A DNA stretch of 45,683 nucleotides. Origin: an uncultured Brachyspira sp. GTDB lineage: Bacteria; Spirochaetota; Brachyspiria; Brachyspirales; Brachyspiraceae. Positions 1-45,683 of this stretch are shown here, piece after piece. Every line of letters starts with the position of its first letter. The first letter of the stretch is position 1. The translations under genes were made by a program, and so were the position numbers. Below the pieces are notes generated by a model, which was not told where the DNA came from, made no database searches, and was given only the letters and a program-made list of their open reading frames with translations. The stretch lies in assembly GCF_944388875.1 (NCBI RefSeq), contig NZ_CALXKQ010000021.1, forward strand, positions 1 through 45,683, written 5' to 3'.

Positions 1-84
1 CGGTTTGCGGTTTGCGGTTTGCGGTTTGCGGTTTGCGGTTTGCGGTTTGCGGTTTGCGGTTTGCGGTTTGCGGTTTGCGGTTTG
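1..84. repeat. perfect 7-bp tandem repeat (cggtttg), 12 units, cut by window edge
   Basis: Twelve uninterrupted copies of cggtttg fill the first 84 bases and end abruptly at tttgtaagat. The array begins at the window edge, so its true length is unknown. It is far more GC-rich than its surroundings. None of the six reading frames contains a stop codon in the array, but there is no sign that it is translated here. It lies downstream of aroF and its probable terminator. Copy number probably varies by slippage; that is an inference. Confidence 0.95.
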
Positions 85-159
85 TAAGATATTATTCATG
101 CTTTAATTATAACATAGTGATATAAATATGTCAAATATTAATAGGCTTGTTTAAAAATT

Positions 160-198
160 ATAATAAATGGATGAATATCTTAATTATACTCATCCATT
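160..198 (-). terminator. probable intrinsic terminator of aroF
   Basis: AATGGATGA (166-174) pairs with TCATCCATT (190-198), and the stem can extend outward with one bulge. Read on the minus strand it starts 11 bases after the aroF stop and is followed by a T-rich stretch. Position, stem and T-rich tail fit a rho-independent terminator. Confidence 0.6.
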
Positions 199-209
199 AT
201 TATGATTGA

Positions 210-1250
210 CTATAACATTATTTTTCCGTTGTATTTTTGTCTGATTTTAGAAACTGTATCAGATATCATATTAACAGATTCTATAATATCCGCAAATACA
301 TCAGGTTTTATAGACTGTGCCCCATCACATAAAGCATGCTCAGGATCATTATGCACTTCTATAATCATGCCGTCAGCACCTGCAGAAATAGCTGCTAATG
401 TGAGAGGAAGTGCCATCCATGATTTACCGCTGGCATGCGAAGGATCTCCTATAACAGGCAAATGACTTAAACGCTTTATAGCAGGTATTGCACTTACATC
501 AAAAGTATTTCTGGTATAAGTTTCAAATGTTCTTATCCCCCTTTCGCATAGTACAACATTTTCATTGCCTTGATTAAGTATATATTCGGCACTCATAAGC
601 CATTCCTCTATTGTATTGGCTAAACCTCTTTTTAAAAGTATAGGCTTTTTTAATTTTCCTACTTCTTTTAAAAGTTCAAAGTTCTGCATGTTTCTTGCCC
701 CAATCTGAATCATGTCAACGGTATTATCAAAATCTTCTAAATGCCTTATAGATACAATCTCACTTACAATAGGTATTCCAACCTCTTCTTTAGCAAGTTT
801 TAATATTTTAAGTCCATCCAAAGCTAAACCCTGAAATGCATAAGGGGAAGTTCTAGGTTTGAAAGCTCCGCCTCTAAGTATAGAAGCACCTGAAGCCTTT
901 ACACTTTTAGCTATATTAATAACCTGCTCTTCGCTTTCAACAGAACAAGGTCCGGCAATAATAGTAGGTTTACCCTCACCTATTTTTACTCTGCTTACAT
1001 CTACTACAGTGTCTTCTTTTTTGAATGCTCTGTTTGCTCTTTTAAATGGCTCCTGCACTTTCAATACTTTAGACACACCAGGTAAAGATGAAATTAAATC
1101 TCTGTCTATCTTTGAAGTATCTCCTACCATACCTATTACTGTATAATCTACCCCCACACTCTTATTTATTCCAAGACCTGCATTTTCAAGTCTTTCTATA
1201 ATGTTATTAATATGCTCTTCTTTTGCATTTGGTTTCATTACAACTATCAT
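210..1250 (-). CDS. aroF: 3-deoxy-7-phosphoheptulonate (DAHP) synthase, type I-beta with N-terminal regulatory domain
   Basis: Condenses phosphoenolpyruvate and erythrose-4-phosphate to DAHP, the first step of the shikimate pathway to aromatic amino acids (cytoplasm). The 346-residue protein has an N-terminal ferredoxin-like domain (about 1-70), as in Thermotoga-type enzymes where it mediates feedback inhibition. A TIM-barrel catalytic domain follows, with AGPCSVE (99-105, metal-binding Cys102), RGGAFKPRTSPY (126-137), LLKRG, GDPSHASG and EVHNDPE. Length and motifs are normal. The ATG at 1250 is preceded by AAGGAGA at good spacing. The gene stands alone on its transcript. Upstream lie a consensus promoter, an aromatic-rich leader ORF and a hairpin, so control by Phe/Tyr-dependent attenuation is likely in addition to feedback on the enzyme. 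Confidence 0.95.
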   Translation of the reverse strand: MIVVMKPNAKEEHINNIIERLENAGLGINKSVGVDYTVIGMVGDTSKIDRDLISSLPGVSKVLKVQEPFKRANRAFKKEDTVVDVSRVKIGEGKPTIIAGPCSVESEEQVINIAKSVKASGASILRGGAFKPRTSPYAFQGLALDGLKILKLAKEEVGIPIVSEIVSIRHLEDFDNTVDMIQIGARNMQNFELLKEVGKLKKPILLKRGLANTIEEWLMSAEYILNQGNENVVLCERGIRTFETYTRNTFDVSAIPAIKRLSHLPVIGDPSHASGKSWMALPLTLAAISAGADGMIIEVHNDPEHALCDGAQSIKPDVFADIIESVNMISDTVSKIRQKYNGKIML

Positions 1251-1340
1251 AATATAATTCTCCTTGAATATTAATTATTGTAAAATAATAAAAAATATTT
1301 TAATAAAATGTATTTGTTCGTTAATTATAAAATAGATACT

Positions 1341-1361
1341 CTGGCGTCTTAAACGCCATAG
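1341..1361 (-). promoter_or_regulatory. hairpin overlapping the leader-peptide stop (candidate attenuator)
   Basis: On the minus strand TGGCGT (1358-1353) pairs perfectly with ACGCCA (1347-1342) around a 5-nt loop holding the TAA of the leader ORF. Two more pairs can form beyond one mismatch. The following sequence (tatctattttataa) is U-rich but not a clean U-run, so it would be a modest terminator. A ribosome stalled at the Phe-Phe-Tyr-Tyr codons would cover the 5' arm and prevent the hairpin. ACGC at 1380-1377 could also pair with GCGT at 1356-1353 as a weak alternative. Confidence 0.5.
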
Positions 1362-1420
1362 TAGAAGAAATGATAAGCGTAGATGCTTTTGAAATTATTT
1401 GGAATAATAATACCTTTCAT
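1349..1420 (-). CDS. putative aromatic-rich leader peptide for aroF attenuation (23 aa)
   Basis: This short ORF (ATG at 1420, TAA at 1351-1349) lies between a consensus promoter and aroF. Its C-terminal part reads FKSIYAYHFFYYGV: seven of the last 14 residues are Phe or Tyr, including the run Phe-Phe-Tyr-Tyr just before the stop. A hairpin overlaps the stop codon. This is the layout of pheL/trpL-type leader peptides, where scarcity of the charged tRNA stalls the ribosome and lets transcription proceed into the biosynthetic gene. The ATG lies only 8 nt after the -10 box and no Shine-Dalgarno sequence can precede it, so translation would have to be leaderless. The function is inferred from composition and position. 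Confidence 0.6.
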   Translation of the reverse strand: MKGIIIPNNFKSIYAYHFFYYGV

Positions 1421-1428
1421 AGACATTA

Positions 1429-1456
1429 ATTATACATAAAAAAATTAAAAAGTCAA
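1429..1456 (-). promoter_or_regulatory. promoter of leader peptide/aroF
   Basis: On the minus strand TTGACT (1456-1451) is followed after 16 bases by a perfect TATAAT (1434-1429). Transcription would start near 1422-1420, at or next to the leader-peptide ATG. Confidence 0.75.
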
Positions 1457-1591
1457 ATAATATATTTATTTTTATACAAACCCCACCCTTTATATTTCCT
1501 GTATTTTATAAAAATTAGAATTTTATATTTTTTATTATAAACAAAGAAAAGTATTCCCCACCCAAGTTTTTATTAAATTCGCATAATTATT

Positions 1592-1673
1592 AACGCACGT
1601 TTAATTAAATTTGATTTTAAATATTATTCATAAAAAAATACTATTTATGTTTTTTATCGAAGTAACGTGCGTT
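1592..1673. repeat. inverted repeat AACGCACGTT / AACGTGCGTT
   Basis: A perfect 10-bp inverted repeat (1592-1601 and 1664-1673) with 62 AT-rich bases between the arms. The arms are GC-rich islands in a region without genes. Function unknown: it may be a structured element, a protein-binding pair, or the remains of a small mobile sequence. The rest of the 1457-1994 gap holds no credible ORF. Confidence 0.6.
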
Positions 1674-1696
1674 TAAAACAATAATATATATAATAA

Positions 1697-1973
1697 ACTT
1701 GTTTCAAAACTAAATTTTTAATTTATAGTTTTTGATTTAATATCTTTTGGGGCTTTACCCACCGCTCTGCATACTTACGCAAAACCCCAGTTCTTTTGGA
1801 CGCTGTCCGCCTGTAGCGTGGCACAAAGAATCAAAAGACTGCATATTTATATACAAAAATAATAATTTATACAACACATAAAATATCTTGTTTGTATAAT
1901 AATTAATATTATGTAATACGCCATAAAAATAATAAGCTAATAATTTTTTATCAAGTACTTTTAAAACAAGTCT
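1697..1973 (-). repeat. dispersed inverted-end repeat, copy A
   Basis: One end reads ACTTGTTTCAAAAC (1697-1710); the other, on the opposite strand, reads GACTTGTTTTAAAAGTACTT (1973-1954). Read on the minus strand, the arm with gttgtataaattattattt and tatataaatatgcagt matches copies B and C closely. The core (about 1745-1840) is GC-richer and differs from the other copies. It contains no ORF. It lies between aroF and deoD. Confidence 0.7.
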
Positions 1974-1994
1974 AATTTTTTATATTATTACTAT

Positions 1995-2693
1995 TTAAGC
2001 TAAAGATAAAGCAACTTCCATCATATTAGTAAAAGTTTTCTCTCTTTGTTCTGCAGTTGTGGCTTCTCCTGTAACTAAAGAATCTGAAATAGTAACCATA
2101 CAAAGAGCATTAACTCCAGCATAAGCAGCATTCATATACAAAGCAGCAGCCTCCATTTCAACAGCCAATACTCCCATTTTAGCCCATTTAGGTGTAGAAT
2201 TATTAGCTCCATAGAATACATCAGATGAAACAATATTTCCAACATGGTAATTTATCTTCATTTCCTCAGCCTTTTCAACAGCATTTTTTAAAAGCTCATA
2301 ACTAGCTATAGGAGCAAAAGTACCAGGAAGCTCATATTGAAATGCATAATTAGAATCAGTACATGCCCCCATTCCTATAACCAAATCACCTATGTGAAGT
2401 TTATCAGATAATGCCCCAGCTGTTCCTATACGTATTAAATTCCTGCAATCATAAAAATGTATAAGCTCATAAGAATAAATACCGCATGACGGCATTCCCA
2501 TACCAGTTCCTTGTACAGAAACTCTTTTTCCTTTATAAGTACCAGTAAATCCATACATATTTCTTATAGAATTATATTGAACAGCATTTTCTAAAAAATT
2601 TTCTGCTATAAATTTAGCTCTAAGAGGATCTCCAGGCAAAAGTATTGTTTCAGCAATATCTCCCTTATTCGCTCCTATATGAGGTGTAGCCAT
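1995..2693 (-). CDS. deoD: purine-nucleoside phosphorylase (DeoD type)
   Basis: Phosphorolyses purine (deoxy)ribonucleosides to free base and (deoxy)ribose-1-phosphate in purine salvage; family members are hexamers in the cytoplasm. The 232 residues match the usual DeoD length. Visible motifs are the N-terminal TPHIGA (His5), [11 protein letters not shown] (21-31) for phosphate binding, [17 protein letters not shown] for the ribose site, and [10 protein letters not shown] with Asp204, the usual general acid. The ATG at 2693 is preceded by AAGGAGA. It is monocistronic with its own promoter; dispersed repeat copy A lies just downstream. Confidence 0.96.
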
Positions 2694-2728
2694 ACTAAAA
2701 ATCTCCTTTATATTAAATTTTATTTTTT

Positions 2729-2756
2729 ATTATAATCATAATATAGTTTATATCAA
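2729..2756 (-). promoter_or_regulatory. promoter of deoD
   Basis: On the minus strand TTGATA (2756-2751) and TATAAT (2734-2729) are separated by 16 bases, about 35 bases upstream of the deoD start. Confidence 0.6.
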
Positions 2757-2802
2757 GTAATATAGATATTGAATATAAATGAAAATAATGTAATATAATA
2801 AC

Positions 2803-3363
2803 ATGAGTAAAGTATTAAAACAATCAAAGGCTGTACTTGTTGCGGCATTAATGTATAATAATATTGAAGTATATAATTCAGCAGTAGAAAAACTTATAAA
2901 TAATTTTGGAGAAATAGAAGTTATAAGTTATGAATATTTATTCTCGCATTCTATTTACTATAAAGAAGAAATGGGAGAATCTCTTAATAAAAGATTTATA
3001 GTATTCAAGAATATGATAGATAGAGATTATATAAGCAATGTAAAAAAAATTACTGACAATATAGAAAAAGAATATTTAGATGAAAAAAATAACAGAAAAA
3101 TAAATATAGACCCTGCCATACTAACATTGGAAAATTTTATTCTAGTAACAAACAAGAATTTCACACATAGAATATATTTGAAAGACGGAGTATTTGCAGA
3201 TTTGACTTTGATATACAAAAAGAAAAAAGGCTATACAGAATTAGAATGGACTTATGCCGATTATTCAAGTAATGAAACTAAAACTTTTCTCAATAAAATA
3301 AGAGAGCTATTCTATAATAGATTAATAGAAAGCTCTCCATTTGGTTCAAATTGGAATAGTTAA
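2803..3363 (+). CDS. DUF4416 family protein
   Basis: A 186-residue soluble protein with no signal peptide or membrane segment. It has the general plan of DUF4416: an N-terminal strand KAVLVAALMYNN, a central SYEYLFSHSIYYKEEMGESLNKRF block, DPAILTLENFILVTNK, and HRIYLKDGVFADLTLIY followed by an aromatic-rich C-terminus (WTYADYSS). The family occurs in spirochaetes and several anaerobic lineages and has no established function. No convincing Shine-Dalgarno sequence precedes the ATG: TATAAT lies 3 nt upstream, so the start is slightly uncertain. It converges with the chemoreceptor gene at 3371, leaving a gap of 7 bases. Confidence 0.8.
   Translation: MSKVLKQSKAVLVAALMYNNIEVYNSAVEKLINNFGEIEVISYEYLFSHSIYYKEEMGESLNKRFIVFKNMIDRDYISNVKKITDNIEKEYLDEKNNRKINIDPAILTLENFILVTNKNFTHRIYLKDGVFADLTLIYKKKKGYTELEWTYADYSSNETKTFLNKIRELFYNRLIESSPFGSNWNS
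3302..3337 (-). terminator. possible terminator of the chemoreceptor gene, inside the DUF4416 3' end
   Basis: GAGAGCT (3302-3308) plus TTCTAT pairs with ATAGAA plus AGCTCTC (3331-3337), a 13-bp stem with one bulged A. On the minus strand it is followed by ttattttatt. It would lie 34 bases past the chemoreceptor stop, inside the convergent DUF4416 coding sequence. Confidence 0.4.
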
Positions 3364-3370
3364 AATATTA

Positions 3371-5629
3371 TTATGAATCTTTTATTCCAGCAATTTTTAC
3401 AAACTCTTTATCCCATACACCAATATGTTCTATCAAAAGTTTTGCTAAAAGCTCAGCAAAATCAATTGCCACTTGATGCCAATCACTGCTGGATTTAAAC
3501 GCTTTATACTGATCATCAATAGCTTTTTCAAATCTTCTATGTTCCTCAAAATGCTCTTTAATTTTATGATATTTATCTTTATGAGCAGCCTGAATCTTTT
3601 GTTCTTCGGCAAAATGGTATTTAGTGTAATTTATAGCACCTTTAAATGCCTCATCAACATCTTCTTTAACACCATTGTATAATGCCGTATGAACTTTGTT
3701 TGCATACTCAATAATCTGAACATGCTGTGAGTCTATAGTTTTATTATGCGTATAATATTGATCAAGCCATTCTAATTTTCTAGCACCCACTTTAAAGAAA
3801 CTCATAGCATTGGATAAATCCTCCATTTGCTGTTCAAGTTCCTTAGAAGATTCATGCATTGATGAAACTAATGAACTATTACCCTGTGTTTGAGCATCCA
3901 TATTAGACATAGCATTATTTATGCTATCTATACCTATAAGCTGCTCTCTTGTAGTATTAGCCATATCAGCAATAACTCTTGTAGTTTCTTCTATCTTATT
4001 TTCAATATCTGCAAATAAAGTTCTTGACATGTTGGCAGAGTCAGTTGCTTTTTTTACTTTTTCATTACTTTCTGAAATGAAAGATGTAATATTATTAACT
4101 GAGCTTTGAGTTGTCTGTGCCAAATTTCTAACTTCGGAAGCAACGACTGCAAATCCCCTTCCCTGATCTCCTGCTCTTGCTGCCTCTACTGAAGCATTCA
4201 AAGCAAGTATATTAGTTTGGAAAGCAATATCTTCAATGAACTTTACTAAACCGCTAATTTTCTGACTGTATTCAAAAGCCTGACTAGTATTTTGTGCTGT
4301 TTCAGCAATAATGCTTCCAGCTTCCTCAACAGCATTTCTTGCATCTATCATCATATCATTAATTATAGATGCATTGTCTGCAGTTTTCTTTATTGTACTT
4401 GAAATTTCCTCAGTAGCCTCAGCAGTTTTTTCCAAATCACTAGCCTGACTTAATGTTCTGCTGGCTAAATCTTTGTTGGAATATGATAAAGAATAAGCTG
4501 TTCTCTTTGTTAAAGCAACATTAGAATTCGCAATATCAATAATATCTCTTATAGACTTCTTCATATTATCAAAACTTTTTATAAGCTCTCCTACCTCATC
4601 CTTTCTTCCAAAATATTTTTCATTAATGTCAAAAGTTAAATCACCTTTAGAAATCAAGTTTGCTACTCTTAAAGCCTCTTTTAAAGGAGAAGTTAATCTT
4701 CTAGTAAATAAAACTATGATAGCTGTAACTATTATTATCATAACTAAACAAAATAATACTGAAAATAAAATTGTAGCAGATAATGATGAATAGAGCTCTT
4801 TCTCAAGCATTGTTATTATAATATACCACTCTGTGCTATCTATATTATAATAAGACATTAAATACTTTTGATTATCTTCAGCTTTATAATGTGTAATTCC
4901 ATTTTTATTTTTAATAACTTCATCATAAATTTCTAAATTGGAAGTAGTTAATAACTTAGCTTTATCTTGATCAGCCAAAATCTTTTTAGAACTGTCAATA
5001 ATTGATATTTTTCCGCTTGTACCTATTCTAGTATTGACTATAAATCTATTTATTAAATCTCCCCAGTCTACATTTCCTGTCAATATTCCTATGGTTCTGC
5101 CTGTACCATCTTTTATACCTCTCCATATTCTGTATGTAGGATTTCCAGTTGCCACAGATGCAGTTATACTTTCTTCTCCTCCTGAATTATATCCTGAAGA
5201 AACAAACTTTTTCCATCCTTCATCATTTACATTCATAGATACATTATTTAATATACCATTCTCAGAATCTATTATGGCTCTTCCATTTAAATCTAATAAT
5301 ATAAAATTAACAAACGAACTTCTCGAAGTCTTAAAATATTTTAAAGCTTCTTCTGCTCTTAATCTCAAATTATCATCTTCTTGATTCTGAAGAAAATTTG
5401 TTAATGCATCCGATGTAACAAAATTCCCCATAGAAGAATTATTATCTTCCAGCCATAATGTAATAAGATTTTTATATGAAATAGATGTAGACTCAAAGCC
5501 ATTATTAACGGCGTTATCAATAGATTTCATACTAAAAAATAATACAATGGAAATACTTAAAAATATAGACAATACTATTGTTGTTATAAATAAAAGAGGT
5601 ATCTTAAACCTTAGACTATATATTTTCAT
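3371..5629 (-). CDS. methyl-accepting chemotaxis protein with C-terminal bacteriohemerythrin domain
   Basis: A 752-residue inner-membrane chemoreceptor. It has a short cytoplasmic N-terminus, TM1 (about 10-33), an extracytoplasmic Cache-like sensor (about 40-280), TM2 (about 284-308) and HAMP (about 309-362). The signalling coiled coil follows, with the conserved tip around [20 protein letters not shown] (466-485). A hemerythrin domain (about 620-748) ends the protein. All seven diiron ligands of that fold can be placed: His636, His672, Glu676, His693, His697, His735 and Asp740. Hemerythrin reversibly binds O2, so oxygen or redox sensing by the cytoplasmic tail is likely, as proposed for DcrH of Desulfovibrio. 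The ligand of the Cache domain is unknown. A paralogue lies immediately upstream, but a 228-bp gap with its own palindrome suggests separate transcription. Confidence 0.93.
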
Positions 5630-5686
5630 ATTTTATCCCCGTATATTATTATTATTAATAATATCACTTATAAAAATAATTTCAAT

Positions 5687-5720
5687 ATAGTAATTATAAC
5701 TTATAAGTAATAATTACTAT
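5687..5720. promoter_or_regulatory. 34-bp near-perfect palindrome upstream of a chemoreceptor gene
   Basis: The left half ATAGTAATTATAACTTA and the right half TAAGTAATAATTACTAT are reverse complements at 16 of 17 positions. It lies 58 bases upstream of the chemoreceptor start at 5629. It could be an operator for a dimeric regulator or a hairpin in the mRNA or between the two receptor genes. AT-rich DNA yields such palindromes more easily than balanced DNA, so the functional call is tentative. Confidence 0.45.
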
Positions 5721-5857
5721 TTTAAAAACCAATAAATAAAAAATATTTAAATAAAAATAATAAAATTTTAATTTATAAAAATTCCTTATTTTACACTATA
5801 ATAATAACAAAACTTTTAAAAAAATCAAAATTTTTTATAGAATCAAAAAATAAAATA

Positions 5858-8110
5858 TTATTTATCATTTATACCAGCAATTTTAACAAACTCTTTATCC
5901 CATACACCAATATGCTGAATAAGCCATTTACTCAAAATACCTGCCATATCTGATGCCGTAGTTTTCCAATCATTTGATGAATTTAGTTCTTTAATTTTTG
6001 ATTCAACTAAAGATTCAAAATTTCTATGCTGTTCAAAATGCTCTCTTATTTTTTTGTATTTATCGGAATTCTCTTTCTGAAATTTCTCCTCATCAGAAAA
6101 ATGATATTTAGTATAATCCAAAGTCATATTAAAAATATTTTTTACCCTATCCAAATCGTCTTCATATATAGCAGAGTATATGTCATTAATAAAGTTTATG
6201 AGATTCGCATGCTGTTCATCAATATAGGAATTATTTGTATTGTAGTTCTCAGACCAGTCTATACGGTAAACCCCTGTTTTGAAAAAACTCATAGCACTGA
6301 AAAAATCATTGGTCTGCTTTTCTAATTCTGTGGAAGAAGTTCTCATCAAATCAACAAGATGGGCATTTTCCTTAGTTTTAGAATCTATATTAAGCATGGA
6401 AGCATTTATTTTATGCACATTCTCTTCCTGCCTATGCATTGTATCAACCATATTTTCCATAATAGAAGTTGTATTTTCAATCTTCTTTTCTATATCAGAG
6501 AATAACTTTTGGGACATATTGGCTGAATCTGTAGCTTTTTTTATTTTATCATTACTGTCTTCTATTAAAGAAGTAATATTTTTTGCTGATTCAGAAGTAC
6601 TTTGGGCTAAATTCCTAACTTCAGAAGCTACAACGGCAAAGCCCTTTCCATGATCCCCAGCACGTGCTGCTTCCACTGACGCATTTAAAGCAAGTATATT
6701 TGTTTGAAATGCTATATCTTCAATGATTTTTATTATATCGCCTATCTTTTTACTAGATTCAAATACAAGAGATGTATTTTTAGCTGTATCATTTATAATA
6801 GAACCTGCATCCGATATATCATTTCTTGCATTTACCATACTGTCGCTTATAGACCTTATATTGCTGGTTGATTCTTCTATAGCTGAGGATATATTCTTCA
6901 TAGAAAGGCTTGTTTGATTTATATCAACAGCCTGAGATGAAGTTCTGTCTGATAAATCCTTGTTAGAATAGTAAAGAGTGTATGCTGTTCTTTTAGTCTG
7001 AGATATATTAGAATTTACAACTTTAATAATATCTTTTATAACCATTTTCATCTTATTAAAGCTGTTTAATATATCTCCGATTTCATCCTTTCTTTTTAAA
7101 TATTTATCCATTATTACATTTGTAAGATTTCCATCAGCTATTGATTCAGCCTCTTTAACAACAGAATTCAATGGTTTTATTAAACTGCTTGAAAACATCC
7201 AAACTATAACTATAGAAAGTACTATTAAAACAGCACTTACTATTAACGGCAGTATGAGCATAAATTTCACAGGAGCATAAAGTTCTCTCTCAGCAACAGT
7301 AACAATTATATACCAATGCGAATAAATTATAGGGCTGAAATACATCATATATAAACTATTATCTTCCGAGCTTCTGTAATGTTTTATACCTTTTCCTAAT
7401 TTTATAACATCATCAAATACTTTATAGCTGCCTAAATTACTGAATATTATATTTTCATCTTTATGAGCAATAACGTTCATATCTTCATCTATTATCATAA
7501 TATTTCCAGTTTCTCCAAGTTTATAGGATGAAATAGAATGTCTTATAAAATCAGCCCAATCTATATGATAAGATAAAATACCTATAATATTGCCGCTGCT
7601 GTCCTCTATATCAGAATACATTTTATAAACAGCTTTACCAGTCATTTCAGATTTTGTTATGCCCATTTTTTCATTTTTATTATTGTCCGTATAAAAATTG
7701 AAATCTGGATCATAACCATTATTGTAATTTACAAGTCTTCCGCCTTCAGAATCTAATAAAACTTTCCCATTAGAATCCAAAATGGTAAAATACAAAGATG
7801 ACTTTCTATAGTTTTTAAAACTAATTAAAGCCTCTTCTGCTAATAGAGTATTATCTGCTGTAGGATTCAGCAAATAATTTATAACACTAGCATTAGTTGA
7901 AAAAGTATCAACTATTGATTTTTGATTTTCTATCCATAGATTAGCTGCACCTTCATAAGCAACAGCTGTTGATTCAAATCCATTTTGAGCCGCTATATCA
8001 ACAGACTTCAATGATATTAGAAACATTATAACAGTTATTACAAATATCGACAATGTAATAGAAAGTCCCATAATAAGCGGTATTTTAAATGTCAAACTAT
8101 TAAGTTTCAT
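5858..8110 (-). CDS. methyl-accepting chemotaxis protein with C-terminal bacteriohemerythrin domain (paralogue)
   Basis: A 750-residue paralogue of the neighbouring receptor with the same order: TM1 (about 10-33), Cache-like sensor, TM2 (about 282-306), HAMP, signalling domain with the tip around [20 protein letters not shown] (464-483), then hemerythrin. The diiron ligands are again complete: His634, His670, Glu674, His691, His695, His733 and Asp738. Both proteins end in an almost identical [15 protein letters not shown]. The two sensor domains differ much more than the signalling and hemerythrin parts, so after duplication the periplasmic ligand probably diverged while oxygen/redox sensing was kept. 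There is no strong ribosome site before the ATG at 8110. Confidence 0.93.
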
Positions 8111-8188
8111 TTTAAACCATTATTATAAAATTTAACCCTTATATCTATTATATCATATTTTAAAATAAAATCAAATATAAATAATTAT

Positions 8189-8406
8189 ACTTGTTTCAAA
8201 ACTGCTTGACAGATTATATATAAAATTTTTTTAATTTATAAACTATAAAAGTAATGCTTTATATGTTGTATAACTTATTATTTTAGTATATAAACATGCA
8301 GTTCTTTTGCTCTTTTGCAGACTAGCTCTGCAAAGCGGACATGACTGTGTGCTCGCAGGGCTAGTCCGCACAATTATAAATAAAATTAGTTTTGAAAAAA
8401 GTTTAA
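8189..8406 (+). repeat. dispersed inverted-end repeat, copy B (fills most of the 8111-8487 gap)
   Basis: The left end is acttgtttcaaaactgcttg and the right end is attagttttgaaaaaagttt, an imperfect inverted pair. The left arm (8189-8312) is shared with copies A and C. The core contains a strong stem: GACTAGCTCTGC (8320-8331) with GCAGGGCTAGTC (8355-8366), 12 bp with one G-U pair. A nested GCGGAC/GTCCGC pairing is also possible. There is no ORF. The rest of this gap holds only the promoter of the next gene. Confidence 0.7.
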
Positions 8407-8426
8407 TATATCAAATTTAAAATCAT

Positions 8427-8455
8427 TTGTACTAAAATTAAATAGGCTGTATAAT
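8427..8455 (+). promoter_or_regulatory. promoter of the 498-aa protein / patatin pair
   Basis: TTGTAC (8427-8432), a 17-base spacer and TATAAT (8450-8455), 32 bases before the ATG at 8488, which has its own CGGAG ribosome site. Confidence 0.55.
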
Positions 8456-8487
8456 ATAGTATGTGATTTTATATAATCGGAGTTATC

Positions 8488-9984
8488 ATGGATTTTACCA
8501 TACCTTATGAAAGTGAAATAGATGAAAAAGATAAAAACATAATAGATAAATGCATATTAAACAATATAAAAGAATACGGACATAATTCGGCAAAATTAAC
8601 TGAGCTTACTATAGAGGCTGTATCATCTTTAAGTGCAGGAATGTCAAGAACCGAGTTCCTAGCAAAACAAGGATTCTTAAAAAATATATTTAATTCTATA
8701 ACTGGGCAAAATAGAAAAATAAGAGGCGAAATTGATTACAATTATGCAATAGTAAAAAATGCATCTCTAAAAATGATAGATTATTTAGCCAAACAAAATA
8801 AAATAACTTATGAAGGTTTAATATATATTAATAACAAATTAAATACTATAGAAAAAAATATTGAAGAAGAACTTATAAAGATATGCGTAAATGTAAGAGA
8901 ATCTTTTAATTATATACTAAATAAAATAAATAATGAATCCAACAGAATAGACTCTTTAGAGAAAAAAATACAATTATTAGAATTTAAAGCATCGGCAAGC
9001 ATACTTGAATTTGATGGAATAAAATATTCTGATATGGACAGCATAGAAAAAATTATATGTTTAAGCAATGATCTATTTTCTAAAATATGCTGTACAAATA
9101 CTAATGAAAATGCAATATCAAAAGAACATATTTTTATGATAAAAGCAATACTTACAGATTTCAATGTAAATATAAAAGAAAGTACAAAAATAATAGATAT
9201 ATATAAAAAATTAATAGAAAAACCAATTTTCATAAATAAACTGTTAGAAAATACAATTGATAATAAAATACCTCAATACATAATACCTATATTAAGCGGT
9301 GTAAGAAAAATACAGAAGTTAGATAATGAGGAAAAATATATAACAGACTCCATACTAAAAATGATAAAAAAACATAATATAATTGATATAAAATTAAATT
9401 TGATAAATGAATATGGAATAAATGTATCTAATTTTAATTATAATTCAGAAATAAATAATTATGAACTTATTATACTAATAATGAATGAATTAAAAATGAT
9501 GTCTAAAAAAACAAAACTTCCTATAAGCAATGTTATAATTAATATTGATGACAGGATTGAATTAGCTGATAAATATGTAAAAGATAAAAAATACAAAAAA
9601 GCTATAATAGAATGCGATATGATACTCTCTAAAGAAAAAGAAAATAAAAAAGCACATGAAATAAAAATAGAATGCATGTATAGAATATTAATAAATGAAA
9701 CAAAAAAATATGAAATTCCTATATGTTATAAGGAAATAGCAAAAATATATTTGATAAGAAAGGATTATGAAAATACATTAAAATACCTAAATAAATATTT
9801 TGATTCATTTTCATCAAATAAGGAAATATATAAATACAAGCAAAAGTTAAAGGATCAATATAAAAAGATAAGACAATATAAAGAAAAAATAGAAAAGAAG
9901 TTAGAAAAAACATCTGATAAAAATAAGAGAGAATATTTAGAGTTCATAAACGATTTTTGGGGAGTATATTTAAGTAAAATATAG
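8488..9984 (+). CDS. uncharacterised coiled-coil/TPR-like protein, partner of patatin-like lipase
   Basis: I do not recognise a characterised family. The 498-residue protein has no signal peptide or membrane span. Residues about 35-95 hold a basic, glycine-containing segment with FLAKQGFLKNIFNSITGQNRK in the middle (the run is 21 residues, so only its ends are cited: FLAKQG and ITGQNRK). Residues about 95-165 are predicted helical and coiled-coil. Residues about 350-455 look like degenerate TPR units (LADKYVKDKKYKKAIIECD, AKIYLIRKDYENTLKYL). The end is a lysine-rich coiled coil. The stop is 13 bases from the patatin start, so the pair is co-transcribed. Effector-plus-large-partner layout next to other defence-type genes suggests a sensor or scaffold that controls the lipase. 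That role is inference. Confidence 0.6.
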   Translation: MDFTIPYESEIDEKDKNIIDKCILNNIKEYGHNSAKLTELTIEAVSSLSAGMSRTEFLAKQGFLKNIFNSITGQNRKIRGEIDYNYAIVKNASLKMIDYLAKQNKITYEGLIYINNKLNTIEKNIEEELIKICVNVRESFNYILNKINNESNRIDSLEKKIQLLEFKASASILEFDGIKYSDMDSIEKIICLSNDLFSKICCTNTNENAISKEHIFMIKAILTDFNVNIKESTKIIDIYKKLIEKPIFINKLLENTIDNKIPQYIIPILSGVRKIQKLDNEEKYITDSILKMIKKHNIIDIKLNLINEYGINVSNFNYNSEINNYELIILIMNELKMMSKKTKLPISNVIINIDDRIELADKYVKDKKYKKAIIECDMILSKEKENKKAHEIKIECMYRILINETKKYEIPICYKEIAKIYLIRKDYENTLKYLNKYFDSFSSNKEIYKYKQKLKDQYKKIRQYKEKIEKKLEKTSDKNKREYLEFINDFWGVYLSKI

Positions 9985-9997
9985 GAGAATTATATTT

Positions 9998-10897
9998 ATG
10001 AAAAAGATAGGATTAGTATTAGGAGGCGGAGGCGGACTTGGAAGCTATCAAATAGGTGTTTGGAAAGCATTAAAAGAATATAGAGTTGATGAAATGATAA
10101 CTGCAATTTCAGGAGCTTCTGTTGGTGTTCTTAATGCATGCTTAATAGCACAAAATAATTATGAGATAGCAGAGTATATTTGGACTAATGAAATTGAAGA
10201 TAAGATACTTTCAAAAAAGAAGATAGACAAAAACAATAATTTTATATCTTCTCATGGTATATTTACAAGAGAGGGCTTAATAGAAATAATTGAAAAGTAT
10301 TTGAATATTGATATTGTATCGAATTATGAATATCCAATATATGCTGCTGCTGTAAATTTAAAAAAAATAGATATTGAATATTTTAAATTGAATGGAAAAA
10401 GTCATAAGGAAATAAAAGAAATTATGATGGCTACAAGTGCAATACCATTAATATTTGGAAGACAAAATATAGGCGGTGTAAATTATATAGACGGAGGGGT
10501 TGAAATACTAAATGGAAATAATTTGCCTATAACACCTTTATATAATGAAGACTGTGATGAAATAATAGTTATAAATTTATATAAAGATGCTGCTATAGAA
10601 AAAAATAAAAATTTCAAAGTTTATGAAATAATACCAAGCAAAGATATAGGCGATTTTTTTACTGGTGCTATGGATTTTTCTCTTGAAGGAGCTAGAATGC
10701 GTCTTGAAGAAGGATACAATGATGCAAAGAATCTATTAGAAAGAATATCAAAAATGGGAAAAAATCACATAGAAATAATGGAAAGCAGCAGCAGAATGTA
10801 TGAAGATGAAATTAATAATCAAATAATAAATAAACAATTAAAACATAAATTGCATGATGCCATTGATAATCTTAGAATAAATGATGATGAAAAATAA
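9998..10897 (+). CDS. patatin-like phospholipase
   Basis: A 299-residue serine acyl hydrolase of the patatin family, expected to cleave membrane phospholipid acyl chains. The catalytic apparatus is complete: glycine-rich oxyanion loop GGGGGLGSYQ (9-18), nucleophile elbow GASVG with Ser41, and the DGG motif with Asp165 of the Ser-Asp dyad. There is no signal peptide, so it acts from the cytoplasmic side. GGAG precedes the ATG. The 13-base gap to the upstream 498-residue protein indicates an operon. Patatins serve as membrane-damaging effectors in some anti-phage systems (for example CapV of CBASS), but no nucleotide cyclase is nearby, so this is not a recognised CBASS. A housekeeping lipid role (RssA-like) remains possible. 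Confidence 0.88.
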   Translation: MKKIGLVLGGGGGLGSYQIGVWKALKEYRVDEMITAISGASVGVLNACLIAQNNYEIAEYIWTNEIEDKILSKKKIDKNNNFISSHGIFTREGLIEIIEKYLNIDIVSNYEYPIYAAAVNLKKIDIEYFKLNGKSHKEIKEIMMATSAIPLIFGRQNIGGVNYIDGGVEILNGNNLPITPLYNEDCDEIIVINLYKDAAIEKNKNFKVYEIIPSKDIGDFFTGAMDFSLEGARMRLEEGYNDAKNLLERISKMGKNHIEIMESSSRMYEDEINNQIINKQLKHKLHDAIDNLRINDDEK

Positions 10898-10899
10898 AT

Positions 10900-10939
10900 T
10901 ATATATTAAATATTTATACTTCTAATTATTTAATATATA
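10900..10939. terminator. AT-rich bidirectional hairpin between convergent genes
   Basis: TATATATTAAATA (10900-10912) pairs with TATTTAATATATA (10927-10939), a 13-bp perfect stem with a 14-base loop, between the patatin stop and the end of the convergent DUF3226 gene. It probably ends transcription from both sides. It is all A-T, so the strength is uncertain. Confidence 0.5.
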
Positions 10940-11563
10940 TATAAATTGTTTTAATTCATCTAAAACATTATTATCAAAATCCCATATATCTTTTTTCATA
11001 GCAGATTCAAAACTGCAGTATTTACTAGCCTGTTTCTGTTCTGATTTACTGCATGTATCAAATCTAATATAATTATTTATATAAAACTTATCAAAATCTT
11101 TGCTGCTTATATCTTTTCCACTATTTTTTAAGCATTCTCTCCAACTCTCCAAACAATCAGCAAAAACAGAATCGGATTTTTTTATTGATTTTAATACAGT
11201 TTCTAATTCTCCATATCCGTTTACATTCATAATATAACATACAAAATAAACATCAAGTTCAGAAGATTTTTCTAACTTATTTATTTCAGTAAGTTTTACA
11301 TCATCGCATACTGTTTTTATGGCATCATTTATAAATTCGATTCTCTTATTTATACCCTCTTTATCAGCATCTAAAATAACTCCTATTCTATCATATTTGT
11401 CAAATTTTATTTCTTCAAGTTTTTTATTAAGATTATTAATGCCTTCTAAACATTCAAATTGGCAAATACATTGAACGTTTACATTATTAATATTAGAATA
11501 TTCTATTAATCTTTCTATAAAAAATTTATCATTATTGCTTTCAACTATTATTAAATTATTCAC
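10922..11563 (-). CDS. DUF3226 (TOPRIM-fold) protein paired with AAA ATPase
   Basis: A protein of about 213 residues with the features of DUF3226/TOPRIM-like proteins: an N-terminal strand with a conserved Glu (LIIVESNNDKFF, Glu8), the DxD-type motif GVILDADKEG (Asp65, Asp67), and a later GYGELE element typical of DUF3226. TOPRIM folds bind metal and cut or rejoin nucleic acid phosphodiesters. I place the start at GTG 11563 because GGAGAG lies 7 bases before it and it overlaps the ATPase stop by 8 bases, the usual coupling arrangement. An ATG 15 bases upstream (11578) and a longer frame to 11593 are alternatives. ATPase plus TOPRIM pairing resembles the PARIS (AriA/AriB) and OLD/Gabija defence designs, so a nuclease-effector role is inferred. 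Confidence 0.7.
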   Translation of the reverse strand: MNNLIIVESNNDKFFIERLIEYSNINNVNVQCICQFECLEGINNLNKKLEEIKFDKYDRIGVILDADKEGINKRIEFINDAIKTVCDDVKLTEINKLEKSSELDVYFVCYIMNVNGYGELETVLKSIKKSDSVFADCLESWRECLKNSGKDISSKDFDKFYINNYIRFDTCSKSEQKQASKYCSFESAMKKDIWDFDNNVLDELKQFIYILNN

Positions 11564-12605
11564 CTCTAAACTCTCCATTATTAAGAAGAGCATATTCTAA
11601 CTGCTCATTATCTCTATCTTTTATATTGATAAGTCCTGTTTTTTGATTTTTATAGAATTCTAAATATGATCCTTCATTATCTTTATTTTCCTTATTAAAA
11701 GCCTCTATGCATTCTTTTGAATGAGTAGCAGCAAATATCTGACAATTAGCCTCTTTAGATATATCAAAAATCAATTTCCATAACTTAGGATAATTTGTAT
11801 AATGTATTCCATTTTCTATTTCATCAATAAATAAATATCCGTCCTTACTAGCCCATATTGCACAAATGATTGCAATATATCTATTAATACCTTCACCAAA
11901 TGAAGATAATAAAATAGGCTGTTCTCTATCTCTCAATTTTAATTTCAATACTATGTCATTTCTATTTGTAACTATTTGTTTGAATCCAATAATATTATTA
12001 TCAAATATTTGTAAAGATTTATCAAGATAATCTTCTTTAGATAAATTAACAAGATTACCATAAAAAATAGCTATATCTCTTTCACTCATTTTTGATGTAT
12101 GGACAAAATTTGAAATATATTCAGAATTCTCTGTTATTATTCTATAGTTTCTTCTAATAAAATAATTTAAAGATATTTTTTCATTTTTTCCATTTACAGA
12201 TGATATAAAATATGAATTATATTTTTTACTATCTTTAAATTCATCATCTAATTCTTCTAAAAAAGATTCTTCTTTTATAATATGGTTATTATTATTTATA
12301 TGTTCAATTTTTATATTATTAATATTTGACATAATATTAAAATATACAAAATCATTATAAAAAAAATCAATTTCAAAATTATCATATAATGAATTTTGTC
12401 TATTTTTAATTATTTCTCTTAGTTTATACATAAAAGAAATAGTAGTATCCGAACAAACAGTAAGATCAATACCCTCCATAAAAGAAGTTTTTCCTACATT
12501 ATTCTGCCCGCCTATCAAATTTACTCTTTTAAAACCATCAAATTCTAACTTTTTAAAACATTTAAAATTTTCAAAAGATATATTTTTAACAAAATGATTT
12601 TCCAT
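11556..12605 (-). CDS. AAA family ATPase (AAA15/OLD-type, SMC-like)
   Basis: A 349-residue ABC/SMC-like ATPase of the AAA15/AAA21 type. The N-terminus reads ISFENFKCFKKLEF, followed by Walker A GQNNVGKTS (33-41, Lys39). A long insert (about 50-220) would form the helical arm. The signature-like LLSSFGEGINR follows, then Walker B LFIDE (258-262, catalytic Glu262) and the switch AATHSKE (His295). Such ATPases are the sensing or regulatory subunits of OLD, PARIS and related two-gene anti-phage modules. The stop overlaps the start of the DUF3226 gene by 8 bases, so the two are translationally coupled. It is the intact product of the minus-strand block that begins with the R-M remnant. Confidence 0.85.
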   Translation of the reverse strand: MENHFVKNISFENFKCFKKLEFDGFKRVNLIGGQNNVGKTSFMEGIDLTVCSDTTISFMYKLREIIKNRQNSLYDNFEIDFFYNDFVYFNIMSNINNIKIEHINNNNHIIKEESFLEELDDEFKDSKKYNSYFISSVNGKNEKISLNYFIRRNYRIITENSEYISNFVHTSKMSERDIAIFYGNLVNLSKEDYLDKSLQIFDNNIIGFKQIVTNRNDIVLKLKLRDREQPILLSSFGEGINRYIAIICAIWASKDGYLFIDEIENGIHYTNYPKLWKLIFDISKEANCQIFAATHSKECIEAFNKENKDNEGSYLEFYKNQKTGLINIKDRDNEQLEYALLNNGEFRGE

Positions 12606-12646
12606 TACTGCCTCTTAATATTAAAAATATCATTATTAATAATATA

Positions 12647-13227
12647 CTAATTATTATATTTTTGCAATAAAATTAAATCTTTAATATCATCATAATAAAC
12701 ATTTTCAAGCTTTTTTATGAAATCTTTATTTTTCTTGCAATAAACTTTATCATTTTTCAATTCTATATAAACCTCTTTTATATCAAAAGTTTCTAACATT
12801 GACTGAAGTTTCTTTTTATAATTTCTGCTTTTACATTTATTATAAAATTTTAAAATACTTTTTGTATGTTTGAAAGAATCAGCATTTTCAAAAATATATT
12901 AAAAGTATTTAACATTATCAATATTCCAAAAAATTAAATCACCATTAAAATATTTTGTATTACTAAACATCTCACGCATATCATTGACTTTATACACATT
13001 CCAAGAACTTAAATCAGCATTGAAATACTCAGCATTTTTGAACATGCATCTCATATCAGTTACATTTGATACATTCCCAATTTCTATACCATCAAAATTT
13101 TTTCTTTTACTATTTTCAAATAAATATGACAATCAATTATATATCTAGTATCTATATCAGAAAGATTTATATTTTCATATTTAACATGATAAAATAATCC
13201 GAATTTATATTTAGGCTTGTATTTCAT
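12647..13227 (-). pseudogene. broken DUF285 (BspA-type leucine-rich-like repeat) gene
   Basis: An ATG at 13227 opens MKYKPKYKFGLFYH, a start typical of small DUF285 proteins. After IIDC the frame must shift by one base near 13130 to continue as SYLFENSKRKNFDGIEIGNV. The DUF285 repeats follow: NVSNVTDMRCMFKNAEYFN, SWNVYKVNDMREMFSNTKYFN and FWNIDNVKYF. An in-frame TAA at 12901-12899 then interrupts the next repeat (YIFENADSFKH), which continues to TAG at 12647. At least two lesions therefore disable the gene. Only the middle part (12899-13132) forms an uninterrupted frame, with a TTG as its nearest start. DUF285 proteins are often surface-exposed or cytoplasmic repeat proteins of unknown role. 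The gene sits 5 bases from the methyltransferase stop. Confidence 0.75.
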
Positions 13228-13232
13228 TAGAT

Positions 13233-14450
13233 TTATACCTTATCAATAATTTTTATTGGAAGCAGTCTTTCCAATTCTGTCTTTGATATTTGAGTGTTTC
13301 CAGTTATAAGGCTTAATACCTTTATATTATTTTTATCATTTAATGCATTATAAATATACTCTAATGAATAGTTTTTATCATAATTATTTAGAGGATATAT
13401 TATGTTAACATGATTCTCACATACAAACTCTTTCTCATTTACTATAGCTGCTTTTATATTAATATTTTTATTAGAGCCTGTTATTCTATTAACAGCTATT
13501 ACTCTATTTCTTATAATTAAGTCTTTAGAAATATTTTTTATATACTGAAGTTTTCTTTTATTAGGTATAACTATTTTTCCATCAACTATATTAGAAGAAT
13601 ATATTAAAGGTATAGAATTATTTTTATCATCTGTAAGATTCTCTTTATAATTATTCCAAGCAATACTTCCAGTTTTCACCTCATACCCTATTTCATTTAA
13701 ACTCAATGTATCTTTATAAGCCTTATTCAAAAAAGATTTATCCTCTGTAAATATTGTAATTCCATTTTTAGAAAATATATATTTTTTTTGTTTATGATTA
13801 TTTGTTTTTTTTAGTATTAAAAGCATAACCTTTTGATTAGCCATATAAAAATTGTCAGAGCCTTCTACAATATGCAGATATTCTATACTGCTGTTATTTA
13901 TTATATATTCTCTTAACTTTTTAAAAAAAGCACCGTTATTCATTGAAGGAGGAACAACATAGGCCAAATATCCTCCATCTTCTAAAAGCTCCAAACCTAT
14001 TTTTATAAATATAGAAAATATGTTAACTCTTCCGCTTATTATATCAGAATGCTTTTTCTTTAAATCTTTATCTGGTTTAAACTCAAAATAAGGAGGATTG
14101 CCTATAACATAATCATATTTAGTATTTGTATATATCTTCAAAGTATCAATGCATTCTATATTTGCATTACTCACAAGTTCTTTTGCTATAGTTGCTAAAC
14201 TATCATCAATTTCAAATCCGTAAAGACTAGGATTATTAAAATATTCATTGCATGATAAAAGAAACTCTCCGCTTCCGCATGCTGGATCAAGTATTGTAAC
14301 ATTATCTTTATTCTCAGAAATGGAAACTAATTTTGATAGTAATAAATCTCTTATATTTTTAGGCGTGAAGTACTGCCCTAGCCTCTTTCTCTTTTCTATA
14401 TCAGTATTTTTAAGATAATCAATACTTTCTTTAGTATAGTTTTCTAACAT
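13233..14450 (-). CDS. N6-adenine DNA methyltransferase (TaqI/Eco57I-like, gamma class)
   Basis: Transfers a methyl group from S-adenosylmethionine to adenine N6 in a specific DNA sequence. The 405-residue protein starts with the typical RLGQYFTP (motif X region), then motif I DPACGSGEF (SAM binding), motif II with an acidic residue in LYGFEIDD, and the catalytic motif IV NPPY. A C-terminal target-recognition region follows (about 230-400). Length and order fit an M subunit of a type II system. The upstream partner gene at 14490-14891 reads as a decayed restriction endonuclease, so this enzyme probably now acts as an orphan methyltransferase and may mark the chromosome or protect against an incoming R-M system. 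The target sequence cannot be read from the gene. Confidence 0.9.
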   Translation of the reverse strand: MLENYTKESIDYLKNTDIEKRKRLGQYFTPKNIRDLLLSKLVSISENKDNVTILDPACGSGEFLLSCNEYFNNPSLYGFEIDDSLATIAKELVSNANIECIDTLKIYTNTKYDYVIGNPPYFEFKPDKDLKKKHSDIISGRVNIFSIFIKIGLELLEDGGYLAYVVPPSMNNGAFFKKLREYIINNSSIEYLHIVEGSDNFYMANQKVMLLILKKTNNHKQKKYIFSKNGITIFTEDKSFLNKAYKDTLSLNEIGYEVKTGSIAWNNYKENLTDDKNNSIPLIYSSNIVDGKIVIPNKRKLQYIKNISKDLIIRNRVIAVNRITGSNKNINIKAAIVNEKEFVCENHVNIIYPLNNYDKNYSLEYIYNALNDKNNIKVLSLITGNTQISKTELERLLPIKIIDKV

Positions 14451-14489
14451 ATATAATTCTCTTAATATAAACCACTATTATATTTTCTT

Positions 14490-14891
14490 TTATTTTATCT
14501 TTAAAAAAATAATCAACACACTATATATAACATCCCTGCCAATAAAAAATATAATATCAGAAAGTCCATAAAAAACTATTGATGTATTTTATTTCTATAG
14601 ATATAATCCTTTTATATATAAATAATAAAAAATCTGTAAATTCCTAAATACACCACGGCTGACATACAAAACAATTTTCCATGTTTTTATATTCTAAATC
14701 ATAAATATTATCAATAAAAATATCATTCTTATTATGCAAAATATTTTTTTGACTGATAAAAATATATCATTTATATCTTCAGGCATTATTCTATTAAAGC
14801 CATGACGCTTTAAAGAACTTTCAAATCTATCCGCAATTTCGCTTCCTTTCTTACTTTTTAATATGCTATTCTTTATTTTTTGAATATCCAT
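14490..14891 (-). pseudogene. decayed type II restriction endonuclease remnant
   Basis: The ATG at 14891 opens a 65-codon frame, but homology-like sequence continues only after frame changes. Read through one base lost in the A7 run (14744-14750), the protein goes on NILHNKNDIFIDN and then NMENCFVCQPW. An in-frame TAG (14646-14644) follows, then EFTDFLLF and IISIEIKYI. After another break near 14562 comes VFYGLSDIIFFIGRDVI. TD-FLL followed by IEIK matches a PD-(D/E)XK nuclease core, and QPW before it and the final IIFFIGRDVI are typical of type II restriction enzymes. The stretch normally found between the nuclease core and the end seems deleted. Its place directly upstream of an intact methyltransferase on the same strand supports the call. 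Confidence 0.6.
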
Positions 14892-15017
14892 AGAAATTTC
14901 ACTAGCATCAGCCTAATATATACAAAAAATTAAATATTTTCAAGTATAATATGGCAACTATCAAAAAATAATAATTATTTATTTATTATAAAAATAAAAA
15001 ATAAATCATATTTTTAC

Positions 15018-15045
15018 TTGACTAACTATATATTTTTTATATAAT
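15018..15045 (+). promoter_or_regulatory. promoter of the thioredoxin gene
   Basis: TTGACT (15018-15023), a 16-base spacer and TATAAT (15040-15045), 33 bases before the ATG at 15079. A TGGAG ribosome site precedes the ATG. The rest of 14892-15017 is featureless AT-rich DNA. Confidence 0.7.
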
Positions 15046-15078
15046 GTATAATATAAAATACATATATGGAGTTTTATA

Positions 15079-15396
15079 ATGCAAGAATTAGATAAAGATA
15101 ATTTTGATGAAAAAGTAATAAATTCAAAAGAATTATGCTTAGTTGACTATTTTGGAGATACTTGTGAACCTTGTAAAGCATTAATGCCTCATGTTCATGA
15201 GTTATCTAAAGACTATGAAGGCAAAGTTCCATTCTATTCTTTTAACACTTCTAAAGCTAGAAGATTAGCTATTCGTGAAAAAATCTTAGGTCTTCCAACT
15301 ATCGCTATCTATAAAGATGGTGCTAAAGTTAAAGAAGTTACTAAAGAAGAAGCTACTATTGAAAACATTAAAGCTATGGTAGACAGCATGCTATAA
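15079..15396 (+). CDS. trxA: thioredoxin-like protein with CEPC active site
   Basis: A 105-residue single-domain thioredoxin fold protein, cytoplasmic (no signal peptide). The redox-active motif is CEPC in the context [14 protein letters not shown], in place of the classic WCGPC: the Trp is Thr and the Gly is Glu. The cis-proline motif [12 protein letters not shown] is present. Variant active sites of this kind occur in thioredoxins of amino-acid-reducing anaerobes, but no reductase gene is nearby. The gene is monocistronic, with a strong promoter and a clear terminator. Its codon use is richer in optimal-looking codons than its neighbours, which suggests high expression. Confidence 0.88.
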
Positions 15397-15413
15397 TTTA
15401 AGTAATTTTTATT

Positions 15414-15442
15414 AAAAGGGGCTTTATATAAGTCCCTTTTTT
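15414..15442 (+). terminator. rho-independent terminator of the thioredoxin gene
   Basis: AAAAGGGGCTT pairs with AAGTCCCTTTT (one G-U pair) and is followed by a T-run, 18 bases after the stop codon. Confidence 0.85.
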
Positions 15443-15501
15443 ATTATTCATTAAAATTTATTAATTAAACTATCTTATCTAAACTTACTAATCAAAATAT
15501 A

Positions 15502-15530
15502 TTGACTGTTCAGTTTATTAAATATATAAT
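15502..15530 (+). promoter_or_regulatory. promoter of the GH10-like lipoprotein gene
   Basis: TTGACT (15502-15507), a 17-base spacer and a perfect TATAAT (15525-15530), 33 bases before the ATG at 15564. Confidence 0.65.
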
Positions 15531-15563
15531 CTTAAAGCAATTAATAATAAGCAAAGAAAAATT

Positions 15564-17381
15564 ATGAAGAAAATTATTATATTGATATCACTTTTTATTA
15601 TATTAGTATCATCATGCAAAACTTTAAATGTAACAGTACCTGATAATTTAAGAAGTATGCTAGTAAAAAATATGAAAGAAGATAGAAGTTTAAATCCTCT
15701 TTACAGAGAGTTTAGAGCTGCATGGCTTTCAACAGTTGCAAATATAGACTGGCCTTTAAAAGGAGGCAGCGAATCCGAACAGAAAAAACTTATTATAAAA
15801 CATTTGGATACATTATATGATAATAATTTTAATGCTGTATTCATTCAAGTAAAGCCTGATGCAGGAGTGATATTTCCTTCAAAAATAAATCCTACTACCA
15901 GATATTTTTTTGGTTCTAAATCAAGCGATGAAAGAGATGATTATCCTTTCAAAACTGATATGCTTGAGTTTATAATAGATGAAGCACACAAAAGAAATTT
16001 AGAAGTTCATGCTTGGTTTAATCCTTATAGAATATCTTTAACTTATGATCCTAATAAAACATACAGCGAACAATTTTCAAAGAAAAATTTTATTCACACT
16101 TATGTATCCAATAATCTAAAGCCAATATATTGGTACGATAAAAGACTATATTTAGACCCAGGAGAGCCTTTAAGTGCTGAATATATAGTAAGCTCAGTTA
16201 TAGAAGTAGTAGAAAATTATGATATAGATGGAATACATTTTGATGATTACTTTTACCAAAATGCAGCTATGGGAAAAACATATAAAGACTGGCCTGATGC
16301 TTCAAGTGCCAGCAGGTATGGTTCAAAATTAGGATATAATATAAAAGATACTTCTTATGATGATTACGGAGTTAATGGACTTTATGCTTGGAGAAGAGAT
16401 AATATTAACAGATTGGTAAGCAGAATATACAGAGAAATAAAATCAAGAAAGCCGTATGTAAAATGGACTATATCTCCAGCTGGTGTTTGGAGAAACAAGG
16501 AAAAATTATCAGAATATGCAGGAAGCAGATATGGGAGCGATACTAGATCATATAATCCTAATTTTGATGCTTTGCATGCCGATGTACTATTATGGCTTCT
16601 TAATGGAGAAAAAACATCCTCATTAAAAAATGCGGCAAGAAAAGACGGAATAAATAGAATGTATATTGATGCTGTAATACCTCAAGTTTATTGGAGTTCA
16701 TATCATAAAACAGTTCCTTTCGATACTATAGTAAAATGGTGGGTAAATGAAGCAAAAAAATCAAGCAGCGGAAATACAGCTGATATATATATAGGTCATG
16801 CTTTATATAAAATGGGAAGCGGAACTAATATTGAACCATGGAGAAATAAAGAATTAATATCTGAACAAATAGATTATATAAGAAAAATAGGTGCTGGATA
16901 TATAAAAGGTTCTTCTTTTTTTACAATGCATAGTATGTACAAAAAAGACAGAGATAGTGGAGATTTTGGAAATGAGGCAGTAAAATATATGAAAGAAAAT
17001 AATTATATATTCAAAGCAATAGTTCCCACTATGAATACAATGAAAGATATGAGAGAAGCACCTTTAAAATTAGAAAATCCTTCAATAAAAAAAGTATTCG
17101 GAGGTATAGAGATATCATTTACAGACCCTAATGAATATATAACAGATAAATATAATAGCCCTACTATTAAAACATCCGTATACTATGCTATATATAGAGA
17201 AACTATAGGAGAATCTGGAATAGAATTAATAGATAAAATTAGAAGAACCAATTTCAATGCAAACTCAAAAATAACATATAAAGATAAAACAATAAATTCT
17301 AAAAATACTTATATATATTACGCAACAGCATTGGACAGAATACATAATGAAAGCGATTATCTTATAATAATAAATGATTAA
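15564..17381 (+). CDS. GH10-like (DUF187 / GHL10) glycosyl hydrolase lipoprotein
   Basis: A 605-residue exported lipoprotein. The signal peptide MKKIIILISLFIILVSSC ends in a lipobox with Cys18, so it should be membrane-anchored on the periplasmic or surface side. The GHL10 domain (about 45-440) shows FRAAWLSTVANIDWP, AVFIQVKPDAG, LEVHAWFNPYR, the acidic active-site-like GIHFDDYFY, and KWTISPAGVWRN. About 100 C-terminal residues look like a fibronectin-type or beta-sandwich module (YYAIYRE, TYIYYATALDRIHNES). Family members (for example Bacillus YngK) are thought to act on cell-wall or exopolysaccharide glycans, but the substrate here is unknown. It has its own promoter and no operon partner. 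Confidence 0.88.
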   Translation: MKKIIILISLFIILVSSCKTLNVTVPDNLRSMLVKNMKEDRSLNPLYREFRAAWLSTVANIDWPLKGGSESEQKKLIIKHLDTLYDNNFNAVFIQVKPDAGVIFPSKINPTTRYFFGSKSSDERDDYPFKTDMLEFIIDEAHKRNLEVHAWFNPYRISLTYDPNKTYSEQFSKKNFIHTYVSNNLKPIYWYDKRLYLDPGEPLSAEYIVSSVIEVVENYDIDGIHFDDYFYQNAAMGKTYKDWPDASSASRYGSKLGYNIKDTSYDDYGVNGLYAWRRDNINRLVSRIYREIKSRKPYVKWTISPAGVWRNKEKLSEYAGSRYGSDTRSYNPNFDALHADVLLWLLNGEKTSSLKNAARKDGINRMYIDAVIPQVYWSSYHKTVPFDTIVKWWVNEAKKSSSGNTADIYIGHALYKMGSGTNIEPWRNKELISEQIDYIRKIGAGYIKGSSFFTMHSMYKKDRDSGDFGNEAVKYMKENNYIFKAIVPTMNTMKDMREAPLKLENPSIKKVFGGIEISFTDPNEYITDKYNSPTIKTSVYYAIYRETIGESGIELIDKIRRTNFNANSKITYKDKTINSKNTYIYYATALDRIHNESDYLIIIND

Positions 17382-17407
17382 ACTGATAAAAAATAATAAT
17401 ATAATAT

Positions 17408-17436
17408 TTGACAAATAGAATTCTTAGTAATATACT
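17408..17436 (+). promoter_or_regulatory. promoter giving a near-leaderless mRNA for the gene at 17445
   Basis: TTGACA (17408-17413), a 17-base spacer and TATACT (17431-17436). Only 8 bases separate the -10 box from the ATG at 17445, so transcription should begin almost at the start codon. Confidence 0.6.
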
Positions 17437-17444
17437 ATTAATAT

Positions 17445-18152
17445 ATGTTAATAGAAAATTTTTATTACACAGATTATTATAAAAATCATTGGATTAAATA
17501 TGGTATACTATTCTCAGATAACTATTTTGAAAAAGAAAAGAAAACTATATTAAATAATGATTATTATATGAAGCATAAAAGATATTTCGGACATATACAT
17601 GAAAAAGATATTATAGGTTATGATAGAACACTATATAAAACTGATGACAATTCTATAGTTTATCATTACAAAAGTGATGATTCAAAAATGTTTAAAATTA
17701 TAAAAGATAATGATAATAATGAATATTTTATATTTAATAGAGATTTATCTGGCTTTTCAATAATTGATTTGCATAATAAAAACAGAGAATTTAATTTTTA
17801 TAATAATAAAGCAATTTATAATGATATGGATAATTCTTTAAATGGAATATTAGTTTTTATAGACTCTGAATATTCAAATAACCAAATATTGTTCTATATA
17901 TTTTATCTATCAAAAACAGAAAATGATGCTTATAAAAGAGTCTTTACATACTTGTTATTTGATTTTTCAAAGGAAATATTCGATAAAAAAATAAATACTA
18001 TTCAATTATTAGATATTAGGGATATTATTTTAAAAAAATATAATTATAATTTAGATATTTATTATAAAGCATATTTCAAAGAAAATAATACTATACTTGT
18101 AGAAGACACTATGAATAAAAAAATATTTGAATTAACAAATCATAGCTATTGA
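17445..18152 (+). CDS. hypothetical protein upstream of the cNMP-domain gene array
   Basis: No family recognised. The 235-residue protein is soluble, with no signal peptide or membrane span, and is rich in Tyr, Asn, Asp and Lys. Many short beta-strand-like segments alternate with charged turns (YHYKSDDSKMFKIIKDNDNNEYFIF in part), suggesting a beta-rich fold. No catalytic motif is visible. There is no ribosome-binding site before the ATG; a consensus promoter lies 8 bases upstream, pointing to a leaderless message. The stop is 10 bases before the ATG of the first double cNMP-domain protein, so the two are probably expressed together. Confidence 0.65.
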   Translation: MLIENFYYTDYYKNHWIKYGILFSDNYFEKEKKTILNNDYYMKHKRYFGHIHEKDIIGYDRTLYKTDDNSIVYHYKSDDSKMFKIIKDNDNNEYFIFNRDLSGFSIIDLHNKNREFNFYNNKAIYNDMDNSLNGILVFIDSEYSNNQILFYIFYLSKTENDAYKRVFTYLLFDFSKEIFDKKINTIQLLDIRDIILKKYNYNLDIYYKAYFKENNTILVEDTMNKKIFELTNHSY

Positions 18153-18162
18153 GGTGTTTTAT

Positions 18163-19350
18163 ATGATTGACTTTAATATTATCGAGTTTAAAAAAGATTC
18201 AACAGTATTTGTATCAGGAGAAAATGCAAGAAATGTATTTTATATAATAAAAGAAGGAACTATAATAGATAAAAATTATGTTATTGAAAATACTAATTTT
18301 GAACTTACTGTTGGAGATATACTTGGATTAGTTTCGGCAGTATTAGGAGAACCATATTATTCTACTTCAATAGCTATTACCGATGTACAATTAGTAGAAA
18401 TAAAAATTCAGGATATATATAGTATTGAAGATGAAAAAATAATAGCGAGTATATATAAATATTTAGTAAAATTTATGGAAATATGGGTTGGTAAATATTT
18501 TCATAAGCTGTCAGAAACACTAAATATTGGATCATATAGAGAAAATGATGCTGCAGAAATAGCAAGGATATATGAAGAAAATGGCTATACTTTGGCGGCA
18601 TTATATATGTATAGAAAAATAATAGAAATATTCCCAAATCATGATCACACAGAAATAAATAAAAAAATATCTGAAATGGAAATTAAAGAAAATATAGAGT
18701 CTCCTTTACAAATAGATCATAACCTATATGAATACAGAAAAGGAAGCTGCATATTTTCTGAATTGGAAAGTGATACTGATATATATGTTATAAGAGATGG
18801 TAAAGTTGGTGTATACAGTGTATTTGATGGAAGATTAATAACAAGAATAATATTCAATCAAGGAAATATAATTGGATATAAACCAGTGCTTGGAAATAAA
18901 TTTTTACTTACAACATGTATTGTATTGGAAGATACCGTAGTTCAAACTGTAAATAAGGATGATTTTCTTAAATTGGCATTAAGCAATAAAAAATTGGAGT
19001 ATCATCTTGTAAACATAATGTCAAGAAGAATATATAATACCGTAGTAAAAAGCTACAGCATAAGCGTAAAAAGTGTGATAGGTAAATTTTATAATATGGT
19101 ATATTCATTTGCTAAAACAGAATTATTATTTAATAAAAATATGGACTTTCTAGAATTGCCTTATACAGCACATGATATATGTGCAATGGTTGGTATAGAA
19201 GACAGAGATTATATAAAAAACGAAGTAAAAAAAACTAATGTAATAATATTTTCAAGACATGGTAAAATAATTATACCAAATTTGCAGAAATTCTTTGAAG
19301 AATATGAATTATACAGAAAAAGAAACTCTACTCCAAATATAAATAAATAA
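18163..19350 (+). CDS. protein with two cyclic-nucleotide-binding-like (Crp-type) domains, paralogue 1
   Basis: About 395 residues. Two cupin-like cNMP-binding domains (about 5-90 and 185-290) are joined by a helical, TPR-like linker (EIARIYEENGYTLAALYMYRKIIEIFP). A C-terminal segment may be a winged helix (LPYTAHDICAMVG, then RHGKIIIPNLQKF). The phosphate-binding-cassette positions read GEPYYSTSIA and GNKFLLTTCIV: the Arg that contacts the cyclic phosphate in CAP is absent from both, so classical cAMP binding is doubtful. I chose the ATG at 18163 because GAGGTG precedes it by 6 bases; a GTG at 18154 lies in frame. This is the most intact and Crp-like member of a four-gene tandem family. Confidence 0.75.
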   Translation: MIDFNIIEFKKDSTVFVSGENARNVFYIIKEGTIIDKNYVIENTNFELTVGDILGLVSAVLGEPYYSTSIAITDVQLVEIKIQDIYSIEDEKIIASIYKYLVKFMEIWVGKYFHKLSETLNIGSYRENDAAEIARIYEENGYTLAALYMYRKIIEIFPNHDHTEINKKISEMEIKENIESPLQIDHNLYEYRKGSCIFSELESDTDIYVIRDGKVGVYSVFDGRLITRIIFNQGNIIGYKPVLGNKFLLTTCIVLEDTVVQTVNKDDFLKLALSNKKLEYHLVNIMSRRIYNTVVKSYSISVKSVIGKFYNMVYSFAKTELLFNKNMDFLELPYTAHDICAMVGIEDRDYIKNEVKKTNVIIFSRHGKIIIPNLQKFFEEYELYRKRNSTPNINK

Positions 19351-19353
19351 TAT

Positions 19354-19577
19354 GCTTATTTCAAAAGTACTTGACAATATTTATGTATAAAATTTTGTAA
19401 TTTATCAATTATAAAAATAATGCCTTTATATGTTGTATAAATTATTATTTTTATATATAAATATGCAGTCCTTCTCGAAGCGTACTTTAGATGGGGCATG
19501 TGCGTCCAATATAATTAAAAGAATATTAAATTAAAAAACTATAAATATTAACAAATTTGGTTTTTAAACAAGTCTAA
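19354..19577 (+). repeat. dispersed inverted-end repeat, copy C (fills most of the 19351-19686 gap)
   Basis: The left end is cttatttcaaaagtacttga and the right end is ggtttttaaacaagtctaat. The left arm through tatataaatatgcagt matches copy B and the reverse of copy A. The core (ccttctcgaagcgtactttagatggggcatgtgcgtcc region, about 19470-19508) differs from theirs. It separates paralogue 1 from paralogue 2 of the cNMP array and begins 4 bases after the paralogue 1 stop. Confidence 0.7.
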
Positions 19578-19626
19578 TATAATATCAATTCACAAATAGT
19601 ATTAATTTCTAATTGATAAATTATTA

Positions 19627-19654
19627 TTGACATAATTATTCTTTATATTATAAT
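19627..19654 (+). promoter_or_regulatory. consensus promoter of cNMP-domain paralogue 2
   Basis: Perfect TTGACA (19627-19632) and perfect TATAAT (19649-19654) with a 16-base spacer, 32 bases before the ATG at 19687. Confidence 0.75.
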
Positions 19655-19686
19655 GCTAGCGATAAAAAATAGAACAATAGGTTTTT

Positions 19687-20826
19687 ATGGAAAAATATGA
19701 AACAATCAAATTTAATAAATCTGATTTAATATTTAAATCAGGAGAAGATTCAGAAGACTATTTTTACATAATAAAAAAAGGTAAAGTAATATCTTATAAT
19801 AATTTTTATGAAAAATACAAATACTACAATAAAGAAGGAAATATTATAGGTTTAATATCATCTATAATAAATGAGCCGTATTTTTCAACAATAGAAGCTG
19901 TAGAAGACACCGAAGTAATAAAAATAGATAACATATTAAATATTAACAATAAAGACTTGATAGATAAAATATGCAGGTATCTTTATTTTATTCTAGAAAC
20001 ATGGCTAAGCAAATATTACATCATATTAGCAAAAAATAAAGTAGATCTGTACAATAAAGATGATATATTGATTATGTCTAATATTTATAAAAACAATGGA
20101 TTCATAGATGCTGGATATAAAATGTGTAATGAATATATAAAATTATTTCCTGAGAATAAAGACGTTAATAAAGTAAAAGAATTACTTAAAAATATGAAAG
20201 CAGAAGAGGAACCAAAGCATATAGAGGGAAATGTATACAGATTTAAAAAAGGATACTGTTTATATACGGAAATCAATACTGGTAATCATATATATATAAT
20301 TAAGTCTGGAAAGGTTGGAATATACAGTATATTAAATTCAAAGCAGACAGTAAGAATAATTTATTCAGATAATTATATAATTAATGGATATAAACCAACA
20401 TTAGAATACACCCCATTGATGACAACTGCAATAGTTTTATCTGATGCAGTAATAGAAATAATAGATAAAGAAGAATTATTAGATAACTTTGAACTAAGCA
20501 AAACTTTGATAAAAATGACATCGATGAAAATTAATAATGCCGTATTAAAAATAAAAGCAATAAATACAAATGATATAAAATCTAAATTAATAATCATATT
20601 ATATTCAATTATAAAAATAGAAACATTATTCAATAAAAAAGAATCTATATATCTGGATTATAAAATATATGATATAAAAAATATGTTAAATATAGATGCA
20701 GATTTAAACGATATAAGCAATGAACTTAAACATATTAAACATATAAAATTAAATGATACAGATAACAGTATAGAAATCAGTAACACTATTAAATATATAG
20801 AAGAATATAAAAATTACATAAGGTAG
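19687..20826 (+). CDS. protein with two cyclic-nucleotide-binding-like domains, paralogue 2
   Basis: A 379-residue paralogue of the preceding array member: N-terminal domain (YETIKFNKSDLIF, DYFYIIKKGKVI), helical linker (IYKNNGFIDAGYKMCNEYIKLFPENK), second domain (HIYIIKSGKVGIYSI, YKPTLEYTPLMTTAIVLSD) and a shorter, diverged C-terminus. The phosphate-binding Arg is missing in both domains (NEPYFSTIEA and TPLMTTAIV). The C-terminal winged-helix-like part is weaker than in paralogue 1, so DNA binding is less sure. Its perfect consensus promoter suggests independent expression. Confidence 0.72.
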   Translation: MEKYETIKFNKSDLIFKSGEDSEDYFYIIKKGKVISYNNFYEKYKYYNKEGNIIGLISSIINEPYFSTIEAVEDTEVIKIDNILNINNKDLIDKICRYLYFILETWLSKYYIILAKNKVDLYNKDDILIMSNIYKNNGFIDAGYKMCNEYIKLFPENKDVNKVKELLKNMKAEEEPKHIEGNVYRFKKGYCLYTEINTGNHIYIIKSGKVGIYSILNSKQTVRIIYSDNYIINGYKPTLEYTPLMTTAIVLSDAVIEIIDKEELLDNFELSKTLIKMTSMKINNAVLKIKAINTNDIKSKLIIILYSIIKIETLFNKKESIYLDYKIYDIKNMLNIDADLNDISNELKHIKHIKLNDTDNSIEISNTIKYIEEYKNYIR

Positions 20827-20916
20827 CCTAAAAATAATAAAAAAATATATCAAATAAAGTTGTATTTTTGCAAAAAGTAATTATAATAATCAAAAATAAT
20901 ATTATAAATAAAAAAA

Positions 20917-22074
20917 ATGAATGATTATAAGACTTTAAAATTTCCGAAATCATCTTTAATATATGAAGAAGGCAATTATCCAAATGATGCCTTTTATATT
21001 ATAACAAAAGGAAAAATAATATCTTATTCAAATAATTCTGATAAATATAATAATGAATATAATGTCGGTATTATAATAGGCTTAGTTAATCTTTCTATAA
21101 ATGAACCATATTTTGTAAATATGGAAGCTGTAGAAGATGTCGAAGTATTAGAATTACACATGTCTGATATAAGAAACCTTAAAAATAGTGATTTAGTAAA
21201 AAAAATATATAATTATCTTGGTTTGACACTTGAGACATGGCTGTCAAGATATTATATAAATTTGGTAAAAAATAAGGTAGATTTATACTATAAAGAAAGT
21301 TTATTAACAATGGCAGATATATATAAAAATAACGGCTTTTATGATGCTGCATACAAATTATACAAAGAATACATTGAAGATTTTTCCTATGAGGATGATG
21401 TAGAAATAGCCAAAAATGAAATAGAAAAAATAAAACCTATAGGAGAGCCTGTTAGATTCCTTGATAATGTATTTTTATATAAAAAAGGTGCTTGTTTATA
21501 TACTGAGAACAGACAGAGCAATTATCTATATATAATAATGTCAGGTAAAATCGGAGTATATAATATACTAAATAATAAACTTTTAATAAGAGAAATGTAT
21601 ACAAAAAATTATATAATAAGCGGATATCCTTCAAATATGGATTATAAACCTTTAGCAACAACATCAATTGCATTGGAAGACTCTTATGTAAAGATATTAA
21701 CTAATGAAGAGTTTTTAGAAATGACTATAAAAGATGCACAATTAAGAACATATAATATAAAGATGATGTCTATAAAAGTTGTTAATACTCTATTAAAAAT
21801 AAGAGCTATGGAAGAAAAAAATATTACTTTAAAATTATTTATAATTATATCATCCATTTTAAAAATAGAAATATTATTTGAAGAATCAAACAGTATAATA
21901 TTATCTCATACTATTGATGATATAAAAAATTCTATAAATCTTGAATCTGAAAATATACTTAATGAGTTTAAAAAAATAAACTCCATAGAAATAATAAAAA
22001 ATAAATATATTAATGTTACAAATATAGATAATTTTTTTAGAGAATATTATGAATATCAAAAAAATAACTATTAA
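20917..22074 (+). CDS. protein with two cyclic-nucleotide-binding-like domains, paralogue 3
   Basis: A 385-residue paralogue with the same order: domain 1 (YKTLKFPKSSLIYEEG, AFYIITKGKIISY), linker (ADIYKNNGFYDAAYKLYKEYIEDF), domain 2 (YLYIIMSGKIGVYNI, YKPLATTSIALEDSYV) and a diverged C-terminal part. The cassette positions again lack the Arg (NEPYFVNMEA). The ATG follows a run of A with no clear ribosome site. It lies 90 bases after paralogue 2 and 21 bases before the remains of paralogue 4, so paralogues 2-4 may share transcripts. Confidence 0.72.
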   Translation: MNDYKTLKFPKSSLIYEEGNYPNDAFYIITKGKIISYSNNSDKYNNEYNVGIIIGLVNLSINEPYFVNMEAVEDVEVLELHMSDIRNLKNSDLVKKIYNYLGLTLETWLSRYYINLVKNKVDLYYKESLLTMADIYKNNGFYDAAYKLYKEYIEDFSYEDDVEIAKNEIEKIKPIGEPVRFLDNVFLYKKGACLYTENRQSNYLYIIMSGKIGVYNILNNKLLIREMYTKNYIISGYPSNMDYKPLATTSIALEDSYVKILTNEEFLEMTIKDAQLRTYNIKMMSIKVVNTLLKIRAMEEKNITLKLFIIISSILKIEILFEESNSIILSHTIDDIKNSINLESENILNEFKKINSIEIIKNKYINVTNIDNFFREYYEYQKNNY

Positions 22075-22095
22075 TGTAGCTAAATGGATAAAATT

Positions 22096-23300
22096 ATGTT
22101 AACTTATAAAACTGTAAAATTTAACAAATCAGCAACCGTATTCGTGGAAGGTCAGGAGCCTAGATATTCTTTTTTATAATTAAAAAAGGAAGAGTAATAG
22201 TATATAATTATTTTGCTGATAACTACAATGTAGAATACAAAGAAGGAGAAATAATAGGATTATTTAATGCTGTATTAAATGAACCATATTTTTCTACTGT
22301 AAAAGCAGAATAAGACCTAGAAGTTATGGAAATGAGTATTTATGAAATAGAAAAAATTAATGATAAAAGCCTTATAAATAAAATATATAATTATCTTATT
22401 ATAAATATTGAAAGATGGCTTAATAGATACTATTATTTCTTATATAAATCAAATAATCCTTATGGAAACATTAATAGTAATAGAAATAAAAAATTAAATA
22501 TTATAGAAATGGGAAAAATATATAGTGATAATGGATTTGAAGATGCAGCTTATAAACTATATAAAAAATATATAGAATTGAATAATGGAGATGAAGATAC
22601 TATAGAAGAAGTTTCAACAATATTAAAAACTATGACTCCATTGGAAGGTGCTGAAAAACTAGATGAGAATATCTATAAATATAAAAAGGGATTTTGCTTA
22701 TATACAGAGCTTCAGAGCAATGATTATTTATATATAATAAAAAATGGGGAAATAGGCGTATACAATATATTTGATTCAAAACAAGTTACAAGAAGAATAT
22801 TATCCAGCAATGATATTTTAAATGGATACACACCTATATTGAAAGATCAACCTTTATATACTACAGCTATTGTTCTTAAAGATTCAATTATACAATTAGC
22901 AAAAAAAGAAGAATTAATGGATTTAGTTGTAAATGACAGAACATTGAGATTATATTTTGTTAAGATAATGAGTATGAGAGTATACAGTACTATATCAAGA
23001 ATAAGAGCGTTTAAATCAAATAATGCAGTTACTAGATTCGTAATAATAATAGAAGCATTACTAAAAATGGAGCTTTTATTCAAAAATTTTGACAGAATAA
23101 CTTTACCGTATAATATAAATGATATATGTTCTATGATTGGTGTTCAATATTATGATGACATTATAGATGATTTAGGAAAAATAAAAGCATTGAACGTATC
23201 TCTTGACGGATATTTGATAGTTACAAATGTAGAGGAATTTTATAAAGAATATGATATTTATAAACAAAGAAATACATATAAATTAGATGATAAAATGTGA
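22096..23300 (+). pseudogene. cNMP-domain paralogue 4, disrupted by a frameshift and a stop
   Basis: The ATG at 22096 begins MLTYKTVKFNKSATVFVEG, aligned with the starts of its neighbours. A one-base loss in the T-run near 22170-22175 throws the frame into TAA (22177-22179); shifting frame restores FIIKKGRVIVYNYF and LFNAVLNEPYFSTVKAE. A TAA at 22311-22313 then replaces a codon where the siblings have Glu (AVEDVEV). The rest (22326-23300) is an open 324-residue frame with the linker, the second domain and a winged-helix-like end (LPYNINDICSMIG). That tail could still be translated from an internal ATG at 22326, although no good ribosome site is evident. The 3' end overlaps the convergent tlyA by 18 bases. 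Confidence 0.75.
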
Positions 23301-24005
23301 TAAATACTCTATATTACCCTTTGAACCTTTTATAGGGGATACTGTTCTGTTCACTTCTTTAAATCCGCAGTTTAATATTTTTGAAACTGCATTATTTAGA
23401 ATTTTATCCCTAAGAGTATCATCCTTAATTATACCACCCTTTGATACCTCTCCTTTTTCAGCTTCAAATTGAGGTTTTATTAGACTAACCCAAAACTCTA
23501 AATCATATAATTCTTTATATATAATAGGAGCTATTTTAGACACTGAAATAAAAGAAACATCGCTTACAATAACATTAGGTATCTCATTATTAAACATTTC
23601 TCTTTTAATATCTTTGGCATTAAAATCTTCTATTGATACTACCCTGCTGTCATTTCTAAGTTTATAAACGAGCTGATTATGTCCTACATCCAAAGCATAA
23701 ACTTTTTTAGCACCATGATAAAGCAGACAATCTGTAAACCCTCCAGTAGATGCACCTATATCTAAACATACTTTATTTTCTACAGATATATTAAAACATG
23801 AAAACGCTTTATCTAATTTATCTCCAGCCCTAGATACATATTTTCTATTTTGAACAACATCTATACTATCGCTCTCCTTTACTTTATGTGCCTTAGATGT
23901 TACCTTTACTCCATTAACAAATACGCATCCAGCAAGTATTATATCCTGTGCTTTAGACCTGCTTTCTGTATAACCATTTAGATGTATATATTCATCTAAT
24001 CTCAT
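23283..24005 (-). CDS. tlyA: TlyA family rRNA 2'-O-methyltransferase / hemolysin A
   Basis: 240 residues: an S4 RNA-binding domain (about 1-60, RLDEYIHLNGYTESRSKAQD) followed by an FtsJ-like Rossmann methyltransferase with the SAM motif LDIGASTGGFTD, LDVGHNQL, VSDVSFIS and VSLIKPQFEAEKGEV. TlyA proteins 2'-O-methylate cytidines in 16S and/or 23S rRNA and affect capreomycin susceptibility. In Brachyspira hyodysenteriae the gene was first described as a hemolysin because it confers haemolysis on E. coli; direct toxin activity is doubtful given the enzyme fold. The start overlaps the stop of the upstream exported-protein gene by four bases (ATGA), indicating translational coupling. Confidence 0.94.
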   Translation of the reverse strand: MRLDEYIHLNGYTESRSKAQDIILAGCVFVNGVKVTSKAHKVKESDSIDVVQNRKYVSRAGDKLDKAFSCFNISVENKVCLDIGASTGGFTDCLLYHGAKKVYALDVGHNQLVYKLRNDSRVVSIEDFNAKDIKREMFNNEIPNVIVSDVSFISVSKIAPIIYKELYDLEFWVSLIKPQFEAEKGEVSKGGIIKDDTLRDKILNNAVSKILNCGFKEVNRTVSPIKGSKGNIEYLSHFII

Positions 24006-25513
24006 TCTAAATCAATAAAAGATCTAATAACTGTAAGAGCATTTTTCTCTTTATCTCTTGCATTTATCTTTAATACCATTTGAGTATGATTATTTTCTAA
24101 AATATTAGAAGTAAAATATACAGATTCTAATGATTCAGTATATTCATCTATACCATATAAATCTAAATCAGGACTGAATTCAAAATATAACGATAAAGTA
24201 TTGCCCTTAGCTATATTTAACTTATCGCTGCTTAAAGGAGTGGAAGGAACTTCTCCATTAACTATAGAATTAATAACATCCTGATTATTAACTATATAAA
24301 GAATAGAATCTTTTATATAACAGAAATATCCGTCTATAGTATATACATCATTTGCAGAATCTTCAGACAAAGCCTCTAATATAGTTTTTACAGAATCATT
24401 ATCAGTTATAGAAGCTGAAAACAATACAGCAGGAGAATCAGAAACTTCAGAAGAAGGCATATCCCATACGGATACAAATACATCTCCTCCAAAAAGTTCT
24501 AAAAATTTATAAACATCAATTCCGTATTCTTCAAGAGTATAAAATTCTTCTACAATAGGAAGATTATTTATATCCCCCATAATATTTTTAATATGATTTG
24601 ATAATTCTTTGCTGTTAAATGCTAATGATAAAAATCCGTAATTGTTTTCTCCATTAACAAAAGTATATATATTATCAGCTAGCTCTTTTTTTAATAAAGA
24701 AGTATTAAACGGATAATTAGGAGAATAATTATCAACAACAACATCAGCATTTCCGTTATTAAAATTTATTTTTGCCGTTAATATAGAATCTTTATAACTA
24801 TCTCTTGGTATACCATCATAACTTCTTCCAAATAAAAATCTCGCAAAATCAGAAGTATCATCAGCCAATATTGACAAATTAGCCCAAACATAGCAATCAT
24901 TAGTTTCTGTTTCCAAAGCATTAAATTTTTCATCTTCCAACGGAGTATTATTTAAAAATATATAATTAGCTATATTAGTTATATAATCTTTATTAAGTTT
25001 TTCATTATACCAATAATTATCTTTTAATTTTATAGTAATTGTAAATATATCATTATTCCAAGAAATCAAATTATAATCATCTAAAGCTAAATATTTATAA
25101 ACGGCATTATCTGCAACAGATACCAACTTATCTTCCTGACTTGCCATTTTTATCATTAATTTATCTAAACCAGTAACATCTTTCACATCTGCTATTATAG
25201 ACATTTGCTGATATCCGTTAAAAAATACTACTCTTGATGTTTTTGAAAAATCTATATATTCATTTAATTTATTAGTCATTACTTCAGCAACAAAAGGATC
25301 ATCTCTGTATTCTAAATATTTATCAGCATATTCCTGCATGAAAAAATTATTTAACACCTTTTGCAAATCTACTTCAGCTTTCTGAGCTAAAGTATTTGCA
25401 TTAAGAGAAAAAACGCTATCAACATTATTCGGTATATATTTTTTATCTACAGCATAAATAAGAGTACTTAATATAAATAAAAATGATAATGTTATTAATG
25501 CTATTCTCTTCAT
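24002..25513 (-). CDS. exported hypothetical protein (DUF4836-like)
   Basis: About 503 residues. An N-terminal signal peptide (MKRIALITLSFLFILSTLIYA) without a lipobox Cys predicts a periplasmic or outer-envelope protein. The mature part starts KKYIPNNVDSVFSLNANTLAQKA, a pattern like DUF4836 and related proteins where an initial IPxxxxxVxxxN strand recurs. The rest is alternating strands and helices with no recognised catalytic residues. I chose the ATG at 25513, with AAGGAG 10 bases before it; an in-frame TTG at 25519 sits too close to that site. It is coupled to tlyA by an ATGA overlap and driven by a promoter at 25555-25582. Confidence 0.7.
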   Translation of the reverse strand: MKRIALITLSFLFILSTLIYAVDKKYIPNNVDSVFSLNANTLAQKAEVDLQKVLNNFFMQEYADKYLEYRDDPFVAEVMTNKLNEYIDFSKTSRVVFFNGYQQMSIIADVKDVTGLDKLMIKMASQEDKLVSVADNAVYKYLALDDYNLISWNNDIFTITIKLKDNYWYNEKLNKDYITNIANYIFLNNTPLEDEKFNALETETNDCYVWANLSILADDTSDFARFLFGRSYDGIPRDSYKDSILTAKINFNNGNADVVVDNYSPNYPFNTSLLKKELADNIYTFVNGENNYGFLSLAFNSKELSNHIKNIMGDINNLPIVEEFYTLEEYGIDVYKFLELFGGDVFVSVWDMPSSEVSDSPAVLFSASITDNDSVKTILEALSEDSANDVYTIDGYFCYIKDSILYIVNNQDVINSIVNGEVPSTPLSSDKLNIAKGNTLSLYFEFSPDLDLYGIDEYTESLESVYFTSNILENNHTQMVLKINARDKEKNALTVIRSFIDLE

Positions 25514-25554
25514 AATCAAGAGACTCCTTAAAAATTGATATTATTATTTAGTAT

Positions 25555-25582
25555 ATTATATTAGACTGTAATTAAAAGTCAA
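25555..25582 (-). promoter_or_regulatory. promoter of the exported protein-tlyA operon
   Basis: On the minus strand TTGACT (25582-25577), a 16-base spacer and TATAAT (25560-25555). It is divergent from the GH57 promoter. Confidence 0.65.
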
Positions 25583-25632
25583 GTATTAACTTAATAAATA
25601 AAAAAATATTTATAGTATAATGTAAAAACTTC

Positions 25633-25660
25633 TTGCAAATATAAATAAATTATTTATAAT
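25633..25660 (+). promoter_or_regulatory. promoter of the GH57/DUF3536 gene
   Basis: TTGCAA (25633-25638), a 16-base spacer and TATAAT (25655-25660), 32 bases before the ATG at 25693. TAGGAAA serves as the ribosome site. Confidence 0.5.
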
Positions 25661-25692
25661 CATAATGATTTTAGTTTTAGGAAATATTCATT

Positions 25693-27990
25693 ATGAGATA
25701 CTTAATACTGCATGGGCATTTCTATCAGCCCCCAAGAGAAAATCCTTTTTTAGGAGAAATTCCAAAGGAAGCAAGTGCAGCACCATCTCATGATTGGAAT
25801 GAAAGAATAACAAATGAATGCTACAGTCCTAATGCCTATTCAAGAATATTAGACGGCTATGGAAGAATTATAGACATGTCCAATAATTATGAATATATAA
25901 GTTTCAATTTCGGACCTACCCTATTAGATTATATAGCTAAAACTAGAAAAGATTTATTAAACCGTATATTAGAAGCGGATAAAAAAAGCATACAAAGGCT
26001 TGGATACGGTAATGCAATTGCTCAGGTTTATAATCATATAATACTTCCTTTGGCTAAAAAAGAGGATATGAGAGTTCAAATTAAATGGGGACTTTACAAC
26101 TTTGAAAAATACTTTGGAAGAAAATCCAGCGGAATGTGGCTTTCGGAAACCGCTATTAATTTAGATGTTGTTGATGCTTTATGCGACTGCGGAGTAAAAT
26201 TCACAATACTCTCTCCATATCAGGCACATTATGTAAAAAATATACAAACATTAGATGTATCAGGAGGAAAAATAGATACTTCCAAACCTTATTGGCTTTA
26301 CGGACATAATGGAAAAAGAATAATTGTATTTTTCTATGATCCTTACATATCAAATGATATAGCATTTCAGCATTTGCTCACCTCATCCGATAAACTTGCA
26401 GAAAGAATCAGAAATGCTTATGGAGAAAGAAGACTTGTTAATATAGCAACAGACGGTGAAAGCTATGGACACCATGAACCTTTTGCTGATATGTGCTTAG
26501 CAAGGTATTTTAAAGAAAATGCTGTTTATGACGGAATTACACCGATAAATTATGAATATTATTTGAATATGTTTCCTCCTATAGAAGAGGTTATACTTCA
26601 TGAGGGAACTGGAGGAAGAGGTACATCTTGGAGCTGCTCTCATGGGGTTGAAAGGTGGAGAAGCAACTGCGGATGCGGAGGATATGACGGATGCGATTTA
26701 TCTTGGAGAGGTCCTTTACGCGATGCTTTTGATATATTAAGAAAAATGCAGGATAAGTTATTTAAAACTTTCTTGGATTTTACAGATGATACTAGGAATT
26801 CTTTGAGAGAAGAATATGTGCGTGCTATATATAGTGATTTTGATGCAAAAGATTTATATGAAATATGCAGAAAGTATATATCATTTAAAGAGTTTATATT
26901 TTTAATGGAATCTTATAAATACTCATTATTCTCATATACTTCATGCGGATGGTTTTTTGAAGATGTATCAAGGCTTGAACCTATAAAAAATATGCAGTAT
27001 GCTGAACAGTCATTTCATTATGCCAGACTGCTTGTTAAAGATAAAAATGTTACATTTGTTGATGATGCTCATAAGGAATTTTTAGAAACGCTTGAAAAAT
27101 CAGTAAGCAATAAACCAGAACATCATACGGCAAGATATTTCTATGAAAAAGAAGCTAAAGTTGATGTATTTACAAAATTATATGTAATAAATCACTTTAT
27201 ATTTAATCTTATAGCAAGCGAATACAGAGATATAAATATTAATATTTTTAAACATGAAATTAAATCAACAAAAATAGAAAAAAATTATGTTGAAGGAATA
27301 TTGATAGATAATATAGCAGCGGATATTTATTTTAGAGTAAATATGCTTAAAGAAAACCATGAGTTTAAAAATCAAATTCAAATATCAGAAGTTTATGATA
27401 ACTTAGATAAAAGTACTATTTATACAATGTATTTAAAAGATTTAACTTCGGATATAAGGGATAAGTTAGCAGATAGTTTATTTGAAGAAGATATTAAAAA
27501 GCTCGATGAATTGATGCATCAAATATACCCAGAATACAGAAAATTATTTACATACTTCAATTTAAATAATATAACTCCAGACTATGACTATAGAAGGATA
27601 ATGGGTGCTATGGCTTCTCCTATACTTAGAGAAAAAATAATAAATAATGGCAGAGATGCTTATGATGAAGTTTCTGAAAATCTAAGAGATGCTAGAAATG
27701 CGGGAATATTTATATCCAACAGCGGAATATCAAGTTTAATAGGAGATAATATAAAAACAGCATTAAATGAATTATACAATACCGTAAATGCTAAAATTAT
27801 ATTTGACTTGCTTAGAGATATAAAATTCTTATCTACAAATGACATGCCTATAGATAGAAACACTTTTGAAAATATATTCTATCAAATACTTATGAAGTAT
27901 AAATCTGGGAATCTTCAATTTAATGAAGAAGAAAAAAAGCTATTTAAAGAGCTTGGATATTGGCTTAATTTTAATATGGATAATATTTAA
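25693..27990 (+). CDS. glycoside hydrolase family 57-like protein with DUF3536 domain
   Basis: A 765-residue cytoplasmic protein. The N-terminal GH57 barrel shows conserved region 1 HGHFYQPP (7-14), the candidate nucleophile region MWLSETAINLDVV (Glu152) and the acid region TDGESYGHHEPF (Asp254, Glu256). A Cys/Gly-rich stretch follows (GTSWSCSHGVERW, NCGCGGYDGCD), then the mostly helical DUF3536 C-terminus. GH57 enzymes act on alpha-glucans (amylase, branching enzyme, 4-alpha-glucanotransferase); the specificity of DUF3536 members is not settled. No glycogen genes are adjacent, so its place in storage metabolism is inferred only from family. Confidence 0.88.
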   Translation: MRYLILHGHFYQPPRENPFLGEIPKEASAAPSHDWNERITNECYSPNAYSRILDGYGRIIDMSNNYEYISFNFGPTLLDYIAKTRKDLLNRILEADKKSIQRLGYGNAIAQVYNHIILPLAKKEDMRVQIKWGLYNFEKYFGRKSSGMWLSETAINLDVVDALCDCGVKFTILSPYQAHYVKNIQTLDVSGGKIDTSKPYWLYGHNGKRIIVFFYDPYISNDIAFQHLLTSSDKLAERIRNAYGERRLVNIATDGESYGHHEPFADMCLARYFKENAVYDGITPINYEYYLNMFPPIEEVILHEGTGGRGTSWSCSHGVERWRSNCGCGGYDGCDLSWRGPLRDAFDILRKMQDKLFKTFLDFTDDTRNSLREEYVRAIYSDFDAKDLYEICRKYISFKEFIFLMESYKYSLFSYTSCGWFFEDVSRLEPIKNMQYAEQSFHYARLLVKDKNVTFVDDAHKEFLETLEKSVSNKPEHHTARYFYEKEAKVDVFTKLYVINHFIFNLIASEYRDININIFKHEIKSTKIEKNYVEGILIDNIAADIYFRVNMLKENHEFKNQIQISEVYDNLDKSTIYTMYLKDLTSDIRDKLADSLFEEDIKKLDELMHQIYPEYRKLFTYFNLNNITPDYDYRRIMGAMASPILREKIINNGRDAYDEVSENLRDARNAGIFISNSGISSLIGDNIKTALNELYNTVNAKIIFDLLRDIKFLSTNDMPIDRNTFENIFYQILMKYKSGNLQFNEEEKKLFKELGYWLNFNMDNI

Positions 27991-28130
27991 AACTAATTTT
28001 ATTTTTAATTGTGGCTACTAGAACTGTGAAGCACACAGTTGTACCGCCCAATTTTTTAGGTGCTGTATATACTCAAATAATAAGTTATAAAAATTTTATT
28101 TATAATATTGTCAAGTATTTTGAAACAAAT
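27991..28130 (-). repeat. dispersed inverted-end repeat, copy D
   Basis: Read on the minus strand it begins TTTGTTTCAAAATACTTGAC and ends with ACAATTAAAAATAAAATTAG followed by TTTT, matching the arms of copies B and E. The core carries AACTGTGTGCTTCACAGTT, a small hairpin related in sequence to the CTGTGTGCT stretch in the core of copy B. It lies directly after the GH57 stop and before the convergent hypothetical gene. Confidence 0.65.
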
Positions 28131-28140
28131 TTATTATATT

Positions 28141-28590
28141 TTATTCATTAGTATTTCTCATTATTAAACTGCCGTTAATCAAGCTTAATACTACTGTAAA
28201 TGAATTGTTAGTATAGCAATCAACATTTATTCTAATAACCCTTCCATCCTGAGATGAATTTTTAGCAAGCTCTACACTTCCATCCAGCTCTTTTCCAAAA
28301 TTATAATTAGTAGTTATATAATAGCCTTCATTTTTCCATAAATAATTAGCATATTTAACACTATGTAATAAAACATTATCCACATTGTCAAATGTTAATA
28401 TTTTTATATCACCTTCTTCAGATTTATCTATTCTAGGATGAATCTTTAATCCAGTAATTTTATAAACAGAAGATATGGAATCTTTTCCTATGTCATAAAA
28501 CTCTTCATAAGGCTTATTTTTAGATATAATAATATATGTTATTGTAACAGAAATAATTATGGTAATTATAGTTATTATAATTTTTTTCAT
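28141..28590 (-). CDS. hypothetical membrane-anchored or secreted protein
   Basis: 149 residues with one N-terminal hydrophobic segment (about 2-23, then SKNKPYEEF) that is either an uncleaved anchor or a signal peptide. The remaining 125 residues look like a small alpha/beta domain (KILTFDNVDNVLLHSVKYANYLWKN, VIRINVDCYTNNSFTVVLSL in part). No family recognised. AAGG precedes the ATG. It is the last gene of an rlmE-rseC-hypothetical operon (9 bases after rseC), which may point to an envelope role, though this is weak. Confidence 0.65.
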   Translation of the reverse strand: MKKIIITIITIIISVTITYIIISKNKPYEEFYDIGKDSISSVYKITGLKIHPRIDKSEEGDIKILTFDNVDNVLLHSVKYANYLWKNEGYYITTNYNFGKELDGSVELAKNSSQDGRVIRINVDCYTNNSFTVVLSLINGSLIMRNTNE

Positions 28591-28599
28591 ATTATGCCT

Positions 28600-29028
28600 T
28601 TATTTATTAGTTTCAAAATTTTCTATAACTTCATTTTTGCATATAATATTTGCTATTATTTTATTCTCTTTTTTAAGCCTTCTAATGCCCAGTATAACAT
28701 ATATAAAGAATACTATAAAAGAAAATATAGGGCCCAAATTATGCTCAATATTAGCAAACTTTGAAATATATTCTCCTATAAAATATCCAACTATAAGACA
28801 TAACAAAGGTATAATGTATACAAAAAAATTGGTACCTTTTTTTAACTCCTCAACCTCTATAACAACGCTATCTCCCTTGCTTGCATTTATATTATTAAAA
28901 GCTCTAAGCACAACAGGCTTACCCTTAGAACATATAGTACATCCGTCGCAGCTTGTACTTCTTTGTAATTCAACCTTAGCAATATTATTATTATATGTTT
29001 CTAGAACCAAAGCAAATTCTCTTTTCAT
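28600..29028 (-). CDS. rseC: RseC/MucC family SoxR-reducing-system-like protein
   Basis: 142 residues of the RseC family. An N-terminal domain carries the cysteine cluster SCDGCTIC (three Cys visible) and a beta-barrel-like stretch (VLRAFNNINASKGDSVVIEVEE). Two membrane helices follow (about 68-88 and 97-114). In proteobacteria RseC acts with the Rsx/Rnf complex to reduce SoxR or as an accessory to sigma-E control; in spirochaetes the usual partner is Rnf. No rnf genes are in the window, so its electron-transfer partner is unknown. A strong ribosome site (GGGGGAA) precedes the ATG. It is the middle gene of the operon with rlmE. Confidence 0.82.
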   Translation of the reverse strand: MKREFALVLETYNNNIAKVELQRSTSCDGCTICSKGKPVVLRAFNNINASKGDSVVIEVEELKKGTNFFVYIIPLLCLIVGYFIGEYISKFANIEHNLGPIFSFIVFFIYVILGIRRLKKENKIIANIICKNEVIENFETNK

Positions 29029-29042
29029 AATAACTTTCCCCC

Positions 29043-29627
29043 TTAGTTATTCAATTTTTTAAAATTTTTACAAAATAAAAAAACTTCCCTGCTCTCATCT
29101 CTTGAACTCTTGGGTTTAAATACATTAACAGATTCAAAATATTCGCTTAACTCTTTTTTGAACATCTGCAAATCCTTGCCGTCAAATACCTTAATGAAAA
29201 AATTTCCGCCATTTTTTAATACATCTTTTGATAAATTAAATATGGCTTTGCACAAAGAAATTGATCTGAAATGATTAGTTTCCTTATCTGAAGTTGTATT
29301 AGGCATGGCATCGCTTACAACAACATCAAATTCCGTATTGTCAAAACTAGAAGCATCCATATCTTTTATATCGCCTAATATAAATGTAAATCTCTGATGC
29401 GAAAAAGAATTTTCTAATATATCAACTCCTACCACGCATCCGCTTTTTAATATTTTATTAAGCATATACTGACTAAAAGAACCAGGAGAACATCCTACAT
29501 CCAATACCCTATCAGATGATTTTATAAACTTAAATTTATTCTGTGCCTCTTCCAATTTGAATACACTTCTAGCCTTATAATTTTCATCTTTAGCTTTCTT
29601 AAAATAAAAATCCTGCACCTTTTTCAT
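29043..29627 (-). CDS. rlmE: 23S rRNA (uridine-2'-O)-methyltransferase RlmE (FtsJ/RrmJ)
   Basis: About 194 residues, a single FtsJ Rossmann domain that 2'-O-methylates U2552 (E. coli numbering) in the 23S A-loop. The catalytic K-D-K-E set is visible: Lys in YKARSVFKL, Asp in VVSDAMPN, Lys in FFIKVFDG and Glu in SRDESREVF. The SAM loop is DVGCSPGSFSQYML. The usual DMAPN reads DAMPN. I chose the ATG at 29627, giving MKKVQDFYFKKA; a GTG at 29639 is in frame but poorly placed. It is the first gene of the rlmE-rseC-hypothetical operon, preceded by a terminator that separates it from the TPR gene. Confidence 0.9.
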   Translation of the reverse strand: MKKVQDFYFKKAKDENYKARSVFKLEEAQNKFKFIKSSDRVLDVGCSPGSFSQYMLNKILKSGCVVGVDILENSFSHQRFTFILGDIKDMDASSFDNTEFDVVVSDAMPNTTSDKETNHFRSISLCKAIFNLSKDVLKNGGNFFIKVFDGKDLQMFKKELSEYFESVNVFKPKSSRDESREVFLFCKNFKKLNN

Positions 29628-29652
29628 TAAACAGCCCACTATTTAAAATAAA

Positions 29653-29681
29653 AACAATAGATTTATTAAAAACCTATTGTT
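29653..29681 (-). terminator. intrinsic terminator of the TPR gene
   Basis: AACAATAG (29653-29660) pairs with CTATTGTT (29674-29681). On the minus strand the stem is followed by tttattttaaa. It lies between the TPR gene stop and the rlmE start. Confidence 0.55.
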
Positions 29682-29712
29682 AAATTAATTATTAAAAAAT
29701 AATCATATTTGT

Positions 29713-31116
29713 TTATAATACCCAATCAAGTTTCTCTTCTGACTTAGTTACCCCTACAGGCAAATTAGTAAGAACAGCCTTTTCAACCAAATTTTCTAAT
29801 CTCTTTATTCCAACTATATCTATTCTTGACATAGCAGCATATCTAATAGCATCAGGACTAACCATAGCACATGTAATCAAAACACAGTTAGGAATATTAG
29901 AATTAGCAGCATACTCATATAAATGCACAAGCTCATCATTAAATATAGGGCTGTATGAAGTTCTGAAATATACTATCTTTTTAGGAGAATGAACGCCTTT
30001 GCCTTCTTTAGAAAATACTATCAAATATTTTTTATCAGTAATCTTAACAGAATAAGGTATAAGTCCCAAACATGAAACCACCTTTAAAGCATAATTAAGA
30101 AATTCATCTCCTTCCAATTTAAAGAATTTTTTGATATTCTCACTGTATTTTGATTCTTTATAAGTATTTAATTTTTCATTAGCGTCCTTATAATTAGAAT
30201 CTATTACGATAATGCCTTCTAATATCTCCATAGATTTATTTATATTTCCTACCTTATCATAGCATTCAGATAAAGTATACAGTATAGATAAATTTAAATC
30301 TTTATCATAACTTTCATGGTTTACAGCATTTTCCAAAGTGCTTATAGCCATTTCCATATTATCTAATTTTATATAGCATAATCCAATCTCATATAAAGAC
30401 TTAACAGCATACTCTTTATCTTTTGAAGAAACAGTGTAATGTTTAATAGCATTTTTATAATCATCTCTGCCTTTATAAGCTCTTCCCAAATTATAATTAA
30501 GTATAACATCTTCCTGATTCTTTCTTAAAATATTATTCATTATAGATATAGCATCATTATAATTGCCTATATTAACAAGACAAAAAGCCTTATACTTCAA
30601 TGCTTCTGTATCATTAGACTGAATATCTAAAGCTTCATTAAAATATTTTATAGCCGTATCATATTGTCTGTTTTCATAATAAATAATACCAATTTCAGTA
30701 GATACTATTAATTTATATTCGTCTAATTTTAATAGTGGAAGATATTGAGCTAAAGCCTCCCCTTTTCTATCTATTTTATTTAATGCTCTAGCCAAAGCCA
30801 ATACAGTATCGGGAGAATCGTCTCCGTCATCTATAGCATGTCTGTATTCTACTATAGCAAAAGAATACTCTTCCATACTGGCATAGCAATTACCTATCAT
30901 AGTATGAAGCTTAGCTCTTTTTATTCCAGCTTTATCTTTAGCTAATATGTCTTTAAGTTTAAGCAAGGCTAAATCATTTTTACCTTCAGATAAAAATTTA
31001 TTAACCTTCTCCATATCTGAACCTTTTTTATTCAAAGCTCCAAATAGAAACTTCTTAACAATAAGTAAAAGTGTAACGAATACACATAAAAATACTATAA
31101 TATAAATATAATTCAT
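29713..31116 (-). CDS. membrane-anchored TPR protein with Mrr-like C-terminal domain
   Basis: 467 residues. One N-terminal membrane helix (about 3-22) is followed by about eight TPR units (35-325; for example AKLHTMIGNCYASMEEYSFAIVEYRHA in part, DTAIKYFNEALDIQSND). The C-terminal about 130 residues differ: LGLIPYSVKITDKKYLIVFSK, KKIVYFRTSYSPIFNDELVHLYEYA, VLITCAMVSPDAIRYAAMSRIDIVGIKRLENLV (cited in parts). This resembles the Mrr/restriction-endonuclease-like fold, in which a strand, a helix with YEYA and a VLIT-x-SPDA segment recur. The acidic-Lys catalytic core is not evident, so it is probably a non-catalytic relative. Role unknown; TPRs suggest protein-protein contacts at the membrane. Confidence 0.72.
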   Translation of the reverse strand: MNYIYIIVFLCVFVTLLLIVKKFLFGALNKKGSDMEKVNKFLSEGKNDLALLKLKDILAKDKAGIKRAKLHTMIGNCYASMEEYSFAIVEYRHAIDDGDDSPDTVLALARALNKIDRKGEALAQYLPLLKLDEYKLIVSTEIGIIYYENRQYDTAIKYFNEALDIQSNDTEALKYKAFCLVNIGNYNDAISIMNNILRKNQEDVILNYNLGRAYKGRDDYKNAIKHYTVSSKDKEYAVKSLYEIGLCYIKLDNMEMAISTLENAVNHESYDKDLNLSILYTLSECYDKVGNINKSMEILEGIIVIDSNYKDANEKLNTYKESKYSENIKKFFKLEGDEFLNYALKVVSCLGLIPYSVKITDKKYLIVFSKEGKGVHSPKKIVYFRTSYSPIFNDELVHLYEYAANSNIPNCVLITCAMVSPDAIRYAAMSRIDIVGIKRLENLVEKAVLTNLPVGVTKSEEKLDWVL

Positions 31117-31214
31117 ATCCTATTCTTTAACTTTTAATTTAATATACTATATATAAATTCGGAATTATTTTCAATAAGTTAAAATAATTTTTTCTATATA
31201 TATTTAAATATAGT

Positions 31215-33854
31215 TTATCTTCTTACTAGTAATCTAACAAAAATTTTAAAAATTTCAGCAGCTAATATAATAATTAATGAAATTCCAATAACTTTAATCC
31301 AAGTATTAAAACTTAAAGGAACAGTATTGAAAAATCCTCCAGCATACTGAGTTACTAATATTTGTAATACAAAAGTAATACCCATACTCAAAAGCATTAA
31401 TTTGTTATTTAAGAAATACTTAAATACACTGTCGAATCCAAGCTCTCTGCTATTAAAAGAATTGAATATTTGGAACATTACAAACATAGCAAATAATACA
31501 GTAGACTGCTCAGCCTCAGAAACATTAAGTATATTTAATTTGCTTTGAAGCATGAATAATATAATCATAACCACAGCAGAAAATACTATTTTGAATATCA
31601 TTTTTTTAGTTACAATGCTTGCATTTCTTTTTGTAGGCATTCTTTTCATCAAGTTATCTCTTATAGGTTCAAGCCCTAAAGCAATAGCAGGAGGTCCGTC
31701 CATAATAATATTTATCCATAATAACTGTATTGCTGAAAACGGAGATTTTAATCCTGTTAATGTAGATATAAGAACTACTACTACAGAAGCCAAATTAACT
31801 GTAAGCTGAAACTGTATAAATCTTTGGAAATTATCATAAATACCGCGTCCCCATTGAACAGCTTTTACTATAGTAGCAAAAGAGTCATCAAGAAGTACTA
31901 TATCGCTAGCCTCTTTTGATACTTCAGTACCTGTTATACCCATAGCAACACCTACATCAGCATTCTTAATAGCAGGAGCATCATTGATTCCGTCGCCTGT
32001 AACAGCAACAACATTTCCCATCTCTTTTATGGCATTTACAACACGCATTTTTACTGTAGGAGTACTTCTAGCTATAACTGATATCTTGCTTAAATTTTGT
32101 TTTAATGTATTATCGTCCATAGCATCAATATCTTTTGCCTCAAGAACTATGCTGCTTTCATTAAGTATTTTTAACTCTCTTGCTATAGCAGTTGCTGTAA
32201 CTATATTATCTCCTGTGAGCATTTTTATGTTTATTCCAGCACTTCTGCACTGCTCAACAGCATCATAAACCTCTTTTCTAACAGGGTCAGATATTGCTAC
32301 AAATCCGTCATATATCATATTGCTTTCAAGTTTTTCCCTTATATTATCAACATTATCATCAACTATCTTGTGAGCAAATGCTATTACACGCTTAGCCTCA
32401 TTTTGGAATTTTTCTATAGCCTCTTCAATTCCTTTTTTCTCATCATCACTTATACTGCACATAGCCATTATTTTTTCAGGGCTTCCCTTAGTGAATACAA
32501 TAGTTTCATTATCTATTTTAGCAACCGTTGTCATATTTTTAGTATCTGATGAAAAAGGATATTCATATATGATTTTTGATTTCTCTCTTATCTCTTTATA
32601 ATTATAATCAGATTTACTTGCAGCAACTAATAAAGCACATTCTGTTGGGTTTCCCAAAAACTTAGCAATTCCGTCTTTATAATCAACATCTGCTGTAGAG
32701 TTAATAGCAAAGTTTTTAATAATTTTTTCATTTTTTATATTTTCTGGCTCTATATATTCACCATTTGCAAATAATTTATTTAAAGTCATTTTATTTTCTG
32801 TTAAAGTTCCAGTCTTATCAGAACAAATAACATTAACACTTCCTATAGTTTCGCATGCAACCATTTTCTTTACTAATGCATTCTGACTGGCCATTTTTAT
32901 AATATTTATAGAAAGTGAAACAGCAACTATTGTAGGAAGTCCCTCTGGAACAGATGCTACAATCAAAACTATACTAGTAATAAAAGCCTCTGATATAGTA
33001 GTAAAATTTGCATTTCCAGTTCTTATATAATTAACGACCTGAATAATAAATACTATAGCAGCAGCTGTTATACCAAACATAGCTATTCTTTTACCAAGCT
33101 GAGCAAGTTTCTCTTGTAAAGGAGTAGAAGTCTTCTGAGTTTTTGAAAGCTCTCTTGCTATTTTACCAAATTCAGTTGCATCGCCTACAGATGTAACTAT
33201 CATCTTTCCATTACCAGTAGTAACAAATGAACCAGAATAAGCCATATTTATTCTTTCAGCTACTGGAGTTTTATCATCTGTAAGTACAGCTTCCGCATCT
33301 TTTTCTACTGGTTCGCTTTCTCCTGTTAAAGCGGATTCATCAATATTAAGGGATACGCTCTCTAATAATCTTCCGTCAGCAGGAAGTTTGTTTCCTGTTT
33401 CTATAAAAGCAATATCGCCTACAAGCAAATCTTTCTGATTGATTATTTCTATATTACCATCTCTTATAACTTTTACTCTGATATCTTCATTGATGCTATT
33501 TAATGCTTCAAATGCTTTAGCACTTTTACCTTCCATAACTATTGTAATTGTAATTGATAAACTTATTGCTAGGAATATACCCAAACACTCTAAAAAGTCA
33601 GCATGCCCTCCATTAAAGTATGCCACAGTATTTACGCCTATAGCTATAATACCAGCAAATATAAGCATTAACATCATAGGTTCTTTTAATGATTCTAATA
33701 TCTTTTGAATTAAGGTAGCTCCTTTTTCCTTCGTAAAGCTATTGGAACCATATTTTTCTAAACTTAGTTTTCTGCCTTCTTCAGTTAAACCTATATTAGG
33801 ATCAATATTTAGTTCTTTTATAATGTCATTCTTAGTTCCTAAAAAGCTATTCAT
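31215..33854 (-). CDS. P-type cation ATPase, SPCA-like (Ca2+/Mn2+ exporter)
   Basis: An 879-residue P2A-type ATPase in the inner membrane, full length. It has an N-terminal cation-ATPase domain, an actuator loop with TGES (177-180), VPEGLP in TM4 (Glu304), the phosphorylation motif DKTGT (Asp346), the hinge TGDGINDAPAI, and four C-terminal TM helices. TM6 reads LLWINIIMDGPPA with Asn715 and Asp719, which matches the secretory-pathway Ca2+/Mn2+ pumps (SPCA) more than SERCA. The leader carries a yybP-ykoY-like Mn2+ riboswitch with a terminator. Mn2+ (and perhaps Ca2+) export to relieve manganese excess is therefore the best inference, as for Lactococcus YoaB. TGGAGG precedes the ATG. Confidence 0.9.
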   Translation of the reverse strand: MNSFLGTKNDIIKELNIDPNIGLTEEGRKLSLEKYGSNSFTKEKGATLIQKILESLKEPMMLMLIFAGIIAIGVNTVAYFNGGHADFLECLGIFLAISLSITITIVMEGKSAKAFEALNSINEDIRVKVIRDGNIEIINQKDLLVGDIAFIETGNKLPADGRLLESVSLNIDESALTGESEPVEKDAEAVLTDDKTPVAERINMAYSGSFVTTGNGKMIVTSVGDATEFGKIARELSKTQKTSTPLQEKLAQLGKRIAMFGITAAAIVFIIQVVNYIRTGNANFTTISEAFITSIVLIVASVPEGLPTIVAVSLSINIIKMASQNALVKKMVACETIGSVNVICSDKTGTLTENKMTLNKLFANGEYIEPENIKNEKIIKNFAINSTADVDYKDGIAKFLGNPTECALLVAASKSDYNYKEIREKSKIIYEYPFSSDTKNMTTVAKIDNETIVFTKGSPEKIMAMCSISDDEKKGIEEAIEKFQNEAKRVIAFAHKIVDDNVDNIREKLESNMIYDGFVAISDPVRKEVYDAVEQCRSAGINIKMLTGDNIVTATAIARELKILNESSIVLEAKDIDAMDDNTLKQNLSKISVIARSTPTVKMRVVNAIKEMGNVVAVTGDGINDAPAIKNADVGVAMGITGTEVSKEASDIVLLDDSFATIVKAVQWGRGIYDNFQRFIQFQLTVNLASVVVVLISTLTGLKSPFSAIQLLWINIIMDGPPAIALGLEPIRDNLMKRMPTKRNASIVTKKMIFKIVFSAVVMIILFMLQSKLNILNVSEAEQSTVLFAMFVMFQIFNSFNSRELGFDSVFKYFLNNKLMLLSMGITFVLQILVTQYAGGFFNTVPLSFNTWIKVIGISLIIILAAEIFKIFVRLLVRR

Positions 33855-33892
33855 TAATAACCTCCATTTAATTATTTTTATAAAAAATGCAT

Positions 33893-33966
33893 AAAAAAAG
33901 ACTCATGCATAAATAAACTATCAAAGCATTGAAATACTTTAAAAGCTTATTTATACCTGAGTCTCA
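33893..33966 (-). terminator. riboswitch expression-platform terminator
   Basis: On the minus strand AGACTCAGGTATAAATAAGC pairs with the distal GTTTATTTATGCATGAGTCT, with two mismatched spots. A run of seven T follows (33899-33893). Its 5' arm GACTCAGGTAT is the same segment that closes the aptamer P1 stem, so aptamer and terminator are mutually exclusive. Confidence 0.8.
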
Positions 33967-34056
33967 TTAATTAAGGCTTGCCAAACTCTATTAATTTAAG
34001 AGCTGCGATGTTGACTTTGCCGCGTAATAATACGCCAACTACTCCCTCATGAGTAT
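33952..34056 (-). ncRNA. yybP-ykoY-type (manganese) riboswitch aptamer
   Basis: On the minus strand, in order: the P1 5' side ATACTCATGAG, the conserved GGGAGTAG, a GGCGTATTATTACGC hairpin, AAAGTCAACATCGC, the conserved TTTGGCAAGCC, and TGAGACTCAGGTAT closing P1. These blocks match my recall of the yybP-ykoY consensus (GGGGAGUAG, AGUCAACA, GGCAAGCC, GAGAC). It lies directly upstream of a P-type ATPase, a frequent target of this class. Because P1 formation competes with the terminator, ligand (Mn2+) should turn expression on. A covariance-model scan would settle the class. Confidence 0.8.
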
Positions 34057-34076
34057 TTGATTATGAATTTAAATGT

Positions 34077-34105
34077 ATAATAACATATAATAAAAATAAT
34101 GTCAA
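34077..34105 (-). promoter_or_regulatory. promoter of the riboswitch-ATPase transcript
   Basis: On the minus strand TTGACA (34105-34100), a 17-base spacer and TATTAT (34082-34077). It lies about 20 bases upstream of the aptamer. The remainder of the 33855-34279 gap is AT-rich, with the plus-strand start region of the lipoprotein gene. Confidence 0.65.
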
Positions 34106-34279
34106 GAAAAAATATTTTTATTTAATAAAAATATTATAATAAAGTACTAAAATTCATAATAAGTATAATATAGTTCCAAAAAAATATACATTATGTATTG
34201 ATTTTTTACATAGCTGCTGTATCATTTTACTATATGATAATAGTATTTAACAATTCTGATTACTGTTAGGAGCAAAAAA

Positions 34280-35275
34280 ATGATTAAAAAAATTATAATG
34301 ATATGTATTCCGTTAATTATACTAAACTGTACTGCTTTAATAACAGACCCTGATGAACTTAATGATATAGGGGATGGAAGTCTTATACATCCTGACGTGG
34401 CAATAACAGATCAATCAGTTATAAATGTATTTTTAGAACAGCATAATGGAATTTATTATGCAACTTATGAAGATGGAAGCCTTGATATGAGATATAGAAT
34501 AGAAGGGAGTGATATATATAGCGGATATGGAACACAAATTAATGCTGTCAGAACATTATTCGGAAGCAAACTTCAAATATATATAGAAGGACAATCCAGC
34601 AGCACAGGTGCAGGATATGAAATGAATGATGAAATGTTTACTTTTAACTTTGGTTATGATGGAAATATATATCTTTTTGCAAATGCTATATTTCATAAAG
34701 ATGCTTACTCTTCACAAAATGGATATGGTGATAAATTAGGAAGCCCAATAAGTGCTTTGGCTGCTGAAACTGGAAATTATTACTATTATGATTATGATAA
34801 TACCAAAAAATACTATATTCTTATAGATTCAATAGGTCAGGTATATATTGATGAAAATTTTAATATAACATATTCTAAGGACTATTATAATGGAAATGTA
34901 CTCACAATAACATACACACAGCCCGGAGGAACTACAAGCAAACAAGATCTGCATTTCTATAATGATAAATTAATATTTGGAAATACTTGGATAAATGATC
35001 AATTACAATACGAAAAACTAACTAGATATGATATATTCACTCCGTATAATGGAACATATACAGGCGGAGGCATAACATTAACTGTGGGATCATCCCAAGT
35101 TACTTTAACTGGTGTAAGTTACGGCACCCCTGTTATGTCTGGAAATAAGTTAATTATATATCAATATTCTTCAAGATACCCTACAAAAGAATATAAATTT
35201 GTATTTTCATACGATAAACAAACTGTTACATATACACAGCCTGACGGAACTCAATTAACATTAAATAAAAATTAA
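34280..35275 (+). CDS. hypothetical lipoprotein
   Basis: 331 residues. A lipoprotein signal peptide MIKKIIMICIPLIILNC places the lipidated Cys at position 17. The mature protein is Tyr-, Gly- and Ser-rich with many short strands, and two related segments recur: TITYTQPGGTTSKQDLHFYNDKL in part, and TVTYTQPDGTQLTLNKN. The repeated YTQPxGT suggests a duplicated beta-rich lipocalin-like fold. No family recognised. It has a good ribosome site (TAGGAG) and appears monocistronic, transcribed away from the ATPase. It probably sits in the envelope of the spirochaete. Confidence 0.75.
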   Translation: MIKKIIMICIPLIILNCTALITDPDELNDIGDGSLIHPDVAITDQSVINVFLEQHNGIYYATYEDGSLDMRYRIEGSDIYSGYGTQINAVRTLFGSKLQIYIEGQSSSTGAGYEMNDEMFTFNFGYDGNIYLFANAIFHKDAYSSQNGYGDKLGSPISALAAETGNYYYYDYDNTKKYYILIDSIGQVYIDENFNITYSKDYYNGNVLTITYTQPGGTTSKQDLHFYNDKLIFGNTWINDQLQYEKLTRYDIFTPYNGTYTGGGITLTVGSSQVTLTGVSYGTPVMSGNKLIIYQYSSRYPTKEYKFVFSYDKQTVTYTQPDGTQLTLNKN

Positions 35276-35316
35276 ATATAAAATATTGCCTTTTATAATA
35301 TTTTTATTAAAATAAA

Positions 35317-35345
35317 TTGAAAAAAAATCGATTATATGTTATAAA
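35317..35345 (+). promoter_or_regulatory. promoter of the small protein-pyridoxamine kinase operon
   Basis: TTGAAA (35317-35322), a 17-base spacer and TATAAA (35340-35345), 38 bases before the ATG at 35384. Confidence 0.5.
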
Positions 35346-35383
35346 TAATACTATATAGGGTAAAATTCTTTTTGGAGAAATTA

Positions 35384-35608
35384 ATGAGAAGATCTAAAAA
35401 AAATCCGTTTCAAAAAGAAATTGAGAGAAAGTATGGCAATTCTGGTTTTGATCTTCAGGCTTTTTTGTCTGGAAGTAAAAAAATGAAAGTTACAAAGGAA
35501 GAAATAGAAGACAGATACGATATTTCTCTTGATGAATTTTCATACTTTGCTAGAATAGCTGGATATAAAGTCCTTGCCGACAGCAAATCACTTATCATTT
35601 TCAAATAA
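35384..35608 (+). CDS. small hypothetical protein
   Basis: 74 residues, basic N-terminus (MRRSKKNPFQKEIERKYGN) and an acidic helical middle (KVTKEEIEDRYDISLDEFSYFARIAGYKVL). I chose the ATG at 35384 because GGAGAAA lies 7 bases before it; an in-frame TTG at 35372 coincides with that ribosome site. No family recognised; the helix-turn-like pattern around EIEDRYDISLDEFSYFARIAG is suggestive of a small DNA- or protein-binding domain, but this is weak. The stop is 11 bases before the pyridoxamine kinase start, so they form an operon. Confidence 0.65.
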   Translation: MRRSKKNPFQKEIERKYGNSGFDLQAFLSGSKKMKVTKEEIEDRYDISLDEFSYFARIAGYKVLADSKSLIIFK

Positions 35609-35619
35609 AAGAATAAAAA

Positions 35620-36429
35620 ATGCAAAAAGATTTAAATGTACTTCTTTTAAATGATTTATGTTCTTACGGTAAAGCATCCCTTACCGTGAATATCCCTATA
35701 TTATCCTATTTTGGTATAAAAGTATCACCTCTTATAAGCGTATTGCTTTCAAATCATACAGCTTTTGAATCATTCTGTGCATTTAATTTAACAGAACAAT
35801 TAGAAAAGATTGTAGAAGAATTAAAATTAAGAAATCCAAAATTTGATGCATTTTATGTAGGATGGATTGCTTCTGGAAAACAGCCTGATATTGTAATAGA
35901 TATAATAGAGCATTTTAATATCAGCACTATTTTAATAGATCCAATACTTGGGGATAATGGAAAACTTTATCCTTCAATGTCAAGCGAACATGTAAATTCT
36001 ATGAAAAACATTATAAAGCATGCTGATATAGTAACTCCTAATATTACTGAATTATCTGTTTTGCTTGATAAGGACCCTTCTAAAAGATATAATGAAGAGG
36101 AAGTTAAAGAAATGGCTGTCAATCTTTCTAAAATGGGTCCTAGAACTGTAATAGTTACCAGTGTTTCAAAAGACGATAATATTGGATGTTTATGCTTTGA
36201 AAATAATAATATAATTACAAGCTATTATCCTAAAATAAATATAAGCATACCTGGTACTGGAGATGCTTTCGGCTCTTCACTTCTTGGATACATTTTAAAA
36301 GGAAATAGTATAGAAACTTCTGTAAAAAAGGCTACAAAATTTATATATGATTCTGTAGAAGCATCCGTAAGAGAAAATGATGACAGATTATATGGTATTT
36401 CCATAGAGAAAAGACTTAACTTACTTTAA
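35620..36429 (+). CDS. pyridoxamine/pyridoxal kinase
   Basis: 269 residues of the ribokinase-like PdxK/PdxY family. It phosphorylates pyridoxamine/pyridoxal on the 5' hydroxyl in vitamin B6 salvage. Visible features are the N-terminal LLLNDLCSYGKASLTVNIP (substrate region with the SYG and S/T positions), DPILGDNGKLY, a TPNITELSVLL motif, and the catalytic anion hole PGTGDAFGSSLLG with its Asp base. Length is normal. It follows the small protein by 11 bases and ends before repeat copy E. Confidence 0.88.
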   Translation: MQKDLNVLLLNDLCSYGKASLTVNIPILSYFGIKVSPLISVLLSNHTAFESFCAFNLTEQLEKIVEELKLRNPKFDAFYVGWIASGKQPDIVIDIIEHFNISTILIDPILGDNGKLYPSMSSEHVNSMKNIIKHADIVTPNITELSVLLDKDPSKRYNEEEVKEMAVNLSKMGPRTVIVTSVSKDDNIGCLCFENNNIITSYYPKINISIPGTGDAFGSSLLGYILKGNSIETSVKKATKFIYDSVEASVRENDDRLYGISIEKRLNLL

Positions 36430-36440
36430 AAAATCAATAT

Positions 36441-36530
36441 ACTTATTTCAAAATTTTTATAATATTTTAAATGCAGCTTCTTCTGATATTTCACACAATT
36501 ATAAATAAAATTAGCTTTGAAACAAGTATA
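36441..36530 (+). repeat. dispersed inverted-end repeat, copy E (short)
   Basis: The left end is acttatttcaaaatttttat and the right end is attagctttgaaacaagtat. At 90 bp it is the shortest copy: most of the left arm is missing, but atgcag and the right arm acaattataaataaaatta are kept. It lies between the convergent pyridoxamine kinase and TPR genes. Confidence 0.65.
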
Positions 36531-36535
36531 ATATT

Positions 36536-39283
36536 TTATTCTAAAAGTCTATTTTGTATATATTCTATTTCTTTTAGAAGCATATTTCTAGTTTCTAAAT
36601 CTTTTCCCCATACAGCTTTTAATAAAGAACTTTTATAATATTCCAAAGCCTTTTTAAGTAAATTATTGCTGTTTGAATCTATATAACTTTCTGATCTTCT
36701 TTTATAAATATCACCTAATAATTTATATCCGCTGCAGTCTTCAGGAGTAAGTTTTAAATAATTTAAAGCAAATGTTTCAGCAGTCTTATCATCTTTAAAA
36801 TTATCAAAATAAATAATAGCAGCTTTATAATATGCAGCAGCATAGTCTTTTTTTATATTTATTACATATTCATAAGTATTCAATGCATCTCTAGTTTTCC
36901 CCATAAGATCATTTATATATGCTCTTTGATAAACATAATCAATATTTTTATCAATAGCTATAGCATTATTTATAACATTCATAGCTTCATCATAATTTCC
37001 TATCTTAGTATACAATTTTGATGCCGCATAAAGAGCATTAGCAGATTTAAGATTTTCATTAACTAAATTAGAAGCCTCTTCAGAAGATATAGTATAATTA
37101 TCTAAATTGATTTCTGTTTCTGCTTTATAAAGAGGATTAACATTTAAATATTTTGACGCCCTATCATAACACATCATTGAATAAGAGTATAAATGAGATT
37201 TACTGTATATTCTTCCCAATAATAAATCCTTTCCTCCATTAACATTTATATAATCACAAATATTATTAATTATGTTAAAACCTTCTAAATTATATTCTGC
37301 AATGTAGCTCTCCGCAAGTTTAATTCTATTATCAATATAAGCAGGAGATATTTTCAAAATTTCTTTCATAGTTGCTGATGATTCATAATAAACATTTAAA
37401 TCATTATAATTGCCTATTGATTTTAAATATGAATCTATTTCCATCTCATTTCTTATAGCAATGGCATCATAATTATTTCTATTTCTCCTAACAGCTAAAG
37501 AAACTGTTTTATCAGCATTATCATATTGTTCATGTTCATATAAATAAGCAGCATAAAGACCATAAGTTATAGATTCTATTCTTTTAATATATGCTACATC
37601 ATAATTCTTATTTCTTAAATCGGATATATAGGATAAAGCCTCATCATATTCATTAAATCTTACAAACTCAAATATTCTGTCCGTAATTAATTCTGTATGT
37701 AATTTTAATTCCTCTTCCCAATACTCTGTAGCTTTGATATCTATAAAATCTCTTTCTTTTTGATATTGAGATGCTTCTTTTCCTGATGCTCTTATTTCTA
37801 ATAATTTTCTTAAAAGTAAAACATTATTGATACTTATTACATTAGCATTAAAAGCCTCTTTCAATATATCTATAGCCTTATCAACAGAACCTAATTGATA
37901 ATAAGCATCAGCAATATACCCTATTCTTAGCTGCTCTTCAGCACCAGTAAATGTATGCATAGAAAGAAGCTGCATAATATCAACATAATAATTTTTCAGC
38001 TTTAATTCATAAACTCTATCTAATACTTTATTATATTCTATAGTCTTCATCAAATCTTTTGCAATTCTCTCATATAGAGTAACTTCTTTTAATAATTTTT
38101 CAGCCTTATCATACTCTTTTTTAAATATTAAATTTTTACAATAACTAATTTTATTTTCATCAGAAATATCATATATATCAACTATTTGAGATATTATTTT
38201 ATCAGGATAATAACTATATCCCGCATCATAAAGCATAATAGCAAAAGTTTCATATAGTCTAGGTTTATGATATGAATACTCTAAACCCTCTTCCAAAATC
38301 TTTATAGCTTCTGTTTCATTGCTTTCATATAAATATATTTGTGCTAAAATTGCATAAGCCTCATCAAAATCTTTCTCCATAGAAATTAATTTTGTAAATG
38401 TAGATTTAGCTGTTTTATAATCTCCAATATCAAAATATGTTTTGCCTAAAGCAACTGATATTTCAGGATACTGAAGCGAATAAGATGATATATTGCTTAA
38501 AATATTTAAAGCATTGGTGTAATTTTTTTCTTCTATACTTAAATTCCAATTATATAGCTCTTTTTTTATATAGGCATTCGATATCTTACTTTGTACTCTA
38601 GCAATATCTTCCTGATTTGAATATTGTACGCTATTATAATTTGCTATGGCATTATTATATTGATTATTAATTAAATCTATATCTCCTAAGCCTTCTAAAC
38701 CGTATCCAGAATTTTTACATAAATCAAAATAATAATTTCCGCTTTTTATATCTCCATTATTTAAAGCAGCATTTCCAGCTAAAAAAAGCCATTTAGGATC
38801 ATTAGTTGTTTTATATGCTTTAACATAAACTGTTAAAGTCTGTTCATATTCATTTATAGTTTCAAAAAAATTACCTAATAAACTGTAAACTCTCTCATAA
38901 CTATCCGCATCTATATATAAATCTAATAATTTTGCGAAATCCAATGAAGCATAATATAAATCAGAATTCTTATAATATGCCAAACCTCTTGTATAATATA
39001 TATCATAATAATTTGAATAACTATTCTCCAAATCATTACATAAAATCACAGCATCAAAAAATTTACCATCATCTATTAATTTTTTAGCCTTATTTAATTC
39101 CCTATCTAATATAAATTTGGATTCTTCATTCAAAGTTATTCCATTGTTTTTTTCTATAGCAACATTATCTAAAGTTATATCTAAATTTCTGTCTGACATT
39201 ACTTTATGATATTGTAAAATATCTCTAGAATATGCCGAAATATATAGTATAAAGATTATAAGTAATATTCTTATTAATTTCAT
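36536..39283 (-). CDS. large exported TPR protein
   Basis: 915 residues. A signal peptide (MKLIRILLIIFILYISAYS) predicts export to the periplasm. Nearly the whole mature chain consists of TPR-like helical pairs (for example DIYYTRGLAYYKNSDLYYASLDFAKL in part, EAYAILAQIYLYESNETEAIKILEEGL in part, AAYYKAAIIYFDNFKDDKTAETFALNYLKL in part), perhaps 20 or more units. There is no catalytic domain. Such proteins scaffold envelope complexes; the partner is unknown. GAGGAT precedes the ATG at 39283. It seems to be transcribed alone. Confidence 0.78.
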   Translation of the reverse strand: MKLIRILLIIFILYISAYSRDILQYHKVMSDRNLDITLDNVAIEKNNGITLNEESKFILDRELNKAKKLIDDGKFFDAVILCNDLENSYSNYYDIYYTRGLAYYKNSDLYYASLDFAKLLDLYIDADSYERVYSLLGNFFETINEYEQTLTVYVKAYKTTNDPKWLFLAGNAALNNGDIKSGNYYFDLCKNSGYGLEGLGDIDLINNQYNNAIANYNSVQYSNQEDIARVQSKISNAYIKKELYNWNLSIEEKNYTNALNILSNISSYSLQYPEISVALGKTYFDIGDYKTAKSTFTKLISMEKDFDEAYAILAQIYLYESNETEAIKILEEGLEYSYHKPRLYETFAIMLYDAGYSYYPDKIISQIVDIYDISDENKISYCKNLIFKKEYDKAEKLLKEVTLYERIAKDLMKTIEYNKVLDRVYELKLKNYYVDIMQLLSMHTFTGAEEQLRIGYIADAYYQLGSVDKAIDILKEAFNANVISINNVLLLRKLLEIRASGKEASQYQKERDFIDIKATEYWEEELKLHTELITDRIFEFVRFNEYDEALSYISDLRNKNYDVAYIKRIESITYGLYAAYLYEHEQYDNADKTVSLAVRRNRNNYDAIAIRNEMEIDSYLKSIGNYNDLNVYYESSATMKEILKISPAYIDNRIKLAESYIAEYNLEGFNIINNICDYINVNGGKDLLLGRIYSKSHLYSYSMMCYDRASKYLNVNPLYKAETEINLDNYTISSEEASNLVNENLKSANALYAASKLYTKIGNYDEAMNVINNAIAIDKNIDYVYQRAYINDLMGKTRDALNTYEYVINIKKDYAAAYYKAAIIYFDNFKDDKTAETFALNYLKLTPEDCSGYKLLGDIYKRRSESYIDSNSNNLLKKALEYYKSSLLKAVWGKDLETRNMLLKEIEYIQNRLLE

Positions 39284-39377
39284 AGTAAATCCTCATTTAT
39301 TAGTTTCAATATCGGAATTGAGTTTACTATATTTTACTTATAATGGCAAAAATTACAAATAAGAAGAGTATGTAAAA

Positions 39378-40466
39378 GTGAAAGAAATTATTATTTTAAT
39401 ATCAAATATCGGAAATATAAAAAATAAATCAAATCAATTTATTTTAAATATGATAGAGCATTTTTATAAATCAGGGATAAGAGTAACAGTATTTTCAAAA
39501 TCATTTTCAAAAAACTTTCCAGCATATATAGCAAGAAAGCATTTATCAAAACTGCTATTAAAAAAATCAGCAAATAATATAGCGAATGCAGCAGAAAAGG
39601 CTGATGCTATTATAGCAGTTGATTTCCCAATGAATATAATAGCATCTATGATTAAAAATATACTTATAAATAAAAAAGCAAATAAAATACCAATAATTAT
39701 TTGGTATGCTTTGAAATTTCAAAACCATTTATATTTTTATGATGATAATACAAAAAAAAATAAACTAACGGATAAGATTCTTAGAAAATTAGACTATGAA
39801 CATACAGAAAATATAGATATGATAATATGCGGAAGCAATAAAGTAAAAGAAAAAATATTGTATTTGCATAAAGATATCAAAAATATAGATATTATATATC
39901 CGTATTTTTCACCGTATATATTTTTGAATAATAAAAATCATAAAGAAAAAGAAAAAAATATTATAGTTTTTTATAATAATGAAGAGAGTATATTTAAATG
40001 CACATCTGCTTATGCTCAATATTTAAAAGAAAGTGATGACATATACAGATTAAAAATCGTCGGATATAATAATGATGTTATAAATAATATAAAAAAATTG
40101 AATATAGAGCAATATGTAGATTTTATAGATGAGGATAATGATTCCAATATAGCAAATGAAATAGAATTATCAAAGGCTATAATAATACATGATACAAATG
40201 ATTCATTTTATACTGAATTATTATCAGCTTGGTATTATAAAACATTACCTATAATAGATGCAAAAAGCTCTTCCGCTGAAATAGCAGCTGATGGAAAAAA
40301 TGCATTGATATATAATTCAAAAAATCCAATTTCAATAATATCAAAGATAAAAAAAATGGCTGAAAACAAAAAAACTTATGAAGTATTTATGTCATCAGCC
40401 AGTCATAATCAAAACTATAATGAAATATTGGAATTAATAAGTAATTATTCACCCAATAATAATTAA
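39378..40466 (+). CDS. glycosyltransferase, GT-B fold (family 4-like)
   Basis: 362 residues, cytoplasmic. The N-terminal half starts with a Rossmann-like strand EIIILISNIGN, a basic patch (FSKSFSKNF) and AIIAVDFPMN. The C-terminal half has MIICGSNKVKEKI, the linker strand IIVFYNNEES, RLKIVGYNN, and YTELLSAWYYKTLPIIDAKSSSAEIAADGKNALIYN (cited as spaced motifs: ELLSAWYYKTLPII, SAEIAADGKNALIY), the usual sugar-nucleotide-binding E-containing region of GT4 enzymes. The donor and acceptor cannot be read. It has a GTG start with a moderate purine-rich upstream (AAGAAGAG) and stands alone, which weakly suggests a role in cell-envelope or flagellar glycosylation. Confidence 0.72.
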   Translation: MKEIIILISNIGNIKNKSNQFILNMIEHFYKSGIRVTVFSKSFSKNFPAYIARKHLSKLLLKKSANNIANAAEKADAIIAVDFPMNIIASMIKNILINKKANKIPIIIWYALKFQNHLYFYDDNTKKNKLTDKILRKLDYEHTENIDMIICGSNKVKEKILYLHKDIKNIDIIYPYFSPYIFLNNKNHKEKEKNIIVFYNNEESIFKCTSAYAQYLKESDDIYRLKIVGYNNDVINNIKKLNIEQYVDFIDEDNDSNIANEIELSKAIIIHDTNDSFYTELLSAWYYKTLPIIDAKSSSAEIAADGKNALIYNSKNPISIISKIKKMAENKKTYEVFMSSASHNQNYNEILELISNYSPNNN

Positions 40467-40470
40467 TTTA

Positions 40471-41604
40471 TTACCAATTATTTTTATTAGGCTTTCTTAA
40501 AACAGGCTCATCATTATTAGGCATAACCTTTTTAAGTTCATTAAATAATCTTTTCTCCTCAGCAGATAATTTATCAGGCACATCAATATTAACAACAACA
40601 AATAAATCTCCCCTTCCTGACCTGTTAATATGAGAAGCTCCGCTTCCTTTTAATTTAAATACCTGTCCGCTGTTAGTACCTGCTGGTATTTTTATCTTAA
40701 CTTTCTTTTTATCCAATGTCTGTATATAAATATCTGTACCCAATGCTGCCTGAACAACATTAATACCAACCTCAGTTATCAAATCTATACCATCTCTTAA
40801 AAAATACTGATGCGGAGAAACATGTATATATAAATATAAATCTCCAGCAACACCTCCTCCAATAGCCTCTCCTTCTCCGCTTATTCTAAGCTGAGTATTA
40901 TCATCGATTCCTTTAGGTATATTAACAGATATAGTTTTATTTTTCTTAACTGTACCAGAACCTTTGCAGTTCTTACAAGGAGTAGTTACTATAGAACCGC
41001 TTCCATTACATCTGCTGCATGTTCTTCTAACACTAAAAAAGCCTTGAGCCATTCTAACTTCACCGCTTCCTCCGCAAGTAGGACAAGTCTGAGTTTTAGT
41101 TCCAGGTTCTGCACCAGTACCATGACAAACATCACAAATATCTTTTTTATCCAACTTGATTTCCATTTTTTTCCCGAATACAGCATCCTCTAATGAAAGT
41201 GTTACATCATGCCTTAAATCATTTCCCCTTCTCTGAGATCTAGATCCTCTGCCTGAGAAACCGCCTCCGAAAAATGAACTAAATATATCATCCAAATCTC
41301 CAAAACCACCACCACTTCCGCCAAACATTGAAGAAAAGTCAAAACCTCCTCTTCCATAAGCATCAGCAAAATCACTATGAACACCCTGAAACCCAAATTG
41401 ATCATATTGAGCACGTTTTTTCTCATCAGACAATATTTCATAGGCTTCCGTAGCCTCTTTGAATTTCTCCTCTGCTTCTTTATTATTAGGATTTCTATCA
41501 GGATGGTACTGCATAGCCAATTTTCTATATGCTTTTTTTATTTCATCGCTAGTAGCAGTCTTTGCCACTCCTAGTACTTCGTAATAATCTCTTTTTTCTG
41601 CCAT
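40471..41604 (-). CDS. dnaJ: chaperone protein DnaJ
   Basis: 377 residues, type I Hsp40. J-domain (1-70) with HPD in [12 protein letters not shown], a Gly/Phe linker (about 75-120; [22 protein letters not shown]), the zinc domain with four CxxCxGxG repeats ([32 protein letters not shown]) and a C-terminal client-binding domain. Stimulates DnaK ATPase in protein folding. GAGGA precedes the ATG. It is the last gene of a minus-strand run after the YoaK-like and mini-J genes. No dnaK or grpE is in the window. Normal length. Confidence 0.97.
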
Positions 41605-41643
41605 TTATTATATCCTCATATAAATTTACTCTATAATTATTTT

Positions 41644-41934
41644 TTATTTTTTACTTTTACTAAGTATTAAACCTAACCCCAGTCCAGCTATAGCCAAACC
41701 TCCAATTAGATATTTACTATTAACCAAATATTTTAAATTATATTCCATACGTTTTTTTTCATCTGATAATATTTCATAAGCCTCTGTTATATCTTTAAAT
41801 TTTTTTTCTGATAATATATCTCCAGAGTTCCTATCAGGATGATACTTCATTGCCAATTCTCTATAAGATTTTTTTATGCTGTCAATATTAGAAAATATAT
41901 TAACATTAAGTATTTTATAATAATCTTTATACAT
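41644..41934 (-). CDS. mini J-domain membrane protein
   Basis: About 96 residues: a J-domain (MYKDYYKILNVN, then MKYHPDRNSGD with HPD, and [17 protein letters not shown]) directly joined to a C-terminal membrane hairpin (YLIGGLAIAGLGLGLILS). I chose the ATG at 41934 because AAGAAGG lies 6 bases before it and homologous DnaJ starts correspond; longer in-frame starts (41940, 41970) overlap the upstream gene more. A membrane-tethered J protein could recruit DnaK to a membrane site; the client is unknown. It lies 39 bases upstream of dnaJ. Confidence 0.78.
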   Translation of the reverse strand: MYKDYYKILNVNIFSNIDSIKKSYRELAMKYHPDRNSGDILSEKKFKDITEAYEILSDEKKRMEYNLKYLVNSKYLIGGLAIAGLGLGLILSKSKK

Positions 41935-41962
41935 AAACATCCTTCTTAATTTATAATAACAA

Positions 41963-42652
41963 TCAATCAAAAAACATTAAACTCTCAACAACAAATAATA
42001 ATCCTGAAGCAATCCATATAGATTTAATGCCAAACATATTAGTAAAAAAACTCCCCAAAAAAGCTCCAAAAGTAAATGAAAAAAGAATAGTTAAATATAT
42101 TATTCCATTTTTTAAACCTGTTTTATCCTTATTAAATAAAAATTTAAATAAATTATCTGAAGCTGATTTCAAATTACCAGTACACATATTCGTAACATAA
42201 GTAAGTCCCTCAACCTTATTAAAAGTTATCATCAAAGTTGCTGACATAAATGATATAACACTTACAACTATAATATTTGAAATACCTTTATGCAAAAATC
42301 CAACTATAAAAAGTATAATAGCAGACATCAATATAATAACATATTCTAATTCCATTAATTTCTTTTTGTTTAAAATCTTTTTTATATATAAAGCAGTCCA
42401 AATGCCAATAATAAAAACTGAAATAGGTATCAAATAATGCATTGTAAGTGCAAATTCTTTCTTTGCCAAATGCATAGCAAAAAATATCATATTTCCAGTC
42501 TGAGCATAAGCAAATATTCCATCTCTAGTAATATAAGTATAAGCATCAACAAAGCCCCCTACCAAAGTAAGCATGGAAGCCACATATATAGTTTCTGTTG
42601 TGTGTATAGATTCATTTTTTCTTTTTATAAAAGCTATAAAACTATTCTTCAC
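41963..42652 (-). CDS. YoaK/DUF1275 family membrane protein
   Basis: 229 residues with about six membrane helices. The DUF1275 hallmark is visible: MLTLVGGFVDAYTYITRDGIFAYAQTGNMIFFA in part (GGFVDAYTY and AQTGNM), then ATLMITFNKVEGL and YVTNMCTGNL. Function of the family is not established; it is often considered a transporter-like protein. The stop is 28 bases before the mini-J start, so the two may be co-transcribed with dnaJ. Confidence 0.82.
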   Translation of the reverse strand: MKNSFIAFIKRKNESIHTTETIYVASMLTLVGGFVDAYTYITRDGIFAYAQTGNMIFFAMHLAKKEFALTMHYLIPISVFIIGIWTALYIKKILNKKKLMELEYVIILMSAIILFIVGFLHKGISNIIVVSVISFMSATLMITFNKVEGLTYVTNMCTGNLKSASDNLFKFLFNKDKTGLKNGIIYLTILFSFTFGAFLGSFFTNMFGIKSIWIASGLLFVVESLMFFD

Positions 42653-42792
42653 TTTAAAACCTTAATTTTTTATTGTCAAATATTATAACACAAAATAATA
42701 TTTTTAGAAATATAAATTTATATTTCTGTAATTTTTTAATATTTAATTGTACTAACATCACTATAAATTCTCAAAAAAACAGAAAATTAATA

Positions 42793-43599
42793 CTAATTAT
42801 TTTTTAATAGATCAGCTATTTCGGTTCTGCAATTTTCTAAAGCATAATTTAAAGCTGTTTTGCCAATAATATCCTCCTTATAAATATTGCATCCTTCATC
42901 AATTAAATATTTTACAACTAATAAATATCCGTTTGCAGAAGCATACATTAAAGCAGTTCTTCCATCTGCATTTTCTTTATTAATATCAGCTCCTTTATCT
43001 ATTAAATATTTAACTGCATCTAGATTTCCATTTGCAGAAGCATATATTAAAGCTGTTCTATTATCTTTATCTTCTCTGTTAATGTCAGCACCTTTTTCTA
43101 CCAATAATTTTATTATATCTAAACTTCCATTCTGCGAAGCTGAAATCAAAGCATAACTATTTATAACATCAGCTCCTCTATCTATTAAATATTTAACTAT
43201 ATCTAAATGACCTCCTAATGAAGCATAACTCAAAACATAACTGTCTTTTATATCAGCACCATTTTCTATTAAATATTTAACCGCTTCTAAATGTCCATTC
43301 AAAGAAGAATAAACCAAAGCATAATTATCTTTAATATAAGCTCCATTTTCTATTAAAAACTTTAATACCCCTAAATGTCCGTAATCCAAAGCAGTTCTTC
43401 CATCTCTGTCTTCTTTATTTATATAAGCTCCTTTTTCTATTAAATATTTAACAGTATCAATATGACCATTAAAAGAAGATAAAATTAAAGCAGTATATCC
43501 GTCTTTATCTTCATCATTGATATTATATCCTATATCTATCAATTTTTTTATCTTTTCTAAATCCCCAGTTTTAGATGCTTCAAATAATTCTATATTCAT
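42793..43599 (-). CDS. ankyrin-repeat protein
   Basis: About 268 residues made of about eight 33-residue ankyrin repeats (consensus DGYTALILSSFNGHIDTVKYLIEKGA in part, ASANGNLDAVKYLIDKGADINKE). Each repeat is a helix-turn-helix-hairpin used in protein-protein binding. No signal peptide: cytoplasmic. I chose the ATG at 43599 (MNIELFEASKTGD) because its start matches the next gene (MELLEAVKNND); a GTG at 43620 overlaps that gene. It forms one unit with the ankyrin gene just upstream (10-base gap). Partner and function are unknown. Confidence 0.85.
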   Translation of the reverse strand: MNIELFEASKTGDLEKIKKLIDIGYNINDEDKDGYTALILSSFNGHIDTVKYLIEKGAYINKEDRDGRTALDYGHLGVLKFLIENGAYIKDNYALVYSSLNGHLEAVKYLIENGADIKDSYVLSYASLGGHLDIVKYLIDRGADVINSYALISASQNGSLDIIKLLVEKGADINREDKDNRTALIYASANGNLDAVKYLIDKGADINKENADGRTALMYASANGYLLVVKYLIDEGCNIYKEDIIGKTALNYALENCRTEIADLLKNN

Positions 43600-43609
43600 T
43601 TTTAATTTT

Positions 43610-44419
43610 TTACTTAGCACTATTTTCTTTTAACAATTTAACTATTTCTAAATAACCATTTTTTAAAGCATGCCTGTCATTTTTTACATCAGCTCCATTA
43701 TCTATTAAATATTTCACTATATCAAAATGTCCGTTTTTAGCAGCATTACTCAAACTTGTTATTCCATATTTATCGCCTATTATATTGATTTCAGCTCCTT
43801 TATCAATTAAATACTTTACTATATCTAAATGTCCGCTTCCTGAAGCATAAAGCAAAGCAGTTCTGTAGGAATAATCTCTCATATTTACATCAGTTCCTAA
43901 CTCTATTAAATATTTCACTATATCCAAATAACCATTCTCCGAAGCATACATCAAAGCATGCCTGTCATTTTTAAACTCTGCACCTTTATCTATGAGCAGT
44001 TTAACTATTTCTAAATAACCATTTTTAGCAGCCGAACTTAAAGCATGTCTGTCATTTGAAACATCATATCCTTTTTCTAATAAATACTTAACTATTTCTA
44101 AATATCCATTCTCTAAAGAATACATCAAAGCATATCTGTCATATTTTAATTCTGCACCCTTATCTATAAGCAGTTTTACTATATCAAAATTACCGTTTTT
44201 TGAGGCATAAGTCAAAGCTGTTTTATAATAGTAATCCCTTATATTGATATCAGCTCCATTATCTATTAAATATTTTACTATATCTAAATGTCCATTTTCT
44301 GAAGCATACATCAGAGGCGTTTTATAATAATCATCTTCTGTATTAATCTCATATCCTAATGATATTAAAGACTTTACTCTTTCAAAATCATTATTTTTAA
44401 CTGCTTCTAATAATTCCAT
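43610..44419 (-). CDS. ankyrin-repeat protein
   Basis: 269 residues with about eight ankyrin repeats (YKTPLMYASENGHLDIVKYLIDNGADINIRD in part; later ones with NDRHALMYASENGYLDIVKYLIELG in part). Three consecutive repeats share the variant NDRHAL instead of a T-AL start, which suggests recent internal duplication. A purine-rich stretch before the ATG is weak. It lies 26 bases after the Rpn-nuclease stop on the same strand, so it is likely read from the same promoter. Confidence 0.85.
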   Translation of the reverse strand: MELLEAVKNNDFERVKSLISLGYEINTEDDYYKTPLMYASENGHLDIVKYLIDNGADINIRDYYYKTALTYASKNGNFDIVKLLIDKGAELKYDRYALMYSLENGYLEIVKYLLEKGYDVSNDRHALSSAAKNGYLEIVKLLIDKGAEFKNDRHALMYASENGYLDIVKYLIELGTDVNMRDYSYRTALLYASGSGHLDIVKYLIDKGAEINIIGDKYGITSLSNAAKNGHFDIVKYLIDNGADVKNDRHALKNGYLEIVKLLKENSAK

Positions 44420-44445
44420 ATTCTAAATAATAACTAATTATAAAA

Positions 44446-45396
44446 TCACAATTTTAAAATTTCTTCAGTACTTAAACCAGTTATTTTGCTTATTAAATTT
44501 ATATCAAGATTTTCATTTTTCATATTTTTAGCCAAAACATATTTTTCTTTTTTGATACCTTTTTCAATACCTTTCTCTATACCTTTTTCTATACCCTTTT
44601 TTTCAGCTTTTTTTAAATCCAATTTAATACTTTTTTCAAAAAAATAAGCATCTACCTCTCTTTTTTTATACTTATCCATTACAGGACTATTATTAACAAA
44701 AGTGCTACATTTTTTTTCCACTTCTTCAAATATTGTATTTTCCTTTATTAAAACAGACATATCTTCTCCTTTAAAAAATTTTATCCAAGAAACAAATTCC
44801 TTATTTAATTTATCAAAATTTTCAATTTGTGAAATATTTTCCAAATTAAACTTGGGCAGCTCTATAAAATGTATCTGACAATGATCAGTTAAAATTTTAT
44901 TATTATTTAATTCCTTCAAAAAATAACATGTATGAATTTTATCTTCTTCAGATAAAATAAAATTAGTAATATTAATACTAACAACAGCTTTTAGTTCTTC
45001 ATATTCAGAACCTCTGTTCAAACTGCTGCTGTAATTATATGCCCAATAATATAAAGCTCTTTTTATAAAATCTTCATTTCCTCTAGCCTGAATTTCTATT
45101 AAAACAACGATACCTGTTTCTGTTGTAGCTTTTATATCAAGACGACTGTCCACCTTCGGTGCAATGGATTCTTTTTCATCGTAATTTTCTGAAATATTAA
45201 ACGGATTAAGTATTTCTATTTTTGTAAAAGTTTCAAAATCCAAATCTTTAAATACAGAATTAATAAAATTTAAAGCAATATTTTCATTTCCAGAATAGGA
45301 AAATAAATACCTTAAAAATAGATCATTGATTCTATTTAAATTATTAATAGTTACATGTTCATCTAATATTTTTTTTAATTTTTTCAAATCTTTCAT
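44446..45396 (-). CDS. Rpn-family PD-(D/E)XK nuclease / putative transposase (PF12784)
   Basis: 316 residues. The N-terminal PD-(D/E)XK domain reads INDLFLRYLFSYSGNENIAL, then DSRLDIKATTETGIVVLIEIQARGNEDFIKRALYYW in part: Asp in RLDIKA and ExQ in LIEIQA fit the Rpn catalytic pattern (D and E-x-Q). The C-terminus ends with a coiled coil of GIEK tetrads (repeat feature below) and a small helical tail (ISKITGLSTEEILKL). Rpn proteins are RecA-independent, recombination-promoting nucleases that often spread between strains. No terminal inverted repeats flank it, so mobility by itself is unproven. Its promoter makes a near-leaderless message. Confidence 0.85.
   Translation of the reverse strand: MKDLKKLKKILDEHVTINNLNRINDLFLRYLFSYSGNENIALNFINSVFKDLDFETFTKIEILNPFNISENYDEKESIAPKVDSRLDIKATTETGIVVLIEIQARGNEDFIKRALYYWAYNYSSSLNRGSEYEELKAVVSINITNFILSEEDKIHTCYFLKELNNNKILTDHCQIHFIELPKFNLENISQIENFDKLNKEFVSWIKFFKGEDMSVLIKENTIFEEVEKKCSTFVNNSPVMDKYKKREVDAYFFEKSIKLDLKKAEKKGIEKGIEKGIEKGIKKEKYVLAKNMKNENLDINLISKITGLSTEEILKL
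44552..44600 (-). repeat. in-frame 12-bp repeats encoding GIEK tetrads in the Rpn gene
   Basis: Four near-identical 12-base units encode GIEK-GIEK-GIEK-GIKK. Slippage would add or remove four residues without breaking the frame, so repeat number may vary between strains. Rpn-family proteins commonly carry such tails. Confidence 0.75.
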
Positions 45397-45402
45397 AAGA
45401 AT

Positions 45403-45431
45403 ATTATACTAGTATTAAAGTAAATTGTCAA
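45403..45431 (-). promoter_or_regulatory. consensus promoter of the Rpn-ankyrin unit, near-leaderless
   Basis: On the minus strand perfect TTGACA (45431-45426) and perfect TATAAT (45408-45403) with a 17-base spacer. Only 6 bases (attctt) separate the -10 box from the ATG at 45396, so transcription should start at or next to the start codon. Confidence 0.75.
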
Positions 45432-45455
45432 AGAACAAAAATTTTAAATATATTT

Positions 45456-45683
45456 TTATTTATCACCATTAGCTTTTAAAAATTCTGCTGCTTCTAAATG
45501 TCCATTATATGAAGCCAACATCAAAGCTGTTCTATTATAATCATCTTTAGCATTTACATCAGCTCCTTTATCTATCAAAAGTTTTACTACTTCCAAATCC
45601 CCATTAGATGAAGCCAACATCAAAGCTGTTTTACCATCATTATCTTTAGCATTTATGTCAGCACATTTATCCAGCAAATATTT
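45456..45683 (-). CDS. ankyrin-repeat protein, 5' end outside the window (partial)
   Basis: The frame is open to the window edge and reads KYLLDKCADINAKDNDGKTA and then two further ankyrin units with KLLIDKGADVNAKDDYNRTALML in part, ending EFLKANGDK. The leading TTG at 45677 falls inside an ankyrin repeat, so it is not the true start. The last repeat is followed by a short tail and the stop at 45456. It is separated from the Rpn gene by 59 bases carrying the Rpn promoter. The repeats are closer to the canonical ankyrin consensus than those of the other two ankyrin genes. Confidence 0.85.
   Translation of the reverse strand, partial: KYLLDKCADINAKDNDGKTALMLASSNGDLEVVKLLIDKGADVNAKDDYNRTALMLASYNGHLEAAEFLKANGDK

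Follow-up and report, generated by a model that had tools for sequence, protein, structure and literature searches.

A candidate ribosome-mediated attenuator with its stop codon inside the hairpin upstream of aroF in Brachyspira and related genera

Introduction

Is the short, aromatic-rich open reading frame (ORF) in front of the DAHP synthase gene aroF of an uncultured Brachyspira sp. part of an amino-acid attenuator and, if so, how would it read its signal? The locus lies on contig NZ_CALXKQ010000021.1 (assembly GCF_944388875.1), of which positions 1 to 45,683 were analysed (hereafter the window, 45,683 nt). A preliminary description of this DNA had proposed Phe/Tyr attenuation and had named no known case in Brachyspira; our literature search likewise found no amino-acid or leader-peptide attenuator described for this genus. 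From comparative sequence analysis we consider it likely that a ribosome-mediated transcription attenuator without an antiterminator is situated upstream of aroF.

Results

The locus comprises the following features, given in window coordinates.

1451..1456, minus strand: -35 box TTGACT
1429..1434, minus strand: -10 box TATAAT, 8 nt upstream of the leader start codon
1349..1420, minus strand: leader peptide ORF, MKGIIIPNNFKSIYAYHFFYYGV*, 23 codons
1358..1393, minus strand: aromatic codon run FKSIYAYHFFYY of the leader ORF
1375..1388, minus strand: weak hairpin AAGC-AUCUAC-GCUU inside the ORF, a possible RNA polymerase (RNAP) pause hairpin
1337..1363, minus strand: hairpin UACUAU-GGCGU / loop UUAAG with the stop / ACGCC-AGAGUA, with one A-G mismatch
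1324..1336, minus strand: U-rich tract UCUAUUUUAUAAU, a candidate site of termination 3' of the complete stem
1266..1336, minus strand: spacer of diverging sequence, rich in C and with hardly any G in most Brachyspira leaders
1260..1265, minus strand: aroF ribosome-binding site, sequence AAGGAG
210..1250, minus strand: aroF paralogue A, encoding a DAHP synthase of type I-beta whose N-terminal regulatory domain is ferredoxin-like (Asn29/Ser31)

The consensus promoter named in the preliminary description stands: TTGACT, a 16-nt gap and TATAAT form the top sigma-70 match of the region (11 of 12 positions), and the -35 box reads TTGACT or TTGACA in most homologues. The distance from the -10 box to the start codon is about 8–9 nt in other genera too, and the promoter spacing predicts a 5' untranslated region of 0–2 nt in all groups. 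The predicted 5' end of the aroF leader RNA is thereby at or beside the AUG, so that the RNA would be leaderless. A ribosome-binding site before the leader ORF is not possible, as the start codon sits 8 nt past the -10 box and leaves no room for one. An alternative in-frame ATG at 1426 lies past the -10 box but ahead of the expected start site. It occurs in none of the homologues, and the ORF was therefore taken to start at 1420. The 23-codon ORF was thus confirmed at 1420-1349, together with the earlier count of aromatic residues, as Phe and Tyr make up 7 of the last 14 residues of the leader (MKGIIIPNNFKSIYAYHFFYYGV).

A leader ORF with a stop-bearing hairpin precedes aroF in 25 of the 29 family genomes, which represent three genera counting Brachyspira; 24 were found by a covariance model (R1) and one, G027, by direct reading. 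The arrangement is absent from G001 and G019, and the locus is fragmentary in G003 and G013. Within the family genomes R1 gave no match away from aroF, and it gave none in the remaining spirochaetes (296 genomes in all), a search whose strict filters can drop weak matches: G026 was lost to them, and G027 was missed by R1 in both searches. The simple pattern GGYGTYTARNNNCRCC, which was one base too long, returned no match, and R1 was used in its place. Most Brachyspira genomes carry two aroF paralogues (A and B, about 88% identical), and in most of these genomes leader and hairpin lie upstream of both. In the two further genera a leader precedes a single aroF and ends in ...NSYYFYYGV*, ...FYLYFGV* or ...FYAFYFYGV*. 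The preliminary description had named an absence of the ORF from related strains as a finding that would count against attenuation, which is not what the family genomes show; in the comparison of aroF upstream regions that it proposed, ORF, aromatic codons and stem are kept while the flanking DNA drifts.

Aromatic-rich short ORFs are in themselves not exceptional in this DNA: at least seven Phe or Tyr among the last 14 residues are found in 20 of 1675 short upstream ORFs (1.2%) in 2.4 Mb of G004. Among these, the aroF leader alone has its stop within a GC-rich hairpin, and what doubt was left over a chance origin is dispelled by its conservation in different paralogues and genera. No leader of the same design was found in the 2.4 Mb of G004 besides the two aroF leaders, and when G004 was searched for leaders enriched in other amino acids, no biosynthetic gene came up convincingly, with a filter that was not exhaustive and missed the known aroF leaders.

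Several aroF loci depart from the common arrangement. In the reduced genome G019 (2.0 Mb), aroF is strongly diverged (about 57–65% identity), its regulatory domain is degenerate and it has no leader (L030). In four genomes aroF A lies at another site and has neither a leader nor a visible attenuator (L019, L020, L021, L023). In G006, G005 and G010 (L005, L008, L009) a truncated 5' copy of aroF (about 21–50 codons) lies between the leader and the full aroF A; after this copy comes another nested hairpin, the second at the locus, which carries a U-run (AAAATTGC..CTGGTATTC..GAATACCAG..GCAATTTTT). At the extreme end of the contig, positions 1-84 of the window hold a tandem heptamer, CGGTTTG.

Both codons preceding Gly-Val are aromatic in all 39 leaders, and the N-terminal halves drift. 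The A leaders, to which that of the window belongs, are Tyr-rich and end in YAYYFFYYGV (44 F and 70 Y in the last 14 residues of 15 leaders); the B leaders are of a Phe type and end in FFFxFFGV (113 F and 2 Y in 17 leaders). Where only B has a leader (G011, G012, G014, G017), this leader mixes Tyr and Phe codons and ends in YYFKSFYYFGV. Single Tyr codons are missing in some A leaders (L001, L006, L017, L022). Among variant codons in the aromatic columns, 9 of 18 are synonymous compared with 23% expected (P 0.013, a value not corrected for the tree). Peptide sequence differs between genera while aromatic content is kept, which fits the reading of codons and not an arrest peptide. Gly-Val-stop is fixed because GGCGTTTAA doubles as the 5' arm and loop of the hairpin. 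Of the Phe/Tyr attenuator originally proposed, the aromatic codons and the exclusive link to aroF hold, and its specificity can be refined to Tyr(+Phe) for A and Phe for B.

The ferredoxin-like domain of the Thermotoga maritima DAHP synthase binds Tyr or Phe (PMC5526877; PMC6362186). The regulatory domain of the enzymes studied here aligns to that protein without gaps, and residue 31 is Ser in all 21 A-type enzymes (20 A plus G001x) and Ile in all B enzymes, in G001y and in three outgroup enzymes; at the level of sequence, the split of leader codons (A Tyr, B Phe) tracks this residue. In the T. maritima enzyme the Tyr hydroxyl is reportedly contacted by His29 and Ser31, and a change of Ser31 is said to shift the preference towards Phe. 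If these details hold, A would be the Tyr enzyme and B a Phe enzyme, matching the split of the leaders.

The hairpin is larger than the 6 bp first given. Its GC-rich stem GGCGT/ACGCC (1357-1353/1347-1343, minus strand) indeed encloses the stop TAA in the loop as described, but the stem extends through the Tyr codons, with UACUAU (1363-1358) pairing with AGAGUA (1342-1337) at one mismatch. The complete stem has 11 stacked positions (MFE -12.8 kcal/mol, z -4.3), and in eight leaders the fold was 2.0 to 5.3 s.d. better than shuffles. Its 5' arm is made of the last four leader codons, so that the putative terminator overlaps the ORF. Covariation within the genus is modest since the GC core is invariant and most pairs are uninformative. 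Compensatory changes were observed at the pair adjoining the core in L015 (U-A to C-G) and, across genera, in the core itself in L028 (GGUG/CACC), and pairing falls from 87% to 34–52% when the partner columns are slid. A role of the hairpin in sequestering the aroF ribosome-binding site was ruled out, as both the length (51–150 nt in most) and the sequence of the spacer drift freely.

All A leaders compared (14 of 14) retain the pairing of the weak intra-ORF hairpin, with two C-G to U-A double changes, a result matched by 27 of 500 shuffles; in the B leaders this hairpin is not significant (264 of 500 in the shuffle control). Constrained folding of the leaders found no conserved antiterminator or alternative fold. 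When the arms of the terminator are kept from pairing, the strongest competing folds of the Brachyspira leaders reach only about -5 to -12 kcal/mol, compared with -14 to -19 kcal/mol in total.

Past their outermost GC pair, gene-end hairpins of G004 (167 cases) have about 80–88% T over six positions. The U-run of the aroF leaders lies about 11 nt further from the GC core than in those hairpins, after an A/G-rich lower stem, and the hairpin of L027 has no U-run. The 60 nt directly 3' of the hairpin contain 3–11 C and 0–3 G in Brachyspira leaders, and the C-over-G skew of most leaders ranks in the top few percent among 357 5' regions of G004. Closer to aroF, several A leaders do not show this skew (L010, L011, L022), and in the other genera it is weak.

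Discussion

The arrangement of these elements suggests the following mode of action. Transcription would begin at or beside the leader AUG, and the first ribosome would load on the 5' end of the RNA. The Tyr or Phe codons that come last before Gly-Val-stop would at the same time be the 5' arm of the terminator-like hairpin. Given ample charged tRNA-Tyr (tRNA-Phe in the case of B), translation would run to the stop in the loop and the ribosome would leave, so that the hairpin could close and RNAP would terminate at the U-run. Under shortage of the charged tRNA, the ribosome would stall 1–4 codons before the GC core and cover the 5' arm, and the polymerase would read through into aroF. By analogy with pyrBI, the ribosome itself would cover the hairpin. 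Aromatic codons are strictest 1–4 codons before the GC core, i.e., at the covering positions, which suggests that stalling there is the signal. We infer termination, leaderless start, stalling, occlusion and the direction of the response from this organization.

Whether such a device responds in the proposed direction would depend on timing. In a simple stochastic kinetic model with assumed E. coli-like translation rates, starvation induced readthrough only with a slow or pausing RNAP that takes several seconds over the leader (effective speeds of 5–15 nt/s and partly 25 nt/s), and at 40 nt/s the response was inverted. An RNAP delay of this kind could come from slow growth, from pausing in U-rich sequence or from the weak hairpin upstream. 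Classical attenuators likewise depend on the synchrony of ribosome and polymerase (PMC1183508).

The pheL, hisL and trpL leaders of enterobacteria share with the Brachyspira leader a short ORF carrying codons of the regulated amino acid, a pathway gene and an intervening hairpin with U-run; the Brachyspira leader differs in having no conserved antiterminator and no Shine-Dalgarno site and in placing the stop in the hairpin loop. A distance of >20 bp separates leader ORF and terminator in the known amino-acid attenuators, and a ribosome at the stop leaves the terminator undisturbed (PMC4824070). Both an antiterminator and a stop-terminator distance of >20 nt were looked for, and since neither was found we do not assign the leader to the pheL/trpL type. 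Its geometry recalls E. coli pyrBI (pyrL), whose leader ORF contains the terminator, so that the translating ribosome masks it directly (PMC4824070). However, pyrBI senses UTP via RNAP pausing, whereas in the U-rich Brachyspira leader aromatic codons are the probable sensor; the Brachyspira leader thus combines amino-acid codons with the geometry of pyrBI.

The nearest published case is the uORFC-13-1 motif of Acholeplasma aroF (PMC8632094), a uORF with one or more Phe codons by a terminator stem, likewise only predicted. It differs in that it has a ribosome-binding site, a uORF upstream of the terminator and an extra stem, belongs to another phylum and comes with no described paralogue split. 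In the actinobacterial ilvB leader ORFs, branched-chain codons overlap a candidate terminator hairpin; these leaders involve other amino acids, and changing their regulatory codons had no effect in S. coelicolor (PMC1262725). The preliminary description had called a leaderless leader peptide unusual for an attenuator, and unusual it is, but precedents exist: in S. meliloti trpL the RNA also starts at the leader AUG, in another taxon and with another amino acid, and attenuates transcription of the trp operon (PMC7298713). Mycobacterial polycysteine uORFs share the leaderless AUG and differ in their Cys codons, in taxon and in acting on translation (cited in PMC13236596). An Rfam search, run at gathering level and also with E values of up to 1, gave no match to a T-box or other family.

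Among the competing explanations, control by Rho deserves the closest attention. After departure of the ribosome, Rho would load on the C-rich, G-poor stretch 3' of the hairpin and stop transcription before aroF, and the hairpin would serve as a pause or stop-codon shield. The composition of the first 60 nt past the hairpin and its rank in G004 point this way, as do the displaced or, in L027, missing U-run and the Rho-type termination proposed for Mycobacterium cys leaders (PMC1262725). We nevertheless regard this as unlikely: stem and U-run are conserved, the skew is confined as described above, and the stretch 3' of the hairpin would stay uncovered even with a ribosome stalled in the ORF.

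In E. coli, a ribosome at a stop codon near a terminator represses that terminator (PMC4824070), so that rapid translation could itself cause readthrough. Control might then be inverse, with translation to the stop masking the hairpin, starvation leading to termination and aroF following translation capacity. The fast-RNAP regime of the kinetic model and the repression of E. coli terminators by translating ribosomes are consistent with this. It appears quite improbable, as Tyr and Phe synthesis would drop just when these amino acids run short, hardly a sensible response for a biosynthetic gene preceded by codons for its own products, and as the aromatic codons are invariant at exactly the covering positions.

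An overlooked antiterminator would make the leader a classical pheL/trpL-type attenuator. This is in keeping with the aromatic leaders of clostridial aroF loci, whose terminators lie beyond the stop, and with 5-bp alternative pairings in some A leaders, but must be considered very improbable because the alternative folds are weak and unconserved (L006 and L022, for example, no longer have the ACGC/GCGU pairing) and a stop within the hairpin leaves no space for segments 2 and 3. Lastly, it is hardly credible that an AT-rich ORF lies beside the hairpin by chance, the two being unrelated, or that the ORF encodes a functional small protein, in spite of the 1.2% of aromatic-rich short upstream ORFs in G004, given the exclusive conservation before two paralogues and in three genera and the retention of composition but not of sequence.

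Each trait of the attenuator without antiterminator that we favour has precedent; as far as we searched, their combination and the paralogue split have none. More tentatively, we suggest that an ancestral Tyr+Phe sensor may have been split after duplication, that leader codons and the allosteric pocket of the enzyme may have changed together, and that a single, leaderless-loaded ribosome may cover a 5' arm made of regulatory codons with no antiterminator involved. The residue-31 change would then show that feedback at the transcript and protein levels divided together after duplication. The Brachyspira aroF leader is a compact, testable attenuator candidate, and two paralogues with different codon specificity in one cell constitute a natural experiment, in which limiting Tyr should move only A and limiting Phe mostly B. 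That the stop lies within the hairpin also bears on the relative speed of ribosome and polymerase in a slow-growing, AT-rich spirochaete.

Two further observations concern other leaders. Aromatic-rich short ORFs, e.g., MKLNGFYFYGYYFFEPIS and MKRNIFAAEYFYFYFINKS, also precede aroF at 14 loci of Clostridia and one Fusobacteria genome (L207, L208, L209, L212, L228, L238, L244, L261, L263, L266, L267, L270, L280, L283). Many of these loci have a strong terminator 29–56 nt past the stop, with no Rfam match save a tRNA in L283, and the arrangement looks like a widespread classical aroF attenuator. In G004 (C1, around 1060682, minus strand), a Cys-rich short ORF, VLTPGACCCSCCCSCCVSVTVNK, lies 70 nt 5' of a gene for an ABC-type ATPase and resembles a cysteine-codon leader.
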